From positions 3,495,521-3,559,520 of the forward strand of contig LJIE01000001.1 of NCBI GenBank assembly GCA_001281695.1: a stretch of DNA of 64,000 bases. The letters are read 5' to 3'. The DNA comes from a bacterium 336/3 (GTDB taxonomy: Bacteria > Bacteroidota > Bacteroidia > Cytophagales > Thermonemataceae). The translations under genes and the position numbers were made by a program. Below the pieces are notes generated by a model. The model saw only the letters and a list, made by a program, of their open reading frames with translations. It did not search any database and had not been told where the DNA came from. Below, piece after piece: positions 1-64,000 of this stretch; positions within the stretch are counted from its first letter, which is position 1, and every line of letters starts with the position of its first letter.

Positions 1-357
1 CGTCTCGAAAATATTCGTAGAGCTGCTGAAGTAGCAAAACTTTTTTTAAATTGTGGTATCATTGTCATAGCTTCATTTATTTGCCCAACTCAAGCTACAC
101 AAAATATGGTTAGAGATATTGTGGGGGCAGATTTTGTGGAAATTTTCATAAACTGTCCTTTGGAAATTTGCGAAGCCAGAGACGTAAAAGGCTTGTATGC
201 AAAAGCCAGAGCAGGTGTAATCAAAGACTTTACAGGTATTGATAGCCCTTTTGAAGCCCCTCAATCTCCCGAATTGATAATCAATACACACTTAAATAGT
301 TTAGAAGAGTGTATTGAGCAAATCTATGAGTTAGTTTTGCCAAAAATTAAGGCCTGA
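1..357 (+). CDS. cysC: Adenylylsulfate (APS) kinase, C-terminal part
   Basis: The reading frame is open from base 1 and ends at TGA 355-357; the N-terminus with the P-loop lies off the left edge. The visible 118 residues start with RLENIRRAAEVAKL and contain FICPTQATQNMVR, a CPLEICEARDVKGLYAKA segment and KDFTGIDSPFEAP, which match the APS-binding and lid regions of APS kinases. The family phosphorylates adenosine 5'-phosphosulfate to PAPS in sulfate assimilation or sulfation. The stop is followed after two bases by the next start, so the two genes are probably co-transcribed. Whether the missing part is a stand-alone CysC or the end of a CysN/CysC fusion cannot be seen; the end of the protein looks like an ordinary CysC. 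Confidence 0.9.
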   Translation, partial: RLENIRRAAEVAKLFLNCGIIVIASFICPTQATQNMVRDIVGADFVEIFINCPLEICEARDVKGLYAKARAGVIKDFTGIDSPFEAPQSPELIINTHLNSLEECIEQIYELVLPKIKA

Positions 358-359
358 GT

Positions 360-1199
360 ATGATTCTTTATTATGCCGTAGGTGGTGGCATGGGGCATTT
401 GGCAAGAGCTTCTGCTGTTTTAAATACTCTACAAATACCCAAAGAGGCTGTAAAAGTACTTACAGCCTCTCCTTTTGCATCTTTATATTTCCAAGATTTA
501 CCCGTTTTACCATTACCTGCTCACCTGAATAACGACCCAGAATTTTATGAAATTTGGCTCAAACAGCAATGTAAAAAATATGAGTTTACAGAAATTTGGG
601 TTGATAGTTTTCCTTGTGGCATTTTGGGTGAACTTGGATGCTTGTTAGATTTACCTCTAAAATGGACATATCTTGCAAGAATCTTACATTGGGAAAACTA
701 TTGTGGGCTTATTAAATTTACTCCTCCATTTCAAAGAGTTATTCAGCTGGAAATGCTTGAAACCTCACACCAAGATTTCTTAAAATCATTAGAGTGTCCT
801 ATAGAGCATATATCTTTAGAATATCCTGTTTATCAAGATAATACAAAGAAAATATTTTCTCAAAACGATTGGTTAGTTGTTCATTCTGAACCTCAAACTG
901 AAGTAGAAGAACTACTCGCCTATGCTCAAGACCAAGCCAATTTAGAAAATATTAAACCCCGATTTTGTTTGATTAGTCCTATCAAAAAAATAGATTTAGA
1001 CATTGATTTTGAACACTTTAACTTGTATCCCAGTCATCCATATTTCAATCAGGCAGGTAGAATTTTTACTGCTTGTGGATTCAATTCTATGACTCAAACC
1101 CTCCCCTTTCGAGAAAAACATCATTTTTTACCGTTTTTACGTCGTTTTGACAACCAATTTTTAAGAGCAACTTTACATAAAAAAGATAAATATTTTTAG
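360..1199 (+). CDS. MurG-like glycosyltransferase family protein
   Basis: A 279-residue cytosolic protein. The N-terminus MILYYAVGGGMGHLARA is the Gly-rich loop plus GHxxRA pattern seen in GT-B glycosyltransferases of the MurG/GT28 type. Near the C-terminus GRIFTACGFNSMTQTL resembles the nucleotide-sugar binding segment in which a Gly/Asn loop follows a beta strand. It is shorter than MurG (about 350 residues), so the acceptor domain is probably reduced. It starts two bases after the cysC stop, which suggests an operon. The acceptor and sugar donor cannot be deduced. Confidence is good for the fold class and low for any specific reaction. Confidence 0.6.
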   Translation: MILYYAVGGGMGHLARASAVLNTLQIPKEAVKVLTASPFASLYFQDLPVLPLPAHLNNDPEFYEIWLKQQCKKYEFTEIWVDSFPCGILGELGCLLDLPLKWTYLARILHWENYCGLIKFTPPFQRVIQLEMLETSHQDFLKSLECPIEHISLEYPVYQDNTKKIFSQNDWLVVHSEPQTEVEELLAYAQDQANLENIKPRFCLISPIKKIDLDIDFEHFNLYPSHPYFNQAGRIFTACGFNSMTQTLPFREKHHFLPFLRRFDNQFLRATLHKKDKYF

Positions 1200-1204
1200 A
1201 AAAA

Positions 1205-1235
1205 TTGTATTTTTTAAATAAAAATCTTACCTTTG
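1205..1235 (+). promoter_or_regulatory. Bacteroidetes-type promoter upstream of the Lys-rich protein gene
   Basis: TTG at 1205-1207 is followed after 20 bases by TACCTTTG at 1228-1235. This is an exact match to the TAnnTTTG -7 element of the Bacteroidetes primary sigma factor with an acceptable -33 spacing. It lies 34 bases upstream of the ATG at 1270. Confidence 0.7.
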
Positions 1236-1269
1236 CGGAAAATTTTTCATACTTTTAAAACTCTCTCTT

Positions 1270-1737
1270 ATGAAAGAACTATTGAAACACTTACCTGCCA
1301 TCAAAGGTTTTATTGAGGAGCGTACTACCGCTTTTCAAGAAATTAGTGATAATGTTCTTAAAAACTTCCTTAAAGAGGCTTATAAATTACCATTTCTTTT
1401 TCCTGTAAGAATTATCGTGAACGAAGATAAGTTTGTTAATTTTCTTTTTGATATGAGAAAAGACCTTTTTGAAGGAAAAAAGTTAGACATTGTAGATGAT
1501 TTAGAGAAGAAAGATGAGGTAAAAGAAAAAGATATTGTTGCTTCAAAAGAAGTTGTAGTAGAAGTACAAGAAAAGAAGCCTGTTGTAAAGAAAGAAGTTG
1601 CTAAAACTGTAGCAACTAAAACCAAAACAAAATCGAATGTAGTAGCAAAAGACACAAAAGTTGCTACAAACAATAAAAAAACCACCATAGCAAAAAATAC
1701 GAAAAGTACCACAAAAAAAGAAAAATTAGTGTCTTAA
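1270..1737 (+). CDS. Hypothetical protein with Lys/Thr/Val-rich C-terminal tail
   Basis: A 155-residue protein that I do not recognise as a named family. Residues 1-75 look globular and helical (MKELLKHLPAIKGFIEERTT and so on). From about residue 80 the sequence becomes low-complexity and strongly basic, with repeated KK, VAT, KTKTK and TTKKEK runs. The tail resembles in composition the disordered tails of bacterial histone-H1-like proteins, but no AAKK repeat consensus is present, so nucleic-acid binding is only inference. It has its own promoter (TACCTTTG at 1228-1235) and is followed 12 bases later by the next gene. The ATG at 1270 is the only sensible start. Confidence 0.6.
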   Translation: MKELLKHLPAIKGFIEERTTAFQEISDNVLKNFLKEAYKLPFLFPVRIIVNEDKFVNFLFDMRKDLFEGKKLDIVDDLEKKDEVKEKDIVASKEVVVEVQEKKPVVKKEVAKTVATKTKTKSNVVAKDTKVATNNKKTTIAKNTKSTTKKEKLVS

Positions 1738-1749
1738 ACATAGATTTGT

Positions 1750-2451
1750 TTGGAAAAGTCTAACAAAAATATTTTCTATAAAATACGCATCAGCCTTCTA
1801 TTACTTGGAGGGCTGTTGGCGTTTTATTGGTTATATTTTTATTTTTTAGGTTTTTCTTTAGATGGTATCGACAGGGCCAATGCCCTCAAACAAGAATTAC
1901 CAGAACTTATTACTCAAAAGCAATACAATGAATCTATTAAAAAGAACTTTTATCTTTTATATTTGGATTCTTCACAGAGAGATGATAATTATTGGAATTT
2001 AGCTAGTTCGTATTACTTACTTGCTCAAAAAAAACAAGCCAAATATTTTTACGATTCACTTCTCAAATCACCTTCGCTATCTTATCAAGCAAAAGCTTGG
2101 CATCAGTTAGGAAATTTGTTTTATTTAGAATCTGCTGATTCACTAGACAAGGCTCTTGAAGCTTATAAAAACTCTTTTTATATCAATGAAAACAATATTG
2201 CTTTGCGATACAATTATGAGTTACTCAAGAAGTTAAATCAGAAAAATCAGCCTCAAAAAACCAATCAATCTCAGAAAAAAGAGAATAAGAACCAAAATAA
2301 CAATACTTCAAAAACAGATTTGCCCAAAGCTGAAGAACCTCAAAACGATTTTTTAGAGGCAATTTCTAATCAAGAACAAGAGCAAATTAAAAAATATCAA
2401 CTCAAAAGGTCTAAATCTGTCAAAAAAGATAAAAACCTACCAGATTGGTAG
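1750..2451 (+). CDS. Membrane-anchored TPR protein, BatC-like
   Basis: A 233-residue protein with one N-terminal membrane segment (about residues 11-33, ISLLLLGGLLAFYWLYFYF). A helical TPR-like region of about residues 75-165 follows, including AKAWHQLGNLFYLESADSLD and ALEAYKNSFYINENNIALRYNYE. After that comes a Gln/Asn/Lys-rich linker and a C-terminal block ending in DW. This layout and the end NEQEQI-like...KNLPDW resemble BatC of the Bacteroides aerotolerance operon, but no batA, batB or batD is present nearby. The start is TTG at 1750: an in-frame TAG sits at 1741-1743 and the protein has no internal methionine. The final codons form one arm of the hairpin at 2434-2454. Confidence 0.65.
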   Translation: MEKSNKNIFYKIRISLLLLGGLLAFYWLYFYFLGFSLDGIDRANALKQELPELITQKQYNESIKKNFYLLYLDSSQRDDNYWNLASSYYLLAQKKQAKYFYDSLLKSPSLSYQAKAWHQLGNLFYLESADSLDKALEAYKNSFYINENNIALRYNYELLKKLNQKNQPQKTNQSQKKENKNQNNNTSKTDLPKAEEPQNDFLEAISNQEQEQIKKYQLKRSKSVKKDKNLPDW

Positions 2452-2454
2452 GTT
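2434..2454. terminator. Bidirectional terminator hairpin overlapping two gene ends
   Basis: AACCTACCA (2434-2442), loop GAT, TGGTAGGTT (2446-2454): a perfect 9-bp stem. It sits across the stop codons of the converging genes ending at 2451 (+) and 2453 (-). On the minus strand the stem is followed by a T run, as in an intrinsic terminator; on the plus strand the tail is A/T-rich but not a T run. Confidence 0.65.
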
Positions 2455-2869
2455 AGAAATTAAAATTCACAACTTGTTTGATTTCGTTTGAAAGACTAAG
2501 AGCCACAGGGCAGGTATGAGCAGCATTTTCGAGTTTTTGCTTATATTTATCATCAAAATTCAACTCTTTTGGAAAATTGAACTCAATATGAATTTCTCCA
2601 ATTTTTCGTGGACTTGAAGTCATCACTTTCGTGGTTTTCCAAGTAACATCTTTCAAATCTACTCCATCTCTTTCAGCTACAATACCCATAATGGTCATCA
2701 TACAACTTCCCAAAGCAGCACAAACTAAGTCTGAGGGTGAAAAAGCCTCTCCTTTTCCATTATTATCGGTAGGGGCATCTGTGATAATTGCATTGGAAGA
2801 AGCCAGATGTGTGGCTTGTGTTCTTAAATTTCCTTGATAAACTGATTCTATTTGGTTAGCCATAAACAT
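2453..2869 (-). CDS. OsmC family protein
   Basis: A 138-residue cytosolic protein of the OsmC/Ohr superfamily. Visible family features are the central FSPSDLVCAALGSCMMTIMG helix carrying one redox Cys, and HTCPVALSLS near the C-terminus carrying the second. These are the two cysteines that reduce organic hydroperoxides with a dithiol reductant in characterised members. Length is typical. Two in-frame starts are possible, ATG at 2869 or ATG at 2863 (MANQIE); I cannot decide between them. It converges on the upstream TPR gene with one base between stops, and the gene behind it on the minus strand starts only a few bases away, suggesting a two-gene unit. Confidence 0.88.
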   Translation of the reverse strand: MFMANQIESVYQGNLRTQATHLASSNAIITDAPTDNNGKGEAFSPSDLVCAALGSCMMTIMGIVAERDGVDLKDVTWKTTKVMTSSPRKIGEIHIEFNFPKELNFDDKYKQKLENAAHTCPVALSLSNEIKQVVNFNF

Positions 2870-2873
2870 TAAA

Positions 2874-3320
2874 TTATTTGTTAAGCCAATGATTCGCTTC
2901 TTCTATTGAACCAAAAACTTTATTTTGAAAGGGTAAGTTTGTTCTTGAGGGTCTCTCCATATACCAAAGCATTTTTTTAGGTAAAATCACTGCTAATTTC
3001 CCCTGTTTTCCTAAACACTGTGAAAGTCTGGGCAACCAGTCGTTCCACGCCCAAGAGGTATCTTCTTTTCTAAAAAAAGATTTTTTACTTTGATTAAAGA
3101 TTATCTTTTGCGTACTTTTAAACGAAATAAAGCTCAATGCTTCTTCTAAGGCTCTTTGATATGCCTCTCGGCAAGTATCAAAGGACTCAAAATCTACAGT
3201 GAGGCAAGCATTTTCAGCACTATAGCCAATACTGATAGTATCATCATGAAATATAATTTCCAAACTGAAAAAGTTTAAGCAAGTAGAGAAGATACGTTCA
3301 TTGTGTAAGCGAAGTTGCAA
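2874..3320 (-). CDS. Hypothetical protein
   Basis: About 148 residues, no signal peptide or membrane segment. The C-terminus (QNKVFGSIEEANHWL) resembles the last helix of SpoIIAA/STAS-like proteins, in which a helix of the pattern F.S..EA..WL is common, and the middle part LAVILPKKMLWYM would be a beta strand plus helix of that fold. This is a weak fold suggestion. The frame has no in-frame ATG near its start: TTG at 3320 is the first conventional start, and the frame stays open further upstream, so the N-terminus is uncertain. It probably shares a transcript with the osmC-like gene just downstream. Confidence 0.5.
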   Translation of the reverse strand: MQLRLHNERIFSTCLNFFSLEIIFHDDTISIGYSAENACLTVDFESFDTCREAYQRALEEALSFISFKSTQKIIFNQSKKSFFRKEDTSWAWNDWLPRLSQCLGKQGKLAVILPKKMLWYMERPSRTNLPFQNKVFGSIEEANHWLNK

Positions 3321-3367
3321 AAAGTTTCTTTTAATTTCAAAGTATTTTATAGAAAAATTATTTTAAC

Positions 3368-4561
3368 GTGTCTAAACATATTTTATATATTTCTTATGAT
3401 GGACTAACAGATCCACTTGGTCAGTCTCAAATATTACCTTATTTAATGGGGCTAAACAAGCAATATGGTTATACTTTTAGTGTTATTTCAGCTGAAAAAG
3501 CAGATAATTATCAAGCTAAAAGTCAGTTAATTCATGATTTAATTGCAGGCTTTGGGATCCATTGGCAACCTATTTTTTATACAAAAAAACCTCCTGTGTT
3601 TTCTACTCTTTGGGACTTGCGAAAAATCTGGAAAAAAGCTACACAGATTTATAAGCAAAAACCTTATGAAATTGTACATGCTCGAAGCTATTTGAGTGCT
3701 TTGATTGCACTTCGTTTGAAGAAAAAATTTAAAACCAAATTCATTTTTGATATGAGGGGTTTTTGGGCTGATGAACGCATTGATGGCGGTTTATGGAATC
3801 TGAAAAGCCCACTTTACAATAAAATTTATCTTTATTTTAAGAAAAAAGAAAAAGAGTTTTTACAACAAGCTGATTATACTATTTCACTGACACACAACGC
3901 TAAACAAGAAATTCAATCGTGGGAGGGTTTTGCTCAAACACCTATCCAAGTAATCCCTTGTTGTGTAGATTTGGAGATATTCAAACCTTCTGAAAATCCC
4001 ATTTCTAAATCTAAAAACCTAACTATAAGCTATTTGGGCTCAATTGGAACGTGGTATTTGCTGAAAGAAATGCTGTTGTTTTATAAAAATCTTCTTGATA
4101 AATATCCAGATGCTATTTTTTCGTTTATTACAGCCGAAAATCCACAACCCATTTTAGAGGAAGCAAAAAATTTACAATTACCTTTAACACAAATTAAAAT
4201 AAAAAAAGCGAATCGCAACGAAGTTCCTTTGATGCTTGCAGAAAGTCATTTTTCTTTATTTTTTATCAAAGATGCCTATTCCAAAAAAGCTTCTTCAGCC
4301 ACCAAAATGGCAGAAATTTTGGCAATGGGTATTCCCATTATCACCAACGATATTGGCGACCATCAGTATTTAGCATCTAAGTATAATTTTGGGTGTTTAT
4401 TGCAAAATTTGGATATTCATTCCATACAAAAAGCCATTGAGCAAATTCCTGATTTACTGAATATTTCATCTGAAAGTTTAATTCGTATTGCTCAAGATTA
4501 TTTTTCTTTAGAAAAAGGTGTAGAAAGTTATGCCCAAGTCTATCAAAAAATAAGTACTTAG
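3368..4561 (+). CDS. Glycosyltransferase family 4 protein
   Basis: A 397-residue GT-B glycosyltransferase. The N-terminal domain opens with KHILYISYDGLTDPLGQSQI, typical of GT4 enzymes of this group, and contains HARSYLSALIAL and FDMRGFWADER. The C-terminal domain has the linker strand ISYLGSIGTWY and the donor-site region KKASSATKMAEILAMGIPII, which contains the E(x)nE-type segment that contacts the nucleotide sugar. The family makes polysaccharide or lipopolysaccharide linkages at the cytoplasmic side of the membrane; the substrate is unknown. The start is GTG at 3368, directly preceding SKHILYIS. It is divergent from the hypothetical gene on the minus strand. Confidence 0.85.
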   Translation: MSKHILYISYDGLTDPLGQSQILPYLMGLNKQYGYTFSVISAEKADNYQAKSQLIHDLIAGFGIHWQPIFYTKKPPVFSTLWDLRKIWKKATQIYKQKPYEIVHARSYLSALIALRLKKKFKTKFIFDMRGFWADERIDGGLWNLKSPLYNKIYLYFKKKEKEFLQQADYTISLTHNAKQEIQSWEGFAQTPIQVIPCCVDLEIFKPSENPISKSKNLTISYLGSIGTWYLLKEMLLFYKNLLDKYPDAIFSFITAENPQPILEEAKNLQLPLTQIKIKKANRNEVPLMLAESHFSLFFIKDAYSKKASSATKMAEILAMGIPIITNDIGDHQYLASKYNFGCLLQNLDIHSIQKAIEQIPDLLNISSESLIRIAQDYFSLEKGVESYAQVYQKIST

Positions 4562-4623
4562 TTTTAAAAATATATTAAATTTTATTAACTTAATGAGGTG
4601 ATTTTTTAACCTTATTGAGCATT

Positions 4624-5448
4624 ATGACTAACTTGTTTCGTAGCTTATGGATGATCATCAATTACAAAACATTGATTATCACATTTCTTTCTATAATTAC
4701 CACCTATATTTGTAAATATTTCAATTTTGTAGGAGACTTGCCTATTACTCTCATAGGTACTGCCATTATTTTTCCTGTAGTTTTTTCTATCAATAGTGCT
4801 TACAAACGCAGAGAAGAGGCCATCATGTATTATGCTTCCTTCAAATCAAATCTCATTTCTTTGTTTTATGCAGGTAAAAATTGGGTAGATAGAGATTTTG
4901 AAGAATACAGAAAAAATATTAAAAATGTACTTCAAGATACTATGCAAAATGTTGTAGAACTTTTTCTAAAAGTCCCCAGTGAGCACAAACAATTTGAGAG
5001 TAAAATTTATAGGTGTTTTGATGAAATTTCATTGTTTATTCAAACACTTCGTAAAGCCAATATCAGTCCTGGTGAGCTTTCAAGAATAGACCAATATCTT
5101 ACAAAATCGGTAACAGACTTCGAAAAATTGAAACAAATTCTGTATTATCGTACACCCAATTCTATGCGTACTTATTCTATCTTTTTCTTGTATAGCTTTC
5201 CCATTTTGTATGCTCCTTATTTTGCCTATCATCTTAAAGATGGAACTTATCCTATTATTGGCTATACTTCAGCCATTTTATATAGTTTTGTATTTGTAAG
5301 TTTAGTCAATATTCAAGAACAATTGGAAAACCCTTTTGACCAAATTGGTGAAGATGATATTATTTTTGATGAACAAGAGTTGCAAATTGTCTTGGATAGT
5401 GAAGCAAGAGACAGTGTAGAGAACTTCAAAAAAATGCATAATATTTAG
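4624..5448 (+). CDS. Integral membrane protein, possibly bestrophin-like
   Basis: A protein of about 274 residues with membrane segments near residues 13-30 (TLIITFLSIITTYI), 38-55 (ITLIGTAIIFPVVFSI), 190-210 and 220-240, separated by a long charged helical stretch. The segment SINSAYKRREEAIMYY directly after the second membrane helix resembles the corresponding region of bestrophin-like channels (NxxYxRWxEA), and the four-helix layout fits, but identity to a named family is not certain. A TTG three codons upstream (4615) is a possible alternative start; I prefer the ATG at 4624. No operon partner is evident: 53 bases separate the upstream GT4 gene and about 97 bases the ParA gene. Confidence 0.6.
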   Translation: MTNLFRSLWMIINYKTLIITFLSIITTYICKYFNFVGDLPITLIGTAIIFPVVFSINSAYKRREEAIMYYASFKSNLISLFYAGKNWVDRDFEEYRKNIKNVLQDTMQNVVELFLKVPSEHKQFESKIYRCFDEISLFIQTLRKANISPGELSRIDQYLTKSVTDFEKLKQILYYRTPNSMRTYSIFFLYSFPILYAPYFAYHLKDGTYPIIGYTSAILYSFVFVSLVNIQEQLENPFDQIGEDDIIFDEQELQIVLDSEARDSVENFKKMHNI

Positions 5449-5545
5449 CAAGATATTATTTTATTTACATTCAAAACCTTAAAAACTTGCAAATTCATTG
5501 TAACTCTTGTAACTTGTTGGGCAATTATAAACTTTATTAACCGTT

Positions 5546-6316
5546 ATGCCAAAACCTCATATCATTGCAGTTGTAAATCAAAAAGGAGGAACAGGGAAAA
5601 CTACCACTACTGTAAATTTAGGGCGTGCTATTGCTGAATTTGGCAAAAAAGTATTGCTCATGGACTTAGATCCACAGGGCAGTCTTTCCTATTATTTAGG
5701 AGCAAATAGCAATGTTTGGAGCATTTCAGATGTAATTTTAGAAGATATTTCTTTTCATAATGCATTGATACAAAGAGAAAATATGCATATTATCCCTGCT
5801 GATGTAACACTTGCCGATTTAGAGTTATCGCTTGTAAACTATCAGGGTAGAGAGCAAATTGTTAAGAAAATGATAGAGCAACATGCTCAAGAATACGACT
5901 ATATTTTGATAGATTGTTCACCTTCTCTTTCAATTCTTACGGTAAATGCTTTGGTAGCTGCTCATAGCATCATTATTCCTTTACAAATGGAAGTTTTGAG
6001 TATGCATGGTTTGGAACTTATCTTAGAAACGATTGAGCAAGTAAAGAAGACTGTCAACACAGAGTTGCAAATATTGGGGATTCTGGTTTTAATGTACAAT
6101 GTACGCAGAAGAATTACCCAAGAAGTGCATAATCATATCAAAAAAACTTATAATTTTGTACCTATTTTTCAAACACATATCCGAACAGATGTAAAACTTG
6201 TTGAAGCTCCATCATTTGGTAAAAGTGTGTTTGAATATGCTCCACAATCTAATGGTGCAGAGGATTATCTTAATTTGGCAAGAGAAATTATAGCCAAAGA
6301 AGCAACGAGTAATTAG
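5546..6316 (+). CDS. ParA/Soj family ATPase (no ParB partner)
   Basis: A 256-residue MinD/ParA-superfamily ATPase. The deviant Walker A motif KGGTGKTT (residues 13-20) with its signature lysine, Walker A' LLMDLDPQGSLS, and Walker B YILIDCSPSLSIL are all intact, and length is that of chromosomal Soj proteins without an N-terminal HTH. These ATPases dimerise with ATP on DNA and move or space DNA or protein cargo. The next gene is not a ParB: no ParB/Spo0J domain is encoded anywhere in the window. The gene leads a co-directional run with a 46-base gap to the next gene, so its cargo is probably encoded there. Function in chromosome segregation is possible but not supported by context. Confidence 0.9.
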   Translation: MPKPHIIAVVNQKGGTGKTTTTVNLGRAIAEFGKKVLLMDLDPQGSLSYYLGANSNVWSISDVILEDISFHNALIQRENMHIIPADVTLADLELSLVNYQGREQIVKKMIEQHAQEYDYILIDCSPSLSILTVNALVAAHSIIIPLQMEVLSMHGLELILETIEQVKKTVNTELQILGILVLMYNVRRRITQEVHNHIKKTYNFVPIFQTHIRTDVKLVEAPSFGKSVFEYAPQSNGAEDYLNLAREIIAKEATSN

Positions 6317-6362
6317 ATATTGGTAATTTGATAAATTTTTTAAGAAAATTTAAACTTCAATA

Positions 6363-7010
6363 ATGGCATTAGGGGAAAATATAAAAAGAGAACGGATGAT
6401 TCCTGTTCGAAATAAAATTGTCTATCAGAACTTAGAACAAGAAATTAACGAGCTAAAACAAAAAGAAGATTATGAATATTCAGAATCTCCTTTTTTTAGC
6501 AACGATGACATTGCTATTTCCCTACAACAACTCAACTATTTTGAAGAAGAACACCAAATCAAAAATAATTTTATTCAAGAAAACGATTTTGACATTGAAC
6601 ATATCTTACAAAGTACACAACTAATTGCAGAAATCAGCATAGATGAAAAGATAAGTAAAGCTAATAATCTGTTTTGCAAAGCTTTACATGTAGAAGATAT
6701 AGAAATTAGTTTTCGTTTTATCCGAGAGTTTTTACATAAGGAAAAACTCAATGAATGGATACAACATTGGGAGAAACTTCAGAAAGGAGAGATTATTCAA
6801 GAGATTTTAGAACTTCAACCTAAAAATACTGAAGAGAGTATCATTCTAGCTACTACACTTTATCCAATATTTCAACAAGGTATTTTTCTAAAAGTAATAT
6901 GGATTAGTCAGGATATAACCAAAGCCATTTGTGCCTATAAAAATAATACAACAATAGAACTGGACATAGATAAAAACTTAAAATCTGCCAAAATTATTGT
7001 TAAAATATAG
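6363..7010 (+). CDS. Hypothetical protein, putative ParA partner
   Basis: A 215-residue protein with no family I recognise. It starts with a short, conserved-looking basic peptide (MALGENIKRERMIPVRNK), followed by a Glu/Gln-rich helical stretch (residues 20-110) and a mixed alpha/beta C-terminal part. There is no signal peptide or membrane segment. A short basic N-terminal peptide is the feature by which ParB-type and cargo-adaptor proteins stimulate ParA ATPases, so a role as ParA activator or adaptor is a reasonable inference from sequence plus position directly downstream of the ParA gene. The next gene, a membrane GAF protein, begins only 21 bases later. Confidence 0.55.
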   Translation: MALGENIKRERMIPVRNKIVYQNLEQEINELKQKEDYEYSESPFFSNDDIAISLQQLNYFEEEHQIKNNFIQENDFDIEHILQSTQLIAEISIDEKISKANNLFCKALHVEDIEISFRFIREFLHKEKLNEWIQHWEKLQKGEIIQEILELQPKNTEESIILATTLYPIFQQGIFLKVIWISQDITKAICAYKNNTTIELDIDKNLKSAKIIVKI

Positions 7011-7031
7011 TTAAATAACATTTGATACATT

Positions 7032-8141
7032 ATGAGTTTTCGTGTACAATTTGTATTGCTAATAACAACTCTCTTTATTCTTGTAGGGGGCGATATTGTG
7101 TATATAGCTCTCTATGATGAAATCAATTTGGTTTTTGAATTAAGTGTACTTGTCCTTACGATTATCAATATTGGCATTTTGGTTTATGTAATTGATAAAC
7201 ATGCCTTTGGTTCTTTCAGACAATTAGAAAGAATCTCTAAAAATGTCAGTGATGGTGAATCTATAGAGATTCCTGAAGATAGCATCACAGAAACAGCAAA
7301 TATTTATCATTATTTATGGGATATTTCTTCGGATTTGGAAGAAGCCACAAAATTCATTAAAAATATTGGTAATCGTAAATTTGACTTTAAATTCAATACA
7401 CTCAGCACCAATGAAGGTTTAGGAAAAGCCTTGATTGAAATGAGTGAGCAACTACAAAAAATCTCTAATGAAGAACAAAGTCGTAATTGGACTGTAACAG
7501 GTATTGCAAAATTTTCGGATTTACTACGAGATAATCAAAATTTAGATATTAATGAATTGGCTTATATTTTCATCCGAGAACTTGCCAATTATATCAATGC
7601 CAATCAAGGAGCTGTATACATTATAGATAGGGAAGCAAAGCCTCCTGTCGTAGAAGCAGTGGCTGCATATGCCTACTCAAGAAGGAAGTTTCTAAAAAAG
7701 AGTTTCTATATCAATGAAGGTTTAGTAGGGCGTTGTATTTTGGATGATGATGTCATTTACATGGACGATATTCCTCAAAATTATATCCATATTACCTCTG
7801 GATTAGGCGAATCATTACCCAAAAGTATTCTTCTTGCTCCTATTCGTGTAAACGAAGTAACTTACGGAGTTGTTGAGATGGCATCTTTTAATTTCTTAGA
7901 ACCTTATCAAGTAGAATTTGTAAAAAATATTAGTGAAGACTTTGCTTCCAACGTAGCCAATGCTCAAATTAATATTAAAACCAAAGATCTATTGAGTCGT
8001 TCTCAAGCCATTAGTGAAGAGTTAGCTCAAAAAGAACAACTCTTACAACAAACTGAGTTGGTCATCAAACAACTTGAGCAACGCATTCATACCAAAGACT
8101 TAGAAATTGTTTCCCTTAAAAATGCCTTAAGTGCTGAATAA
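7032..8141 (+). CDS. Membrane GAF-domain protein with C-terminal coiled coil
   Basis: A 369-residue protein. Two membrane helices (about residues 5-27 and 36-55) enclose a very short loop. A HAMP-like linker (GSFRQLERISKNVSDGESIEI) and a helical connector follow, then a GAF domain of about residues 165-315 (LAYIFIRELANYINANQGAV ... EGLVGRCILDDDVIYMDDIP ... SILLAPIRVNEVTYGVVEMA). The protein ends in a coiled coil of about residues 318-369. There is no kinase, cyclase or methyl-accepting domain, so the output is presumably protein-protein interaction through the coiled coil. Its position behind the ParA pair suggests it could be the membrane cargo or partner. The ligand of the GAF domain is unknown. 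Its stop overlaps the region of possible alternative starts of the next gene. Confidence 0.8.
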   Translation: MSFRVQFVLLITTLFILVGGDIVYIALYDEINLVFELSVLVLTIINIGILVYVIDKHAFGSFRQLERISKNVSDGESIEIPEDSITETANIYHYLWDISSDLEEATKFIKNIGNRKFDFKFNTLSTNEGLGKALIEMSEQLQKISNEEQSRNWTVTGIAKFSDLLRDNQNLDINELAYIFIRELANYINANQGAVYIIDREAKPPVVEAVAAYAYSRRKFLKKSFYINEGLVGRCILDDDVIYMDDIPQNYIHITSGLGESLPKSILLAPIRVNEVTYGVVEMASFNFLEPYQVEFVKNISEDFASNVANAQINIKTKDLLSRSQAISEELAQKEQLLQQTELVIKQLEQRIHTKDLEIVSLKNALSAE

Positions 8142-8148
8142 ACCTATA

Positions 8149-8928
8149 ATGATTATGAAAAAAGTGATAGCTTGGCTACTTACATTTGTCTTGACGCTGT
8201 CTTTTGCCATCATTGTCATTGGTTTACATCTTTTTCATGTACTTTTTTCATTATTTGGTTACAAAGCCTACATGATTATCAGTCATGGAATGATGTGGGC
8301 TGTTTGGAGAAGCTCTTGGCTTATTGGCAATACTACTAAAATTGAAGGTGTAGAACATATTGGTTCGTATCCAAGAGAACGCCCTTTGATTATTGTGAGT
8401 AATCATCAGAGTGAATATGAAATTGCATGCTTGGGGTATTTGTTTAGTAAAACTTCTCATCATCTCAAATATGTAGCTAAAAAAGAATTATCATATTGGA
8501 TACCAAGTGTTTCATGGAATATCAGATATGGTGGGCATGGCATTATTGATAGGAGAAAACGTGATCAAGCTCTTGTTGCTATTGAGAAATTTGCTCAAAA
8601 AATTCAAGAAAATAAGTGGTCAGCATATATTTATCCTGAAGGTACACGTAATAAAAGTAGTAATGCTGTACGTTCCTTCAAAACATCAGGGTTTACAAAA
8701 CTTTGCGAATGTATGCCTGATGCACTAGTCATTCCTATTTCCATCGAAAATTTTTGGACTGTCAAAAGTATTCCTGTTGTACCACTTTCTAAAATGAGAA
8801 TCAGAATTTTTGATGCTCTGGAACAAAAAGATTTCACTAATTCAGAAATATTACTCAAACATTGTGAAAATCTTATTAGACAAGATTTAGAAAAACCACA
8901 AGAACAACCCGCTCAACTTATCAATTAA
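8149..8928 (+). CDS. 1-acyl-sn-glycerol-3-phosphate acyltransferase (PlsC-like)
   Basis: About 259 residues. An N-terminal membrane segment (KVIAWLLTFVLTLSFAIIVI) precedes the LPLAT domain with motif I VSNHQSEYEI, a GGHGIIDRRKRDQAL segment (motif II) and YPEGTRNKSSN (motif III). These enzymes acylate lysophosphatidate to phosphatidate at the inner membrane. The usual HX4D dyad is HX4E here, a variant also known from the HQSAWE-type acyltransferases, so activity is plausible. A GTG at 8131 would extend the protein into the end of the upstream gene; ATG 8149 or 8155 is more likely. It is 17 bases from the FHA-protease gene, hence in the ParA operon by spacing. Confidence 0.85.
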   Translation: MIMKKVIAWLLTFVLTLSFAIIVIGLHLFHVLFSLFGYKAYMIISHGMMWAVWRSSWLIGNTTKIEGVEHIGSYPRERPLIIVSNHQSEYEIACLGYLFSKTSHHLKYVAKKELSYWIPSVSWNIRYGGHGIIDRRKRDQALVAIEKFAQKIQENKWSAYIYPEGTRNKSSNAVRSFKTSGFTKLCECMPDALVIPISIENFWTVKSIPVVPLSKMRIRIFDALEQKDFTNSEILLKHCENLIRQDLEKPQEQPAQLIN

Positions 8929-8945
8929 GAATACAAATAATTACT

Positions 8946-10271
8946 ATGAAAACTATTACCATAGGGAAAGCACCTCATAACCAGATTGTTATTCAAGACC
9001 CCTATGTTTCTAAAGAACATATTCGCATTACTCAAAATGCTCAAGGAAGTTATTTTCTTGAAGATTTAAACTCTACCAATGGTACTTTTGTAAATGGTAA
9101 AAGAGTTACAAATGTAGCTCTACTACTTAATGATATCGTAAAAATTGGAGATACAGTTCTTCCTTGGCAAAGTTATTTTACAGAAAAACAAGCTTATACA
9201 GGTATTCAACCTACAAAAATTTTAAAGAAAATTAGTATTGGTAGAGCTTCTGATAATGATTTTGTTATTTCAGACAGCACCATTAGCAGTCATCATGCGT
9301 TTTTAGAGGTTTATGAAAATGGTGTACTCAAAATTATTGATAACCAATCTACTAATGGTACATTTATCAATAATAAAAAAGTAGATTTTAGCTTCATTAC
9401 CCATACTGATCATATCGTTTTAGGTACTTATACTTTATCTTTACATCAGGTTTTATCTGCTTCTGTATCTCCACTTCCTTACACAGAAAAAGTTGTCCAT
9501 AAGCTTTCATCAAAGAATTTTAGTCGTACCATTCTTTTTACAATCTTAACTATTTTGATTTTAGGTTTAGCAAGTTATGCAGTTTATTACTATGTACATC
9601 AAGGCTCTACAATACCTGACAATTCCAAAGAAAAACAAGATACACTCAAAAAAGATAGCATAAAAAAGGAATCTAATAAAACCAAAGAATTATCCGATTT
9701 AGTAGAACAAGCTGAAAGCTCTGTTTTTTTAGTAACACCTTATGCAAGTGGAGCTGCTCAAGGCTATGGTTCAGGTTTTTTTGTAACCAATACAGGTATT
9801 GGCGTAAGTAATTATCATGTTTTTAGCTCAGGGAGTTCGTGGAGTATTAAACTCAAAAATGGAGAAACTTATAAAGTAACCAAAATACTCAAGCAAGATT
9901 CTAAACTTGACTACATTATCTTTAAAACAGATGCTAAAGAAGTGAAAGGCTTACCCGTTGCCACCGAAATACCTAGAAAAGGGCAAGATGTATTTGTCAT
10001 TGGTAATCCACAAGGTCTAGAACTTTCTGTTACAAAAGGGATTATATCTGGCATTAGAAATTATAACACTGTTACAGGGCAAGTCAGTGATGGTGATGAT
10101 TACTTACAAATGGATGCACCTATTTCTTCTGGTAATAGTGGTGGACCTGTTTTCAATATGCAAGGCGAAGTGGTTGGAATATCTACAATGGTCATTACAC
10201 CTGTTGGTGGTGTTTCCCAAAATCTCAATTTAGCTGTCAATATTCAAAAGCTTACTATTCCTAAAGAATAA
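8946..10271 (+). CDS. Double-FHA membrane protein with periplasmic trypsin-like serine protease domain
   Basis: A 441-residue protein with an uncommon order of domains. FHA domain 1 (residues 3-72, with IGKAPHNQIVI and LNSTNGTFVNGKRV) is followed by FHA domain 2 (residues 94-170, with IGRASDNDFVISD and NQSTNGTFINNKKV), one membrane helix (about 205-227), a Lys/Asp-rich linker, and a DegP/trypsin-like domain (about 255-441). The triad is visible as H291 (SNYHVF), D322 (KLDYIIF) and S398 (SGNSGGPVF). FHA domains bind phosphothreonine, so the protein should sense cytoplasmic Thr phosphorylation and act on the other side of the membrane. No PDZ domain follows. No Ser/Thr kinase is encoded in the window. 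It is the last gene before a strong terminator. Confidence 0.88.
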   Translation: MKTITIGKAPHNQIVIQDPYVSKEHIRITQNAQGSYFLEDLNSTNGTFVNGKRVTNVALLLNDIVKIGDTVLPWQSYFTEKQAYTGIQPTKILKKISIGRASDNDFVISDSTISSHHAFLEVYENGVLKIIDNQSTNGTFINNKKVDFSFITHTDHIVLGTYTLSLHQVLSASVSPLPYTEKVVHKLSSKNFSRTILFTILTILILGLASYAVYYYVHQGSTIPDNSKEKQDTLKKDSIKKESNKTKELSDLVEQAESSVFLVTPYASGAAQGYGSGFFVTNTGIGVSNYHVFSSGSSWSIKLKNGETYKVTKILKQDSKLDYIIFKTDAKEVKGLPVATEIPRKGQDVFVIGNPQGLELSVTKGIISGIRNYNTVTGQVSDGDDYLQMDAPISSGNSGGPVFNMQGEVVGISTMVITPVGGVSQNLNLAVNIQKLTIPKE

Positions 10272-10301
10272 AGAATACCGTTTCCAAATATTTTATTTTG
10301 T

Positions 10302-10334
10302 AGCAGAGTGAATAATTATTCACTCTGCTTTTTT
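10302..10334. terminator. Intrinsic terminator, 28-base perfect palindrome
   Basis: AGCAGAGTGAATAA at 10302-10315 is followed directly by its exact reverse complement at 10316-10329, then six Ts (10329-10334). It ends the plus-strand operon (last stop 10271) and faces the 3' end of the minus-strand cyanophycin synthetase gene at 10373. Confidence 0.85.
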
Positions 10335-10372
10335 GCAACTTCAAAAACTCTTAAAGAATTATTCAGAAGTAG

Positions 10373-12991
10373 TTACTTAATACCTATTTCTTTATCTAAA
10401 TACTCTTGTACAACTTCTATAGCATTATTGACTACATCACTGAGTGCCACAATAAAAGTACCTTCTTTAGCAATACTAATGGAATGTTTTATTGCTTCAA
10501 TTTCTTTTGGAATAACTTCATAGGTTACTTTTCTTTTAGAAGTCTTAATGCCTTTGAGGATAAGATCTAAGATTTCTTCTTCTTTTCGCCCTCGTAGGTG
10601 GCGTTCTTGCCTGATAATAATATGATCAAACATTTGGGCAGCAATCGTAGCACAATCTATGATGTCTTGGTCTCTACGGTCGCCAACACCTGCAATAATT
10701 CCTATTTTGTAGGGAGATTCAATACTTGTCAAGAAATCTTTAATTCCCTTATATCCAGCAGGGTTATGAGCAAAGTCAATCATTACTTTAAAATGCTTAA
10801 AACTGAAAATATTCATACGACCAGGTGTTAGTGCTGCCGAAGGAATAAATGTTTCCAACGAAAGCCGAATATCTTCAGTCTTGAAGCCATGCAAGTAACC
10901 TGCCAGTGTAGCTGCTAGCACATTAGCAATCATAAAAGTAGCTTTCCCATTAATAGTTAACGGAATATGTGACACTCGCTCCACACGTATTTTCCAGTCA
11001 CCTTTTTTAATTGTAACAAAACCATTTTCATAAATGGCAGCAATACCACCTTTTTTGCAATGTTTTTGGATAACAGGATTATCCTCAGTAAGGCTAAAAA
11101 ATGCAACTTTACAATCCAAACTTTCAGCAATCAGTACACACTGCTCATCTTCAGCATTCAAGATAGCCCAACCATCAGGTTTGACACTTTTTACAATAAC
11201 AGACTTTACACGAGCCAAATCTTCTAAGGTTTCAATATCATTTTGTCCCAAATGATCTTCTTGGATATTGGTAATAATGCCAATATCACATTGTCCAAAG
11301 CCCAATCCTGCTCGTAAGATTCCCCCTCTAGCACATTCTAAGACAGCAAACTCAACAGTAGGATCTTTGAGAATAAATTCTGTGCTATAAGGTCCTGTTG
11401 TGTCGCCTTTTTCTAGCATGTGGTTTTGTATATAAATACCATCAGAAGTTGTAAAACCTACCCGAAAGCCCATGTTCTTAACAATATGGGCAATGAGTCT
11501 TGTGGTCGTAGTTTTGCCATTGGTGCCTGTAACAGCAATAATTGGAATTCGAGAAGCTTTACCAGGTGGGTACAACATATCAATTACAGGTGCTGCAACA
11601 TTGCGTGGTAAGCCTTCTGATGGAGCAAGGTGCATTCTAAAACCAGGGGCAGCATTTACTTCCAAAATTACGCCTCCATTTTCTTTGAGAGGTTGAGTGA
11701 GGTTTTCTGCCATAATATCAATACCACAAACATCCAAGCCTATAATTCTAGCAATACGTTCAGCTAAAAATATATTTTCTGGGTGCATCATATCTGTTAC
11801 ATCAATAGATGTACCTCCAGTACTAAGATTTGCCGTAGATTTTAGATACACTATTTCTCCTTTAGGTGGAACTGTTTGGAGCGTATATTGTTTTTTGGCT
11901 AAAAGGTCTTCGGTATCTCTATCCACACGAATTTCAGTAAGAACATTTTCATGTCCATAACCACGTCTGGGGTCAGTATTTTCTTTGTCTATGAGTTGTT
12001 GAATGCTGTGTTTTCCATCTCCTTTGATGTGTGCAGGCACACGTTGAGCAGCAGCTACTACTTTATTATCTATAACGAGTACACGAAAATCGTGTCCAGT
12101 AATAAAACGTTCTACTATGACTCTACGAGAGTATTTTTTTGCATGGGCAAGCCCTGCAACTGCATCTTCCCAATTTGTGACATTGATAGAAGTTCCTTTA
12201 CCATGATTGCCATCTAAGGGTTTTAGAACAATTGGATAACCAATTACACTAATAGCATTGTGTAAATCATCTTCATCAACACAGATATCACCTTTTGCAA
12301 CAGGAATTGCATTATTATACAATAAATTTTTAGTTGCTTCTTTGTCGCAGGCAATATCTACAGCAATATTACTGGTTTTACAAGTAATTGTTGCCTGAAA
12401 ACGCATCTGATTAATTCCATAGCCCAACTGAACAAGCGAATTTGTACCTAAACGAATCCAAGGAATATCTCTAGAAACAGCTTCATCTACAATAGAACCC
12501 GTACTTGGACCTAATCGAACCTCCTCACGTATTTCTCGCATTTTCTGAATATCTGCATATAAATCATAAGGAGTATTATCAATAAGAGCTTGAGCAACTT
12601 TAACGGAAGCTTGAGCAACAAATAAACCTACTTTCTCTTCTACATAGCTAAACACTACATTATAAACCCCAGGTGTTTTTGTTTCGCGTGTTCTCCCAAA
12701 ACCTGTATCCATGCCTGCAAGCGTTTGCATCTCTAAGGCAATATGCTCAATAACATGTCCCATCCAAGTACCTGATTTGACACGCATAAAAAACCCTCCT
12801 GGTACCCCTTCTGAGCAACGATGCTCATACATAGTTGGGAACATTTTTTCTAATCTCTTGCCAAACCCTTTGATTTTATTTGTGGGACGTTTTTCCATCT
12901 CCTCTAAATCCAAACGCATTTGAATAAGTTTTTTACGATTAACACTCCATATATTTGGACCTCTTAGAGCTTGAATGTTCAAAATTTTCAT
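10373..12991 (-). CDS. cphA: Cyanophycin synthetase
   Basis: An 872-residue protein, the normal CphA length. The N-terminal domain (1-165) contains the family signature HVIEHIALEMQTLAG (79-93). An ATP-grasp domain (about 220-480) shows VLKPLDGNHGKG (255-266) and ILEVNAAPG (442-450). A Mur-ligase-like domain starts with the P-loop TGTNGKTTTTRL (488-499) and has DFAHNPAGYKG (739-749). CphA builds multi-L-arginyl-poly-L-aspartate from Asp and Arg with ATP and needs no ribosome; the product is an intracellular nitrogen/carbon reserve. It is divergent from cyanophycinase and the isoaspartyl peptidase, which together make a complete synthesis and breakdown module. The start is the ATG at 12991 (MKILNIQALRGPNIWS), which fits the family N-terminus. 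Confidence 0.97.
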   Translation of the reverse strand: MKILNIQALRGPNIWSVNRKKLIQMRLDLEEMEKRPTNKIKGFGKRLEKMFPTMYEHRCSEGVPGGFFMRVKSGTWMGHVIEHIALEMQTLAGMDTGFGRTRETKTPGVYNVVFSYVEEKVGLFVAQASVKVAQALIDNTPYDLYADIQKMREIREEVRLGPSTGSIVDEAVSRDIPWIRLGTNSLVQLGYGINQMRFQATITCKTSNIAVDIACDKEATKNLLYNNAIPVAKGDICVDEDDLHNAISVIGYPIVLKPLDGNHGKGTSINVTNWEDAVAGLAHAKKYSRRVIVERFITGHDFRVLVIDNKVVAAAQRVPAHIKGDGKHSIQQLIDKENTDPRRGYGHENVLTEIRVDRDTEDLLAKKQYTLQTVPPKGEIVYLKSTANLSTGGTSIDVTDMMHPENIFLAERIARIIGLDVCGIDIMAENLTQPLKENGGVILEVNAAPGFRMHLAPSEGLPRNVAAPVIDMLYPPGKASRIPIIAVTGTNGKTTTTRLIAHIVKNMGFRVGFTTSDGIYIQNHMLEKGDTTGPYSTEFILKDPTVEFAVLECARGGILRAGLGFGQCDIGIITNIQEDHLGQNDIETLEDLARVKSVIVKSVKPDGWAILNAEDEQCVLIAESLDCKVAFFSLTEDNPVIQKHCKKGGIAAIYENGFVTIKKGDWKIRVERVSHIPLTINGKATFMIANVLAATLAGYLHGFKTEDIRLSLETFIPSAALTPGRMNIFSFKHFKVMIDFAHNPAGYKGIKDFLTSIESPYKIGIIAGVGDRRDQDIIDCATIAAQMFDHIIIRQERHLRGRKEEEILDLILKGIKTSKRKVTYEVIPKEIEAIKHSISIAKEGTFIVALSDVVNNAIEVVQEYLDKEIGIK

Positions 12992-13049
12992 ATCAGCAGT
13001 AGATTTTAATAAAAAAATAACTTTAAAATTTCAATAAAATAATATTTAA

Positions 13050-13079
13050 TTCAGAGTAAACAAAATTTTATACTCTAAA
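13050..13079. promoter_or_regulatory. Dyad in the cphA-cphB divergent promoter region
   Basis: TTCAGAGTA at 13050-13058 is mirrored by TACTCTAAA at 13071-13079, an imperfect 9-bp inverted repeat with a 12-base spacer. It lies in the 139-base gap between the divergent starts of cphA and cphB, where an operator serving both genes would be expected. Its role is not known; the A/T-rich setting makes chance dyads possible. Confidence 0.3.
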
Positions 13080-13130
13080 ACTATATTTTTTATTTGAAAA
13101 TTAAGGATATTGCGAAAAAATTTTTTTGTT

Positions 13131-14012
13131 ATGACACCAAAAGGTATTCTCATTATTATTGGGGGGGCGGTGGATAAAGGAAGTTTTACAGAAAAAAATT
13201 TTGATGCTGATGTAGAAAAAAATCTAAATTTCTTTGAAAAAGGCATTCTCAAAAGAATTCTGACGGAGTCTCTTCATAAAGAGGATTCTCGAATTGAGAT
13301 TGTAACAACTGCTTCTAAAGTACCAAAGACCATTGGGAAAGAATATTCAAGAGCTTTTGAGCATTTGGGAGCTAAAAATGTAGGTATCTTAGATATAGAC
13401 AAACGTGAACAAGCTAATGATGAACAGTTTGTCAATCGGTTGCGACAAGCAGATGTTGTGATGTTTACAGGTGGCGATCAGCTCCGACTAACAACTATTC
13501 TTGGTGGAACAGCCTTTCATGAGCTTCTGCTTCACAAATATCAAAACGAACGCTTTGTTTTTGCTGGAACCTCTGCTGGAGCAGCTGCTGCTTCCAACAA
13601 TATGATTTATCAGGGTAGTAGTAGTGAGGCCCTTCTAAAGGGTGAAATAAAAATCACAAGCGGTTTGGGACTTATTGATGATGTTGTTATTGATACGCAT
13701 TTTGTGCAGCGTGGACGTATTGGAAGACTATTTCAGACCGTTGCCAGCAATCCAAAAACACTTGGAATTGGTTTAGGAGAAGATACAGGCTTACTCATCA
13801 GAGATAATAACTCTATGGAAGCAATTGGTTCGGGACTTGTTATTTTGGTGGATGGCAGAGAAATTAAGGATTCTAATATTACACAAGTATCTTTAGGACA
13901 ACCTATTTCCATTGAACATCTCGTGGTTCATGTAATGAGTATGCATGACTTCTATTATCTTGATAGTAAAAAAATGAACATTTATGCTCATGCTTCTACA
14001 GACGACGAATAA
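13131..14012 (+). CDS. cphB: Cyanophycinase (peptidase family S51)
   Basis: About 293 residues from the ATG at 13131 (MTPKGILIIIGGAVDKGSF). A TTG at 13110 would add seven residues, but the family start motif GxLxxIGGAxD favours the ATG. The nucleophile elbow FAGTSAGAAA places the catalytic serine at S148, and VMFTGGDQLRL (about 111-120) is the second conserved stretch. Cyanophycinases cut cyanophycin to beta-Asp-Arg dipeptides in the cytoplasm. The gene is divergent from cphA with 139 bases between starts, and 11 bases from the isoaspartyl peptidase gene, so release and hydrolysis of the dipeptide are co-expressed. Confidence 0.96.
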   Translation: MTPKGILIIIGGAVDKGSFTEKNFDADVEKNLNFFEKGILKRILTESLHKEDSRIEIVTTASKVPKTIGKEYSRAFEHLGAKNVGILDIDKREQANDEQFVNRLRQADVVMFTGGDQLRLTTILGGTAFHELLLHKYQNERFVFAGTSAGAAAASNNMIYQGSSSEALLKGEIKITSGLGLIDDVVIDTHFVQRGRIGRLFQTVASNPKTLGIGLGEDTGLLIRDNNSMEAIGSGLVILVDGREIKDSNITQVSLGQPISIEHLVVHVMSMHDFYYLDSKKMNIYAHASTDDE

Positions 14013-14023
14013 ATAATACATAG

Positions 14024-14872
14024 ATGCGACCAAAAATTATTATTCATGGAGGTTTTTTTAGTGAATCTTCGCAAAGTGAAGATACTAAAATAGCTAAACA
14101 GAAAGCTCTTGAAGTAATTTTGCTTAAAGCAAATCATTATTTGGCAGAGCATACAGCCCTCCAAACAGTAGTATATGCAGTTTCTCTTTTAGAAGATGAT
14201 GTATTGTTTAATGCTGGAACTGGCTCTCAGATACAAAGTGATGGCGAAATTCGGATGAGTGCTTCTCTAATGGATGGCATTACCCAAAAATTCTCGGGAG
14301 TTATCAATATTCAACATATCCAGAATCCTATTCTAGTTGCTCAACATCTCATGGATTATGAAGATAGAGTTTTAGGTGGGGCTGAAGCTACTTTTTTTGC
14401 TCATCAAAATGGGTTTCAGAATTATAACCCTGAAATACCTCAACGAAGAACAGAATACGAAGCAAAAAAAGCCAGTCAGGGTATAGGAACTGTAGGTTGT
14501 GTAGCTCTTGATGCACAAGGTAATTTGGCAGTGGCTACCTCAACGGGTGGTAAAGGCTTTGAAATCCCTGGGCGTATCTCCGATTCGGCAACTGTGGCAG
14601 GCAATTTTGCCAATAATTTTTGTGCAGTTTCTTGTACGGGTGTAGGTGAAGACATTGTGAGTGGGGCTTTGGCTACCAAAATTGTAACCAGAGTTACAGA
14701 TGGATTATATATTGGAAAAGCTTTTGAACGAAGCTTTGATGAATTAGAAGTTTTTGATGGTTTTGCAGGTGCTATCGGCATTGACCATTTGGGTAATATT
14801 TTTCATCAGTATTCGCATCCAAAAATAGTATTTGCTTACCAAGATGGCGAAAAAATAGTTGTTTTTGAATAA
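14024..14872 (+). CDS. Isoaspartyl peptidase / plant-type L-asparaginase (Ntn hydrolase)
   Basis: A 282-residue precursor of the T2 family. The autocleavage and nucleophile region SQGIGTVGCVALD puts the catalytic threonine at T156, and ATSTGGKGFEIPGRISDSA plus CTGVGEDIV are the oxyanion and substrate-binding stretches. After self-processing such enzymes hydrolyse beta-aspartyl dipeptides; in cyanophycin catabolism they split beta-Asp-Arg to free Asp and Arg. Position 11 bases behind cphB supports that role strongly. One oddity is the N-terminal motif HGGFFSES, where most relatives have IHGGAG. The gene ends just before the bidirectional terminator at 14905-14928. Confidence 0.93.
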   Translation: MRPKIIIHGGFFSESSQSEDTKIAKQKALEVILLKANHYLAEHTALQTVVYAVSLLEDDVLFNAGTGSQIQSDGEIRMSASLMDGITQKFSGVINIQHIQNPILVAQHLMDYEDRVLGGAEATFFAHQNGFQNYNPEIPQRRTEYEAKKASQGIGTVGCVALDAQGNLAVATSTGGKGFEIPGRISDSATVAGNFANNFCAVSCTGVGEDIVSGALATKIVTRVTDGLYIGKAFERSFDELEVFDGFAGAIGIDHLGNIFHQYSHPKIVFAYQDGEKIVVFE

Positions 14873-14904
14873 TTTATAATAAACTTTATCCAGACCTTAA
14901 AAAC

Positions 14905-14930
14905 AAAAGCCCTCCAATGAGGGCTTTTTT
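14905..14930. terminator. Bidirectional intrinsic terminator
   Basis: AAAAGCCCTC (14905-14914), loop CAAT, GAGGGCTTTT (14919-14928) with T runs on both strands. It separates the converging isoaspartyl peptidase gene (+) and nuoB (-), and so ends the nuoAB transcript immediately after nuoB. Confidence 0.88.
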
Positions 14931-14931
14931 G

Positions 14932-15474
14932 CTAATCTACTAAAATATTGTAAGAGGCTAAGAGTTCTTTGTATTTATCTTCGTTTCTTCTGCGTAAAGA
15001 CTCTTTTTTGGTAAACTCTTGGAGTTGCAAAATACCTTCTAAAATCTGTTCAGGGCGTGGAGGGCAACCTGGCACATACACATCTACTGGAATGATACGG
15101 TCAATGCCTTGTAAAACACTATAAGTATCAAAAATACCACCGCTTGAGGCACAAGCACCCACAGAAAGAACCCAACGAGGCTCAGCCATTTGCTCATATA
15201 CTTGTTTCAAAACTGGTGCCATTTTTTTGGCAATTGTACCCGCCACAATAAGCATATCTGCTTGACGAGGTGAGAAACTTGGGCGTTCTGAGCCAAAACG
15301 GGCTAAATCGTAGTTAGAAGCCATCGTGGACATAAACTCAATGCCACAACAAGAAGTGGCAAAAGGCAAAGGCCATAATGAGTTTGCTCTTGCTAATCCA
15401 ATTACTTTATCAAAACTGGTAGCGAAAAAACCTTGTCCTTCGTACCCTTCAGGTTTATCAACTATCTTGACCAT
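14932..15474 (-). CDS. nuoB: NADH-quinone oxidoreductase subunit B
   Basis: 180 residues, the usual length. The four ligands of the N2 iron-sulfur cluster are visible as C42 and C43 ([10 protein letters not shown]), C108 ([10 protein letters not shown]) and C137 ([10 protein letters not shown]). NuoB sits at the peripheral/membrane arm junction of complex I and passes electrons to quinone. nuoA lies 61 bases upstream on the same strand. No nuoC or later subunit follows: a terminator comes right after nuoB, so these two subunits are separated from the rest of the complex. Confidence 0.96.
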
Positions 15475-15535
15475 ACGGTTCTATATTTTATATCAGCTTA
15501 ACGTTTGTATAAAGATTTTTGTTTTTAAAACTTTG

Positions 15536-15907
15536 TTATTCCCACTTCAAGACATCACGTTTGATGATATAATAGAAACCTACTAAAAGTAATCCCATGA
15601 AGGTTACCATCTCGAAGAAACCAAACCAACCTAACTGCAAGAAGTTTACAGCCCAAGGATACATAAAAATAATCTCTACATCAAACAATACAAACAAAAT
15701 AGCAATCAAAAAATATTTAATGGAAATAGGTGTACGAGCATCTCCAACTGATTCTATACCACACTCAAATGCTTGATCTTTCACTTTTCCTTTACGTTTA
15801 GGACCTAATAAATGGGTTGCAACCATAGTAGTGATCACAAAACCTATTGCCAAACCCAATTGGATGAAAATAGGTACATAGTCAGCAGGCGTATATACTT
15901 TGTTCAT
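15536..15907 (-). CDS. nuoA: NADH-quinone oxidoreductase subunit A
   Basis: 123 residues with three membrane helices (about residues 11-33, 63-85 and 95-115). The conserved loop between helices 1 and 2 is recognisable as GPKRKGKVKDQAFECGIESVGDAR, with the typical Cys of the ND3 loop, here cited in two overlapping parts (GPKRKGKVKDQ and FECGIESVGDAR). NuoA is part of the membrane arm of complex I near the quinone site. It is followed by nuoB after 61 bases. It is preceded at 82 bases by a small membrane protein on the same strand. Confidence 0.95.
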   Translation of the reverse strand: MNKVYTPADYVPIFIQLGLAIGFVITTMVATHLLGPKRKGKVKDQAFECGIESVGDARTPISIKYFLIAILFVLFDVEIIFMYPWAVNFLQLGWFGFFEMVTFMGLLLVGFYYIIKRDVLKWE

Positions 15908-15989
15908 ATACTAAGTTTTATTGTTTAAAGCTTAAAAGTAAATAATTCTTGATTGAAAACAAAAAATAATGAATTTCTTTGATGTTTTT

Positions 15990-16184
15990 CTACATACATC
16001 TTCTTACAAAAATCACTATAAGACAAGCTAAAAACATCAAAATAGAAATTTTATTGATGCCATGCATCATTCTGATGTTAAAATTGCTTGGATAGCGAGT
16101 ATCATTGGGATCGTGTTTTTTAAATACTCTAAAAAAATACGAAAATACTTCTCCTACTTTAAAATATTCTTTGATTTTAGACAT
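15990..16184 (-). CDS. Small single-span membrane protein (DUF6728-like)
   Basis: 64 residues. A cytoplasmic N-terminus (MSKIKEYFKVGEVFSYFFRV) is followed by a KKHDPNDTRYPSNFNIRMMHGIN segment, best remembered as NFNIRMMHGINKISILMF, and one membrane helix ending in a short basic tail. I recall this pattern from a small family widespread in Bacteroidetes (DUF6728); I could not check the assignment. The function is unknown. It lies in the same minus-strand run as ispG (27 bases upstream of its start) and nuoA, so it is probably expressed with them. Confidence 0.7.
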   Translation of the reverse strand: MSKIKEYFKVGEVFSYFFRVFKKHDPNDTRYPSNFNIRMMHGINKISILMFLACLIVIFVRRCM

Positions 16185-16211
16185 AATTTTAAATTTAAAT
16201 GCTTCTTAGTT

Positions 16212-18173
16212 CTAATGGGCAGGTTCTGTCCATTTCTTATCTTCTTTAATCAAATCAATTAGTTCATCTAAAGCTTTTTCTTCTGCTACAGTTTTCTTTA
16301 CAACCTCTTTACCTCTGTAAAGTGTTATTTTACCTTTTCCAGAACCCACATAACCATAATCAGCATCAGCCATTTCACCAGGTCCATTTACAATACAACC
16401 CATAATAGCAATTTTCACACCTTTTAAGTGGTCAGTACGTTTACGTATTTTAGCTGTAACTTCCTGTAAATCAAAAAGTGTACGACCACAACTTGGGCAA
16501 GAAATATACTCTGTTTTCGTAATACGTGTACGAGCAGCCTGTAAAATGCCAAAAGCCAAACTATTAGCATCTTTGATGAACATTTGTTTTGAAGACAACA
16601 TAATTCCATCTCCCAAACCATCTATCAAAAGCCCTCCAAAATCTGTAGATGCATCTATTTGTAGCGATTCCAAATCATCTGTTGTGTATTTTCTCCTAAT
16701 TATAAGAGGTAACTGTATCTTATTTTGAATAAGTTCAACTATCAGCCTACGCAAGGCAGGCATGGCATGTTCATTAGTTGTTTCCAATACCAATACCAAT
16801 GGATTAGTTTCTTCTTGCAGATTTTTCAATAATTTACCTCTCAAATCTGTTTGTTCTACTGGGAGAAGCAAGAAATTGAGTTTTTCAGAAAATTGATCAT
16901 AAGTCAGATATTCCATTTCTGAAAATAGTGGATAAGCTTCTTGTTTTTCTTCCACCCAAGTCTGATAATTTTGAATAGCCTTTAGTCCATTAGGAAACAT
17001 AAAAGGCACTTTTTTATCTCCTAAATACACAAAATCTGCCCCTAAGTCATTCATTGCCCATTTGTCGGTAGCAGGTAAATAGAAATGACCTATTTGTTTC
17101 AAATCTTCCATTTCGATATTCTGATAATCAGAGTAATCTGCAATAACTCTTGGAACATTTTTTCCTCCAAAATTGGAAATTTCTTTTGTTTCTAGGCGAG
17201 CATAACTAAAAGGATTGATTGGATAGTTTTCTGTTTGTATTTCAGAAATAGGCAAAGCCTTTTCTGCTCTCTGAATATACCGATTAACTAATTTTTTAGC
17301 AACAGGTATCTCATATTCAGGATCTTCGGTTAGTGAAACCCTGATTGTATCGCCTAGACCATCTTCAAGAAGTGTACCTATCCCCACTGCCGATTTTACA
17401 CGCCCATCTTCTCCGTCTCCTGCTTCTGTTACACCCAAATGTAATGGATAAGGCTTTAAGCCTTCTTCATCCAAACGTTGTACTAAAAGTCTGTAAGCCT
17501 GCACCATCACTTGTGGATTGCTGGACTTCATGGAAAGAACAATATTATAAAAATTTTCTTCTTCAGCTATTCTCAAAAATTCCAAAGCAGACTCCACCAT
17601 ACCCAAGGGATTATCTCCATAACGGCTCATAATTCTATCTGAAAGTGAACCATGATTTGTACCAATACGCATGGCTGTACCATATTCTTTACAGATTTTA
17701 ATCAGTGGAATAAATTTTTCTCTGATACGTTCTAACTCTGCCTGATACTCCGATTCTGTATAATCAATTACCTCAAAACGTTTTCTGTCTGCATAATTAC
17801 CAGGGTTGATACGTACTTTCTCTACTATTTTTGCGGCAAGTTCGGCTGCATTGGGTGTAAAGTGAATATCAGCTATCAAAGGTACTTTGAAACCTAATTT
17901 ATTCAGTTCATTTTTGATATTTTGTAAATTTTCAGCTTCTTTTACACTAGGTGCTGTGATACGAATATACTCTGAACCAGCCTCAATCAAACGAACACAT
18001 TCAGCTACTGTTTTGGCTGTATCCATTGTATCGGCTGTTGTCATAGATTGTACTCTAATTGGGTTTTCACCACCAAGGGGAATATCTCCAATTTTAACTT
18101 CTATGGTTTTTCTACGTTTGTACTCTGTAAGTGAAGGACAATATAATGTATTTGAAGGACTGATGACCTGCAT
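16212..18173 (-). CDS. ispG: (E)-4-hydroxy-3-methylbut-2-enyl-diphosphate synthase, long form
   Basis: 653 residues, clearly longer than the roughly 370-residue E. coli enzyme. A large insert lies between the TIM barrel (residues about 20-300) and the C-terminal iron-sulfur domain. This long form is known from Bacteroidetes, Chlamydiae and plants. The [4Fe-4S] ligands are visible as C559 and C562 (SCPSCGRT), C593 and E600 (MGCIVNGPGE), with spacing close to the E. coli ligands. The enzyme makes HMBPP from MEcPP in the non-mevalonate isoprenoid pathway, so this organism uses the MEP route. It is flanked by a VOC protein 49 bases upstream and the small membrane protein downstream. Confidence 0.96.
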   Translation of the reverse strand: MQVISPSNTLYCPSLTEYKRRKTIEVKIGDIPLGGENPIRVQSMTTADTMDTAKTVAECVRLIEAGSEYIRITAPSVKEAENLQNIKNELNKLGFKVPLIADIHFTPNAAELAAKIVEKVRINPGNYADRKRFEVIDYTESEYQAELERIREKFIPLIKICKEYGTAMRIGTNHGSLSDRIMSRYGDNPLGMVESALEFLRIAEEENFYNIVLSMKSSNPQVMVQAYRLLVQRLDEEGLKPYPLHLGVTEAGDGEDGRVKSAVGIGTLLEDGLGDTIRVSLTEDPEYEIPVAKKLVNRYIQRAEKALPISEIQTENYPINPFSYARLETKEISNFGGKNVPRVIADYSDYQNIEMEDLKQIGHFYLPATDKWAMNDLGADFVYLGDKKVPFMFPNGLKAIQNYQTWVEEKQEAYPLFSEMEYLTYDQFSEKLNFLLLPVEQTDLRGKLLKNLQEETNPLVLVLETTNEHAMPALRRLIVELIQNKIQLPLIIRRKYTTDDLESLQIDASTDFGGLLIDGLGDGIMLSSKQMFIKDANSLAFGILQAARTRITKTEYISCPSCGRTLFDLQEVTAKIRKRTDHLKGVKIAIMGCIVNGPGEMADADYGYVGSGKGKITLYRGKEVVKKTVAEEKALDELIDLIKEDKKWTEPAH

Positions 18174-18222
18174 AAAAAATGACTATTTTTCTTTTGATAA
18201 CTTCTTATTCTTTCAAAATGTT

Positions 18223-18609
18223 TCAATTTGCTTCTTTGATTCTCCAAGGAGGGTTTAATCTGTTTTCTCCTGCAAAATACAGAATAATTCTATTTTGATC
18301 TAAATCTGTCAGATATGCCTCTCGCCAAAGCCATGTTTTATCATTAGGCATTTCATCAAAAATGAAGCCTTTTTCTATAAGTTCTTCTACCTTTTTATCT
18401 AAACTTTCTATTTCAAAATATATCCAAATTCCTTTATTTTCTTCTATTTTATCATCCTGATGAAGTGAAAAAGTAGCATTCCCAACAGGACATACAAATC
18501 TGGCATAATGAGGTAAAGCTTTAACTATTAGTTCTAAGCCTAATCTCTGATAAAATTCAATAGATTTTTCTACATCTTTTACAGAAATCGTAACCTGATT
18601 CAAATTCAT
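18223..18609 (-). CDS. VOC family (glyoxalase/bleomycin-resistance fold) protein
   Basis: 128 residues with the paired beta-alpha-beta-beta-beta modules of the vicinal oxygen chelate fold: NQVTISVKDVEKSIEFYQRL at the start and WREAYLTDLDQNRIILYFAG at the end. Metal or substrate specificity cannot be read from this. Its ATG overlaps the stop of the upstream T9SS gene by one base (TAATG arrangement), so translation is coupled to that gene. Confidence 0.85.
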   Translation of the reverse strand: MNLNQVTISVKDVEKSIEFYQRLGLELIVKALPHYARFVCPVGNATFSLHQDDKIEENKGIWIYFEIESLDKKVEELIEKGFIFDEMPNDKTWLWREAYLTDLDQNRIILYFAGENRLNPPWRIKEAN

Positions 18610-20663
18610 TATTTTAGAAGATTAATAATCCCTTTATATAATTTTTGGTTAGAATATTTTATTTGATAATAATATACTCCACTAGTTTGCTTATCACCAT
18701 TCCAAACAAAATTTCGATCAGAACTACCAAAAATTTCTTTGCCCCAACGATTGTAGATACTAATTTTCTCAAACTTAAACAAACAATTATCCAAAGGTAA
18801 GTTTGGATTTTGAACTCCGTTGGGCTGTTTTGGTGGAGTTGGTTCTAAATTAGAAAGTACAAATACATCATTGATACCATCTCCGTTGGGTGTAAATGTA
18901 TTGGGTGGCAGAAATTCATCAAAATGAGCGTATGTATCTTTCAATAAAAATTTCACTTTTATTGTATCAGAGGCTGTAAAACAGCCACTGTTGGGCTTTC
19001 TTTTACCAATAAAATTAATAATAAGTGTATCGTTTTGTCCATTTGAGCGTATCAAATCGCAATCAGGTTTCCAAATAAAAGTAGCTCTCGTATTGATAAT
19101 ATCTTTTCTACCTCCTGTAAACTCCATTCCATAATCTTTCAAATTGAAATTGGTTGTAGTAGCTATAATTTCTAATGAATCTCTTGAACGAGGTTCTATA
19201 GATTGGGCAAGAAAATTAATATTGATAGAGTCTTTTGGATTTACAATAACCAGCGAATTATTTTGGATTCCAGCAGGAAATGAGGCTGTAATACTTAATC
19301 GAGGTGGTAAATTTGATGACCTTGCTTTAAACCTAATTTTCACATTTAAATTGACTATACCTTCATTAGGACATTGTTGATTAGAAGCCCTTAATCTGAA
19401 TTCATATATCTTGTTATTTTCTAAGCATTCAGGTAATCGAAGTTTTGTTTTTGCCAAACCACTTGCATCGGGTTCTGATGTACCTGGGGCAAGAGTTATT
19501 CGATTAGGTGCATTATTAGCAAAATTTTGAGGTGTTAGGATAAATAAAACTGGTTTGGGTCTGTAAATATCAGGTTGAATAACTCCTTCTACATCAACAG
19601 ATATGCCATTTTCAGGATAGTTATTAGCATCAATTTCTAAAATGGTATTTTCTTGATAATAAGTATTGGAGCTTTGAGGTAAAAGTATTCTTACAATAGG
19701 TGTATTTATTACAGACTGACAAGCATCTACAAACAATTGAATATCTCTTCGTACTTCTCCAATTTTGATACCTCCTCTGTATTCTTCACATTTGACTACA
19801 AAAGAATAAACACCTTTTTGAGCAGGGTTTACGGTCAACTCTCCTGTGAGACTATTGATACTCAATGGTAAACTTACATTACTCGGTATGGCATTGGTGG
19901 CTGAATATCCTGTACCCCAATTGACTAATGGTAGTGGATAGGGATATGTGTTGGGCAATGGGGGTGGTAAAGAGCTTGGTCTTGGATTTCTGGTAATAGC
20001 AAGAGCATCATATAAATCTACCAAACTATATACTAATACATCGCCATCTGCATCTGTTGCCGAAAAATCAAGATTAGAAGTTTGTCCATTACACATATAT
20101 AAGCTGGTAATAGGCGTAAAAACAGGATTTGAATTAATAAAAGATACACTTCCTGTAAAAACTCTTGGAATTTCAGCATATAAACTGATACCCAAACGTC
20201 CTGATATGTTGGTAGCTACACCTGTATTTCTTGTATAATCCTGAAAAATAGCATAATACCCTTGAGTATCTGAAAAATTAGCATTGCTCAAAGTTACATT
20301 CGCCTGATAAACTATTCTTTCTAAACCATTATATTTGATGGATTGGTCTCTACAAATATTAGCAGGAAGTGTAATAATACTTGAGCTTACTCGAGGTAAA
20401 CTAACATTTAAGACCCTGATGTTATTCAGCTTTCTGTATATGCTTACATTAGCTGCATTGGGTGGAGATGGATCTACAGGAATAGGTGAACTGGATGGAG
20501 GAGCTTGATAGTTAAGTGCATCATAATAATAAATTACTTGTATTCTGTATGTATTACCTGATACATGGGTAATATAGAGTTCTCCTCCTCCAATATGATT
20601 AAGAGCTTTAGATATATTTCCTAAGCACAAACACAAAATCAGTATAAACCACTTCTTATTCAT
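18609..20663 (-). CDS. Secreted gliding-motility-type protein with T9SS type B sorting domain
   Basis: 684 residues. A signal peptide (WFILILCLCLGNISKAL) is followed by an extracellular beta-rich region beginning NHIGGGELYITHVSGNTYRI, a start common to large Bacteroidetes surface proteins. Residues about 595-684 form the gliding-motility C-terminal domain: FTPNGDGINDVF, ISIYNRWGKEIF, FVWNGDKQTSGVYYYQI. This domain directs export through the type IX secretion system and attachment to the surface. The function of the main part is unknown. It is followed by the VOC gene with a one-base overlap, an unusual companion for a cell-surface protein. Confidence 0.88.
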   Translation of the reverse strand: MNKKWFILILCLCLGNISKALNHIGGGELYITHVSGNTYRIQVIYYYDALNYQAPPSSSPIPVDPSPPNAANVSIYRKLNNIRVLNVSLPRVSSSIITLPANICRDQSIKYNGLERIVYQANVTLSNANFSDTQGYYAIFQDYTRNTGVATNISGRLGISLYAEIPRVFTGSVSFINSNPVFTPITSLYMCNGQTSNLDFSATDADGDVLVYSLVDLYDALAITRNPRPSSLPPPLPNTYPYPLPLVNWGTGYSATNAIPSNVSLPLSINSLTGELTVNPAQKGVYSFVVKCEEYRGGIKIGEVRRDIQLFVDACQSVINTPIVRILLPQSSNTYYQENTILEIDANNYPENGISVDVEGVIQPDIYRPKPVLFILTPQNFANNAPNRITLAPGTSEPDASGLAKTKLRLPECLENNKIYEFRLRASNQQCPNEGIVNLNVKIRFKARSSNLPPRLSITASFPAGIQNNSLVIVNPKDSININFLAQSIEPRSRDSLEIIATTTNFNLKDYGMEFTGGRKDIINTRATFIWKPDCDLIRSNGQNDTLIINFIGKRKPNSGCFTASDTIKVKFLLKDTYAHFDEFLPPNTFTPNGDGINDVFVLSNLEPTPPKQPNGVQNPNLPLDNCLFKFEKISIYNRWGKEIFGSSDRNFVWNGDKQTSGVYYYQIKYSNQKLYKGIINLLK

Positions 20664-20679
20664 AATTGAGTATTTAAAG

Positions 20680-21426
20680 TTACATATATTCCTGAACTGT
20701 TTTAGCTATTTTTTCTACAAGTAAAAAGTCTTTTTCAATAGCATTACCTACCACAATCACATCAGCCCCTGCCCTTAATGCAGATAACGCTTTTTCTGAG
20801 CTATTAATTCCACCTCCTACAATTAGTGGCACTTCAATGGATTTACTTACAGCTTGTATCATTTGCGGACTAATAGGCTTTTCTGCTCCACTCCCACCGT
20901 CCATATAAATCAATTTTAATCCAAGCATTTCCCCTGCCATCGCAATACAAGCTGCAACGGTTGGTTTGTCATAAGGAATAGGCGTTGTATTGCTAATAAA
21001 AGATACTGTGGTTTGTCTGCCTGTATCCACAAGCATATAACCCGTAGGTAATATTTCTAAACTACTTTTTTTGAGAATAGGGGCAGCTAAAATATGTTGC
21101 CCAATGAGAAAATCAGGATTCCGCCCCGAAATTAACGAAAGAAAAAGTATTGCATCAGCCTCAGAATCAATGTGTAGACTACTTCCAGGAAAGAGAATAA
21201 CAGGAATTTCTGTATGTGCTTTTGCTATTTCTACTACCATCCCCAAATTGTTACCTGTAATCAAACTCCCCCCCACAAAAAGAAAATCTACACTTGCTTG
21301 TTTAGCCAAGTGTATGAGTTCTAAGCATTGTACTTCATCTATATTGTCGGGGTCTATGAGTAAAGCAAAAGACTTTTTTTGTTGTTTTTTAAAGTCTTCT
21401 AATTTACTGAGTATCTTCTTGGTCAT
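20680..21426 (-). CDS. Geranylgeranylglyceryl phosphate synthase family protein (Bacteroidetes type)
   Basis: About 248 residues from the ATG at 21426. A longer reading to 21498 lies inside the upstream gene and is unlikely. TIM-barrel features of the GGGPS/PcrB family are ALLIDPDN at the N-terminus, FVGGSLITGNN, ILFPGSS, YMDGGSGAEKPIS and the phosphate-binding IVGGGINSSEKA with DVIVVGNAIE. The family couples a polyprenyl diphosphate to sn-glycerol-1-phosphate, the first step of archaeal ether lipids. Bacteroidetes members such as that of Flavobacterium are known to be active enzymes, but the physiological end product in these bacteria is unclear. The start overlaps the end of the upstream membrane protein gene by 23 bases. 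Confidence 0.9.
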   Translation of the reverse strand: MTKKILSKLEDFKKQQKKSFALLIDPDNIDEVQCLELIHLAKQASVDFLFVGGSLITGNNLGMVVEIAKAHTEIPVILFPGSSLHIDSEADAILFLSLISGRNPDFLIGQHILAAPILKKSSLEILPTGYMLVDTGRQTTVSFISNTTPIPYDKPTVAACIAMAGEMLGLKLIYMDGGSGAEKPISPQMIQAVSKSIEVPLIVGGGINSSEKALSALRAGADVIVVGNAIEKDFLLVEKIAKTVQEYM

Positions 21427-21817
21427 CTTCTTCCAAATTTTCGGCTTCTTGGGTAAAATATAGTTTTTGTAATAATTCGTATATTTTTTGTTTAGCAATA
21501 CCTAATAAGAAAACAGCCATTTCTTTTTTTATCATTTCTACAATATCCAAATTAGGCTCTTTGTAGGCTATTTTGGTATCATTTTCTTGTGTTTCAGTGT
21601 TTTTTTGTGTATTATCTACAAAATGCTCTAATTTCACTGGATAATTGAGAAGTTTTTTCACAATGAGATAAGTTCCTACTCCAACAGCCAATAGGGTTGC
21701 TCCAGTTTTTACCTTATGCCAAATATCTTCTTGTAAATGCTCTACCTCTTCTACGATAGATGCCTCAAGTACTTTCGCTTCTTCTAATAATTCCTTTTTT
21801 TTATTTATTTCAGACAT
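21404..21817 (-). CDS. Hypothetical membrane protein
   Basis: 137 residues. An N-terminal charged helix (residues 1-35, ELLEEAKVLEASIVEEVEHL) is followed by a short membrane segment (about 38-56, GATLLAVGVGTYLIVKKLL). A polar linker and a second hydrophobic helix near residues 95-118 come next, and the tail is very acidic (EENLEEDD-type). I do not recognise a family. Position 33 bases downstream of a holin-X-like envelope protein and overlapping the GGGPS start suggests a small envelope operon. Confidence 0.55.
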   Translation of the reverse strand: MSEINKKKELLEEAKVLEASIVEEVEHLQEDIWHKVKTGATLLAVGVGTYLIVKKLLNYPVKLEHFVDNTQKNTETQENDTKIAYKEPNLDIVEMIKKEMAVFLLGIAKQKIYELLQKLYFTQEAENLEEDDQEDTQ

Positions 21818-21850
21818 ATAACAACGCTTAAACTGCCTATAAAATTTTCC

Positions 21851-22174
21851 TTATTCTTTATTTTGTGAAAAATATTGGTTGATTCGATTAGTAAGCTTTT
21901 TTCTAACCAAGGAACTCAACGATATTATCAAAGATATAAAAAACACCAAGCCTATGATAATGAAGCCCATGTATTTGCTCTCCAACAAATGATTGAGATA
22001 AAAAGCTAATGCAAAACAAAAGAATAATAATGCAGCAGATCCAAAAAACAACCATAAAAAGCCCATCAAAGCCTTCACAAACAGCTTTTGAGCTTGTTCT
22101 TGCAAATCTACTTTAAATATCTCTAAACGCAACTCCAAGTACTTGCGAAATAAATCACTCAAACGTTCTAACAT
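21851..22174 (-). CDS. Phage holin superfamily-like (YqjE/DUF1469-type) membrane protein
   Basis: 107 residues: an amphipathic N-terminal helix (RKYLELRLEIFKVDLQEQAQ), two closely spaced membrane helices (about 37-58 and 70-90) and a short basic tail. This is the layout of the chromosomal Holin_X/YqjE family, which is found in many bacteria without a lytic role. It heads a minus-strand group with the 137-residue membrane protein and GGGPS. No phage genes are nearby, so the name is only a family label. Confidence 0.7.
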   Translation of the reverse strand: MLERLSDLFRKYLELRLEIFKVDLQEQAQKLFVKALMGFLWLFFGSAALLFFCFALAFYLNHLLESKYMGFIIIGLVFFISLIISLSSLVRKKLTNRINQYFSQNKE

Positions 22175-22332
22175 CTCTATATTAATATCAAAATATAAAA
22201 CTTTAGTGGTAAAATTAGCCTACCTAAACCAAATCACAAAAAAAAACATAGGAAACTACAAAAAAAAAATAGATTTTTGCGAATATATTTAGAATTAGTC
22301 TATTTAAAATTAATATAATCTGCTATTGAGCT

Positions 22333-24759
22333 ATGTTACCTCGTTTTTGGTTCATTTTATTTTTGTGTTCACATTTTACTTTTGCTCAAAATACATTGAA
22401 AGGAAAAATCTTTGATTCTCAGAATAAACCCATACAAGAAGCTACGATTTTACTAAAAAACACAAAAATTTCTACATACTCAGATACCCAAGGTTCTTTT
22501 GCAATAAACAATGTCCCACAAGGAACTTATCAATTGGTTTGTTATGCTTTTGGAAAGGATATTTACACTCAAAATATCCTCATCAATACTGAAAAAACAG
22601 AAATAACTATCCAGCTCATCGATTTAGGAGAAGAGATTGATGCTATTACGGTACAAGCAGATAGAGACCAAACCTTTGGACTTTCTAGAATGAAAGCCGT
22701 TGAAAATTTTGGGATTTACGAAGGAAAAAAAACAGAAGTCATTGATTTAAAAAACATTACAGCAAATCTTGCAACCAATAACCCTCGTCAGGTTTATGCA
22801 AAAATCACAGGGCTAAACATTTGGGAAAGTGATGGAGCAGGTTTGCAGTTGGGTATTGGTGGTAGAGGCTTGAGTCCTAACAGAACTGCCAATTTCAATG
22901 TTCGCCAAAATGGTTATGATATATCCGCAGATGCTTTGGGCTATCCAGAAAGCTACTATACCCCTCCTACCGAAGCCCTTGAACGTATAGAAATCATCAG
23001 AGGAGCCGCCTCTTTGCAATATGGAACTCAGTTTGGTGGTATGGTCAATTTTCGTTTCAGAAAAGGGGCTAAGGATAAAAAAATAGAACTTACGACAAGA
23101 CAAAGCATAGGTTCTTGGGGCTTTTTCAATTCCTTTAATAGCATTGGTGGAACTGTTGCCAAAGGTAAGCTCAATTATTACGCTTATGCTCAATACAAAA
23201 GAGGTGATGGTTACCGCCCCAATTCAAATTTTGACTACTATAATATTTATGCTTCAGCTAATTATCAAGTTTCTTCTAAATTGCTCCTGAATTTGGACGT
23301 TACCAAAATGAGTTATTTAGCCAAACAAGCAGGTGGACTGACAGATAAAGGTTTTTCAGAAAATCCACGTGCTTCTGTACGTAATAGAAACTGGTTTTAT
23401 GTAGATTGGAATTTGTTTTCGCTCAATGCCACTTACGAAATCAGTACTCAAACACAAATCAATGTCAGAAACTTTGCTTTGATAGCTCAAAGACAATCTT
23501 TAGGAAATTTGGAACGCATCAATGTAGTTGATTTTGGAGGGAATAGAACACTTATACAAGGCGTTTTTCAGAATTTTGGTAATGAAACTCGTTTATTACA
23601 TAAATACAATTTAGGAAAACAGCGTCAAACGTTTTTAATAGGTACAAGAGTTTATTACGGTTTTTCTACTGCTAAACAGGGTGATGCAGACAATGGAAGT
23701 AATGCAAATTTTGAGTTTTTAAATGCAGATAATCTTGAAAACTCCGATTATCGTTTTCCTAACAAAAATTATAGCCTGTTTATGGAAAACATTTTTAATC
23801 TTTCTGACAAATGGAGCATTACTCCTGGGTTTCGTTTAGAAAGCATTGTTACACGCTCCGAAGGGTACTATAAAACAAGGGTTTTTGATGGTGCTGGCAA
23901 TTTAGTTTCAGAAACCAAAACAACTGAAGATTTAGATAGAAAAAGGGCTTTCCCTATTTTTGGAGTAGGTGTAAGCTACAAAATGAATAGCTATTTGGAA
24001 GCATACGGCAATTTCTCTCAAAATTATAGAGCTATCAATTTTACAGATTTAAGAATCATTAATCCAAATTTTATAGTAGATAAAAATATACAAGATGAAA
24101 CAGGTTATACAGCAGATTTAGGCTTAAGAGGTAGTATAGACAACATTTTCAACTTTGAAGCAACAGCTTTTTATCTCAAATACAATGGTAGAATTGGGCA
24201 AGTTTTAAGAGCAGATTTGCCTCCTTTGTTTATAGATTACCGTTTCAGAGGTAATATTTCGGATGCTCGTAATATAGGTGTAGAGCTTTTTGGTGAATTG
24301 AATATTCAAAAATTATGGAAAAAAGATAATTCTGATAAAAACACTTATTGGACAGTATTTACAAACTTTGCTTTTGTAGATGCCCGATATATCAATACAC
24401 AAGACAATAGCATTAAGAATAAAAAAGTAGAAATGGTGCCTCCCATCATGCTCCGAGCAGGCACTACTTATAAATATGCTGGTTTTTCTTCTACTTTACA
24501 GTTCGCTTATACTCATGAACATTTCTCGGATGCCACCAACGCAATTCGTACTTCTACAGCCGTTGAAGGTATTATTCCAAGTTACAAAGTGATGGATTTT
24601 TCTGTAAGTTACACTTATAAAAAGCTTACTTTTGAAGGAAGTATCAACAATCTTCTCAACGAATCTTATTTTACTCGTCGAGCTGAAAGCTATCCAGGTC
24701 CAGGTATTATTCCTGCTGATGGAAGAAGTTTCTACCTCACAGTTCAAGCAAAACTATAA
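22333..24759 (+). CDS. TonB-dependent receptor, FecA-like
   Basis: 808 residues. A signal peptide (FWFILFLCSHFTFAQ) leads into a carboxypeptidase-like regulatory domain of about residues 20-105 (LKGKIFDSQNKPIQEATILL ... TYSDTQGSFAINNVPQGTY). A plug domain of about 135-235 (AKITGLNIWESDGAGLQLGI, RGLSPNRTANFNVRQNG, ALERIEIIRGAASLQYGTQF) and a beta barrel ending in FYLTVQAKL follow. The plug resembles ferric citrate receptors. Substrate uptake across the outer membrane is TonB-driven; the actual ligand is inferred only from similarity. No FecIR regulator accompanies it. The gap to the next gene holds a good promoter, so it is probably monocistronic. Confidence 0.88.
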   Translation: MLPRFWFILFLCSHFTFAQNTLKGKIFDSQNKPIQEATILLKNTKISTYSDTQGSFAINNVPQGTYQLVCYAFGKDIYTQNILINTEKTEITIQLIDLGEEIDAITVQADRDQTFGLSRMKAVENFGIYEGKKTEVIDLKNITANLATNNPRQVYAKITGLNIWESDGAGLQLGIGGRGLSPNRTANFNVRQNGYDISADALGYPESYYTPPTEALERIEIIRGAASLQYGTQFGGMVNFRFRKGAKDKKIELTTRQSIGSWGFFNSFNSIGGTVAKGKLNYYAYAQYKRGDGYRPNSNFDYYNIYASANYQVSSKLLLNLDVTKMSYLAKQAGGLTDKGFSENPRASVRNRNWFYVDWNLFSLNATYEISTQTQINVRNFALIAQRQSLGNLERINVVDFGGNRTLIQGVFQNFGNETRLLHKYNLGKQRQTFLIGTRVYYGFSTAKQGDADNGSNANFEFLNADNLENSDYRFPNKNYSLFMENIFNLSDKWSITPGFRLESIVTRSEGYYKTRVFDGAGNLVSETKTTEDLDRKRAFPIFGVGVSYKMNSYLEAYGNFSQNYRAINFTDLRIINPNFIVDKNIQDETGYTADLGLRGSIDNIFNFEATAFYLKYNGRIGQVLRADLPPLFIDYRFRGNISDARNIGVELFGELNIQKLWKKDNSDKNTYWTVFTNFAFVDARYINTQDNSIKNKKVEMVPPIMLRAGTTYKYAGFSSTLQFAYTHEHFSDATNAIRTSTAVEGIIPSYKVMDFSVSYTYKKLTFEGSINNLLNESYFTRRAESYPGPGIIPADGRSFYLTVQAKL

Positions 24760-24818
24760 TTTGAAGTGTTTTTTATAAAAAAATATGTACTTTTTTTCTG
24801 TTGGTATTAAATTTGTTC

Positions 24819-24826
24819 TACCTTTG
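24819..24826 (+). promoter_or_regulatory. Promoter (-7 element) for the small secreted protein and possibly dabAB
   Basis: TACCTTTG matches the TAnnTTTG consensus exactly, 29 bases before the ATG at 24856. The -33 region (around 24795-24803) has TTTCTGTTGG, a partial match. No terminator is visible between this gene and dabA, so it may drive the whole locus. Confidence 0.55.
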
Positions 24827-24855
24827 CATACGTTATTTTTAGTAAAAAAGCGTCC

Positions 24856-25275
24856 ATGCTTGTAGAAAAATTACATCTTACCCAAAAAAAGTCAAGACAA
24901 ATATTTTGCCTCTTTTTGGCTTTTTTTATGTTTTTTCTGCAAGGAAGTGCCAATATTCAGACACTCAGTTTTCTTTCTGAAAAAACTGCCGAAACAGAAA
25001 AAGAAGAAAATAGAACTGAAAAAGAAAGTGAAGATGATGCGGAAAGTGAACAAACCTCTATAGGTAAATCAAAAAAAGCAAAAAAGATAATACCTCTACA
25101 TTTTAGTTTTTTACTTTTCCAATACAAAAAATCCTCTTATTTACCATTACCACAAATTTATTTCAACAACGACTGGACTATAAAGAAAAGTCTTTGTTTT
25201 AATCCTTATACACCTTCTCTTTTTGCTACACCTCGTTATGTAGCTTTTCATACTCTTATTTTCTACGAGAGCTAA
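24856..25275 (+). CDS. Small hypothetical protein with signal-anchor and acidic linker
   Basis: 139 residues, not recognised. A hydrophobic N-terminal segment (about residues 15-33, IFCLFLAFFMFFLQGSA) is followed by a strongly charged Glu/Lys linker (residues 45-80) and a C-terminal part rich in aromatic residues (LHFSFLLFQYKKSSYLPLPQ ... TPRYVAFHTLIFYES). A near-consensus promoter precedes it and codon use is like its neighbours, so it is probably real. It lies 126 bases upstream of dabA and could be an accessory of the carbon-uptake locus, but nothing in the sequence proves this. Confidence 0.5.
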   Translation: MLVEKLHLTQKKSRQIFCLFLAFFMFFLQGSANIQTLSFLSEKTAETEKEENRTEKESEDDAESEQTSIGKSKKAKKIIPLHFSFLLFQYKKSSYLPLPQIYFNNDWTIKKSLCFNPYTPSLFATPRYVAFHTLIFYES

Positions 25276-25401
25276 AATAAATATTTAGTACACAAAAATT
25301 ATCTTTATAGATTATAAAATCTGTAAAAAAATATACAATATCCAATTGGGAAGCTAATTGATTGTAATTGTATTTGTACACTCTTTATTTATTTTTATTT
25401 T

Positions 25402-27954
25402 ATGATTTCAGACACTATTTTATATAAGTTTGATGAGGATGCTATATTAGAGCATTTGAAACATTATTTACCTCATCAGAATCCTTTAAAAGATTTCATC
25501 AATGATAATGTTCTTAAATCTTTCCAACATTATCATTTTCATGAAGCCATGGAAAAAGCTTCTATGTTTTTTGGTTATAAAACTTACTCTGGCTTAGAAC
25601 ATTACAGAAGTCTATACCAAACTGGCAAAATCAACCCTAAAATTCTACAAAGAGTTATTATTGAACACAAAGGATTTGATGTTTGGGAAGAATGGAAAAA
25701 TAAAATGCTTAAAAATGATTATGATACTGCTTGGTCAAATCGTTTGGGGCAATTACACCAAATTTGGACACATGTTTATCATCTCAATATAGAAAAAGAA
25801 ATACATAGCTTCTTATTCAGGTTTGTAGGTACTTATGTTGATCAAGGCATAGCAATCAAGCATTTTCCTATATTACATAAAGGCTTGTTGGCTTCTATTA
25901 AAGAGCTTGAAGCAAACAGTTTTATTAAATTATTCAAGAGTAAAAGAGTTCGTGATTTGCTATTACATACCCATTGTAAAATAAAAAGTTTACTTGATAT
26001 TTTAGTTGGGGATGAACAATGGTATGAGCAATATCTGTTTGACCAACAATTTGCTCATGCAGGTTGGTCAGGTATGGTGGCTATTCTTGAAAATCACCCT
26101 GATTTTCTATTAGATAAAAGAAAAATTAGTTTGCATGATTTTATAGTATTTGAGCTTCTGTTGGAAATAGATGCTTTAGACAGAAAATTTGGAGAAGGAA
26201 AGTGGCAACCCTTGAACTATCACATCCAAACAGCAAAGAAATCCTCTGACTCTAATTTTCAGGATAATGTTCAGAAAGAACAAATTATTCCTTTGTTTGC
26301 ACATATTGAAAGAAGAGAGATTTTTGATGTTTATCAACTTTGGCAAGAAGCCTACGAATGGACTTTTTATGACCAAGTTTTAAAAGGTTTGCAAATAGCT
26401 CCTTCCACCCAATCATCTCAAGAATATAATTTTCAAGCTGTTTTTTGTATTGATGAAAGGGAATGTTCTTTTAGAAGATATGTAGAAAAATACGCCCATG
26501 CTCAAACTTTTGGAACAGCAGGTTTCTTTAATATCGAATTCTATTTTCAACCTGAACATGGTAAATTTCATGCAAAATCTTGTCCTGCACCTGTAGAACC
26601 CAAATACATCATAAGAGAAACAGAGATTAAAAAACACCATCATCAATCAGATGCTCATTTTAGCAAACAGAGCAAAAATTTATTTGGAGGTTGGTTGATT
26701 TCACAGACAATGGGTTTCTGGTCTGCCATTCAGTTAGTTTGGAATATATTTAAACCTTCTGAGACACCAGCTTTGGTTTCTGCATTCAGGCACATGGATA
26801 AAGAAAGTAAATTGCATTATGAATGCAATTCGGAACATCCTAAAGAAGTACATCATTTACAAATAGGCTTTACCATTGAAGAGATGGCTACTCGTATGGA
26901 AGGGCTTTTAAAAAGTATTGGTTTGACCAATAACTTTTCTGACTTAGTGTATTTCATTGGTCATGGAGCAAGTACAGTCAATAATACTCATTATGCAGCT
27001 TATGGTTGTGGAGCATGTAGTGGACAAACAGGTTCTGTCAATGCTCGATTGGCAGCTATAATGGCTAATAAGTCTGAAGTAAGAGCTATTTTAAAAGAAA
27101 AAGGTATTCATATTCCTGATACTACACAATTTTTAGGAGGATTACATGATACAACAAGAGATGAAATGGACTTTTATGATGAAAACCTTTTGTCTGAATC
27201 TAACAAAATAGCTCATCAAGAAAATAAAAAATTGTATCAGAAAGCTTTGGCTAATAATGCGAAAGAACGAGCTCGTAGGTTTTTATTGGTAGATAATAAA
27301 CAATCTGCCGAAAAAATTCATAAAATCGTAAAACTGCGAGCTTTATCTCTGTTTGAGCCTCGCCCTGAGTGGGATCATGCAACCAATGCTTTATGCATTG
27401 TAGGAAGAAGAGAAAGCAATAAACATCTATTTTTGGATAGACGTTCCTTTTTAAATTCTTATGATTATGCACAAGACCCTGAAGGCAAGTATTTATTAGG
27501 AATTCTAAGAGCAGTAGCCCCCGTATGTGGAGGAATCAATTTGCAATACTATTTTGCATGCACAGATCAACACAGATTAGGAGCAGGTTCAAAATTACCT
27601 CACAATGTAATTGGTTTGGTAGGCGTTGCCAATGGCATTGATGGAGATTTGAGAACAGGTTTGCCTGAACAAGCCGTCAATATTCATGACCCTATTCGTC
27701 TGTTAGCAATTGTTGAGCATTATCCTGACGTTGTATTGGCTACTATTCAAAAAGAAGCTTCTACCTATCAGTGGTTTCACAATGGTTGGGTTCATTTAGT
27801 AGCTATACATCCTGAAACCAAAGAATTGTATAGATTTGATAGAGGAGAATGGCTTTTATACATACCTATCAATGAGAGCCTTCCGAGTACTAATAACTTA
27901 GAAAAAGAGTTAGAAAACTCTCATGAGAACTTACCTATATTCCTAATATCTTAA
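25402..27954 (+). CDS. dabA: Inorganic carbon transporter subunit DabA (DUF2309)
   Basis: 850 residues, the usual DabA size, no membrane helices of its own. The zinc site of the family, which resembles a beta-carbonic anhydrase site, is intact: C349 and D351 in VFCIDERECSFR, H521 in FIGHGAST, C536 in YGCGACSGQTGS. The 15-residue spacing between the last two is the same as in characterised DabA. DabA works with the NuoL-like DabB as an energy-coupled CO2 trap that accumulates bicarbonate in the cytoplasm. dabB begins 6 bases after the stop, so the pair is one operon. Function as a transporter subunit is known from the family; the activity here is inferred from the intact site. Confidence 0.95.
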   Translation: MISDTILYKFDEDAILEHLKHYLPHQNPLKDFINDNVLKSFQHYHFHEAMEKASMFFGYKTYSGLEHYRSLYQTGKINPKILQRVIIEHKGFDVWEEWKNKMLKNDYDTAWSNRLGQLHQIWTHVYHLNIEKEIHSFLFRFVGTYVDQGIAIKHFPILHKGLLASIKELEANSFIKLFKSKRVRDLLLHTHCKIKSLLDILVGDEQWYEQYLFDQQFAHAGWSGMVAILENHPDFLLDKRKISLHDFIVFELLLEIDALDRKFGEGKWQPLNYHIQTAKKSSDSNFQDNVQKEQIIPLFAHIERREIFDVYQLWQEAYEWTFYDQVLKGLQIAPSTQSSQEYNFQAVFCIDERECSFRRYVEKYAHAQTFGTAGFFNIEFYFQPEHGKFHAKSCPAPVEPKYIIRETEIKKHHHQSDAHFSKQSKNLFGGWLISQTMGFWSAIQLVWNIFKPSETPALVSAFRHMDKESKLHYECNSEHPKEVHHLQIGFTIEEMATRMEGLLKSIGLTNNFSDLVYFIGHGASTVNNTHYAAYGCGACSGQTGSVNARLAAIMANKSEVRAILKEKGIHIPDTTQFLGGLHDTTRDEMDFYDENLLSESNKIAHQENKKLYQKALANNAKERARRFLLVDNKQSAEKIHKIVKLRALSLFEPRPEWDHATNALCIVGRRESNKHLFLDRRSFLNSYDYAQDPEGKYLLGILRAVAPVCGGINLQYYFACTDQHRLGAGSKLPHNVIGLVGVANGIDGDLRTGLPEQAVNIHDPIRLLAIVEHYPDVVLATIQKEASTYQWFHNGWVHLVAIHPETKELYRFDRGEWLLYIPINESLPSTNNLEKELENSHENLPIFLIS

Positions 27955-27960
27955 ACAATC

Positions 27961-29838
27961 ATGAACATCAATTATTTTATTCTCAGTTTTGTACTGATGC
28001 CTTTGTTTGCATTTATAATTACAATGTTTACAAAAGAGCAACAAGAAAAATGGATTTCCAATATCACTACTTATACCATTGGATCTGTATTTTTTATACT
28101 TACAGGTTTCATTGGATATTGGATATTTTTAGGAGCTAATAATTTTAACCTCAAAGAGATTTTATTGTACCAAAATAAAGAATACACATTTTTAATAGAT
28201 TTTTACTTTGATAAAGTAACTGCTGTATATTTATTTGTGGGTTCTTTTATTAGCTTTCTGATTGTACGTTATAGCAGTTATTATATGCATCTTGAAAAAG
28301 GGTATAAACGCTTTTTTGCAACTATTTTATTCTTTTTCTTTTCTTATAATTTTACAGTATTGGCTGGCAATTTTGAAACCCTTTTTATTGGTTGGGAAAT
28401 GATAGGTATATCATCCTTTTTATTAATTGCTTTTTACCGAGAACGTTATTTGCCTGTACGTAATGCTGTGAAGGTATTTTCGGTGTATCGAATTGGTGAT
28501 ATTGGTATTCTACTTGCCATGTGGGCAAGTCATCATTTGTGGCATGAAAATATTACTTTTCAAAAACTGCTCAATTACGATTTGGTACATGAACATTTAC
28601 TAAATCACAGTTTTGAAGGTTTATTCATTGCTATTTGCTTACTTGTAGCTGCTGCTGCCAAGTCTGCACAATTCCCTTTTTCTTCTTGGATGCCCAGAGC
28701 TATGGAAGGTCCTACCCCTTCAAGTGCTATTTTTTATGGTTCATTATCAATTCATTTTGGAGTATTTTTACTCATCAGAACCATGCCATTTTGGGAACAA
28801 CAAATTGTAGCCAGAGTTTTAATAGGATTTATTGGTGTACTAACAGCTATAACTGGTTATTTTACAGCAAGAGTGCAACCTACCATTAAAACACAAATAG
28901 CTTATGCTTCTGTATCTCAGATTGGGTTGATGTTTGTAGAAATAGCTTTAGGTTTAGAATGGCTTGTTCTGATTCATTTTGTGGGTAATGCTTTTCTGAG
29001 AACCTATCAATTGCTTGTTTCACCATCTGTAGTAGCGTATTTAATTAGAGAACAATTCTATTATTTTAAGCCTCATACAGAAAAGAAATCTTATTTCTTA
29101 GGTAAAAATTTTTATTATGGATGGTATCTACTTTCTTTAAAAGAATTCAATTTAGATACTCTGATGGGTAGATATATTTTCAATCCTTTTAAAAAAATTG
29201 GGAGCAAACTTAATTTTCTAAACCCTAAAAACATTCTAGTTGTTTTTCTGCCTTTGTATGGAATTGGTATAGCTCTTTTATTGTTAGAAGAGTATATTCC
29301 AAATTGGCTACATGATAGTTTACCCATTATTTCTGCTTCTATAGCTTTGATGATGGTTATGAAGGGGTTTTCAGAAAGGCGTTACCCAAAATTAGCATGG
29401 ATGCTTCTAACACTACAACATTTTTGGATTGCCTTAGCTGTAGGTCATAATGAACATTTTCAAATCAGTGAAGCAGTTTGGTATTTAAGTGGTGTAATGA
29501 TAGCAGGTGTTGGTGGATATGTAGTACTTTCTATGCTCCAAAAAAATGAACCCTCTTATTTTACACTTTTCAGGTATTATGGACATAGTTACGAATATCC
29601 ACGCATAGGAGGTATATTTTTACTATGTTCTTTAGGACTTATGGGCTTTCCTATTACTACCACATTTATTGGTGAAGACCTTATTTTCAGTCATATCCAT
29701 AAGGATCAATATCTCTTGGCCTTTCTACTTTCTTCTTGTTTTGTAATAGAAGGAATTGCTGCTATTAGAATTTATGCAAGACTATTTTTAGGTAACCATG
29801 CAAAGGTTTATCACGAAACACCTTTGCAGTCTTCTTAA
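27961..29838 (+). CDS. dabB: Inorganic carbon transporter subunit DabB (NuoL-like)
   Basis: 625 residues with about 14-16 membrane helices of the proton-conducting antiporter (NuoL/MrpA) family. Characteristic stretches are FIGWEMIGISSFLLIAFYRE, AAAAKSAQFPFSSWMPRAME and GPTPSSAIFYGS, including the Lys and Glu used for proton translocation. Being 6 bases from dabA identifies it as DabB rather than a complex I subunit; nuoA and nuoB are 12 kb away on the other strand. It probably supplies the cation gradient that drives DabA. The SulP gene starts 45 bases later. Confidence 0.93.
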   Translation: MNINYFILSFVLMPLFAFIITMFTKEQQEKWISNITTYTIGSVFFILTGFIGYWIFLGANNFNLKEILLYQNKEYTFLIDFYFDKVTAVYLFVGSFISFLIVRYSSYYMHLEKGYKRFFATILFFFFSYNFTVLAGNFETLFIGWEMIGISSFLLIAFYRERYLPVRNAVKVFSVYRIGDIGILLAMWASHHLWHENITFQKLLNYDLVHEHLLNHSFEGLFIAICLLVAAAAKSAQFPFSSWMPRAMEGPTPSSAIFYGSLSIHFGVFLLIRTMPFWEQQIVARVLIGFIGVLTAITGYFTARVQPTIKTQIAYASVSQIGLMFVEIALGLEWLVLIHFVGNAFLRTYQLLVSPSVVAYLIREQFYYFKPHTEKKSYFLGKNFYYGWYLLSLKEFNLDTLMGRYIFNPFKKIGSKLNFLNPKNILVVFLPLYGIGIALLLLEEYIPNWLHDSLPIISASIALMMVMKGFSERRYPKLAWMLLTLQHFWIALAVGHNEHFQISEAVWYLSGVMIAGVGGYVVLSMLQKNEPSYFTLFRYYGHSYEYPRIGGIFLLCSLGLMGFPITTTFIGEDLIFSHIHKDQYLLAFLLSSCFVIEGIAAIRIYARLFLGNHAKVYHETPLQSS

Positions 29839-29883
29839 TACAATCAAAAAATATTTTTTATTAATAATTTATTCATTTGTTTT

Positions 29884-32106
29884 ATGGCACATAAATATAT
29901 TCCCAAAGATGGTTTGGCTGGTTTAAAAGAAAATTGGCAAAAAGACCTTAATGCTGGCGTTTTAGTTTCTTTCTTAGCTTTACCTTTATGTTTGGGTATT
30001 GCATCTGCCAGCAAATTTCCTCCTATTACAGGTGTTTTTACAGCCATTATTGGTGGAGTAATTGTAGCTTTGTTATCAGGTAGTCGTTTAACGATCAAAG
30101 GTCCTGCTGCAGGACTGATTGCCATTGGGTTGGGTGCAGTAGAGGCTTTGGGTTACGAAAAAGCATTGGCTACCATTGTTATTGCCAGTATGATTCAAGT
30201 GATTTTTGGCTTATTGAAAGCAGGTAAATTAGGAAATTTTTTTCCTGTTTCTGTCATTCATGGTATGCTTGCAGCGATTGGAGTTATAATATTTTCTAAA
30301 CAAATTCACCCACTTTTGGGTGTAAAACCAACAGCCAAAGAACCCTTTGAACTACTTGCAGAAATCCCAAACAGTATTATTCATGCCAAATGGGAAGTAG
30401 CTTTGATAGGCATCTTGGGGTTAATTATCATTTTTACCATTCCCATGCTCAAGAGTAGGTTTATTAAAAAAATCCCTGCCCCCATGGTAGTCCTTTTAAT
30501 GGCAATTCCATTAAGTATAATTTTTGGTTTAGGGGATTTTGTAAAAGATGGTAAATCTGTTTATTTGGTAAACATTCCCACTTCTATTTTAGAAGGTATT
30601 TTTACACTTGATATTCACAAAATAGGCATCACTTTTCCTGATTTTTCAGAAGCATTTAGTCTCACAAGTTTACAATATATCTTGATGTTTTCTTTGATAG
30701 GAAGCATAGAATCTTTACTAACTATTAAAGCAATAGATGGTTTAGACCCGTATCAAAGAAAATCTGATATGAATAAAGACTTGGTAGCTGTGGGTATAGG
30801 TAATACAATTGCTGGCTTGATAGGAGGCTTACCTATGATTTCGGAAGTAGCTCGAAGTTCTGCCAATGTAGCCAATGGGGCTAAAACTCGTTGGGCAAAC
30901 TTTTTTCATGGAATCTCTTTGCTAATTTTTATTTTAATTTTGGCTAAAATTATAGTTCTTATTCCTATGTCTGCTTTGGCAGCTATGCTCATAGCCGTAG
31001 CTTATCGTTTGGCTTCTCCAAAAGAGTTTAAACACGCTTATCACGTAGGCAAAGAGCAACTTCTTATTTTCTTGACTACTCTCGTTGTAACACTTGCTAC
31101 CGATTTGTTGGTAGGTGTGGGTGCTGGTATTTTCATGAAATTGATTGTAGAAATTTATTATGGCACACCCATCAAAGGCTTATTCAAAGCTCATGTGAAG
31201 GTAGAAGAAGACCACCAACACAATACCATACACTTTAAAATAGCTAATTCTGCTATATTTAGCAATTATTTAGGCTTCAAAAAACATTTGGATAAATTAC
31301 CAAGAGGAAAACATATCATCATTGATGTGAATGAAGCAAAGCTTATAGACCACACTTTCATGGAAAATCTCCATCAGTTTGAATTAGATTATCACCATCA
31401 AGGAGGTTCAGTCGAGATTCAAGGCATGGAACATCAGAATCCAGTTTCTGACCATCCATTGGCTATGCGAGTTTTTGATGCTGAGTATAAGGATAAAGCA
31501 AAAAATGTTGTTTTAGATAATCGTCAAAAAGAATTGGAAGCTTTAGCTATACAAAATGATATGGGTTTCAGACCATTGCCTATTACTGATAATTTTAAAT
31601 ATTTGAATTTTAAGTTTTTTCAAGGAAAGAAAATCAATTATAGAGCCAATCGTCTCATTAAAACAATAGATCATACTCGATTTGAATTTTCAGATATGGA
31701 TATTTCAGAAATGGAAAACATTGGTGGGCGTACTTACAAAATAACGACACTTACTATTACAGATGTGATAGGACATATTCCATTTTTTGTTTTAGAAAAA
31801 GAAAATACCCTCAACAAGGTAACACAAGGAGCCCAAGATATAGATTTTGAGCAATTCCCTATATTTTCTAATCATTATATGCTTACTAGTACAGAAGCTG
31901 AGGAAACAAGAAAGTTTTTTACTCCTGAAATTATTCGTTTTTTGGAGTTGTATATTAATAAAGATTTCAAAATTCGCTCTCGTGATAGTCGTTTATTAAT
32001 ATTTAAAAATGAACAACTTTTGAGTAAAAACGAAATTCAGGATTTGTTAGAAATGGCTATTGGTTTGGTTGAAATTATTAAGAAAGAATACTTGATAAAA
32101 GCATAA
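29884..32106 (+). CDS. SulP family anion transporter with STAS and extra C-terminal domain (copy 1)
   Basis: 740 residues. The membrane part (about 1-425) is a SulP/SLC26 transporter: PLCLGIASASKFPPITGVFT, SRLTIKGPAAGLI and ISEVARSSANVANGAKTRWA are the conserved substrate-site and core-domain stretches. A STAS domain (about 437-525, IIIDVNEAKLIDHTFMENL) follows, then about 200 residues I do not recognise (FKFFQGKKINYRANRL ... FEQFPIFSNHYMLT ... FFTPEIIRFLELY). SulP proteins carry bicarbonate or sulfate. The location directly after dabAB suggests bicarbonate; sulfate cannot be excluded, as a cysC gene lies in the window though 30 kb away. It ends at a strong terminator. Confidence 0.9.
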   Translation: MAHKYIPKDGLAGLKENWQKDLNAGVLVSFLALPLCLGIASASKFPPITGVFTAIIGGVIVALLSGSRLTIKGPAAGLIAIGLGAVEALGYEKALATIVIASMIQVIFGLLKAGKLGNFFPVSVIHGMLAAIGVIIFSKQIHPLLGVKPTAKEPFELLAEIPNSIIHAKWEVALIGILGLIIIFTIPMLKSRFIKKIPAPMVVLLMAIPLSIIFGLGDFVKDGKSVYLVNIPTSILEGIFTLDIHKIGITFPDFSEAFSLTSLQYILMFSLIGSIESLLTIKAIDGLDPYQRKSDMNKDLVAVGIGNTIAGLIGGLPMISEVARSSANVANGAKTRWANFFHGISLLIFILILAKIIVLIPMSALAAMLIAVAYRLASPKEFKHAYHVGKEQLLIFLTTLVVTLATDLLVGVGAGIFMKLIVEIYYGTPIKGLFKAHVKVEEDHQHNTIHFKIANSAIFSNYLGFKKHLDKLPRGKHIIIDVNEAKLIDHTFMENLHQFELDYHHQGGSVEIQGMEHQNPVSDHPLAMRVFDAEYKDKAKNVVLDNRQKELEALAIQNDMGFRPLPITDNFKYLNFKFFQGKKINYRANRLIKTIDHTRFEFSDMDISEMENIGGRTYKITTLTITDVIGHIPFFVLEKENTLNKVTQGAQDIDFEQFPIFSNHYMLTSTEAEETRKFFTPEIIRFLELYINKDFKIRSRDSRLLIFKNEQLLSKNEIQDLLEMAIGLVEIIKKEYLIKA

Positions 32107-32109
32107 AGC

Positions 32110-32145
32110 AAATAACGTAGGACAATAACTAGTCTTACGTTATTT
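32110..32145 (+). terminator. Terminator after sulP copy 1
   Basis: AAATAACGTAGGAC (32110-32123) and GTCTTACGTTATTT (32132-32145) form a 14-bp stem with one G-T pair and an 8-base loop. The 3' flank is A/T-rich (ATAATTTTCC). It closes the dabA-dabB-sulP transcript three bases after the stop. Confidence 0.75.
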
Positions 32146-32214
32146 ATAATTTTCCATGTATTTCTTTACAATACTCTTATCCTAAAATAAATATCATATT
32201 TTAATAATAGAATT

Positions 32215-33003
32215 ATGAACAATCATTTTTTTAAAATAATCGTTTTAATATATCTCTTTTCTCCTAAAATTGGTTTTTCTCAAAATACACGCATCAATGA
32301 AAAAAATACAATTGGTTGGTATAACTATTTTGGGACATTTAAACTTAGTAAACATTGGGGAATACACACTGAATACCAATGGCGAAGAGCAGAACTTATT
32401 ACTGCATGGCAACAAAGTCTCCTACGTATGGGTGTTAATTATCAGTTAGACCCCAAAGTACAAATACGTTTGGGTTATGCTTGGATAGAAACTTTCCCAT
32501 ATAGCACTACTCCCATCAATTCTTTTGGAAAAGACTTTACAGAGCATAGAACTTACCAAATGCTAACACTAACTGATAAAATAGGAATTGTTGGATTTTC
32601 TCACAGATTTATGCTAGAACAACGATGGGTAGGCAAATATTCAGATGCTTCTCTAAATAAAGAAGATAGTTTTGTATATTCTAACAGAATACGATATATG
32701 TTTCGTACACAAGTTCCTTTAAAGGGAAAAACTATTGGAGATAAAACGCCTTATGCAGCTATTTATGATGAGATTTTTATAGGTTTTGGTAAAAATGTAA
32801 ATGCAAATATTTTTGACCAAAATCGTTTAGGGATTTTACTGGGCTATCAGTTCAACAAAAAAATCAAATTAGAAGGTGGTTATTTTAACCAAATAGTAAT
32901 GTTAGGCAGAAAAATAAATAATAACACAAATAATGTTGTACAATATAACAGTGGTATTATTTTAAATACTTTATTTAATTTTGATTTCAGCAAGTCAAAT
33001 TAG
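32215..33003 (+). CDS. DUF2490 outer-membrane beta-barrel protein
   Basis: 262 residues. A signal peptide (IIVLIYLFSPKIGFSQ) is followed by alternating beta strands: IGWYNYFGTFKLSKHWGIHT, EYQWRRAEL, QSLLRMGVNYQL, KVQIRLGYAWIETFPY, RLGILLGYQFNKKIKLEGGY. This is the pattern of the DUF2490 family of outer-membrane barrels. Function is unknown. It sits between two SulP genes with its own terminator at 33019-33053, so an outer-membrane pore or accessory for the same anion is conceivable by context only. Confidence 0.8.
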   Translation: MNNHFFKIIVLIYLFSPKIGFSQNTRINEKNTIGWYNYFGTFKLSKHWGIHTEYQWRRAELITAWQQSLLRMGVNYQLDPKVQIRLGYAWIETFPYSTTPINSFGKDFTEHRTYQMLTLTDKIGIVGFSHRFMLEQRWVGKYSDASLNKEDSFVYSNRIRYMFRTQVPLKGKTIGDKTPYAAIYDEIFIGFGKNVNANIFDQNRLGILLGYQFNKKIKLEGGYFNQIVMLGRKINNNTNNVVQYNSGIILNTLFNFDFSKSN

Positions 33004-33018
33004 TAGTTATTTTAGTAG

Positions 33019-33053
33019 AAAAAGCTATTTAATATTTTAGATAGCTTTTTTTT
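33019..33053 (+). terminator. Terminator after the DUF2490 gene
   Basis: AAAAAGCTAT (33019-33028) pairs with ATAGCTTTTT (33041-33050), followed by more Ts to 33053. The stem is 10 bp with a 12-base A/T-rich loop. Confidence 0.75.
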
Positions 33054-33063
33054 ATTCATAAAA

Positions 33064-33094
33064 TTTCGGTTAATCAAAAAAAAAATTATTTTTG
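33064..33094 (+). promoter_or_regulatory. Promoter for sulP copy 2
   Basis: TTTC at 33064-33067 (one mismatch to TTTG), a 19-base spacer, then TATTTTTG at 33087-33094, which fits TAnnTTTG exactly. The element ends 25 bases before the ATG at 33120. The setting is A/T-rich, so chance similarity is possible. Confidence 0.5.
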
Positions 33095-33119
33095 ATATTG
33101 ATGAGACACCTAAATTTTT

Positions 33120-35363
33120 ATGAAAAAAATCCATAAAATTCCTGCTGATGGCCTAAAAGGCTTGCAAGAAAACTTCTTAGCTGATTTGAATGCAGGTTTC
33201 TTAGTATTCTTGATAGCCCTTCCTTTAAGTTTAGGAATTTCTCAAGCAAGTAGCTTTCCTGCTGTGGCAGGTGTTTTCACAGCCATTGTAGGGGGAATTG
33301 TTGTTTCTCTTGTGAGTGGTAGCAAGATCACAATCAAAGGTCCTGCGGCAGGACTGATTTCCATTGCTTTAGCCTCTGTAATGGAATTGGGTTATGAAAA
33401 AACGCTGGCTGTTGTGGTTGTTTCTGGAGCATTGCAAGCTTTATTTGGTTTTCTAAGATTAGGTCGTTTTGCAGACTTTTTTCCACCTTCTGTGGTACAT
33501 GGCATGATGGCAGCCATTGGCTTTATGATTCTATCCAAACAAATACATTATGTATTTGGAGTAGCTCCACACTCCAAAACACCTATTAAACTTCTGAAAG
33601 AAATTCCAGAAAGCATTCAAAGATTAAACCCACAAACTACTACCATTGGTATCTTATCACTTATCATTCTTATAATACTTCCCTTTATAAAGAACAAAGC
33701 TATTAGAAAAGTCCCTGCTTCTCTTTTATTGTTAGTTTTAATTGCATTTCCATTAAGTTTTTATTTTGAATTAGACACAGCTCACCAATATACTTTTATG
33801 GGAGGGACTTACTTCATAGACCCCAGCAAAGATTTAGTAGATTTGCCTACCAACTTGCTTTCAGCTATTAGATTTCCTGATTTTAGTGCTATTACGAGTT
33901 TTGCAAGTATCAAGTACATCATTATGTTTGCCCTCATTGTCAGCATAGAATCTTTGCTTACCGTAAAAGCCGTAGATTTTTTAGACCCTTATAAAAGAGA
34001 ATCGAATGCAAATAAAGACCTTTGGGCTGTTGGCTTAGGCAATATGGTTTGTGGTTTTATTGGAGCATTACCCATGATTTCGGAAGTAGTTCGTAGTTCT
34101 GCCAATGTAAATGCTGGAGCGAAAACTCGTTGGTCGAACTTTTTTCATGGATTATTTTTACTTTTATTTGTTGCGTTTGCCAGCAATTTGGTTCATCATA
34201 TTCCTATTGCAGCTCTTGCTGCCATTCTGGTTTATACAGGTTTCAGGCTTACCTCGCCCAAAGAGTTTAGGCATGTCTATGAAACAGGTTGGGAACAACT
34301 CCTTATTTTTGTGGTAACCATGCTAACCACTTTATTAACCAACCTCTTAGCAGGTGTATTTGCTGGATTACTATTTAAAAGTGCATTACAGTTGCTTTTG
34401 GGTGTACATTGGAAAAATGTATTTGTTTTAAAATATAATATCTCTGAACATGGTGATAAAACTCGTATTGAAGTTCTTTCAGAAGTGTTATTTACCAATG
34501 TACTCAAACTCAAAAAACTATTAAATAGTCTTCCTGTAGGCAAGAATGTAGAGTTAGATTTTCAGAAAGCTGAGTTTATAGACCATTCTTCCATGGAAAA
34601 AATACGTCAGTTTGAACGTAATTATAGTGCAAAAGGCGGAAATGTGGATATTGAAGGTTTATTTTCTCATGTCGCTTTTTCTGCTCATCCACTTGCTACC
34701 CACAAAATCTTCCCTAACCATGTTGTTTTAGAGAAAATCCTCAATGAACGTCAAAAGAGTTTGAAAGAATATGCTGACCACATTAAAGCAACATTTAAGC
34801 CTGATAATGCTTTTGACCTTTATAAATATGATGGTTTCTTGTTTGGAAAACGTTTGGTATATCGTAGTAATCGGATTATCTACCAAGAAACAAAAGAATC
34901 GACTAAACTGATTATTGCAGAAATTAATTTGGTAGAAGGTGCACAACCTACCTCCAAACGATATTCTACGACTACTCTATTGGTAAATAACATCTCTCAG
35001 CCTATTCCTGAATTTGAATTGCGTAAAGAAGACCAATTAGATAGATTCAAGCAGTATATTGGCATTGATGATATAGATTTTGGAGATTATCCTAAGTTTT
35101 CTTCCAAGTATTTACTCAAAGGCAACGAAGAGAACAAAATAAGAGAACTATTTAACCCAGAACTTATTCAGTTTTTAGAAGAAAATGACAACTATATTAT
35201 AGAGTCTAAACACCAAGATTTACTCATCTACACAGAAAAGCAGTCTATCATGAGTGTAAGTGAAGTATCTCTGTTATTTAGCTTTGGAAAAGAGTTGCTT
35301 CATATTATTTCCAAAAATCAGAATACTTCTATACCCAAAGAGATAAAGAAAGAGCAGGAATAA
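33120..35363 (+). CDS. SulP family anion transporter with STAS and extra C-terminal domain (copy 2)
   Basis: 747 residues, a clear paralogue of the SulP protein ending at 32106. The same core motifs are present (PLSLGISQASSFPAVAGVFT, SKITIKGPAAGLI, ISEVVRSSANVNAGAKTRWS), as are a STAS domain (VELDFQKAEFIDHSSMEKI) and the same unrecognised C-terminal region (YDGFLFGKRLVYRSNRII, FGDYPKFSSKYLLKGNEENK, LFNPELIQFLEEN). It has its own promoter and is separated from copy 1 by the DUF2490 gene. Two paralogues at one locus suggest different affinities or substrates. A bicarbonate role is inferred from dabAB; the family alone would allow sulfate. Confidence 0.9.
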   Translation: MKKIHKIPADGLKGLQENFLADLNAGFLVFLIALPLSLGISQASSFPAVAGVFTAIVGGIVVSLVSGSKITIKGPAAGLISIALASVMELGYEKTLAVVVVSGALQALFGFLRLGRFADFFPPSVVHGMMAAIGFMILSKQIHYVFGVAPHSKTPIKLLKEIPESIQRLNPQTTTIGILSLIILIILPFIKNKAIRKVPASLLLLVLIAFPLSFYFELDTAHQYTFMGGTYFIDPSKDLVDLPTNLLSAIRFPDFSAITSFASIKYIIMFALIVSIESLLTVKAVDFLDPYKRESNANKDLWAVGLGNMVCGFIGALPMISEVVRSSANVNAGAKTRWSNFFHGLFLLLFVAFASNLVHHIPIAALAAILVYTGFRLTSPKEFRHVYETGWEQLLIFVVTMLTTLLTNLLAGVFAGLLFKSALQLLLGVHWKNVFVLKYNISEHGDKTRIEVLSEVLFTNVLKLKKLLNSLPVGKNVELDFQKAEFIDHSSMEKIRQFERNYSAKGGNVDIEGLFSHVAFSAHPLATHKIFPNHVVLEKILNERQKSLKEYADHIKATFKPDNAFDLYKYDGFLFGKRLVYRSNRIIYQETKESTKLIIAEINLVEGAQPTSKRYSTTTLLVNNISQPIPEFELRKEDQLDRFKQYIGIDDIDFGDYPKFSSKYLLKGNEENKIRELFNPELIQFLEENDNYIIESKHQDLLIYTEKQSIMSVSEVSLLFSFGKELLHIISKNQNTSIPKEIKKEQE

Positions 35364-35376
35364 AATCTTGCTCTTT
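35349..35376. terminator. Bidirectional terminator between sulP copy 2 and the T9SS protein gene
   Basis: AAAGAGCAGGA (35349-35359) pairs with TCTTGCTCTTT (35366-35376), an 11-bp stem with one G-T pair, overlapping the stop codon at 35361-35363 and followed by Ts. It lies between converging genes and can work for both. Confidence 0.75.
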
Positions 35377-36741
35377 TTATTGAATAATCAGCTTTTTGAT
35401 TAAAAACTCTTTACCATTAGAACATTTTATCAAATAAGTCCCTTTTTCCAGTTTACTTACATCTATTGTTATAGAATCCTGATTTTCTAAAACATAACTA
35501 TTGAGTACATCCCCCAAAATAGAACATAATTCTACTTTCCATGTATCTATTTTATTAACTCTAAACTCTATTTTAGAGTTTGCAGGATTAGGGTTGATGT
35601 GAATTTCTAAAGATTCTTGATTATTTTTTATAACATTGCTAATTGTTTTAGAATATTCAAAATCTCCATTTTTATCCACTTTTTTCAGACGATAATATGC
35701 TGTATTGACTTCTTTATCTATAAAGCTATATACCTGTAATATATTTCCATTACCTTTTCCTTTTATAATAGTTATTGGTTTAAAATTTCGTACATCTGTT
35801 GATTTTTCTATAATAAAATGCTCAAAGTTTATTTCTTGAGCTGTACTCCAAATTAATAAGACTTCATCTTTATCTCTTTTTTCAATTTTAAAGTCTATGA
35901 GTTGAACAGGCAATGGCGTACACCCCACAGAACTGGGTTGAGCTGTTGGTGCTGAGATGTCTCCACAACCATTTGTTAGAGTGGCAGAGCCTCTATTTCC
36001 ACTTCCTCCAATTGTACTGGCACTTGAGGCTCTACAAATATTGATATTGCTTGAACTTGTCAGAGGAATGTTATTGTTGATAGTGAAATTATTAGTATAT
36101 CTGATTCTTGCTGTTCCTGTAGAGCCACTACCATAAGTAATAGGATTGTTTTCACTCATATTATCCAATACAAAATTAGTCGTCCTAATAGTAGAGCCAT
36201 TTTCAATGCAAAAAGTCCTTACACCATTTCGTATCTGAAAAGCCCCTGAAGTTAAATACCCTCTATTAAAAAAATACCCTGTTTGATTATCATTTTGGGC
36301 AAAAATAACTGTTCCACTGATAGTTGCTTGAGCATCAGTAGCTGCATTGTAAAAATAATTCTCATTATTTTGAAACTCTAAATTGCCATTGATGTTTAGT
36401 GTTCCGTAATTTACAAGCGTTACACCATTATTTAAAGTAACATTGCTACTGAATGTTAAAGTTGCTGACCTTGTAATGATAATTGTTCCACTATTCAGAT
36501 TTGCACTTGTAATAGTTACATTCCCACAAATTATTAGATTTCCACCATTCAAGTTTAAACCACCAAAGCTACCTGATGTACTACAATGAAAAAATAGGTT
36601 TCCACTATTGATATTGGCATTATTTCCAAATGCTGTGCCACTACTTCCACAAGTGAGTGGATCAGTTGGTGGAGCTGGTGAACATTGACTTAAAGCTATA
36701 AAATCATGTAAAAAACAGATTATCAAAACAATCCATCTCAT
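35377..36741 (-). CDS. Secreted surface protein with T9SS type A sorting domain
   Basis: About 454 residues from the ATG at 36741 (MRWIVLIICFLHDF signal peptide). A reading seven residues longer is possible but puts charges before the signal. Residues about 25-270 are Asn/Gly/Thr/Ser-rich with repeating short strands (GTIIITRSATLTFSSNVTLN), suggesting a beta-helix. A region LPVQLIDFKIEKRDKDEVLL and IWSTAQEINFEHFIIEKS follows, the common Bacteroidetes linker domain. The C-terminal tail of about 80 residues (IHINPNPANSKIEF ... LEKGTYLIKCSNGKEFLIKK) is the T9SS type A signal. It is exported to the surface; the ligand or function is unknown. Confidence 0.87.
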   Translation of the reverse strand: MRWIVLIICFLHDFIALSQCSPAPPTDPLTCGSSGTAFGNNANINSGNLFFHCSTSGSFGGLNLNGGNLIICGNVTITSANLNSGTIIITRSATLTFSSNVTLNNGVTLVNYGTLNINGNLEFQNNENYFYNAATDAQATISGTVIFAQNDNQTGYFFNRGYLTSGAFQIRNGVRTFCIENGSTIRTTNFVLDNMSENNPITYGSGSTGTARIRYTNNFTINNNIPLTSSSNINICRASSASTIGGSGNRGSATLTNGCGDISAPTAQPSSVGCTPLPVQLIDFKIEKRDKDEVLLIWSTAQEINFEHFIIEKSTDVRNFKPITIIKGKGNGNILQVYSFIDKEVNTAYYRLKKVDKNGDFEYSKTISNVIKNNQESLEIHINPNPANSKIEFRVNKIDTWKVELCSILGDVLNSYVLENQDSITIDVSKLEKGTYLIKCSNGKEFLIKKLIIQ

Positions 36742-36867
36742 ATTTTTTTTAATTTTACACAAAATTACGTTATATTTAGTTTTTAATAAATCTGTTCATC
36801 GTGTTAAAACATTCATTCATCGAAAAAGTTAATCATAAAGACCTCTTATAAACCATCTCCAATTGCT

Positions 36868-37302
36868 ATGAAACTCTCCATAACAACCAACGTAACCAAA
36901 CCTTACAAAGACGTTTTCAGATTTTTTACCAAAGAATTATTTATAAAATTATCTCCTCCATTTCCAAAAGTCAAGTTATTACGATTTGATGGTTCTGAAA
37001 AACAAGATAAGGTAATTGTAGAATTAGACTTTTTCCTTTTTAAACAAGAATGGGAAAGTGTTATTACAGAAAAATCTGAAACAAAAGAAGAAATCTATTT
37101 TATAGATGAAGGTGTTAAACTTCCTTTTTTTCTAAAAAAATGGAAACATATCCACAGAATTATGAAAGATGGTGATAAAACAAATATTGTAGATGATATA
37201 GAGTTTGAAACACCTTTCAGACCTTTTGATATTTTGTTTTACCCAATTTTATATTTTCAGTTTGCTTACAGAAGACCTATTTATCAAAAGGTATTTGGTT
37301 AA
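36868..37302 (+). CDS. SRPBCC (START-like) superfamily protein
   Basis: 144 residues, soluble. The pattern ITTNVTKPYKDVFRFFTKEL at the start, then PFPKVKLLRFDGSEKQDKV, WESVITEKSETKEEIYFIDE, and TNIVDDIEFETPFRPFDILF is typical of ligand-binding SRPBCC proteins (coenzyme Q-binding/cyclase-like). A hydrophobic cavity ligand is expected but not identifiable. It has no close partner and is followed by the GC-rich hairpin element at 37332-37374. Confidence 0.75.
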   Translation: MKLSITTNVTKPYKDVFRFFTKELFIKLSPPFPKVKLLRFDGSEKQDKVIVELDFFLFKQEWESVITEKSETKEEIYFIDEGVKLPFFLKKWKHIHRIMKDGDKTNIVDDIEFETPFRPFDILFYPILYFQFAYRRPIYQKVFG

Positions 37303-37331
37303 AGAACCATTTATCTAATAATTTACGTATT

Positions 37332-37374
37332 GGCAACTATCAGCCCCGCTATTGCTAATAAGATATTGGTAGCC
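37332..37374. repeat. GC-rich imperfect hairpin element
   Basis: A 43-base block (GGCAACTATC ... GATATTGGTAGCC) that is visibly richer in G/C than the surrounding intergenic DNA. Its ends pair imperfectly (GGC/GCC, AC/GT, TATC/GATA with a mismatch and a bulge) around a CAGCCCCGCTATTGCTAA core. It lies between the SRPBCC gene and the 3' end of the minus-strand hydrolase gene. The shape recalls recombination sites such as attC, but the consensus RYYYAAC/GTTRRRY ends are absent. It may be a dispersed repeat or a terminator remnant; only one copy is in this window. Confidence 0.4.
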
Positions 37375-37379
37375 GTTTT

Positions 37380-38456
37380 TTATTTTGAAAGTACTTTTTC
37401 TTTCAACCACTCAGACATTGTGTCAAAATATCCGTCACATGGTGGCTGATATTTGTTGCTGTTTTCAATTGTTTCTTTCAATCCACCTGTTTTGCATCTT
37501 TGAAGATTATGATTACAGTCAGGGAAAGTCTTTATTGTTAATAAATTCTTTGATTTCCTCCCTATTGCATCTTTGTAAAGTGCAATTGTTTTCTTCCAAT
37601 TTACATTAGCGTCCTTTTCTCCAAAAATTGCTAGCACAGGACATTGAATTTTCATAAGCGTTCTACGAAAATTTGGCACATATATCATAAGTCCTGTTCT
37701 TTTGTCAAACTTATGACCTTCACTTATAAATTGTTTTTGTTTAGAAAGGTAAGATTCTTCAGTTTCTGAAGAACTATTTAAAAAAATCCAAAAAGAGTCT
37801 TTCCTCAAATTTTGTGTTGCTTTTTGATATTCAGCAAATGTTCCTCCTTCTCTAAATATATCATTACCTTGTTGCCATTCTGAAAGTAATAGTTTTATTT
37901 CAGTTTCACTTCTACCTTCAATTCTAAGATTTGTCTCAAACAAATAGCCAAAATTTTCCTTATCATCTGTTCCACTCACAGAAATCCAATAAGAAATTTT
38001 TGGATACTGTTGAATTACCAAAGGGCAAATCCATCCTGCACGACTAATTCCCCAAAGTCCAATATTGTTATATCCTGCAATATTTTTACTTTCTATTTCT
38101 TTAATTGCAGAAATAACCTCATCAGCACTACTTTGTACAGATTGATTTGGCTCAAAGTTACCTTCACTTTTTCCACAACCAGGTTTATCCCAAATGACAC
38201 AGGCAATTCCAAGTTTTACAAAATTTGAGCGTAAATCGTAATACCAATTTCCTTCCACAATATTACTTTTTCCGTAACCTTGAATAATTAAAACTATTGA
38301 AGTGGGTTTTTGCCCAGTTGGTAAGTCCAGAAGCCCACTAAGTTTCTTACCTTTATGAACGAACTCAAAACTTTCTGTTTTAATCTGTCCAAATACAGTG
38401 TTGAAAACGAATAATGTGAGGATGATAGAGGATAGAAATACTATATTTTTTTTCAT
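37380..38456 (-). CDS. Secreted alpha/beta hydrolase
   Basis: 358 residues. A signal peptide without lipobox Cys (IVFLSSIILTLFVFNTVFGQ) is followed by an alpha/beta hydrolase domain: SIVLIIQGYGKSN (oxyanion region), DKPGCGKSEGNF, nucleophile elbow WGISRAGW (Ser with Ala where a Gly is usual), acid in FGEKDANVNW and His in FPDCNHNLQR. It resembles periplasmic dipeptidyl-peptidase/esterase-type proteins of unknown substrate. The neighbouring genes are small and unrelated and the hairpin element lies at its 3' end, so it may be part of an accessory patch. Confidence 0.82.
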   Translation of the reverse strand: MKKNIVFLSSIILTLFVFNTVFGQIKTESFEFVHKGKKLSGLLDLPTGQKPTSIVLIIQGYGKSNIVEGNWYYDLRSNFVKLGIACVIWDKPGCGKSEGNFEPNQSVQSSADEVISAIKEIESKNIAGYNNIGLWGISRAGWICPLVIQQYPKISYWISVSGTDDKENFGYLFETNLRIEGRSETEIKLLLSEWQQGNDIFREGGTFAEYQKATQNLRKDSFWIFLNSSSETEESYLSKQKQFISEGHKFDKRTGLMIYVPNFRRTLMKIQCPVLAIFGEKDANVNWKKTIALYKDAIGRKSKNLLTIKTFPDCNHNLQRCKTGGLKETIENSNKYQPPCDGYFDTMSEWLKEKVLSK

Positions 38457-38485
38457 TTATTCAGTATTTTCCTGTTGGAACTATG

Positions 38486-38929
38486 TTAACCAACTTTAAA
38501 GATACGCATTATTTTTTTTCTTTCCTGCTGATTTTCACCATAATAAAATACTACTCTATATAATCCTTTTTTTACTCTACGTTTTTTTTCTTCATTATTT
38601 TCACATAAAGATTCTTCTAAATTCCATGTAAAAGTTACTTTTTCATTGGGAATCACTTCTTTTATGTCTGGTGGTGCTGGACATGCTCTCCCACAAGGGC
38701 AATAGGGAGTTTCTAGATTCATCCAAGTTCCATTTTTATTTTTTTCTATTTTTATTTGCATTGGGTCAAAAAGATATATGCTTCTTTTTGAGTTATTTAC
38801 AAGTTCATATTTTAATACTTTACCTCTTTTTACTTTTTTAGTTGCATAGATTTGAGGCTCTTGAGAAGTCTGTGCTAATATTGTCTGAATTAACATCATA
38901 GAACAGAAAGCTAATATGATTTTTTTCAT
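38486..38929 (-). CDS. Small secreted protein with Cys cluster
   Basis: 147 residues with a signal peptide (IILAFCSMMLIQTILAQ). The mature part has an Ig-like strand pattern (LKYELVNNSKRSIYLFDP ... GLYRVVFYYG) and a Cys cluster CPCGRACPAPPD near residue 80 that could be held by disulfides. It resembles secreted proteins with an intracellular-proteinase-inhibitor-like beta sandwich, but I do not recognise a specific family. It precedes the secreted hydrolase gene on the same strand by 29 bases, so the two are probably co-expressed. Confidence 0.6.
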   Translation of the reverse strand: MKKIILAFCSMMLIQTILAQTSQEPQIYATKKVKRGKVLKYELVNNSKRSIYLFDPMQIKIEKNKNGTWMNLETPYCPCGRACPAPPDIKEVIPNEKVTFTWNLEESLCENNEEKKRRVKKGLYRVVFYYGENQQERKKIMRIFKVG

Positions 38930-39034
38930 GGTTTATTCATCTAATTTTCACAATAATAATAAAATTAAAAAATCTTAAACAAGTCTTAAATAAACTTTAA
39001 GTTTTTATTAATGAATTTTATGGTGTAACTATTT

Positions 39035-39042
39035 TAGCTTTG
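39035..39042 (+). promoter_or_regulatory. Promoter (-7 element) for the large T9SS BNR/FN3 protein gene
   Basis: TAGCTTTG matches TAnnTTTG exactly and is followed by GCACAC. It lies 111 bases before the ATG at 39154, leaving a long 5' untranslated leader. The -33 region is weak. Confidence 0.5.
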
Positions 39043-39153
39043 CACACTTAACTTATTCAGTCTTAAGATAAAAAGTTGTTTCAATAACTTTATTATCCAT
39101 AGAAAGATATATATATTGCATTTATTTTTTAATTAAAATCACTTATAAACTAT

Positions 39154-42100
39154 ATGAAGAAAACATCCCCTACTATCCAAAAAATAGGCTTCGTATCATT
39201 TTTAGTATTGTTTGGACTCACATTAACTGTGATTTTTACAAATCAGAAAAAACAAAATGTTTCTACTGATAATATATCAAACAATATACAAAAAAAACTT
39301 GTGGAAACCAAGAAGCCACAAGAGACTCTACCCAAAGAATTGACGACTCAAGAGAAATATCTTGATGCTCAGTCAAACTTTCACATGATTGCCCAATCAA
39401 ATTTTGCAGATTTGGCAAGAATAGCTTATCAGAAAGTATTAAACAATCATAGATATTTTAAACATTCTGAGGAAGATATTGCTAAAATTATTCGTTCTAA
39501 GAGAGTTAAAAATATTCCAAATCATTCGGAAATCATTCAAGGAAAATCTAATGATAAATATAATAAAACTGACAGACCTGATTTGGCTTTAGAATATGAT
39601 AATATGCGAACTATGGATCCAGCTTTACAGTATGTTCCAAGAGAAAGATTATCAGTTGCTTATCAAGAAACAATGCGTCGCTTCCAAACAGAAGCAAGTA
39701 TTCCAAATGTAAACTGGTCAGAAAGAGGTCCCAATAATGTAGGTGGGCGTACAAGAGCTATCATGTTTGATCCTAATGATGTAACCAAAAGAAAAATATG
39801 GGCTGGTGGTGTTGCTGGTGGACTTTGGTACAACAATGATATCACCTCCAATACATCTGAATGGCAAAAAGTGGATGATTTTTGGGCAAATATGGCTGTA
39901 ACAGCTATTGCCTCCGACCCAAGCAATCCCCAAATATTTTATGTAGGAACAGGTGAAGGTTTTTTCAATGCAGATGCTGTACGTGGTGGAGGTATTTGGA
40001 AAACAACTAATGGAGGAACAAGTTGGACACAATTACTTAGCACTAGTACTGATAATAATTTTGCTTATGTTCAGGAACTTGCTGTAAGTCCTTCTGGTAT
40101 TATTTTTGTAGCTACAAGAGGTGTTTCATCAAGTAATGGTGGTATTTTACGTTCTATTGATGGAGGAACAAATTGGACAAGAGTACTTGCTCCTGGTTCT
40201 AATATTGGTGCAAATATAGCCTCTTTTTCCAACAATGCTGCCGATTTAGACATCGCAAGCAATGGAGATATTTATGCAAGTTTTGGAATATTTTCACAAG
40301 GAAGAATTTTTCGTTCTTCAGATAGTGGAGATAGTTGGACTGATATCACTCCTAGCACCAATTGCCACCGTATAGAATTAGCCGTTGCCCCTTCTACAAG
40401 TAGTGCAACCAATACGACCGTACTTTATGCAGTAGCAAGAGCCACTTCAGGAAGCGACAATGATGTAGCTTGGTTTAGAAAATCGACCAATGGTGGAGCC
40501 AGCTGGACTGATATTACAATCCCCCTATATTTAAGTCAAAGTTGTACAGTAAGTACAGCCCATTTTACAAGGAATCAGGCTTGGTACGATTTGTCTATTT
40601 CAATACATCCCACAAATCCAAATTTGGTATTGGTGGGTGGTGTAGATGTACATAGAACTATTGATGGTGGTACAACTTGGACCCCTATTTCTTATTGGAC
40701 AGGAGCATGCAAACCTTATGTGCATGCTGATATTCATAATATTGTTTTCAGACCTAATTTTACAAACGAACTATTAATCGCTTCTGATGGTGGTGTTTCT
40801 TATTCTAACAATGCAGGAGATAATGGAACAAGTGCTCCAAGTTTCAGTGACCGTAATTTAGGATATAATATTACTCAATTTTATGCCTGTGCTATACGTA
40901 ATGAAGCAGGGTCTAATAATTTTTTAGCAGGAGCTCAAGACAATGGTTCACAGCGTTATTCACAAGCAGGTATTAATGCTACTACAGAAGTAACTGGTGG
41001 TGATGGAGCATTTTGTTTTATAGACCAAAATAACAGCAATAGACAAATTACGAGTTATGTTTATAACAATTACTACCGTTCTACCAATGGAGGTACAAGT
41101 TTTAATACCCTAACCAGTAATAATACAGGACAGTTTATTAATCCTGCTGATTTGGATGATAGAGATGCTAGTACTTCTATTTTATATTCTTCTAGTGCTA
41201 CAAATCAATATTGTTACTATGATCTTATCAATGGTTCTTCTCAGCAAATTGTAACTGCCAGCATTGGAGGCTCAGTTTCAGCTATCAAAGCTCGTACAAG
41301 TACTGCAAACAGGATATTTTTAGGTACGTTCAATGGTGGAGTTTATATGGTTGAAAATGCAAATACTGCTTCACCAACTGTAACCAATATAGGTTCAGGA
41401 ATTACTTCTGTTGGAACAGTATCGAGTATAGATGTTTCTGGAGCAAATGATAATAATATTGTTGTTACTTACTCCAACTATGGAGTTAAATCTGTTTGGT
41501 ACACTAATAACGGAGGAACAAGTTGGATAAGTAAAGATGAAACTGGTTATGGTTTACCTGATATGCCTGTACGTTGGATACTGATCAATCCCAATAACCC
41601 TCAACAAGTTCTTTTAGCAACAGAGTTGGGTGTTTGGAGCACTAATGACATTACAGCAACCAACCCAGACTGGCAGCCTAGTAATCAAAGTTTAGCCAAT
41701 GTTCGTTGTGATATGCTCAAATACAGAACAGCAGATAAATTAGTAGCTGTAGCCACACATGCTCGTGGACTTTATACTTCAGATGTTTTTCAAGATATGC
41801 CTGCTCCACAAGCTCTCCCAGCAACAAGTATCACAGCCAATAGTTTTACAGCCAATTGGACAACTGTTACAGGTTCTGGAATTTCTTATCGTTTGGATGT
41901 TGCTACAGATAATAGCTTTACAAACATATTACCAAGCTATAATAATGTAACTGTAAACAGCACCAATCTCAATATCACAGGGCTTTCACAAGCTACTATT
42001 TATTATTATCGTGTAAGAGCTACCAACGGTACTATAACCTCTGGAAATTCTAATATCATTGCTACCAGTACTACCATACCAGCTCCCGTTGCTACTGCTG

Positions 42101-42909
42101 CAACAAATATAGATGTTGGAGGATTTTCAGCCAATTGGAATGCTGTAAGTGGAACAAATATTTCTTATCGTTTGGATGTTGCTACAGATAATAGCTTTAC
42201 AAATGTAGTTGCTAGTTCTTTCAATGCAACAGCTAATGGATTAACTCTAAGTGTAATTGGTTTAAATTCTAATACAGATTACTTTTATAGAGTAAGAGCT
42301 ACCAATGGATTACAAACATCTCCAAATTCTAATATTATTCAACTAAAAACAACAAATTTACTTGCTGTTGTAGCTACACCAGCCACAGATGTAACAACTA
42401 CAAGTTTTAGAGCCAATTGGAATCCTATCAATAGTTCAGGTTTCTCTTATCGTGTTGATGTTGCCACAGACAATAATTTTACAAATATGGTAGCTGGTTA
42501 TAACAATCGTGTTGTGAATGGATTGAGTCTGAATGTAACAGGTTTGACAACCAATACTGATTATTTTTATAGAGTGAGAGCTACCAATGGCACTATCACC
42601 ACGCCCAATTCCAATGTAATCAGTGTAACTGTTGGAGTAACTGCAATTTCTGATAATCTTTTTGGAAAGAATATTGAAGTTTATCCTAACCCAAGTCAAG
42701 ATTTTTGTATCATCAAGGTAGATGAATCGAGAGGAAATGTGTTTGGAATTGAGATTTATGACAATGTTGGTAAATTATTGGAAAAACTGGAAGCCAAAAG
42801 TCAAAATCAAGAAATTAAACTTAATATTCAAAACTGGAAAGCAGGGAAATACACTATTCGTTTACAACAAGGTGATAAAAAAGCAACTAAACACTTTGTG
42901 AAAATTTAA
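39154..42909 (+). CDS. Giant secreted BNR/VPS10-like, three-FN3 protein with T9SS type A tail
   Basis: 1251 residues. An N-terminal signal-anchor (IGFVSFLVLFGLTLTVIF) and a propeptide-like region (40-190) precede a beta-propeller part of about 190-870. This begins with WSERGPNNVGGRTRAIMFDP and contains repeated IWKTTNGGTSWTQL, ILRSIDGGTNWTR and IFRSSDSGDSWTD units, the Asp-box (SxDxGxxW) signature of BNR/sortilin-like proteins. Three FN3 domains (about 881-969, 976-1068 and 1072-1158) and a T9SS type A tail (about 1170-1251, IEVYPNPSQDFCII ... WKAGKYTIRLQQGDKK) follow. It is probably a surface carbohydrate- or protein-binding protein or glycosidase-like; catalytic residues were not identified. 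Confidence 0.9.
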   Translation: MKKTSPTIQKIGFVSFLVLFGLTLTVIFTNQKKQNVSTDNISNNIQKKLVETKKPQETLPKELTTQEKYLDAQSNFHMIAQSNFADLARIAYQKVLNNHRYFKHSEEDIAKIIRSKRVKNIPNHSEIIQGKSNDKYNKTDRPDLALEYDNMRTMDPALQYVPRERLSVAYQETMRRFQTEASIPNVNWSERGPNNVGGRTRAIMFDPNDVTKRKIWAGGVAGGLWYNNDITSNTSEWQKVDDFWANMAVTAIASDPSNPQIFYVGTGEGFFNADAVRGGGIWKTTNGGTSWTQLLSTSTDNNFAYVQELAVSPSGIIFVATRGVSSSNGGILRSIDGGTNWTRVLAPGSNIGANIASFSNNAADLDIASNGDIYASFGIFSQGRIFRSSDSGDSWTDITPSTNCHRIELAVAPSTSSATNTTVLYAVARATSGSDNDVAWFRKSTNGGASWTDITIPLYLSQSCTVSTAHFTRNQAWYDLSISIHPTNPNLVLVGGVDVHRTIDGGTTWTPISYWTGACKPYVHADIHNIVFRPNFTNELLIASDGGVSYSNNAGDNGTSAPSFSDRNLGYNITQFYACAIRNEAGSNNFLAGAQDNGSQRYSQAGINATTEVTGGDGAFCFIDQNNSNRQITSYVYNNYYRSTNGGTSFNTLTSNNTGQFINPADLDDRDASTSILYSSSATNQYCYYDLINGSSQQIVTASIGGSVSAIKARTSTANRIFLGTFNGGVYMVENANTASPTVTNIGSGITSVGTVSSIDVSGANDNNIVVTYSNYGVKSVWYTNNGGTSWISKDETGYGLPDMPVRWILINPNNPQQVLLATELGVWSTNDITATNPDWQPSNQSLANVRCDMLKYRTADKLVAVATHARGLYTSDVFQDMPAPQALPATSITANSFTANWTTVTGSGISYRLDVATDNSFTNILPSYNNVTVNSTNLNITGLSQATIYYYRVRATNGTITSGNSNIIATSTTIPAPVATAATNIDVGGFSANWNAVSGTNISYRLDVATDNSFTNVVASSFNATANGLTLSVIGLNSNTDYFYRVRATNGLQTSPNSNIIQLKTTNLLAVVATPATDVTTTSFRANWNPINSSGFSYRVDVATDNNFTNMVAGYNNRVVNGLSLNVTGLTTNTDYFYRVRATNGTITTPNSNVISVTVGVTAISDNLFGKNIEVYPNPSQDFCIIKVDESRGNVFGIEIYDNVGKLLEKLEAKSQNQEIKLNIQNWKAGKYTIRLQQGDKKATKHFVKI
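41881..42203 (+). repeat. 44-bp direct repeat inside FN3 modules
   Basis: The stretch 41881-41924 recurs without mismatch at 42160-42203. Both copies encode the same strand region (ISYRLDVATDNSFTN) of the first and second FN3 domain; the third copy (near 42440) has diverged. Confidence 0.85.
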
Positions 42910-42930
42910 GAGTACTTTTCTTTTCCATAA

Positions 42931-42987
42931 AAAACTTAGGATAACAAATACGAAAATTTTGTTTTTTGTGTTCTTATCCTAAGTTTT
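42931..42987 (+). terminator. Terminator hairpin after the BNR/FN3 gene
   Basis: AAAACTTAGGATAA (42931-42944) is complementary to TTATCCTAAGTTTT (42974-42987). The 14-bp stem encloses a 29-base loop containing a smaller A/T-rich stem. The T tract behind it is short, so efficiency is uncertain; it lies between the stop at 42909 and the next start at 43001. Confidence 0.6.
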
Positions 42988-43000
42988 CTTACTTTTTTTA

Positions 43001-45415
43001 ATGATGAGAGTTTTTACTTTTTTAACAATCTTTTTTTTGTTTACTTCTTTGAGCTATGGACAAATAATCCAAGTTAAAGACTTTGTTACAGGCAAGAGCA
43101 TAGAAGGCGTTAGCATTTCATCCCCTACTTCAAGTGTTCATCTTTTTACAGATAATCAAGGTAGAGTAAATATTTCTGCTTTAAAAGATGTTGAAAAAAT
43201 TTACTTTATGTTTGATAATTATCAAACTTCCATTTTTAGTTATCAGCAATTAAAGGATTTGAATTTTCAGGTCTTTTTAAAGCCTGCTAACCCATACATA
43301 GAAGAAGTTGTTGTTTCAGCAACTCGATGGCAACAAGGCTCTGCTGAAACCCCTTCACAAATTGTTAAAATTTCTCAAAAACACATTGCTCTACAAAATC
43401 CACAAACAGCAGCAGACCTTTTGGGTATTTCAGATAAAGTATTCATTCAGAAAAGTCAGTTGGGTGGTGGAAGCCCCATGATTCGAGGTTTCGCAACCAA
43501 TCGTCTTTTATATTCAGTAGATGGAGTTCGTATGAATACTGCTATTTTTAGAGCTGGCAACCTCCAAAATGTAATTTCTTTAGACCCTTTTGCTATTGAA
43601 AATACAGAAGTTTTGCTGGGTACGGGTTCAGTAATTTATGGCAGTGATGCGATTGGAGGTATAATGAACTTTACAACTCTTACACCTCAATTTGCAGTTT
43701 CACAGCCTTTAATAAAAGCAAACTCCCTTGTTCGTTATTCTTCTGCCAATCAAGAAAAGACAACTCATTTTGATGTGCAGGCAGGCTGGAAGAAATGGGC
43801 TTTTGCCACAAGTGTAAGTCGTTTTGATTTTGGAGATTTGAGAATGGGTTCTTATGGACCAAAAGAATATCTGAGAAATTTCTATGTAAAACAGATAAAT
43901 GGAAGAGACAGTGTTTTTGTCAATGACAACCCTCTTATACAAAGACCCACAGGCTATACACAAACTAATTTAACTCAAAAAATACGTTTCAAAGCTTCTA
44001 AAAACTGGTTATTGGAGTATGGTTATCATTATTCACAAACATCTGAATATGCTCGCTATGACCGTCTAATAGAATTAAGTAACGGATTGCCTCGTGTGGC
44101 TATATGGAATTACGGTCCTCAAAAATGGAGAATGCACTTACTGAATGTGTTACATGAAAAACAAACACTCCTCTACGATCAAGTACAACTCCGTTTGGCA
44201 TATCAGTATTTTGAAGAAAGTAGAATTGACAGGAATTTCTCTGGTTCACAGCGTTTTAGACTTCGTACCCAACAAGAACAGGTTTATGCTGTTTCCACAA
44301 ATCTTGATTTTCGTAAAAAAATGAATCAGCATCAATTTTTTTATGGTTTGGAGTATGTTCAAAATAATGTTTTTTCAAATGCATCAGCTTTAGACATTCG
44401 CAACCAACAACCCATTGGTGTACCCAATAGATACCCTCGTTCTTTTTGGGCAAGTTATGCAGGCTATGTTAATTATCAATATAATTTTTCAGACAGGTTT
44501 TTGGGACAGGCAGGCATTAGATATAATGCTTTAAGTTTGGATTCTGATTTTAGCCAACAACTCAATTTTTACGATTTCAATTTTACAAAAGTAAAAACAA
44601 AGAATGCTTCTACTACTTTTAGCTTAGGTACAGTTTTTCAACCTTATGCTTCTTGGAAGATTGGAACAAATTTAGCGACTGGATTCAGAGCTCCTAATGT
44701 GGATGATATGGGTAAATTATTTGATTTTGGAGTAGGTGAAGTGATTGTTCCTAATACACAACTCAAGCCAGAGTATGCCTACAATGCAGATATTAATATT
44801 TCTAAAAATATGAATGATAAGTTAATTATCAATGTAGCTGGATTTTACACTTATTTGGATAAGGCTATGGTTCGTCGCTCATCGCAAGTAAATGGGCAAG
44901 ACAGTATTTTATATAATGGAACTCTGAGCAAGGTATACTCTATTCAAAATGCTGCTTCTGCCAGTGTCTATGGAGTGAATCTTGATATTTTAATTAAATT
45001 TTTGCCTTCTTGGAGTGTTTATAGCAGTTATAATTATCAAAAAGGGCTTGAAGAAATGGATAATGGGTCTGTTAGCCCTTTAAGGCATGCTTCTCCAGCA
45101 TTTGGTGTTACAAGACTTTCTTTTGAACAAAAAAGATTGACATTACAAGCATACGCAATGTATAATGCACAAATAGAGGCTAAAAGTTTAAATGACGAAG
45201 AAAAATTAAAAACGGCTATTTATGCCATAGATAGCAATGGTAAGCCTTATTCACCAAGTTGGTACACGCTTAATCTGAAAGCTATGTATAAATTTGACAA
45301 TTTCAATTTGAATATTGGTTTAGAAAATATCACAGATCAACGCTACCGCCCTTATAGTTCGGGTATTGTTGCAGCAGGCAGGAATTTCATCATTTCATTT
45401 AGTTCTCATTTTTAA
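43001..45415 (+). CDS. TonB-dependent receptor, heme/hemoglobin-receptor-like
   Basis: 804 residues. A signal peptide (FTFLTIFFLFTSLSYGQ) and a short carboxypeptidase-like domain (residues 22-95, with VKDFVTGKSIEGVSISSP) are followed by a plug domain (about 105-225). The plug shows VVVSATRWQQGSAETPSQIV, GGGSPMIRGFATNRLLYSVD, GVRMNTAIFRAGNLQNVISL and VIYGSDAIGGIMNF. The barrel ends with the terminal aromatic FSSHF. The plug wording is that of the TonB-hemin/hemoglobin receptor group, so heme or a similar iron source is a likely ligand by homology only. Another TonB receptor follows 115 bases later. Confidence 0.87.
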   Translation: MMRVFTFLTIFFLFTSLSYGQIIQVKDFVTGKSIEGVSISSPTSSVHLFTDNQGRVNISALKDVEKIYFMFDNYQTSIFSYQQLKDLNFQVFLKPANPYIEEVVVSATRWQQGSAETPSQIVKISQKHIALQNPQTAADLLGISDKVFIQKSQLGGGSPMIRGFATNRLLYSVDGVRMNTAIFRAGNLQNVISLDPFAIENTEVLLGTGSVIYGSDAIGGIMNFTTLTPQFAVSQPLIKANSLVRYSSANQEKTTHFDVQAGWKKWAFATSVSRFDFGDLRMGSYGPKEYLRNFYVKQINGRDSVFVNDNPLIQRPTGYTQTNLTQKIRFKASKNWLLEYGYHYSQTSEYARYDRLIELSNGLPRVAIWNYGPQKWRMHLLNVLHEKQTLLYDQVQLRLAYQYFEESRIDRNFSGSQRFRLRTQQEQVYAVSTNLDFRKKMNQHQFFYGLEYVQNNVFSNASALDIRNQQPIGVPNRYPRSFWASYAGYVNYQYNFSDRFLGQAGIRYNALSLDSDFSQQLNFYDFNFTKVKTKNASTTFSLGTVFQPYASWKIGTNLATGFRAPNVDDMGKLFDFGVGEVIVPNTQLKPEYAYNADINISKNMNDKLIINVAGFYTYLDKAMVRRSSQVNGQDSILYNGTLSKVYSIQNAASASVYGVNLDILIKFLPSWSVYSSYNYQKGLEEMDNGSVSPLRHASPAFGVTRLSFEQKRLTLQAYAMYNAQIEAKSLNDEEKLKTAIYAIDSNGKPYSPSWYTLNLKAMYKFDNFNLNIGLENITDQRYRPYSSGIVAAGRNFIISFSSHF

Positions 45416-45530
45416 AACTCACTCCTTTATATTCTGATTTCATCTCCTTGTTTTATGAGTCTATCCGAAAAGCATTTCTTAAAAGTATAATAGTCTATTT
45501 CTTTGAAGTGTCATTTAAAAAACACTCTTT

Positions 45531-47666
45531 ATGAAATACCTATTATATTTTTGTATTTTATTTCCTTTTGTGTCTTTTTCACAAACCATTATAACAGGGA
45601 AAATTTCTGATAGTAAAAATACTTTAGCAGGAGCCAATGTCTTTATAAAAGGGGCTTTTGAAGGAACAACCAGCGATGAAAATGGTGTATTCAAATTTAC
45701 AACCACCCAAAAAGACACCATTGTATTGAGTGTCAGTTTTATGGATTATCCAGAATGGGAAAAGAAAATTATCATCAAACAAGATAGCATTTGGATAGAT
45801 ATTATCCTTTTAGAACCTCTTAAAGAGGATATTGAAGCCATTGCTATTACAGCTGGTAGTTTTGAAGTTTCTGATACAAAAAAAGGTACTGTCTTAAATT
45901 CCAGAGATATAGTAACCGTAGCTGGCTCCCAAGCTGATATTTTCTTAGCATTACAAACGCTTCCAGGAGCTAGTCGTGTAGGTGACCAAGAAGGTCTTTT
46001 TATCAGAGGTGGTTCAGCATCAGAAGCCAAAGCTGTTTTTGATGGTGCTATTTTACAAAATCCATTTTTTAGTGCTGTACCTAGTGTTGCACAAAGAAGT
46101 CGTTTTTCACCTGATTTGTTCAAAGGAACATCTTTTTCTACAGGTGGTTATTCTGCAAAATATGGACAAGCTTTGTCTTCTATTATTGAACTAAACACCA
46201 CAGACTTTCCTGATAAAACACAAGTGGAAGCTGGTATCAACCTTGCAGGAATCAGTGCAGAAGCAACAAAGAAATGGGAAAATACTTCTTTAGCTGTTTC
46301 AGGGAATTATACCAACACAGCCCCTCTCCTTTTTGCTCTCAATAAACCTAATTTTACTTGGCAAACACCACCACAAGGGGGCAGTTCAGCCATTACGTTT
46401 AGAAGAAAATTACCCAGTAAATCTATTCTTAAAGCTTATGTAAACTATGACTATACAAGATTGGGAGTACAAACTTTAGACCCTTTCAATCCTAATGTAC
46501 GGAATGCTTTTGCTCTGAACAATAATAATTTATACAGCAATTTGTACTTAAAACGTAATTTTAATAAATGGACAATGGAAAGAAGTATTTCATACAGTCG
46601 AAATGCTGACATCATTACCATAGATAATATGAATGTTCGTAGAGGCGATAGCCGTTATCAGACTCGTTTTTTAGCAACCTTTGACATCAACAAAAAAGCT
46701 AACATGGTAGCTGGTACAGAATTACATCGAAGTGCTTTCTATTCTGAATTGGTGGGTACAGGAAAATATGAATTTAAAGATACTTATTGGGCTAATTTTG
46801 CTGAATCGGAAATTCGTTGGAGTAAACGATGGATAACACGCATTGGTATTCGTGGAGAGTATTCTTCTGTCATTGGGCGTTGGAATATTGCCCCAAGAAC
46901 CTCTTTTGCCTACAAAACAGGTGAGAACAGTCAAGTATCTGGTGCATTTGGTATGTTTTATCAGAATCCTAACAACAATTATTTATTCATCAATAAAAAC
47001 TTAGATTTTGAAAAAGCTATCCACTATATTTTTAATTACCAATATCAAAAAAATGATAGAACATTCAGAGTTGAAGCATACCAAAAAGATTATCAGAGTT
47101 TAGTTCGTGAGCAAACTAATGGAATTTTTGAGGCTATTCCCAATCGTTTTCCTACTGGAGTTACAGATAATACAGGCTTTGGATATGCAAGAGGGATAGA
47201 TATGTTTTTGAGGGATAAAAAAAGTATCAAGAATGCAGATTTCTGGATTTCTTATTCATTTTTGGACACCAAAAGACTTTTTATGAATTATTTAACTTCA
47301 GCTACACCCACATTTGCTTCTAAACATAACTTTAGTGCAGTTTATAAGCATTTTGTCCCTAAAGCTCGTTTAAGTTTAAATGCTGCCTACAATTATGCCT
47401 CAGGAAGAACATATTACAATCCAAATAATGAAAACTTTATGATTGATAAAACCCCTGATTTTCACAATGTAAGTATTACAGTTGCATATCTCACTCATAT
47501 TCGCAGAAATTTCACAGTTCTATATGCAGCTTTTGACAATGTATTGAATAGACAAAATACTTTTGGCTATATCTACTCTCAAGATGGCAGTCAAAGAGTT
47601 GGTATACAACCCAACCAATTTAGGTCTGTGTTTGTGGGTATGAATATTACTTTTTCCAAAAAATAA
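45531..47666 (+). CDS. TonB-dependent receptor with carboxypeptidase-like N-terminal domain
   Basis: 711 residues. A signal peptide (YLLYFCILFPFVSFSQ) is followed by a carboxypeptidase-D regulatory-like domain (about 20-100, ITGKISDSKNTLAGANVFIK, TSDENGVFKFTTTQKDTIVL). The plug region (about 105-225) has ADIFLALQTLPGASRVGDQE, GLFIRGGSASEAKAVFDGAI and FSTGGYSAKYGQALSSIIEL. A barrel ending in VFVGMNITFSKK completes it. It is more compact than most SusC-type receptors and has no SusD partner. The ligand is unknown. Confidence 0.87.
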   Translation: MKYLLYFCILFPFVSFSQTIITGKISDSKNTLAGANVFIKGAFEGTTSDENGVFKFTTTQKDTIVLSVSFMDYPEWEKKIIIKQDSIWIDIILLEPLKEDIEAIAITAGSFEVSDTKKGTVLNSRDIVTVAGSQADIFLALQTLPGASRVGDQEGLFIRGGSASEAKAVFDGAILQNPFFSAVPSVAQRSRFSPDLFKGTSFSTGGYSAKYGQALSSIIELNTTDFPDKTQVEAGINLAGISAEATKKWENTSLAVSGNYTNTAPLLFALNKPNFTWQTPPQGGSSAITFRRKLPSKSILKAYVNYDYTRLGVQTLDPFNPNVRNAFALNNNNLYSNLYLKRNFNKWTMERSISYSRNADIITIDNMNVRRGDSRYQTRFLATFDINKKANMVAGTELHRSAFYSELVGTGKYEFKDTYWANFAESEIRWSKRWITRIGIRGEYSSVIGRWNIAPRTSFAYKTGENSQVSGAFGMFYQNPNNNYLFINKNLDFEKAIHYIFNYQYQKNDRTFRVEAYQKDYQSLVREQTNGIFEAIPNRFPTGVTDNTGFGYARGIDMFLRDKKSIKNADFWISYSFLDTKRLFMNYLTSATPTFASKHNFSAVYKHFVPKARLSLNAAYNYASGRTYYNPNNENFMIDKTPDFHNVSITVAYLTHIRRNFTVLYAAFDNVLNRQNTFGYIYSQDGSQRVGIQPNQFRSVFVGMNITFSKK

Positions 47667-47771
47667 TTCATCCTTCTGTTTTCTGATTTTATCCTTAAGT
47701 TTTAGTGGTTTGTCAGGAAGTTGTTTCTAAATCATCTTAAAGCTATTTTCTTTATATAAAAATTAAACGCC

Positions 47772-48278
47772 ATGGAAAATATCGTAAAAGACACAACAGG
47801 ACTTATTCATTTAGCTTCTTCTATCATAGCTCTTGTTACTGGCTTATATGTGATTGTAGCAAAAAAAGGAACTCAAGTACACAAAAAAGTGGGATATATC
47901 TATGCATTGGCTATGTTACTTGTCAATCTAACTGCTTTTATGATTTATAGATTATATGGCAAAATTGGGATTTTTCATGGGTTTGCCATTTTAAGTTGCA
48001 TCACACTGTTTGCAGGCTTATATCCAGTCATAACGAAAAAAACAAATGATTACTTAGTTAGACATTTTCGTTCAATGTATTGGAGTGTGGTAGGGTTGTA
48101 TTGTGCATTTGTAGCAGAAATATTTTCCAGACTTCCTAAATATGTACTCACTCCTGAAGGAAAACCTATGGTTGTTTTCTATCAATTTGTGAGCATAGGA
48201 ACAGCCCTTGTAATGATGATAGGCGTATTTTTCTTCTTAAAATTTAAGCCCATTTGGGAAAAACAGTACAAAAAATAA
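47772..48278 (+). CDS. DUF2306 family membrane protein
   Basis: 168 residues with four membrane helices (about residues 12-30, 43-60, 68-85 and 135-160). The first loop KKGTQVHKKVGYIYALAML and HFRSMYWSVVGLYCAFVAEI are the conserved DUF2306 stretches, with His residues facing the membrane. Function is unknown. The start MENIVKDTTGLIHLASSI is 106 bases after the TonB receptor; the following secreted protein starts 40 bases after its stop. Confidence 0.8.
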   Translation: MENIVKDTTGLIHLASSIIALVTGLYVIVAKKGTQVHKKVGYIYALAMLLVNLTAFMIYRLYGKIGIFHGFAILSCITLFAGLYPVITKKTNDYLVRHFRSMYWSVVGLYCAFVAEIFSRLPKYVLTPEGKPMVVFYQFVSIGTALVMMIGVFFFLKFKPIWEKQYKK

Positions 48279-48317
48279 ATTTCATTTTAATCATTTCACT
48301 ATAAAAATTTTACTCAC

Positions 48318-48953
48318 ATGAAACGTTTATTAATCTCTTTCGTCCTTGCTTGTTTTGCTTTTGTTGCTCATGCTCAAAGTACTTATGAAAAAGCTATGCA
48401 AGAAGCTTTTACTCAAATGGGTAAAGCTCAAAATATTACTGATTTACAAAAAATTGCAAACCAATTTGAAATGATTGGGAAAAATGCTCCTAAAGAGTGG
48501 TATCCTTATTATTATGCAGCGTTTGTATATGCAAGAATGAGCTATCAGGAAGAAAATATAGATAAAAAAGATATTTATGTAGAAAAAGCTTTGAAAATTT
48601 GGGAAAGTATTTCAGAGAAAAATGATGAAGTATATCTCTTGAGAGCTTTCATTGCACAAGCAAATATGGCTGTAGATGGACAGGCTCGTTGGCAAACACA
48701 AGGAGCTATCTTTGATGAGTATGTGGAAAAATCTGCCAAAATAAATGCTAAGAATCCACGTATTTATTATATGCAAGGAACAAGATTGTATCATACACCC
48801 AAAATGTTTGGAGGTGGAGCAAAAACAGCTATGCCTTATTTTGAAAAAGCGAAAACTTTATTTGAAAGTTTCACTCCAGCATCTACATTTGCACCCAAAT
48901 GGGGTAAAAATGAAAATACAAAGTATTTGGATTTATGTAAAAATAACCAGTAA
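48318..48953 (+). CDS. Secreted helical-repeat (TPR-like) protein
   Basis: 211 residues. A signal peptide (LLISFVLACFAFVAHAQ) is followed by a helical protein whose periodic pattern of Ala/Tyr/Leu (ADLQKIANQFEMIG, WYPYYYAAFVYARMSYQEEN, YVEKALKIWESISEK) looks like TPR-type helix pairs. A conserved-looking motif is PRIYYMQGTRLYHTPKMFGG. I do not recognise a named family. It should act in the periplasm or at the surface. It lies just upstream of the LytS/LytTR pair, separated by a hairpin at 48965-48994. Confidence 0.6.
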   Translation: MKRLLISFVLACFAFVAHAQSTYEKAMQEAFTQMGKAQNITDLQKIANQFEMIGKNAPKEWYPYYYAAFVYARMSYQEENIDKKDIYVEKALKIWESISEKNDEVYLLRAFIAQANMAVDGQARWQTQGAIFDEYVEKSAKINAKNPRIYYMQGTRLYHTPKMFGGGAKTAMPYFEKAKTLFESFTPASTFAPKWGKNENTKYLDLCKNNQ

Positions 48954-48964
48954 TTGATTAAACA

Positions 48965-48994
48965 AAGCCTTCTTCTGAAATAAGGAGAAGGCTT
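48965..48994 (+). other. Hairpin without T tract
   Basis: AAGCCTTCTTCT (48965-48976) pairs with GGAGAAGGCTT and flanks (48983-48994) with one G-T pair and a 6-base loop. No T run follows (CAAAAC), so it is not a classical terminator. It could be a processing site or an attenuator between the secreted protein gene and the histidine kinase gene. Confidence 0.55.
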
Positions 48995-49010
48995 CAAAAC
49001 TATTAAAAAC

Positions 49011-50093
49011 ATGACTAAGGTTTTTACATTTCTGGGTGAATGGATTTTTTTAACCATTATTAAATTCGCTTTAGGAGCCATTTCCTACTTTTCTTTACAA
49101 GAGTTTGGTGTAAAATTTGGTTCTGTAGGCGATAGTATCAACAGCAATGCCTTTAATTATATCTTTTTAGGCAATATTATTCAAGCAGGAACAGCTCTTG
49201 TTGTGCTTAAGGTATATCTTCGATACCACCATTATATTCATAATAAATATTTGCGTTACATCATTTTAGCTATTCTTCTTTATTTATTTGAATCCTTCAT
49301 TGACCATGTTTCTTTTTCAAGTGAGAAAGCCTTTGATTTCATGAATTTTATCAAAGACTTATTTCATATTCATTTTTTTGAACTTGTTTTTGGTTCTCAT
49401 ATTATTATTGCCACACTATTTTTATATGCCTATTCTCAGAAAGAGCGTGTACGTTCAGAGAAAATGGTAAAGCAAGATTATGAAATGGCTGTTTTGCAAG
49501 AATTAAAAACAAAAGCTGACTTGGAAGCTCTGCAAGCTAAAATAAACCCTCATTTTTTGTATAATGCCCTCAATTCTGTTGCAAGTCTTATTCATGATAA
49601 TCCTGACAAAGCAGAAAGAATGGTGTTACTTTTAGCAAAATTTTTTAGATACTCAACCAATGCAAAGAGTCAGTATTACAGCTCTTTATCTGATGAGCTT
49701 GAAATGGTAAAAACGTATTTGGAAGTAGAACAAGTACGTTTTGAAGATAGACTTTCTTATGATATTGATGTAAAAAATCCACAACACCTGAACTTACAAA
49801 TTCCACAATTTCTTATTCAGCCGATTGTAGAAAATGCTATTAAGCATAGTATTTCTAAAATTTCTACTCAAGGAGTAATTAAAATTACAGTTCATGAAGA
49901 AAATGATTTATTGTTGATAGAGATTGTTGATAATGGTGTTCCTTTTCCAGAGAATTTCCAAGTAGGTTATGGTTTGAAGAGTACACAAGAAAAGCTCAGA
50001 CTTTTAGGAGGAAAAGATGCTCGAATGGAAATAGAGAATGGTGATTTAAAAAAAATTACACTTTTTTTAAGAAAAAGTAATCATAAAATTTGA
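49011..50093 (+). CDS. LytS/YehU-type sensor histidine kinase
   Basis: 360 residues with four membrane helices in the N-terminal 150 residues and no large periplasmic domain, so it is likely to sense a membrane or small-molecule signal. The cytoplasmic kinase core begins with LEALQAKINPHFLYNALNSV; the phosphorylated His is H181. The ATP site N-box (QPIVENAIKHSI) and G-box (VGYGLKSTQEKLRLLGG) are present. This is the HisKA_7TM-free LytS class typical of Bacteroidetes. The cognate LytTR regulator gene starts 7 bases after its stop. Confidence 0.93.
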   Translation: MTKVFTFLGEWIFLTIIKFALGAISYFSLQEFGVKFGSVGDSINSNAFNYIFLGNIIQAGTALVVLKVYLRYHHYIHNKYLRYIILAILLYLFESFIDHVSFSSEKAFDFMNFIKDLFHIHFFELVFGSHIIIATLFLYAYSQKERVRSEKMVKQDYEMAVLQELKTKADLEALQAKINPHFLYNALNSVASLIHDNPDKAERMVLLLAKFFRYSTNAKSQYYSSLSDELEMVKTYLEVEQVRFEDRLSYDIDVKNPQHLNLQIPQFLIQPIVENAIKHSISKISTQGVIKITVHEENDLLLIEIVDNGVPFPENFQVGYGLKSTQEKLRLLGGKDARMEIENGDLKKITLFLRKSNHKI

Positions 50094-50100
50094 TCCTAAT

Positions 50101-50871
50101 ATGATATCTTTCAAAACAGTTTTAATAGATGACGAAAAATTAGCTTTAAGCCGTTTAAAACGTTTACTTACAGATTTTTCAGATGTGATAGAAGTCATAG
50201 GAGAAGCTTCCAACGGAGAAGAAGGACGTTTGCTCATTGAAAAAGAATCTCCTGATTTAATTTTTTTAGATATAGAAATGCCTATTTTAAATGGTTTTGA
50301 AATGCTTCAAAAACTCACAAAAATGCCTTTGGTTATTTTTGCAACAGCTTACGACCAATACGCTATCAAAGCTTTTGAAGAAAATTCTATTGATTACTTA
50401 CTCAAACCTATTGAAAAAGAAAGGCTTGAGTTGACGATTAGAAAATTAGAAAAAATCATTCAGAATCAATCTCGTAGTATGCCCCAAGAAACAGAAAACT
50501 TGTGGAAACTCTTACAACAGATGAAGCCACAAAAAGAAATTAATAGTATCTCTGTAAAAATAGGAGATAAAATTATTTTATTACGTTTGGAAGACATTAC
50601 TTACTTTGAAGCTGAAGACAAATATACCTTTGTCTATACACAAGAAGGTAAAAAGCATATTTTAGATTATACAATCACCTATTTAGAACAAAAACTTCCT
50701 GATAGCTTTATGAGGGTAAGTCGTTCTGCCATTGTCAATAAGAATCAGATTCTTGAATTACAAAAGCATTTTAGTGGAAAATATGTCTTAACATTATCCG
50801 ATAAAATTAAGACTAAAATTGAAACAGGACTCAAATTTGGAGATAATATTAAAAATATCTTACAAATATAA
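50101..50871 (+). CDS. LytTR-family response regulator
   Basis: 256 residues. The receiver domain (1-118) has DDEKLA acidic residues D10/D11, phosphorylation site D57 (LIFLDIEMPI), the Thr/Ala pocket (FATAYDQY) and the switch Lys in LLKPIEKERL. A LytTR DNA-binding domain (about 145-245) shows DKIILLRLEDITYFEAEDKY and FMRVSRSAIVNKNQILELQ. It is partnered with the LytS-type kinase immediately upstream. LytTR proteins bind direct repeats near target promoters; the targets here are unknown. Confidence 0.95.
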   Translation: MISFKTVLIDDEKLALSRLKRLLTDFSDVIEVIGEASNGEEGRLLIEKESPDLIFLDIEMPILNGFEMLQKLTKMPLVIFATAYDQYAIKAFEENSIDYLLKPIEKERLELTIRKLEKIIQNQSRSMPQETENLWKLLQQMKPQKEINSISVKIGDKIILLRLEDITYFEAEDKYTFVYTQEGKKHILDYTITYLEQKLPDSFMRVSRSAIVNKNQILELQKHFSGKYVLTLSDKIKTKIETGLKFGDNIKNILQI

Positions 50872-50969
50872 CTGTTTTTTAGCTTTTTTATTACATCAAC
50901 ACCACAACATTATTTTAAATAAACTATAAAAAACAAAATAAAATTTTTTAAAAATCAGGTTTTTATCTT

Positions 50970-50977
50970 TATTTTTG
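50970..50977 (+). promoter_or_regulatory. Promoter (-7 element) for the subtilase gene
   Basis: TATTTTTG fits TAnnTTTG and is followed by CGAGAAAC. It is 22 bases before the ATG at 51000. The -33 region is A/T only. Confidence 0.45.
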
Positions 50978-50999
50978 CGAGAAACAAATCAAAAACCTA

Positions 51000-53900
51000 A
51001 TGAAAAAAATTACACTGTTACTCATTCCATTATTTTTGAATTTTGTTTTGATTACCTTTGGGCAAAATGAAAGTGAACGCCAAAGAATCATTCAAAATTC
51101 TAATACCAAAGCATTAAAGCAACTTGGAGAATTTTATCGAAACAAAAGTATTACCGATAAGAAAAAAGCTATTGAGTTTGCTCAGAAGAGAGGCTTACAA
51201 ATATTCAAAACATTTCCTGATGGTCGTATTGCAGAGTTGCAAAGAATAAACCCTGATGGTACACCTATTTATTATTTAACACAAAGTAATCTTGGAGCTG
51301 CCAATACTACCAAAGCCAGCAGACTTTGGACAGGTGGTTCTATGGGGTTAAACCTCAATGGACAAGGCATGATTGTAGGAGAATGGGATGGTGGACCTAT
51401 ACGTCTTACTCACCAAGAGTTTGGTACAAGAGCTATTCAACAAGATGGCGTAGCTTTTACAACTTCAGATTTGAACAACCGACATGCAACACACGTAGGA
51501 GGTACAATGGTAGCATCTGGTGTTGATGGAAATGCCAAAGGTATGGCTCATCAGGCTACTCTTTGGGCAAACGAATGGAACAATGATACTGCCGAAATGA
51601 CTACCCAAGCAGGTTCTGGTTTACTCCTTTCTAACCATTCTTATGGATACAATGCTGCTTTTTTACCAACATGGATGTTTGGTTTCTATGATTCAGAAGC
51701 TCAAGCATGGGATCAAATAGCAACAAATGCACCTTTTTATTTAATGGTAAAAGCCGCAGGCAATGATAGAGGCTCAGGATATAACCCAGGTGGTGTTTTT
51801 GGAACAACAGGCTATAATTTAGTTACAGGCTCTGCTACTGCTAAGAATGTATTGGTTGTAGGTGCTGTTAATGCAGTAAGTAACTATACAGGACCAGCAA
51901 GTGTAGTGATGTCTGGCTTTAGTTCTTGGGGTTCTACTGATGATGGTCGTATCAAACCTGATGTAGTAGGCAATGGTGTTAGTATATATTCTACTACTAG
52001 TACTGGCAATACCAATTACGAAACTATGAGTGGTACTTCTATGGCAAGCCCTAACGTAACAGGAACACTTACTCTTATTCAACAACATTATAAAAACTTG
52101 AATAGTGGTAGTTTTATGCGTGCTGCTACTCTTAGAGGTCTTGTGATTCATACGGCTGAAGAAGCAGGTGCAAACCCTGGTCCCGATTATGCTTTTGGGT
52201 GGGGACTGGTAAATGCTGAAAAGGCTGTCAATGCTATTACAAACAGAGGAGTTTCATCAATTATTGAAGAAAGAACACTCAATAACAGCACTTCTTACAG
52301 TTTCAATGTAACAGCTATCAGTAGTTCAACTCCTTTGGAAGTAACCATTGCTTGGAATGACCCTGCTGCTACTCCCCTTGCTGATGGTACAGCCAATAGT
52401 ACCCAAAGTATGCTTGTAAATGATTTAGATTTGCGTGTTACAGAAGGTGCTAATACTTTTTCACCTTGGGTATTAAATCCTGCAAACCCTACTGCTGCCG
52501 CTACTCAAGCGGATAATGCTCGTGATAATGTTGAAAAAGTGATTATTAACAATCCTGTTGCTGGAGCAACCTATACAATTACTATCAATCATAAAGGAAC
52601 TTTACAAGGAAGCAATCCTCAAAATTATTCAATTATTGCAACAGGAGCAACTACCAATTTTAATGCTATTTTTGCGGACTTCACAATGTCAAGAACAAGT
52701 GTTTGTATTGGACAAACGATTACATTCACTGACGCTTCAATTAAACTGCCCAGTGCTGCCAATATCAGTTCTTGGACATGGAATTTTGATGGTACAAGTG
52801 TAGGAGGAGCAACTCCAAGCACAGCAACAACACAAGGACCACATACTATTACATTCAACCAAAGTGGTACATATCAGATTTCATTAACTGTAGGTAACGG
52901 TTCTACAACAAATACTAAAACTCAAACCATTACTGTTCGACCAGTTAGTAATTTACCTCTCACAGAAGGTTTTGAAAACTCCCCTGTTGTAGGATGGACT
53001 GCAACTAATAGTGGTGGAACATTTAACTGGGGAGTTAGTAGTACTGTGGGGCAAGCCAGTACACGCTCTGCTACAATGGATTTATTTAATAATGACATTG
53101 GAACAAATGCGTTGTTTTTGAATGCACCTGCCGTTAATTTACAAGGCTATGCAAGTGTTAATTTCTCTTTTCAACTTGCTCATACTGGTTATCAAACTGT
53201 TTATGCTACCTTAGAAGTTCAAGCAAGTACAGACTGCGGACAAACTTACTCAACTGTTTGGACAAAAACTGGAACTGCCTTGGCTACCACTACACCAACA
53301 TCAAGGACTGCAGATTTTACAGCTCCAGCAGCTAATGAATGGAGGTTAGAAACTTTTAATCTTAATTCTTTGATAGGCAATAGCTCTGTTCTTTTAAGAT
53401 TCAGATTAACAGATAATTTCAGTAATAGAATTTATGTAGATAACGTAAATATTACAGGTGTTTTAGCACCTCCAACAACCCCTACAACGCTTACTGCAAC
53501 AGCCATCTCAAGCTCTCAAATCAATTTGGCTTGGACTGATAATGCAAATAATGAAACTGCTTACAAAGTAGAACGCTCTCCTGATGGTGTTAATGGTTGG
53601 ACTGAAATTGCTGGTAGCTTGCCTGCTAACACAACCACTTATTCTGATAATGGTTTGACTGCTAACACAACTTACCATTATAGAGTAAGGGCTAGTAATG
53701 CTGGTGGAAATTCTGCTTATAGCAATGTAGCTAATGCTACTACTTTCCCTAATGCTCCAAGTACTCCAACAACTTTAACTGCAACAGCCGTTTCAAGCTC
53801 TCAAATCAATCTGGCTTGGACTGACAATGCAAATAACGAAACTGCTTACAAAGTAGAACGCTCTCCTGATGGGGTTAATGGTTGGACTGAAATTGCTGGT

Positions 53901-55463
53901 AGCTTGCCTGCTAATACAACTTCTTATTCTGATAATGGTCTAACTGCCAATACTACTTATCATTATAGAGTCAGAGCAAGTAACACTGGTGGAAATTCTG
54001 CTTATAGCAATGTAGCTAATGCTACTACTTTCCCTAATGTTCCTGCTACTCCAACAACTTTGACAGCAACTGCTGTTTCAACTTCACAAATAAATCTGAC
54101 TTGGACTGATAATGCAAATAACGAAACTGCTTACAAAGTAGAACGCTCTCCTGATGGGGTTAATGGTTGGACTGAAATTGCTGGTAGCTTGCCTGCCAAT
54201 ACAAACACCTATTCTGATAATGGTTTGACTGCCAACACAACTTACCATTATAGAGTAAGGACTAGTAATGCTGGTGGAAATTCTGCTTATAGTAATATCG
54301 CTAATGCTACTACATTGCCCAATACTCCTACTGACCCAAGTAGTTTAACAGCAACTGCTATTTCAAGCTCTCAAATCAATTTGGCTTGGACTGATAATGC
54401 AAATAATGAAACTGCTTACAAAGTAGAACGCTCTCCTGACGGGGTCAATGGCTGGACTGAAATTGCTGGTAGCTTGCCTGCCAACACTACAACTTATTCT
54501 GATAATGGTTTGACTGCTAGTACTACTTATCATTACAGAGTAAGAGCTGGCAATGCTGGTGGAAATTCTGCTTATAGCAATGTGGCTAATGCTACCACTT
54601 TGTCTAATACACCAAGTGTTCCAACAGCACCAACTGCTTTAACAGCAACAGCCGTTTCAACTTCACAAATAAATCTGACTTGGACTGATAATGCTAACAA
54701 TGAAACTGCTTACAAAGTAGAACGCTCTCCTGACGGTGTTAATGGTTGGACTGAAATTGCTGGTGCTTTACCTGCTAACACAACCTCTTATTCTGATAAT
54801 GGTTTGACTGCTAGTACTACTTATCATTATAGAGTCAGAGCTGGCAATGCTGGTGGAAATTCTGCTTATAGTAATATCGCTAATGCAACCACTTTGTCTA
54901 ATACACCAAGTGTTCCAACAGCACCAACTGCTTTAACAGCAACAACTGTTTCAACTTCACAAATCAATCTTTCTTGGACTGATAATGCAAATAATGAAAC
55001 TGCTTACAAAGTAGAACGCTCTCCTGATGGGGTTAATGGATGGACTGAAATTGCTGGTGCTTTGCCTGCTAACACAACCACTTATTCTGATAATGGTCTA
55101 ACTGCCAATACTACTTATCATTATAGAGTGAGAGCAAGTAACACTGGTGGAAATTCTGCTTATAGCAATGTGGCTAATGCAAAAACTCAAGAAGAAGCAA
55201 CTACTGCTATCAATTCTGAGTTAGACAAAGCTATTAGTGTTTCCCCTAACCCAACTCAGAATCATATTCAAATTAATTTGACAAAAGTTAATACATCAAA
55301 AGCTCAAATTATAATCTATAATAGCATTGGTGTAGTTGTGAAATCTTTTAATAGTACAGATAAACTTATTCCTCTCACTTTAGATGAATATTCTAAAGGA
55401 GTGTATTACATCTATATTACTACTGATAGTGGTACAAGCCTTAAAAAAATAGTGTTGAATTAA
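51000..55463 (+). CDS. Secreted subtilisin-like protease with PKD, six FN3 repeats and T9SS type A tail
   Basis: 1487 residues. A signal peptide (ITLLLIPLFLNFVLITFGQ) precedes an S8 peptidase domain with the triad D130 (GEWDGGP), H162 (NRHATHVGG) and S347 (SGTSMASPN). A P-domain/jelly-roll-like stretch follows, then a PKD domain (about 558-645, FTDASIKLPSAANISSWTW), a cleaved-adhesin/MAM-like jelly roll (about 655-820), six tandem FN3 domains (about 828-1394) and a T9SS type A tail (about 1408-1487, ISVSPNPTQNHIQI). All catalytic residues are intact, so an active extracellular protease tethered to the surface is likely. The FN3 array is nearly identical at the DNA level between units. It is the first gene after the LytTR regulator. 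Confidence 0.94.
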   Translation: MKKITLLLIPLFLNFVLITFGQNESERQRIIQNSNTKALKQLGEFYRNKSITDKKKAIEFAQKRGLQIFKTFPDGRIAELQRINPDGTPIYYLTQSNLGAANTTKASRLWTGGSMGLNLNGQGMIVGEWDGGPIRLTHQEFGTRAIQQDGVAFTTSDLNNRHATHVGGTMVASGVDGNAKGMAHQATLWANEWNNDTAEMTTQAGSGLLLSNHSYGYNAAFLPTWMFGFYDSEAQAWDQIATNAPFYLMVKAAGNDRGSGYNPGGVFGTTGYNLVTGSATAKNVLVVGAVNAVSNYTGPASVVMSGFSSWGSTDDGRIKPDVVGNGVSIYSTTSTGNTNYETMSGTSMASPNVTGTLTLIQQHYKNLNSGSFMRAATLRGLVIHTAEEAGANPGPDYAFGWGLVNAEKAVNAITNRGVSSIIEERTLNNSTSYSFNVTAISSSTPLEVTIAWNDPAATPLADGTANSTQSMLVNDLDLRVTEGANTFSPWVLNPANPTAAATQADNARDNVEKVIINNPVAGATYTITINHKGTLQGSNPQNYSIIATGATTNFNAIFADFTMSRTSVCIGQTITFTDASIKLPSAANISSWTWNFDGTSVGGATPSTATTQGPHTITFNQSGTYQISLTVGNGSTTNTKTQTITVRPVSNLPLTEGFENSPVVGWTATNSGGTFNWGVSSTVGQASTRSATMDLFNNDIGTNALFLNAPAVNLQGYASVNFSFQLAHTGYQTVYATLEVQASTDCGQTYSTVWTKTGTALATTTPTSRTADFTAPAANEWRLETFNLNSLIGNSSVLLRFRLTDNFSNRIYVDNVNITGVLAPPTTPTTLTATAISSSQINLAWTDNANNETAYKVERSPDGVNGWTEIAGSLPANTTTYSDNGLTANTTYHYRVRASNAGGNSAYSNVANATTFPNAPSTPTTLTATAVSSSQINLAWTDNANNETAYKVERSPDGVNGWTEIAGSLPANTTSYSDNGLTANTTYHYRVRASNTGGNSAYSNVANATTFPNVPATPTTLTATAVSTSQINLTWTDNANNETAYKVERSPDGVNGWTEIAGSLPANTNTYSDNGLTANTTYHYRVRTSNAGGNSAYSNIANATTLPNTPTDPSSLTATAISSSQINLAWTDNANNETAYKVERSPDGVNGWTEIAGSLPANTTTYSDNGLTASTTYHYRVRAGNAGGNSAYSNVANATTLSNTPSVPTAPTALTATAVSTSQINLTWTDNANNETAYKVERSPDGVNGWTEIAGALPANTTSYSDNGLTASTTYHYRVRAGNAGGNSAYSNIANATTLSNTPSVPTAPTALTATTVSTSQINLSWTDNANNETAYKVERSPDGVNGWTEIAGALPANTTTYSDNGLTANTTYHYRVRASNTGGNSAYSNVANAKTQEEATTAINSELDKAISVSPNPTQNHIQINLTKVNTSKAQIIIYNSIGVVVKSFNSTDKLIPLTLDEYSKGVYYIYITTDSGTSLKKIVLN
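53481..55180 (+). repeat. Six tandem FN3-coding repeats (285 and 294 bp)
   Basis: The same proline codon of each unit recurs at 53481, 53766, 54051, 54336, 54630 and 54924. The period is exactly 285 bp for units 1-4 and 294 bp for the last two, which carry a three-codon linker extension (SNTPSVPTAPTAL). Units share almost the whole protein sequence (NLAWTDNANNETAYKVERSP, DGVNGWTEIAG, YHYRVRASN) and long identical DNA stretches, so they arose by recent duplication or are kept alike by gene conversion. Confidence 0.95.
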
Positions 55464-55466
55464 CAC

Positions 55467-55499
55467 AAAAAAAGCAGTAGAATTCTCTACTGCTTTTTT
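55467..55499 (+). terminator. Terminator after the subtilase gene
   Basis: AGCAGTAGA (55473-55481), loop ATTC, TCTACTGCT (55486-55494), flanked by an A run on the 5' side and seven Ts on the 3' side. The stem is extended by A-T pairs. It ends the transcript and isolates fabG. Confidence 0.9.
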
Positions 55500-55561
55500 A
55501 TTTTCTCTTTTCTAATATTTTTTCTTTTATTTGTGGCTTAGTCAAAAATTAAACTTGTTGT

Positions 55562-56302
55562 ATGAAACTATTAGAGAACAAAGTGGCTCTTATTACAGGT
55601 GCTTCCAAAGGTATTGGAAAAGCCATTGCCGAAAAATTTGCTGAACAAGGAGCAAAAGTTGCTTTTACTTACCTTTCAAGTGTAGAAAAAGGACAAGCCT
55701 TAGAAAATGAATTAAAGTCGAAAGGTGTTGAAGCAAAAGGCTATCGTTCAGATGCTTCGGATTATAAACAAGCAGATGAACTTGTAACTCAAGTTTTGGC
55801 AGATTTTGGTAAAATAGATATTTTAGTGAATAATGCAGGCGTAACACAAGATGGTTTACTCATGCGTATGACAGAAGAACAATGGGATAAAGTAATCAAT
55901 ATCAATTTGAAATCTGTTTTTAATCTTACCAAAGCAATCCTAAAACCCATGATGAAGGCTAAATATGGTTCTATCATCAATATTACTTCGGTTGTAGGTA
56001 TCAGGGGGAATGCAGGACAAGCCAATTATGCTTCTTCTAAAGCTGGAATTATTGGTTTTACAAAATCGGTAGCTTTGGAATTGGGTTCTCGTAATATTCG
56101 TTCTAATGCAGTAGCTCCTGGTTTTATTGAAACAGATATGACTGATGAACTTGCTAATAAAGCGGAGTGGCTCAACCAAATTCCATTGAAAAGAGGAGGC
56201 AATCCTCAAGAAGTCGCTGACGCTTGTGTATTTTTAGGTTCAGATATGTCTTCTTACATCACAGGGCAGGTACTTCAAGTGGATGGTGGAATGCTGACCT
56301 AA
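55562..56302 (+). CDS. fabG: 3-oxoacyl-[acyl-carrier-protein] reductase
   Basis: 246 residues, a classical short-chain dehydrogenase. It has the cofactor loop TGASKGIGKA (12-21), NNAG (90-93), and the catalytic Ser143 (INITSVVG), Tyr156 and Lys160 (YASSK), with the C-terminal GQVLQVDGGM. FabG reduces 3-oxoacyl-ACP with NADPH in type II fatty-acid synthesis. Specific assignment to FabG rests on the overall sequence and length; other SDRs share the motifs. The Crp-type regulator starts 12 bases later, so the two are probably co-transcribed. Confidence 0.9.
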   Translation: MKLLENKVALITGASKGIGKAIAEKFAEQGAKVAFTYLSSVEKGQALENELKSKGVEAKGYRSDASDYKQADELVTQVLADFGKIDILVNNAGVTQDGLLMRMTEEQWDKVININLKSVFNLTKAILKPMMKAKYGSIINITSVVGIRGNAGQANYASSKAGIIGFTKSVALELGSRNIRSNAVAPGFIETDMTDELANKAEWLNQIPLKRGGNPQEVADACVFLGSDMSSYITGQVLQVDGGMLT

Positions 56303-56314
56303 AAATTTTTATTT

Positions 56315-56899
56315 ATGGATGAATTGAAAAAAAACATCTCTAATTATATATCACTTTCCGAGCAAGAAATGGACATTTTTTGCTCGGAATTTACTTTTAA
56401 AACTCTCAAACGTAAAGAATTTTTATTTCAAGAAGGGCAAGTTTGTAAAACTGTTGTTTTTATTAGAAAAGGATGTTTGAGATATTTTTATATGAATGAA
56501 GGAGAAGAAAAAACTGGACAGTTTTTCTTTGAAAATGGCTGGTACACAGATTATGACAGTTTTCTTACTCAAAAGCCAACACAACAATTTACACAAGCAT
56601 TAGAGCCTACTGAACTTTGGGTTTTATCCAAAGAAAATCTATACAAACTATATGAAAACAATCCTAAAATAGAGCGTTTTGGGAGGATTATGGCAGAAAA
56701 TGCTTATTTAGGTTCTCGAAAAAATAATATAGATTTTCTTACACTCAATCCTGAGGAACGCTATTTAAAACTGATTACAGAACGTCCCAAAATTATGGAG
56801 AGAGTTTCTTTAAAATATATTGCATCTTATTTGGGCATAAAACCTGAAAGTCTGAGTCGTATCCGAAAAAGGCTTTTTTTACAAAAACAAAACTCTTAA
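56315..56899 (+). CDS. Crp/Fnr family transcriptional regulator
   Basis: 194 residues. The N-terminal cyclic-nucleotide-binding-like barrel (FTFKTLKRKEFLFQEGQVCK ... QFFFENGWYTDYDSFLTQKP) is followed by a C-terminal winged helix, best seen as RVSLKYIASYLGIKPESLSR. This is the short Bacteroidetes type with few conserved cAMP contacts, so the effector is unknown. It lies 12 bases after fabG, suggesting linked expression. The downstream outer-membrane protein has a separate start 71 bases away. Confidence 0.88.
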   Translation: MDELKKNISNYISLSEQEMDIFCSEFTFKTLKRKEFLFQEGQVCKTVVFIRKGCLRYFYMNEGEEKTGQFFFENGWYTDYDSFLTQKPTQQFTQALEPTELWVLSKENLYKLYENNPKIERFGRIMAENAYLGSRKNNIDFLTLNPEERYLKLITERPKIMERVSLKYIASYLGIKPESLSRIRKRLFLQKQNS

Positions 56900-56970
56900 C
56901 TCAAGTCAATTTTTTGAATGTTTTTGTTTACCATTTTTGTATCGTTATTCCATTCTAAAAAATATACGAT

Positions 56971-57600
56971 ATGAAAAAAATTGCTCATCTTTTCACATTT
57001 CTATTTGCTTTGCAAGCTACATACGCTCAAAACAAATTACCTATTTATGCAAATATAGCCACTGGTTATGGGAATACCTTTTTTTATGGTTCTTTATCAG
57101 AAAAAGAAACCATTAATGATGGAAGAGGTTTTGGAAGAAATCAGGGTTTTACGCTCTCTACCTTTTTTTATGTTGCTCCTAATCATTGGAAAGGATTAGG
57201 CATAGGTAGCGGTGTAAAAGGTTTTTTTGCAACACCCAACAATGGAGGTAATAACGAAACTTATTTGTTCAATTATTATCATGTGGGTTTGGGTTTAAAA
57301 TATTATCCCTTTTCTAAAACCTTTAACAAAGGTTTTTCTGTAAAATCAAGTTTTGGCTTTGGACAAATGACTGAAAAAATGAGATATAACGATACTCAAA
57401 TCTATGAACATCAGTTTGCTATTGGCACCACATTATTGGGAGGGTTTGGGTATTCTATTCCTTTTTATAAAAACAAAATGGCTTTCAATATAGATTTTGA
57501 AGCAGAATACTCAAACAGACGAGGTGATGTAACAGGAAAGGGTGAAGACCAAAAATTTCAAAATAGTCATGTAAGTTTAAACTTGGGTCTTGGATTTTAA
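56971..57600 (+). CDS. Outer-membrane beta-barrel protein
   Basis: 209 residues. A signal peptide (IAHLFTFLFALQATYAQ) precedes about eight amphipathic strands (FTLSTFFYVAPNHWKGLGIG, SGVKGFFATPN, YHVGLGLKYYPFSK, SFGFGQMTEKMRYN, VSLNLGLGF), with a terminal Phe as expected for barrel assembly. The function is unknown. Its 3' end overlaps the 3' end of the minus-strand membrane protein by 24 bases, so the two genes converge and overlap. Confidence 0.75.
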   Translation: MKKIAHLFTFLFALQATYAQNKLPIYANIATGYGNTFFYGSLSEKETINDGRGFGRNQGFTLSTFFYVAPNHWKGLGIGSGVKGFFATPNNGGNNETYLFNYYHVGLGLKYYPFSKTFNKGFSVKSSFGFGQMTEKMRYNDTQIYEHQFAIGTTLLGGFGYSIPFYKNKMAFNIDFEAEYSNRRGDVTGKGEDQKFQNSHVSLNLGLGF

Positions 57601-58833
57601 GAACTGTAAGAAAACCACATACCATAAAAAAGGCGAAAAACCACATCTGTATCTACTCAATGCACCAAAATTAGGAGATGAAAGTGCTAAGAAAACAGCC
57701 ATGATAAAAATATACACAAATAACATCATCAGAAAATTAGAATCTAAAGTTTGTGTATATTTTTTTTGAATAAACTTCCTAATTCCTAAAATGAGCAAAC
57801 TCATTAAAAGTACATTTTCAATACTTACAAGTATCATTTGCCAATTCTGGCTATCCCAAGGCATGGGCGAAAATAGCCCTAAATATAAAGCTTTTGGACT
57901 ATTTTGTAAAATACTCAACCAAGTTGGTTCTAAACCTAATTCAACAATCGAGTTTTTGGGTGAAGCTTTGATAATCAAAAGATAATTATTGTATAAAGCC
58001 TCTGGCAAGGCATTTATTTGAATATTTGGATGTAAAAAACTTAACAAAACACCTCCAAATGTTACAAAACAAAATAGTAAGCTTTTTTTCCACGTAACAA
58101 GTTTATATTTTTTAGTGTAATGTAAGAATATATATAAAATCAGGCTAATGGATAATCCAAAAGCATAATAATACTTTACTTTCCAAAGTACTATTAAAAA
58201 TAACAAAATAAATATACTTTTAAGGTAACTATTACTTCTTTTCTTCTCAAAATGGATTAATTGAAAAAAATTACTGATTATCAGGCTTATTAAAAACAAT
58301 AAAATGCTTTCTTTACTTGTTGCAGATGCCCAAAATATACACGAAGGCAGAAATAAAAATGCTATAATAGCAGCCTTCTTTGTTTCAGGAAATAGCTGAA
58401 TTAAGGTGTGTGTAAGATACCACATTCCCCATAAAGCCAATAAACTACTATAAATAGCTGTAAGCCAAAAATTACTGAAGGTAAAGATTGTTAAAAAACT
58501 ATAAATCTTTACAGTAAAAAAGGCTCTTGGTTGATTTGATAAATGCCAATTTTTTGAAAAAAAATGTTTATCTATTAGAATTTGTACATATTCGTTAGGG
58601 CTTTTATAGAAAATATTGGTAAGATGACTGGCATCTTCAAAAATGAGCTTAAAATCTGGTTGATAATGAGTATAATAGTTTTGGTGAATCCACACGAAAA
58701 AATAAAGAGCTATCATTTTGATGGTGAAAGCTCCTATTCCTATCCAAAACCAGTCTGTATTTTTGTATTTTTTAGCAAATAGCCATCCCAAAACTCCTAA
58801 AAAAGAGATATGTAAAATTCCTATCCACGCCAT
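57577..58833 (-). CDS. Polytopic membrane protein, putative glycosyltransferase-like
   Basis: 418 residues with about ten membrane helices. The segment AAIIAFLFLPSCIFWASATS followed by KESILLFLISLI resembles the GT-C-type or polysaccharide-biosynthesis membrane proteins in which a (P)SxxFW(S/A)S...KE/D motif is common, but no DxD/ExE loop clearly marks an active site. Its ATG overlaps the tamB stop by one base (TAATG), so translation is coupled with tamB. Whether it serves envelope biogenesis like TamB is inference. Confidence 0.6.
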   Translation of the reverse strand: MAWIGILHISFLGVLGWLFAKKYKNTDWFWIGIGAFTIKMIALYFFVWIHQNYYTHYQPDFKLIFEDASHLTNIFYKSPNEYVQILIDKHFFSKNWHLSNQPRAFFTVKIYSFLTIFTFSNFWLTAIYSSLLALWGMWYLTHTLIQLFPETKKAAIIAFLFLPSCIFWASATSKESILLFLISLIISNFFQLIHFEKKRSNSYLKSIFILLFLIVLWKVKYYYAFGLSISLILYIFLHYTKKYKLVTWKKSLLFCFVTFGGVLLSFLHPNIQINALPEALYNNYLLIIKASPKNSIVELGLEPTWLSILQNSPKALYLGLFSPMPWDSQNWQMILVSIENVLLMSLLILGIRKFIQKKYTQTLDSNFLMMLFVYIFIMAVFLALSSPNFGALSRYRCGFSPFLWYVVFLQFLKSKTQV

Positions 58834-61800
58834 TATTGTGCAGTTTTGGTAGTGTCTTTGGCTTGTCTGAGAGGGTTTTCAGGTAGTTTTTGAGCTTCTT
58901 TTTTCTTTTTAGACTTGCGTTTGAACAAATCCCAAAAATTATCAAAATTATGTGTAGATGAAATAGTTAAACCCGTAGAATTAGCTGTTGTAGCGTTTGT
59001 GAGGGTATTATTTCCAAATGTACTTCTGTTATAGGCTTTAATTTTATATTGTCCATCTTCGCTGAGCATATATTCCACAATAAATTCTCCTGTATAGTTA
59101 GAGCTTTGATTTCGGCTGTCTAATCTGTTGTTACTCACCACTTTGAGTCTGTCATTAAGCGTATAACTAACTATCACACCTATTTGTGTACTTGTTGAAC
59201 TAAATTCATTGGCATTGAGGTCTATTTTAAAATTTTCATCAATTTTCGATAAATATCCACTCAACTGATTTGACAAAAACTCTCCAAGCGTTCTACCAGA
59301 AGCAGCTCCTACTCCACCACTTGAGCTTTGCGAAGTAAATTGTCCTAAAATTACCAAACTACCCACCTGTCTATTAAGTTCAAGTTCATTGGTTTGGATA
59401 TCCGATTTTACTTTAAACATGGCAGCTTGCAAAGTAGGGTTTGAGATTTTCTTTTCTAAATCTTTAAAATCTATGTCAAAAGTTACTTTAGGGGCAAGTA
59501 AATCACCTGCCAAATGAGCTACAACACTCACAGGGAAACGTCTTGATGTTTCGGGTGTTATTTCGTTATCTGCTAAAAACGCTGTAAACGAAGTATTTGC
59601 ATCATAAGAAGCTTTTACATCCATATATGCTTCATAGACATCTCCTTCAAAATAAATTTTGCTGTTTGGTCTGATATTAAATTTCTTATTCATTAAGTTT
59701 TTGAGCGTAAAGTTATAACTACCAGCTATGATGTTATAATCGCCCCAAATACCAAAATTTCCTCTTTTATCAATACTGATTTGCATCAAACCTCTTCCTT
59801 TTCCTTCCATAATATCGCCAGTTTGTCTATCTAATAAGATTTGAAATTCAGCATCTTCTGTAACATCTAAATTCATATCCATCTGTAAACCAGAAAGATT
59901 AATAGTTTTGATAGGGCTTGTAGATGTATTTTGTTTGGTTGTATCTATAATTTTATCTTTTTGGAAATCTACAAACTGAAAATAATTAGCATCTCCTACC
60001 TCGCTATAACCATCCAAAGGAAGATATAATTTAGTTCCTTTATTGGTTTTTGCATCCACCTTGATGTACATATCTGCTGGTTCGCCCTGAATCATCAGTT
60101 TACCAGAGCCTACAGCTTTTCCATAGTACAAAGCATTTTCTGTTTCTTTGGTATTGAGAAGCGTAAATTTCTCAAAATCAGCACCCAATTCAATAAAGAA
60201 ATATTGAAATTTATCATGATACACTCTACCATTTAGCGTTGCCATTCCTTTTTCTCTTTCTTCATCAAAAAGTCTAAAATTTCTAAATGACAATTCATTT
60301 TTTGAAATATTGATGGTGCTACTGGTCTCATAAACAGAACCTAAGTAATTCACCTTAAATTTAGCCTTATTGAAGGTTACTGAGCCGTTCAAATCAGGTT
60401 CAGCCAGTTTTCCTGTGATATTGACATCACCAGAAACTGTTCCTTCTAATTTTGATACATATTCATTAATAAAAGGCTCAGCCATATTGATTTCAGCTTT
60501 TCTGATTTTAGCTGATAGATTTAGATTGTCTTGTCTGGGCTGATATGTTCCATCTAAAAAGAATACATAGTCTTTTTTATGGTAAATACTTGTTTCAAGC
60601 TCCATGAGTTGTTTTTCGTTATTCCAGTTGCTACGCCCCTTAATATTTCCTACATAAAATTTATTCACATCCACAGAATCTGCTTTGAAATTTGCATTAA
60701 TTTTAATTTCCTCATATACATCTTCTATAGTTAGATGTGCATCTAGAATTCCCTTTATTTTTTTACCTGAAAGAATGGTATTCAATGTAGATAGTTGAAA
60801 AGCATCGATATCTATATTCAATTTTTCGTCAGGGTTGTTGGCTGCAATCATACCATTGAATACAATTTCCTGATTAGCATTGCTCAACATGAAATTATCA
60901 AATACAACTTTTCCATTTTCATTGGTAAAAAGTGTAATTTTTCGGGATGGTTCAAATTTCCAAACAGATTCAAGCAATTTCACATTTGATTCATCGAATT
61001 CAACAATAGTTTTATTCGTATCTAAGGTAATGTGTCCTTGTATGTCAGCTTCATTAGAGCTTTCTTTTTGTTTAATTCGTGTTCTAAAATCTATAATTCC
61101 ATCCAACCAAATGGCATTGAGTGTAAGTTTTTCTGTTTCTACACTCCCCAAATGTTGTGTACTTGAATATAAATTCAGTTCTGCTGTAATATTTTCATTT
61201 AAGCCCTGTTTATAAGCTTCAAATTGAAGTGTATTTCGATAAAATGCATAAGATCCAAATTCTAAAGTTTGGATAGGTTTCATTGATTTAAACGTAAAAC
61301 GAGCTGAATCTCCACCTACTAAGACACCTTTAAAATGCGAATCTGGTGATATATACATACTCGTATCTATCAAATTAAGTATAGGTTTGATATCAAGAAT
61401 TGTTATCTCATAATCCAATGATGTATTTTGACTTTTTTGTTTCTTTTTTTGAGCGTAGTAATTGTTTTGAGCATCTTTTTGGTTTTTAATTCCTAAAAAT
61501 AACTCACTAAAGAAACCAGAAACCGTACTGCTTAATTGGCTTAAATTGTACTTTCCTACCACATTGACTTTAAAATAGTTTGAATAAACATCAAAAAAAC
61601 TATAACCATATTCATTTTTTTGAGAAGATACAACCAGAGAGTCCATGTGGAGTGATTTTTTACGATAAGTTATATCTGCATCTCGTAAAAGCACATCTCC
61701 TTCAAAATCATCTATATTTAAACCTTTACTTTGAGTATGAATAAATCCTCTAAAAACAAGGTCTTCAGGTATAAATCCTAGCTTTTTGAAATCAAGATTG

Positions 61801-63350
61801 GTTACTTCACTATTAAATTTAAGTTCTGGTTTAGGCTTATTAAAATCTATTGTTCCTTCTAAATTTAATTGAGCATTGTTATCCAAACTTTTTACTTTCC
61901 CTTCAAAAAATTTATTTTTAAAATTTCCATCTAAATTGATATTCTGATAAGTATAATTGAGGGCTTCTAAGGATGCTACTTCTCCATCAAAATGAGTATC
62001 AAGTGTTTCAAATGTAAAACCTTTTCCTTTAATGTTCCCATTCATCGAAATTTTCCCAACTGCACTTTGATTGGTTAATGCTCCTGTATTAAAATCTTGT
62101 AGGGCTATTGTTCCCTGATAAGCAGGTAATTGGTTTTCTTTCTGTATCAAATAAGCATCTAAATCAGCATTGCCCAATGCTGTTTGTAGTTTGGCTTTGG
62201 CTTTAAAATCTTGTGGATAGCCATCAAAACGACCCTGAATAGTTACATCTCCAAATTTCTGCACATATTCATTGATGGTAGCATCTTCAAGATACTGCTG
62301 TAAATCAGGTGTATGAATAACAGAATTGGGTTCAATTTGAATGGATGCTAATACGGATTCTACATTTGGCAAACCTTCTATTCCCATATCTCCGTTGAGT
62401 GATGTATGTTTGCCAAATTTCAAATTAAAGGTTGTAAAATTAAAATTATTGACTGTACCACTAAAATTTCCAGAAAGATGCCAAAAGTCATCATATTTAT
62501 GAAGTGCTGGAGCAAAAAGAGCTAAGTCGTGTGTATGAATAATGGTGCTATCTAATCGGGCTTCAATTCTTACCTTTTCATTAAAATTGCCCATATCCTT
62601 GATAGATTCAAAATTAAAAATTAGGCTATCTTGTAGAATAGAGTTATTAACTTCTACATACAAATTATTAAACTGAATAGAACGTTTGTTATGTAAAAAC
62701 TTTGTATTGAGATTTCGTATATCAAGTCCTGATTTTTTATCAAGAGCTTGGAGATTTTCAGCTTCAAAAGAGACTGTATCAGCTACAATCAAAAGTTTTT
62801 GAACGTACCCATCCATGTGCTGAAACTTAAAATGACCATAATCAAAACCATTCTTGATAGAATCTTGACGAGGGTCGTTGTAACTCAATGTGATTTCATC
62901 TAAAAATATTTCATCAATCAAGAAAACGGCTGCTCTTTCTCCTTTTTTACGAGGTTTTTTTTGTTTTGGAGCCGTCAGGCTATCTATAGTGTCTATAAAT
63001 TCCTGAATATTAAGCTCTTTATTTTTAGGATTTACAATAAGATTTACTTCGCCATTGTGTAAGAAAAATTTATCTAAATAAATGTTCTTACCTTCTATTG
63101 TGCCAAACAAATCAAAATCGGTGCTAAACTCCTCCAAATCAACCATTTTGTTTCCTTGTCTGTCTATGATTTTCAAGCCTTTGAGCAAAACATCTTGATT
63201 GAGTAGATTCAAACGTAGTTTTTGAATAGTTATTTTGAATCCTGATATTTCTGTAAGGTAGTTGGATGCTTTTTTAGCAATAAAAGTTTGTACCATAGGA
63301 ACAGCCAAAAGTGCCATTACTATCGCTACAATACTCACAGGTACAATCAC
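58833..63350 (-). CDS. tamB: Translocation and assembly module protein TamB (DUF490)
   Basis: About 1505 residues from a GTG at 63350; the true start is probably further upstream. The N-terminal membrane anchor (IVPVSIVAIVMALLAVPMV) is followed by more than a thousand residues of regularly repeating beta strands, as in the TamB/AsmA-like lipid-transport groove. The C-terminal DUF490 part has MDMNLDVTEDAEFQILLDRQ, GKGRGLMQISIDKRGNFGIW, YNIIAGSYNFTL and RTLGEFLSNQLSGYLSKI. TamB helps lipid or outer-membrane protein transport to the outer membrane. The frame stays open to about 63506, adding KRILRKIQKITWRVFKWLV in front, which would be the basic cytoplasmic flank of the anchor, with no ATG, GTG or TTG in that stretch. 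It is divergent from tsaD. Confidence 0.92.
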   Translation of the reverse strand: MIVPVSIVAIVMALLAVPMVQTFIAKKASNYLTEISGFKITIQKLRLNLLNQDVLLKGLKIIDRQGNKMVDLEEFSTDFDLFGTIEGKNIYLDKFFLHNGEVNLIVNPKNKELNIQEFIDTIDSLTAPKQKKPRKKGERAAVFLIDEIFLDEITLSYNDPRQDSIKNGFDYGHFKFQHMDGYVQKLLIVADTVSFEAENLQALDKKSGLDIRNLNTKFLHNKRSIQFNNLYVEVNNSILQDSLIFNFESIKDMGNFNEKVRIEARLDSTIIHTHDLALFAPALHKYDDFWHLSGNFSGTVNNFNFTTFNLKFGKHTSLNGDMGIEGLPNVESVLASIQIEPNSVIHTPDLQQYLEDATINEYVQKFGDVTIQGRFDGYPQDFKAKAKLQTALGNADLDAYLIQKENQLPAYQGTIALQDFNTGALTNQSAVGKISMNGNIKGKGFTFETLDTHFDGEVASLEALNYTYQNINLDGNFKNKFFEGKVKSLDNNAQLNLEGTIDFNKPKPELKFNSEVTNLDFKKLGFIPEDLVFRGFIHTQSKGLNIDDFEGDVLLRDADITYRKKSLHMDSLVVSSQKNEYGYSFFDVYSNYFKVNVVGKYNLSQLSSTVSGFFSELFLGIKNQKDAQNNYYAQKKKQKSQNTSLDYEITILDIKPILNLIDTSMYISPDSHFKGVLVGGDSARFTFKSMKPIQTLEFGSYAFYRNTLQFEAYKQGLNENITAELNLYSSTQHLGSVETEKLTLNAIWLDGIIDFRTRIKQKESSNEADIQGHITLDTNKTIVEFDESNVKLLESVWKFEPSRKITLFTNENGKVVFDNFMLSNANQEIVFNGMIAANNPDEKLNIDIDAFQLSTLNTILSGKKIKGILDAHLTIEDVYEEIKINANFKADSVDVNKFYVGNIKGRSNWNNEKQLMELETSIYHKKDYVFFLDGTYQPRQDNLNLSAKIRKAEINMAEPFINEYVSKLEGTVSGDVNITGKLAEPDLNGSVTFNKAKFKVNYLGSVYETSSTINISKNELSFRNFRLFDEEREKGMATLNGRVYHDKFQYFFIELGADFEKFTLLNTKETENALYYGKAVGSGKLMIQGEPADMYIKVDAKTNKGTKLYLPLDGYSEVGDANYFQFVDFQKDKIIDTTKQNTSTSPIKTINLSGLQMDMNLDVTEDAEFQILLDRQTGDIMEGKGRGLMQISIDKRGNFGIWGDYNIIAGSYNFTLKNLMNKKFNIRPNSKIYFEGDVYEAYMDVKASYDANTSFTAFLADNEITPETSRRFPVSVVAHLAGDLLAPKVTFDIDFKDLEKKISNPTLQAAMFKVKSDIQTNELELNRQVGSLVILGQFTSQSSSGGVGAASGRTLGEFLSNQLSGYLSKIDENFKIDLNANEFSSTSTQIGVIVSYTLNDRLKVVSNNRLDSRNQSSNYTGEFIVEYMLSEDGQYKIKAYNRSTFGNNTLTNATTANSTGLTISSTHNFDNFWDLFKRKSKKKKEAQKLPENPLRQAKDTTKTAQ

Positions 63351-63529
63351 TAACCACTTGAAAACCCTCCATGTTATTTTTTGTATTTTTCTTAAAATAC
63401 GTTTACTTTTGGCTTTCTTTTCTTGTTCTGGTGTGAAAGTCGTCTCAGTATTTTTATCAGGTTCAATATGTTGAGTTGTAATACTCAGTGTACAATTTTT
63501 TAATTTTTATTTTTTACTCAAGTATTTGT

Positions 63530-64000
63530 ATGCCCACTATTTTAGCTATAGAATCTTCTTGCGATGAAACATCTGCTTCTGTGATACAAGATAGCAAAAT
63601 TCTCTCCAATATTATAGCCAACCAAAAAATTCACGAATTATATGGAGGTGTTGTACCAGAACTTGCTTCTCGTGAACACCAAAAAAATATTATACCAGTT
63701 GTTTTAAGTGCTTTAGATACTGCAAAGATACATAAAAATCAGTTAGATGCAATTGCTTTTACGAGAGGTCCAGGGCTTTTAGGAGCGTTATTGGTCGGTG
63801 TTTCTTTTGCCAAATCTATGGCTATTTCATTAAACATACCACTGATTGAGGTCAATCACATGCAAGCTCATGTACTTGCTCATTTTATAGGCGAAAACAA
63901 ACCCAAATTCCCTTTTTTATGTCTGACAGTCAGTGGCGGACATACTCAAATTGTACTTGTTAGAGACTATTTAGATATGGAAGTGATTGGACAAACGCAA
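63530..64000 (+). CDS. tsaD: tRNA N6-adenosine threonylcarbamoyltransferase, N-terminal part
   Basis: The first 157 codons are present and the rest runs off the right edge. The start is ATG at 63530 (MPTILAIESSCDETSASVIQ). The ASKHA nucleotide-binding loop with ESSCDETS, the GGVVPELASREH segment, FTRGPGLLGALLVGVSF, the metal-binding His pair H110 and H114 (VNHMQAHVLAH) and TVSGGHTQIVLV are all typical. TsaD puts the threonylcarbamoyl group on A37 of ANN-reading tRNAs. It is divergent from tamB, an arrangement I recall from other Bacteroidetes. Confidence 0.96.
   Translation, partial: MPTILAIESSCDETSASVIQDSKILSNIIANQKIHELYGGVVPELASREHQKNIIPVVLSALDTAKIHKNQLDAIAFTRGPGLLGALLVGVSFAKSMAISLNIPLIEVNHMQAHVLAHFIGENKPKFPFLCLTVSGGHTQIVLVRDYLDMEVIGQTQ

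Follow-up and report, generated by a model that had tools for sequence, protein, structure and literature searches.

A conserved leader reading frame at the head of a putative inorganic carbon uptake operon in the bacterium 336/3

This study identified, in a 64,000-nucleotide stretch of the genome of the bacterium 336/3 (the window), a small open reading frame (ORF) at the head of a dabA-dabB-sulP-DUF2490-sulP gene series. The locus is best read as an inorganic carbon uptake system, which we regard as very probable, and the small ORF, referred to here as the leader, is probably a regulatory ORF acting in cis, as its position and conservation suggest. We propose that it operates through its nascent chain; the chances that arrest by the C-terminal tail would be the means of regulation are about even. 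The model as a whole, namely an inorganic carbon uptake operon controlled in cis by a leader in a rhodopsin-bearing, probable heterotroph, appears reasonably likely. To our knowledge, the sensing of inorganic carbon and the induction of its uptake in heterotrophs are poorly understood, and a conserved leader at the operon head would supply a directly testable regulator of this uptake. The preliminary description of the locus treated Dab systems mainly as a topic of autotrophs, an outlook that is outdated, given that the available text of two papers already places DAB/MpsAB in heterotrophs (PMC13144422; PMC8552792); what is new here is a leader ORF that precedes carbon uptake genes and lacks metal motifs.

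All five genes, which span 25402-35363, exceeded the Pfam cut-offs, and their order and positions agreed with the preliminary description. The gene dabA (25402..27954, + strand), encoding the predicted zinc CO2-hydrating subunit, matched PF10070 (E 2.3e-210, model span 2-747 of 747), and dabB (27961..29838, +), encoding a NuoL-like membrane subunit, matched PF00361 (E 4.2e-39). The dabA stop lies at 27954 and the dabB start at 27961, which gives the 6-base spacing reported earlier. These genes are followed by sulP1 (29884..32106, +), encoding a SulP anion transporter; a DUF2490 outer-membrane barrel gene (32215..33003, +); and sulP2 (33120..35363, +), encoding a SulP transporter with the architecture of the first. 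A TonB receptor gene at 22333-24759, which matched TonB-dependent receptor families only, ends 96 bases upstream of the leader and was set outside the operon.

The leader ORF (24856..25275, +) comprises 139 codons and encodes a hydrophobic N-terminus (Kyte-Doolittle maximum, 2.12), an acidic middle, and the C-terminal tail ATPRYVAFHTLIFYES; no Pfam or NCBIfam family matched it above cut-off. It was not mentioned in the preliminary description, although the start coordinate given there, 24819, coincides exactly with a promoter-type box of the TAnnTTTG kind that precedes the ORF. This box, TACCTTTG (24819..24826, +), was recovered by a box search upstream of leaders, and another such box, TAAATTTG, begins at position 24808; we take TAnnTTTG to be the Bacteroidota -7 consensus. 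The 126-base gap between the leader and dabA (25276..25401, +; folding z -2.14, flanks included) contains no such box. Among the 59 loci with a dabA leader, 39 have a TAnnTTTG-type box upstream of that leader, and a single one has a box between the leader and dabA. From this box placement we infer that the leader and the downstream genes are co-transcribed.

The comparison set consisted of 91 related loci, 90 of them distinct; locus L045 was dropped (a DabA fragment with no DabB). ORFs comparable to the leader, with a transmembrane (TM) segment and an acidic patch, headed the operon in 65 of the 87 loci that could be tested, a count in which L078 and L092, whose tails are motif-like, were scored negative for missing the acidic threshold. 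The leader lay directly beside dabA in 57 of the 79 testable loci headed by dabA and was absent from 22, and it occupied the operon head in all eight operons headed by sulP or DUF2490. Three Runella loci (L065, L069, and L072) instead have a longer ORF that ends just upstream and whose C-terminus appears histidine-kinase-like by eye. Leaders of this type have a hydrophobic N-terminus and an acidic patch, and they usually end in a tail close to IPLYLLFRSLRI. Separate leaders were also found for 21 sulP genes. The acidic patch was present in 55/59 dabA leaders, 21/21 SulP leaders, and 14/346 other small TM ORFs, and a CxxC-like motif in 4/59, 1/21, and 74/346, respectively.

The tails of the dab leaders follow the pattern P-[LI]-[YFW]-L-x-x-[RHC]. 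A leave-one-cluster-out test, in which each held-out tail was scored by models trained on the other families and compared with 200 shuffles of itself, revealed that 51 of the 59 tails exceeded their shuffles at p<=0.05 and 44 at p<=0.01 (25 of 31 by cluster); for the window tail, 0 of 200 shuffles scored as high. Tail scores of at least 8 were obtained for 46 of the 59 leaders, which formed the training set, and for 13 of 376 other ORFs, among which eight carried HYC_CC_PP-type tails and four preceded sulP. The tail was also the segment with the lowest pN/pS. The values for the N-terminal part, the middle, and the last 22 columns were 0.91, 0.66, and 0.31 in nine flavobacterial leaders; 0.46, 0.54, and 0.26 in three Cyclobacterium leaders; and 0.59, 0.55, and 0.40 in four Cytophagales leaders. 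Between the window leader and its nearest relative, L048, constraint appears mild (pN 0.37 and pS 0.68 in the last 24 columns; 0.51 and 0.54 in the middle).

In the motif searches, the first control compared a score of 325.8 for the real set (6 restarts of 25 rounds) with 176-193 for eight shuffled sets (3 of 20), an uneven effort that favours the real set; at equal effort on the same 38 clusters, the real set reached 389-399 and 40 shuffles 172-204. The stretch 40-80 residues before the leader end scored equally high (405.9; 337.5, with the consensus ESEEEDDEGKDS, in a later run) because of the acidic patch. With unfiltered any-hit BLAST clusters (20, one with 31 members), the tail motif showed no excess over shuffles (135-168 and 131-161), and with the 31 clusters obtained with low-complexity filters, the last 24 residues scored 320-344 against at most 194. 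PP was found within the last 18 residues of 13/21 SulP leaders and 0/59 dabA leaders, and any proline in this span of 46/59 dabA leaders and 187/346 other small TM ORFs; proline alone therefore says little, and the dab tail is not RAPP-like. RNA structure in the leader-dabA gaps was modest (mean z -1.55, 21/58 below -2, without matched control gaps). Terminator-like sites occurred in only 5 of 58 gaps, and intrinsic-terminator attenuation was rejected as a general mechanism on this ground.

One alternative, which we consider unlikely, is that the small ORF encodes a membrane protein that assists the uptake complex in trans. Its hydrophobic N-terminal segment and its place beside dabA in the 57 dabA-headed loci would fit such a role, and the three-gene DAB1 operon of H. 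neapolitanus is described, in the available text of PMC13144422, as including an extra small hypothetical membrane protein, which may act in this way. However, the ORF stays at the operon head rather than before dabA in the eight operons headed by sulP or DUF2490, and the 21 sulP genes have leaders of their own. Low-complexity-filtered BLAST split the 59 leaders into 31 clusters, or 40 when the last 25 residues were removed, which also argues against a component of a complex, as does a similar tail at the end of HYC_CC_PP proteins that precede metal-type operons.

The cis-acting reading is consistent with known arrest peptides. The available text of PMC10987492 lists as search criteria for arrest uORFs a small unannotated uORF, an N-terminal signal or TM segment, a conserved C-terminus, and a spacer above 30; the window leader is a small unannotated ORF at the operon head with an N-terminal TM segment, a spacer of >30 residues, and a conserved C-terminus, and thus resembles in form the Sec/YidC arrest peptides (SecM, ApdA, HAPP, and NAP-stop uORFs). 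Those peptides differ in their downstream genes and in a RAPP tail. CruR of Bordetella and CutF of Rhodobacter are, as far as the available text of PMC9426467 and PMC9973294 goes, likewise small uORFs with a signal peptide and a proline-containing C-terminal tail, and likewise come first in an operon, one that encodes a transporter or an oxidase. Their copper sensing relies on CxxC/CxxxC, whereas the dab and sulP leaders carry acidic patches and mostly lack such a motif; the word "bicarbonate" does not occur in the main text of PMC9973294. HYC_CC_PP proteins (NF047658) are small N-terminal TM proteins with the tail HAPPLYKLYCQLVFYA, which in flavobacterial loci precede a TonB-receptor-like gene, but have Cys/His motifs and a metal-type context. 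Members at L084 and L043 were confirmed by NF047658, and in the host a protein of this type, ending in a PPPLP tail, precedes genes that by eye are TonB-receptor-like and HMA-like. The window leader did not match NF047658 and lacks the metal motifs of CutF-like and HYC_CC_PP proteins. The literature matches listed, which lay mostly outside subscription literature, included none that deals with a dab or sulP operon leader.

The DabA and DabB proteins share the pairing of PF10070 with a NuoL-like subunit that marks the DAB/DAC complex, including DAB2 of Halothiobacillus neapolitanus (PDB 9rd0) and the MpsAB/DAC family. The residues C349, D351, R353, H521, and C536 were invariant across 11 related DabA sequences. 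Four of them (C349, D351, H521, and C536) had been described as zinc ligands; all four are present, but the cryo-EM zinc site of DAB2, as given in the available text of PMC13144422, has three ligands (Cys351, His524, and Cys539) and an Asp353 paired with Arg355 at the zinc-bound water. The motif is thus one of three ligands and an Asp-Arg dyad, and window DabA retains all five residues. The window system forms a distinct subfamily, with the order A-B and linkage to SulP and barrels. In all 11 aligned A-B DabB proteins, H260, H343, and K347 of DAB2 DabB are replaced by Y259, N343, and R347, and I151 by E146; the H, H, and K were kept in 7/7 DabB proteins of the B-A type. K310 and H339 were kept in 11/11 A-B DabB proteins and S256 in 10/11, and the S316 position holds A or S. 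In alignments made uncertain by gaps, DAB2 DabA E444 falls at Q435 of window DabA and at Ser in L031, the single B-A DabA compared, which is far closer to DAB2 (557 bits). The full DAB2 proton-path set (DabB S256, H260, K310, S316, H339, H343, and K347; DabA E444) is therefore not retained in the window pair. These residues define DAB2 rather than the whole DAB/DAC family, and gradient coupling, which may differ here, is not guaranteed, because residues required in DAB2 differ in this DabB subfamily.

Both SulP proteins belong to the SulP superfamily (PF00916; E 5.6e-59 and 3e-63; 200.2 and 214.3 bits against a cut-off of 23.2) and are the sole PF00916 matches of the host genome. Each has a STAS-like fold and a TtfA-like C-terminal domain of approximately 200 residues. 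They share the SulP fold of BicA, judging from a phmmer match to PDB 6ki1, a BicA structure. They scored 140.5 and 132.9 bits with the BicA equivalog NF050096, far under its 880-bit cut-off; the additional TtfA-like domain also sets them apart. This shortfall, the inclusion of sulfate transporters in PF00916, and the two PF01507 genes (CysH/CysD-like) in the genome, by which sulfate is probably needed, would suit SulPs that carry sulfate or another anion and are mere neighbours of dabAB. We consider this improbable. Of the 91 loci with this dab type, 66 have SulP nearby, and SulP adjoins carbonic anhydrase in several, but it was matched in 0/12 loci (flanks examined) of the other dab type, with the order B-then-A; and the sulfate assimilation cluster, located elsewhere with the PF01507 genes and a CysN-like gene (by eye), adjoins a TauE-type permease and a DUF2490 barrel of its own.

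Inorganic carbon uptake thus remains the preferred function of the locus. In the related loci, dabB directly followed dabA in 89/91, carbonic anhydrase lay within approximately 10 kb in 11/91, and an outer-membrane barrel was found in 49/91, although gene calling by BLAST with window- and locus-derived queries may overlook barrels or SulP proteins that have diverged. The DUF2490 protein matched PF10677 (E 7.7e-50, 169.6 bits) and has a predicted barrel fold (11 strands listed, pLDDT 88.3) whose best structural match was the NanC porin (E 2.2e-4), though at low TM-scores (0.44/0.54); it therefore ranks as a putative porin, the class to which the available text of PMC4827864 assigns DUF2490 (TC 1.B.81). 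The linked barrel genes suggest that bicarbonate may have a route across the outer membrane. This step is left unnamed in a 2024 review of the inorganic carbon toolkit, the main text of which does not contain the term "outer membrane" (PMC10880623). The host genome contains one beta-carbonic anhydrase and no match to the RuBisCO large subunit, a genome check for carbonic anhydrase and Calvin-cycle genes having been suggested; it also yielded no PEP carboxylase match, and it was not among the 8/296 with an alpha-carbonic anhydrase. With its DTE-type rhodopsin, bearing RYVDWILTVPLMCVEF, it looks like a light-using heterotroph. The carbon uptake proposed earlier finds support in this host, which lacks any match to the RuBisCO large subunit, with bicarbonate as a putative substrate of the SulP proteins.

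In the proposed mechanism, the DUF2490 barrel would pass small anions across the outer membrane, the two SulP proteins would bring bicarbonate through the inner membrane, and DabAB, powered by the membrane gradient, would catalyse unidirectional CO2 hydration and so provide the bicarbonate that carboxylation reactions need. Expression of the co-transcribed operon would be set in cis when the leader is translated: the N-terminus of the leader would target the nascent chain to the membrane, a condition would be sensed by the acidic patch or through the export process, and the tail would pause the ribosome near the stop codon and change downstream transcription or translation. More tentatively, with somewhat less than even chances, Bacteroidota may gate dabAB, sulP, and sulP-carbonic anhydrase operons through exported nascent-chain sensors that form a widespread family. 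In these, the acidic patch would lie outside the cytoplasm and respond to inorganic carbon, pH, or an ion, and the conserved tail would arrest the ribosome at the stop codon. If true, these leaders would be a carbon counterpart of the copper uORFs CruR and CutF, with a tail design common to the HYC_CC_PP leaders of metal operons, and carbon supply would join protein export and copper as a field of nascent-chain regulation. That the locus is an ordinary DAB locus without special regulation, preceded by a fast-evolving exported protein of unrelated function, would suit the 22 dabA-headed loci without a leader and the Runella replacements but is hardly likely in view of the tail conservation, the acidic-patch enrichment, and the promoter-box placement.

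Six further A-B loci from the same taxonomic order (L144-L149; the DabA frame of L149 is broken) were also inspected independently. No small TM ORF was found upstream of dabA in L144 and L148 at the thresholds used; one lay 74-110 bases upstream of dabA in the other four, with motif-like tails in L145, L146, and L149 and an acidic patch in L146 and L147 (by eye). A SulP match was present in three of the six.

The five genes of the carbon uptake locus proposed in the preliminary description, namely dabA (25402-27954), dabB (27961-29838), sulP1 (29884-32106), a DUF2490 outer-membrane barrel gene (32215-33003), and sulP2 (33120-35363), were found at the coordinates given for them, and all scored far above the Pfam cut-offs. 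The window DabA showed clear sequence kinship to DabA of DAB2 (phmmer 3.5e-57; profile 9.7e-80), the CO2-hydrating complex of Halothiobacillus neapolitanus. The four DabA residues previously named as zinc ligands were all present and, together with R353, were invariant in 11 related proteins; however, the DAB2 structure is described as holding zinc on three residues, with the Asp forming part of an Asp-Arg dyad (PMC13144422), and the number of zinc ligands was corrected to three. All 11 aligned DabB sequences from loci of the window type (gene order dabA-dabB, A-B) carried Y259, N343, and R347 in place of H260, H343, and K347 of DAB2, and E146 in place of Ile151, whereas all seven DabB sequences of the reverse order (B-A) retained the H, H, and K, which are proton-path residues of DAB2. 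Because these residues differ in 11 of 11 A-B sequences, the coupling ion of DAB2 is not transferable to the window DabB, and the alignment suggests that the coupling ion of window-type DabB may be a different one.

Of 296 genomes surveyed in the phylum, 20 had a DabA, as did 12 of 39 relatives; its distribution was patchy, because none was found in the three other same-genus genomes or the four other genomes of the host family that were examined. The DabA proteins of the A-B type were 47-67% identical to the window DabA and those of the 12 B-A loci 25-31%; the sole B-A DabA compared with DAB2 (L031) scored 557 bits. The A-B sample comprised at least 91 loci (the window, 10 from whole genomes, and at least 80 named matches listed from genome_contigs), of which L036 and L081 appear to be the same record. 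Among the matches listed, dabB directly followed dabA in 89/91 loci, a SulP gene lay within 8.5 kb in 66/91, an outer-membrane barrel within 8.5 kb in 49/91, and a carbonic anhydrase within about 10 kb in 11/91. When only the 67 loci that had 4.5 kb or more upstream and 7 kb or more downstream were counted, these numbers became 67, 51, 36, and 8. This linkage, together with the lack of a SulP match in the examined flanks of all 12 B-A loci, argues that SulP and the barrel are part of carbon uptake in this lineage. The window cluster is a known type of system in a lineage-specific arrangement. A-B type DabA proteins 52-53% identical to that of the window also occurred in Azotobacter chroococcum (L117) and in a MAG labelled Planctomycetota (L107), which suggests gene transfer between phyla; no leader (see below) was detected in L107 or in the 543 bases examined upstream in L117. 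At L149:7346-9842 (genome G322), DabA was split in two with in-frame stops, and the dabB of Cyclobacterium roseum (L058) was split in three; these broken frames are decay or sequencing error.

The DUF2490 protein was predicted to form a barrel (pLDDT 88.3), the nearest structure being the NanC porin with weak TM-scores (0.44/0.54). In both SulP proteins, the approximately 200 residues past the STAS-like domain (C-terminal regions 31156-32106 and 34386-35363) had no Pfam match above the cut-off; the predicted structure placed there a domain resembling mycobacterial TtfA (pLDDT 80.1, pTM 0.62; Foldseek E 2.9e-4, TM-scores 0.41 (query) and 0.70 (target), 10% identity). Eleven other dab-linked SulP proteins were of similar length (at least 700 residues), and all nine that were aligned carried this extension.

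The part worth following is a family of small leader ORFs. The window leader (24856-25275, + strand) lies between a TACCTTTG box (24819-24826) and dabA, and ORFs of similar size occupied the same position at other A-B loci. Leader candidates, defined as ORFs of 80-200 residues with a strong hydrophobic N-terminal segment and an end at most 420 bases from dabA, were present in 59 of the 91 A-B loci among the matches listed. Under a strict definition requiring the transmembrane segment, an acidic patch, and the position, a leader stood at the operon head in 65 of 87 testable loci: 57 of the 79 that begin with dabA and all 8 that begin with sulP or DUF2490, in which the leader preceded that first gene. 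A promoter-type box was found upstream of the leader in 39/59 loci (44 sites against 8.5 expected from shuffles) and in the leader-dabA gap in 1/59 (5.8 expected). None of the 12 B-A loci had a leader; one had a 74-residue transmembrane ORF without the tail. In three Runella loci (L065, L069, and L072), an ORF of 403-426 residues with histidine-kinase-like C-terminal residues ended approximately 100 bases upstream of dabA, at the usual place of the leader, and is perhaps an alternative regulator.

The 59 leaders fell into 31 BLAST clusters with low-complexity filters, or 40 with the last 25 residues cut off, and a C-terminal motif near IPLYLLFRSLRI was common to leaders across clusters. When each cluster was scored by a model trained on the others against shuffles of its own tails, 51/59 leaders reached p<=0.05 and 44/59 p<=0.01, spread over 25 of 31 clusters; none of 200 shuffles matched the window leader. 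Some other motif controls went the other way. In the first motif run, the 12-residue motif ended exactly two residues before the leader end in 18 of 38 representatives, and the top-scoring register of the window leader differed from the expected one. With that model, 46/59 leaders (training set included) scored at least 8, compared with 13/376 other small transmembrane ORFs of the same loci, of which eight had tails of the HYC_CC_PP type (identity confirmed by NF047658 for the L084 and L043 ORFs), four preceded sulP, and one was unexplained.

Amino-acid identity among nine flavobacterial leaders was 0.27, 0.38, and 0.69 in the N-terminal region, the middle, and the last 22 columns; synonymous divergence, near saturation, was 0.55, 0.62, and 0.66, and pN/pS 0.91, 0.66, and 0.31. 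With synonymous sites again near saturation, pN/pS was 0.46, 0.54, and 0.26 in three Cyclobacterium leaders and 0.59, 0.55, and 0.40 in four Cytophagales leaders; constraint between the window leader and its nearest relative (L048) was mild. The tail appears to be under selection as protein. The acidic patch (at least five D/E in 12 residues, middle of the leader) occurred in 55/59 dabA leaders, 21/21 SulP leaders, and 14/346 other small transmembrane ORFs, whereas Cys-type metal motifs showed the opposite trend (4/59, 1/21, and 74/346). Several SulP leaders ended in PPLFxLHRxxLI, and others, most of them upstream of a sulP-carbonic anhydrase pair, had PPP or PPR close to the stop; PP lay among the last 18 residues in 13/21 SulP leaders and 0/59 dabA leaders.

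A search for Sec/YidC arrest peptides looked for small unannotated upstream ORFs with an N-terminal signal or transmembrane segment, a conserved C-terminus, and a spacer of more than 30 residues, and is described as also reporting HAPP motifs and C-terminal Pro ORFs limited to Bacteroidota (PMC10987492); in form, the leaders described here have all four features. CruR is reported to control a TonB-receptor operon through RAPP arrest and Rho (PMC9426467), and CutF to regulate cutO by means of export together with a Pro-rich tail, with relatives before metal genes mostly in Pseudomonadota and Bacteroidota (PMC9973294). Within L150:1239-4414 (C1:3314738 onward), the host itself encodes an HYC_CC_PP protein (tail PPPLPFGKVLLHHICSYLI / NPPPLPFGKVLLHHICSYLI) upstream of genes resembling, by eye, TonB-receptor and HMA genes, a candidate metal-responsive leader. 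By analogy, the simplest reading is that the dab and sulP leaders would form an inorganic-carbon branch of the CruR/CutF/HYC_CC_PP-type design; candidate signals are export status, pH, an ion, or inorganic carbon itself.

The host assembly (13 contigs, 99.33% complete) contained one DabA and two SulP genes, both at the window locus; its named relatives, together with its gene content, point to Bacteroidota. The genome check for carbonic anhydrase and Calvin-cycle genes proposed in the preliminary description yielded one beta-carbonic anhydrase (contig C2); alpha-carbonic anhydrase, RuBisCO large subunit, PEP carboxylase, and PF01747 ATP sulfurylase had no match in the genome. At C1:1.308 Mb (G000:C1:1300500-1318500; L154:3902-8951), two CysH/CysD-like PF01507 genes were accompanied by a gene resembling CysN by eye, followed by another DUF2490 barrel gene and by one for a TauE-type permease whose N-terminus is the NAD-binding PF13241. 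Therefore, SulP is not necessarily required for sulfate uptake, and DUF2490 may go with inner-membrane anion transporters more widely. The host also carries a rhodopsin gene (C4:66606-67268) with RYVDWILTVPLMCVEF, the DTE pattern of proton pumps, and a neighbouring gene resembles, by eye, a carotenoid gene; the host is therefore probably a photoheterotroph. Its light-made gradient could drive DAB. Light-stimulated anaplerotic carbon uptake is described as a proposal for rhodopsin-bearing Bacteroidetes (PMC4148732).
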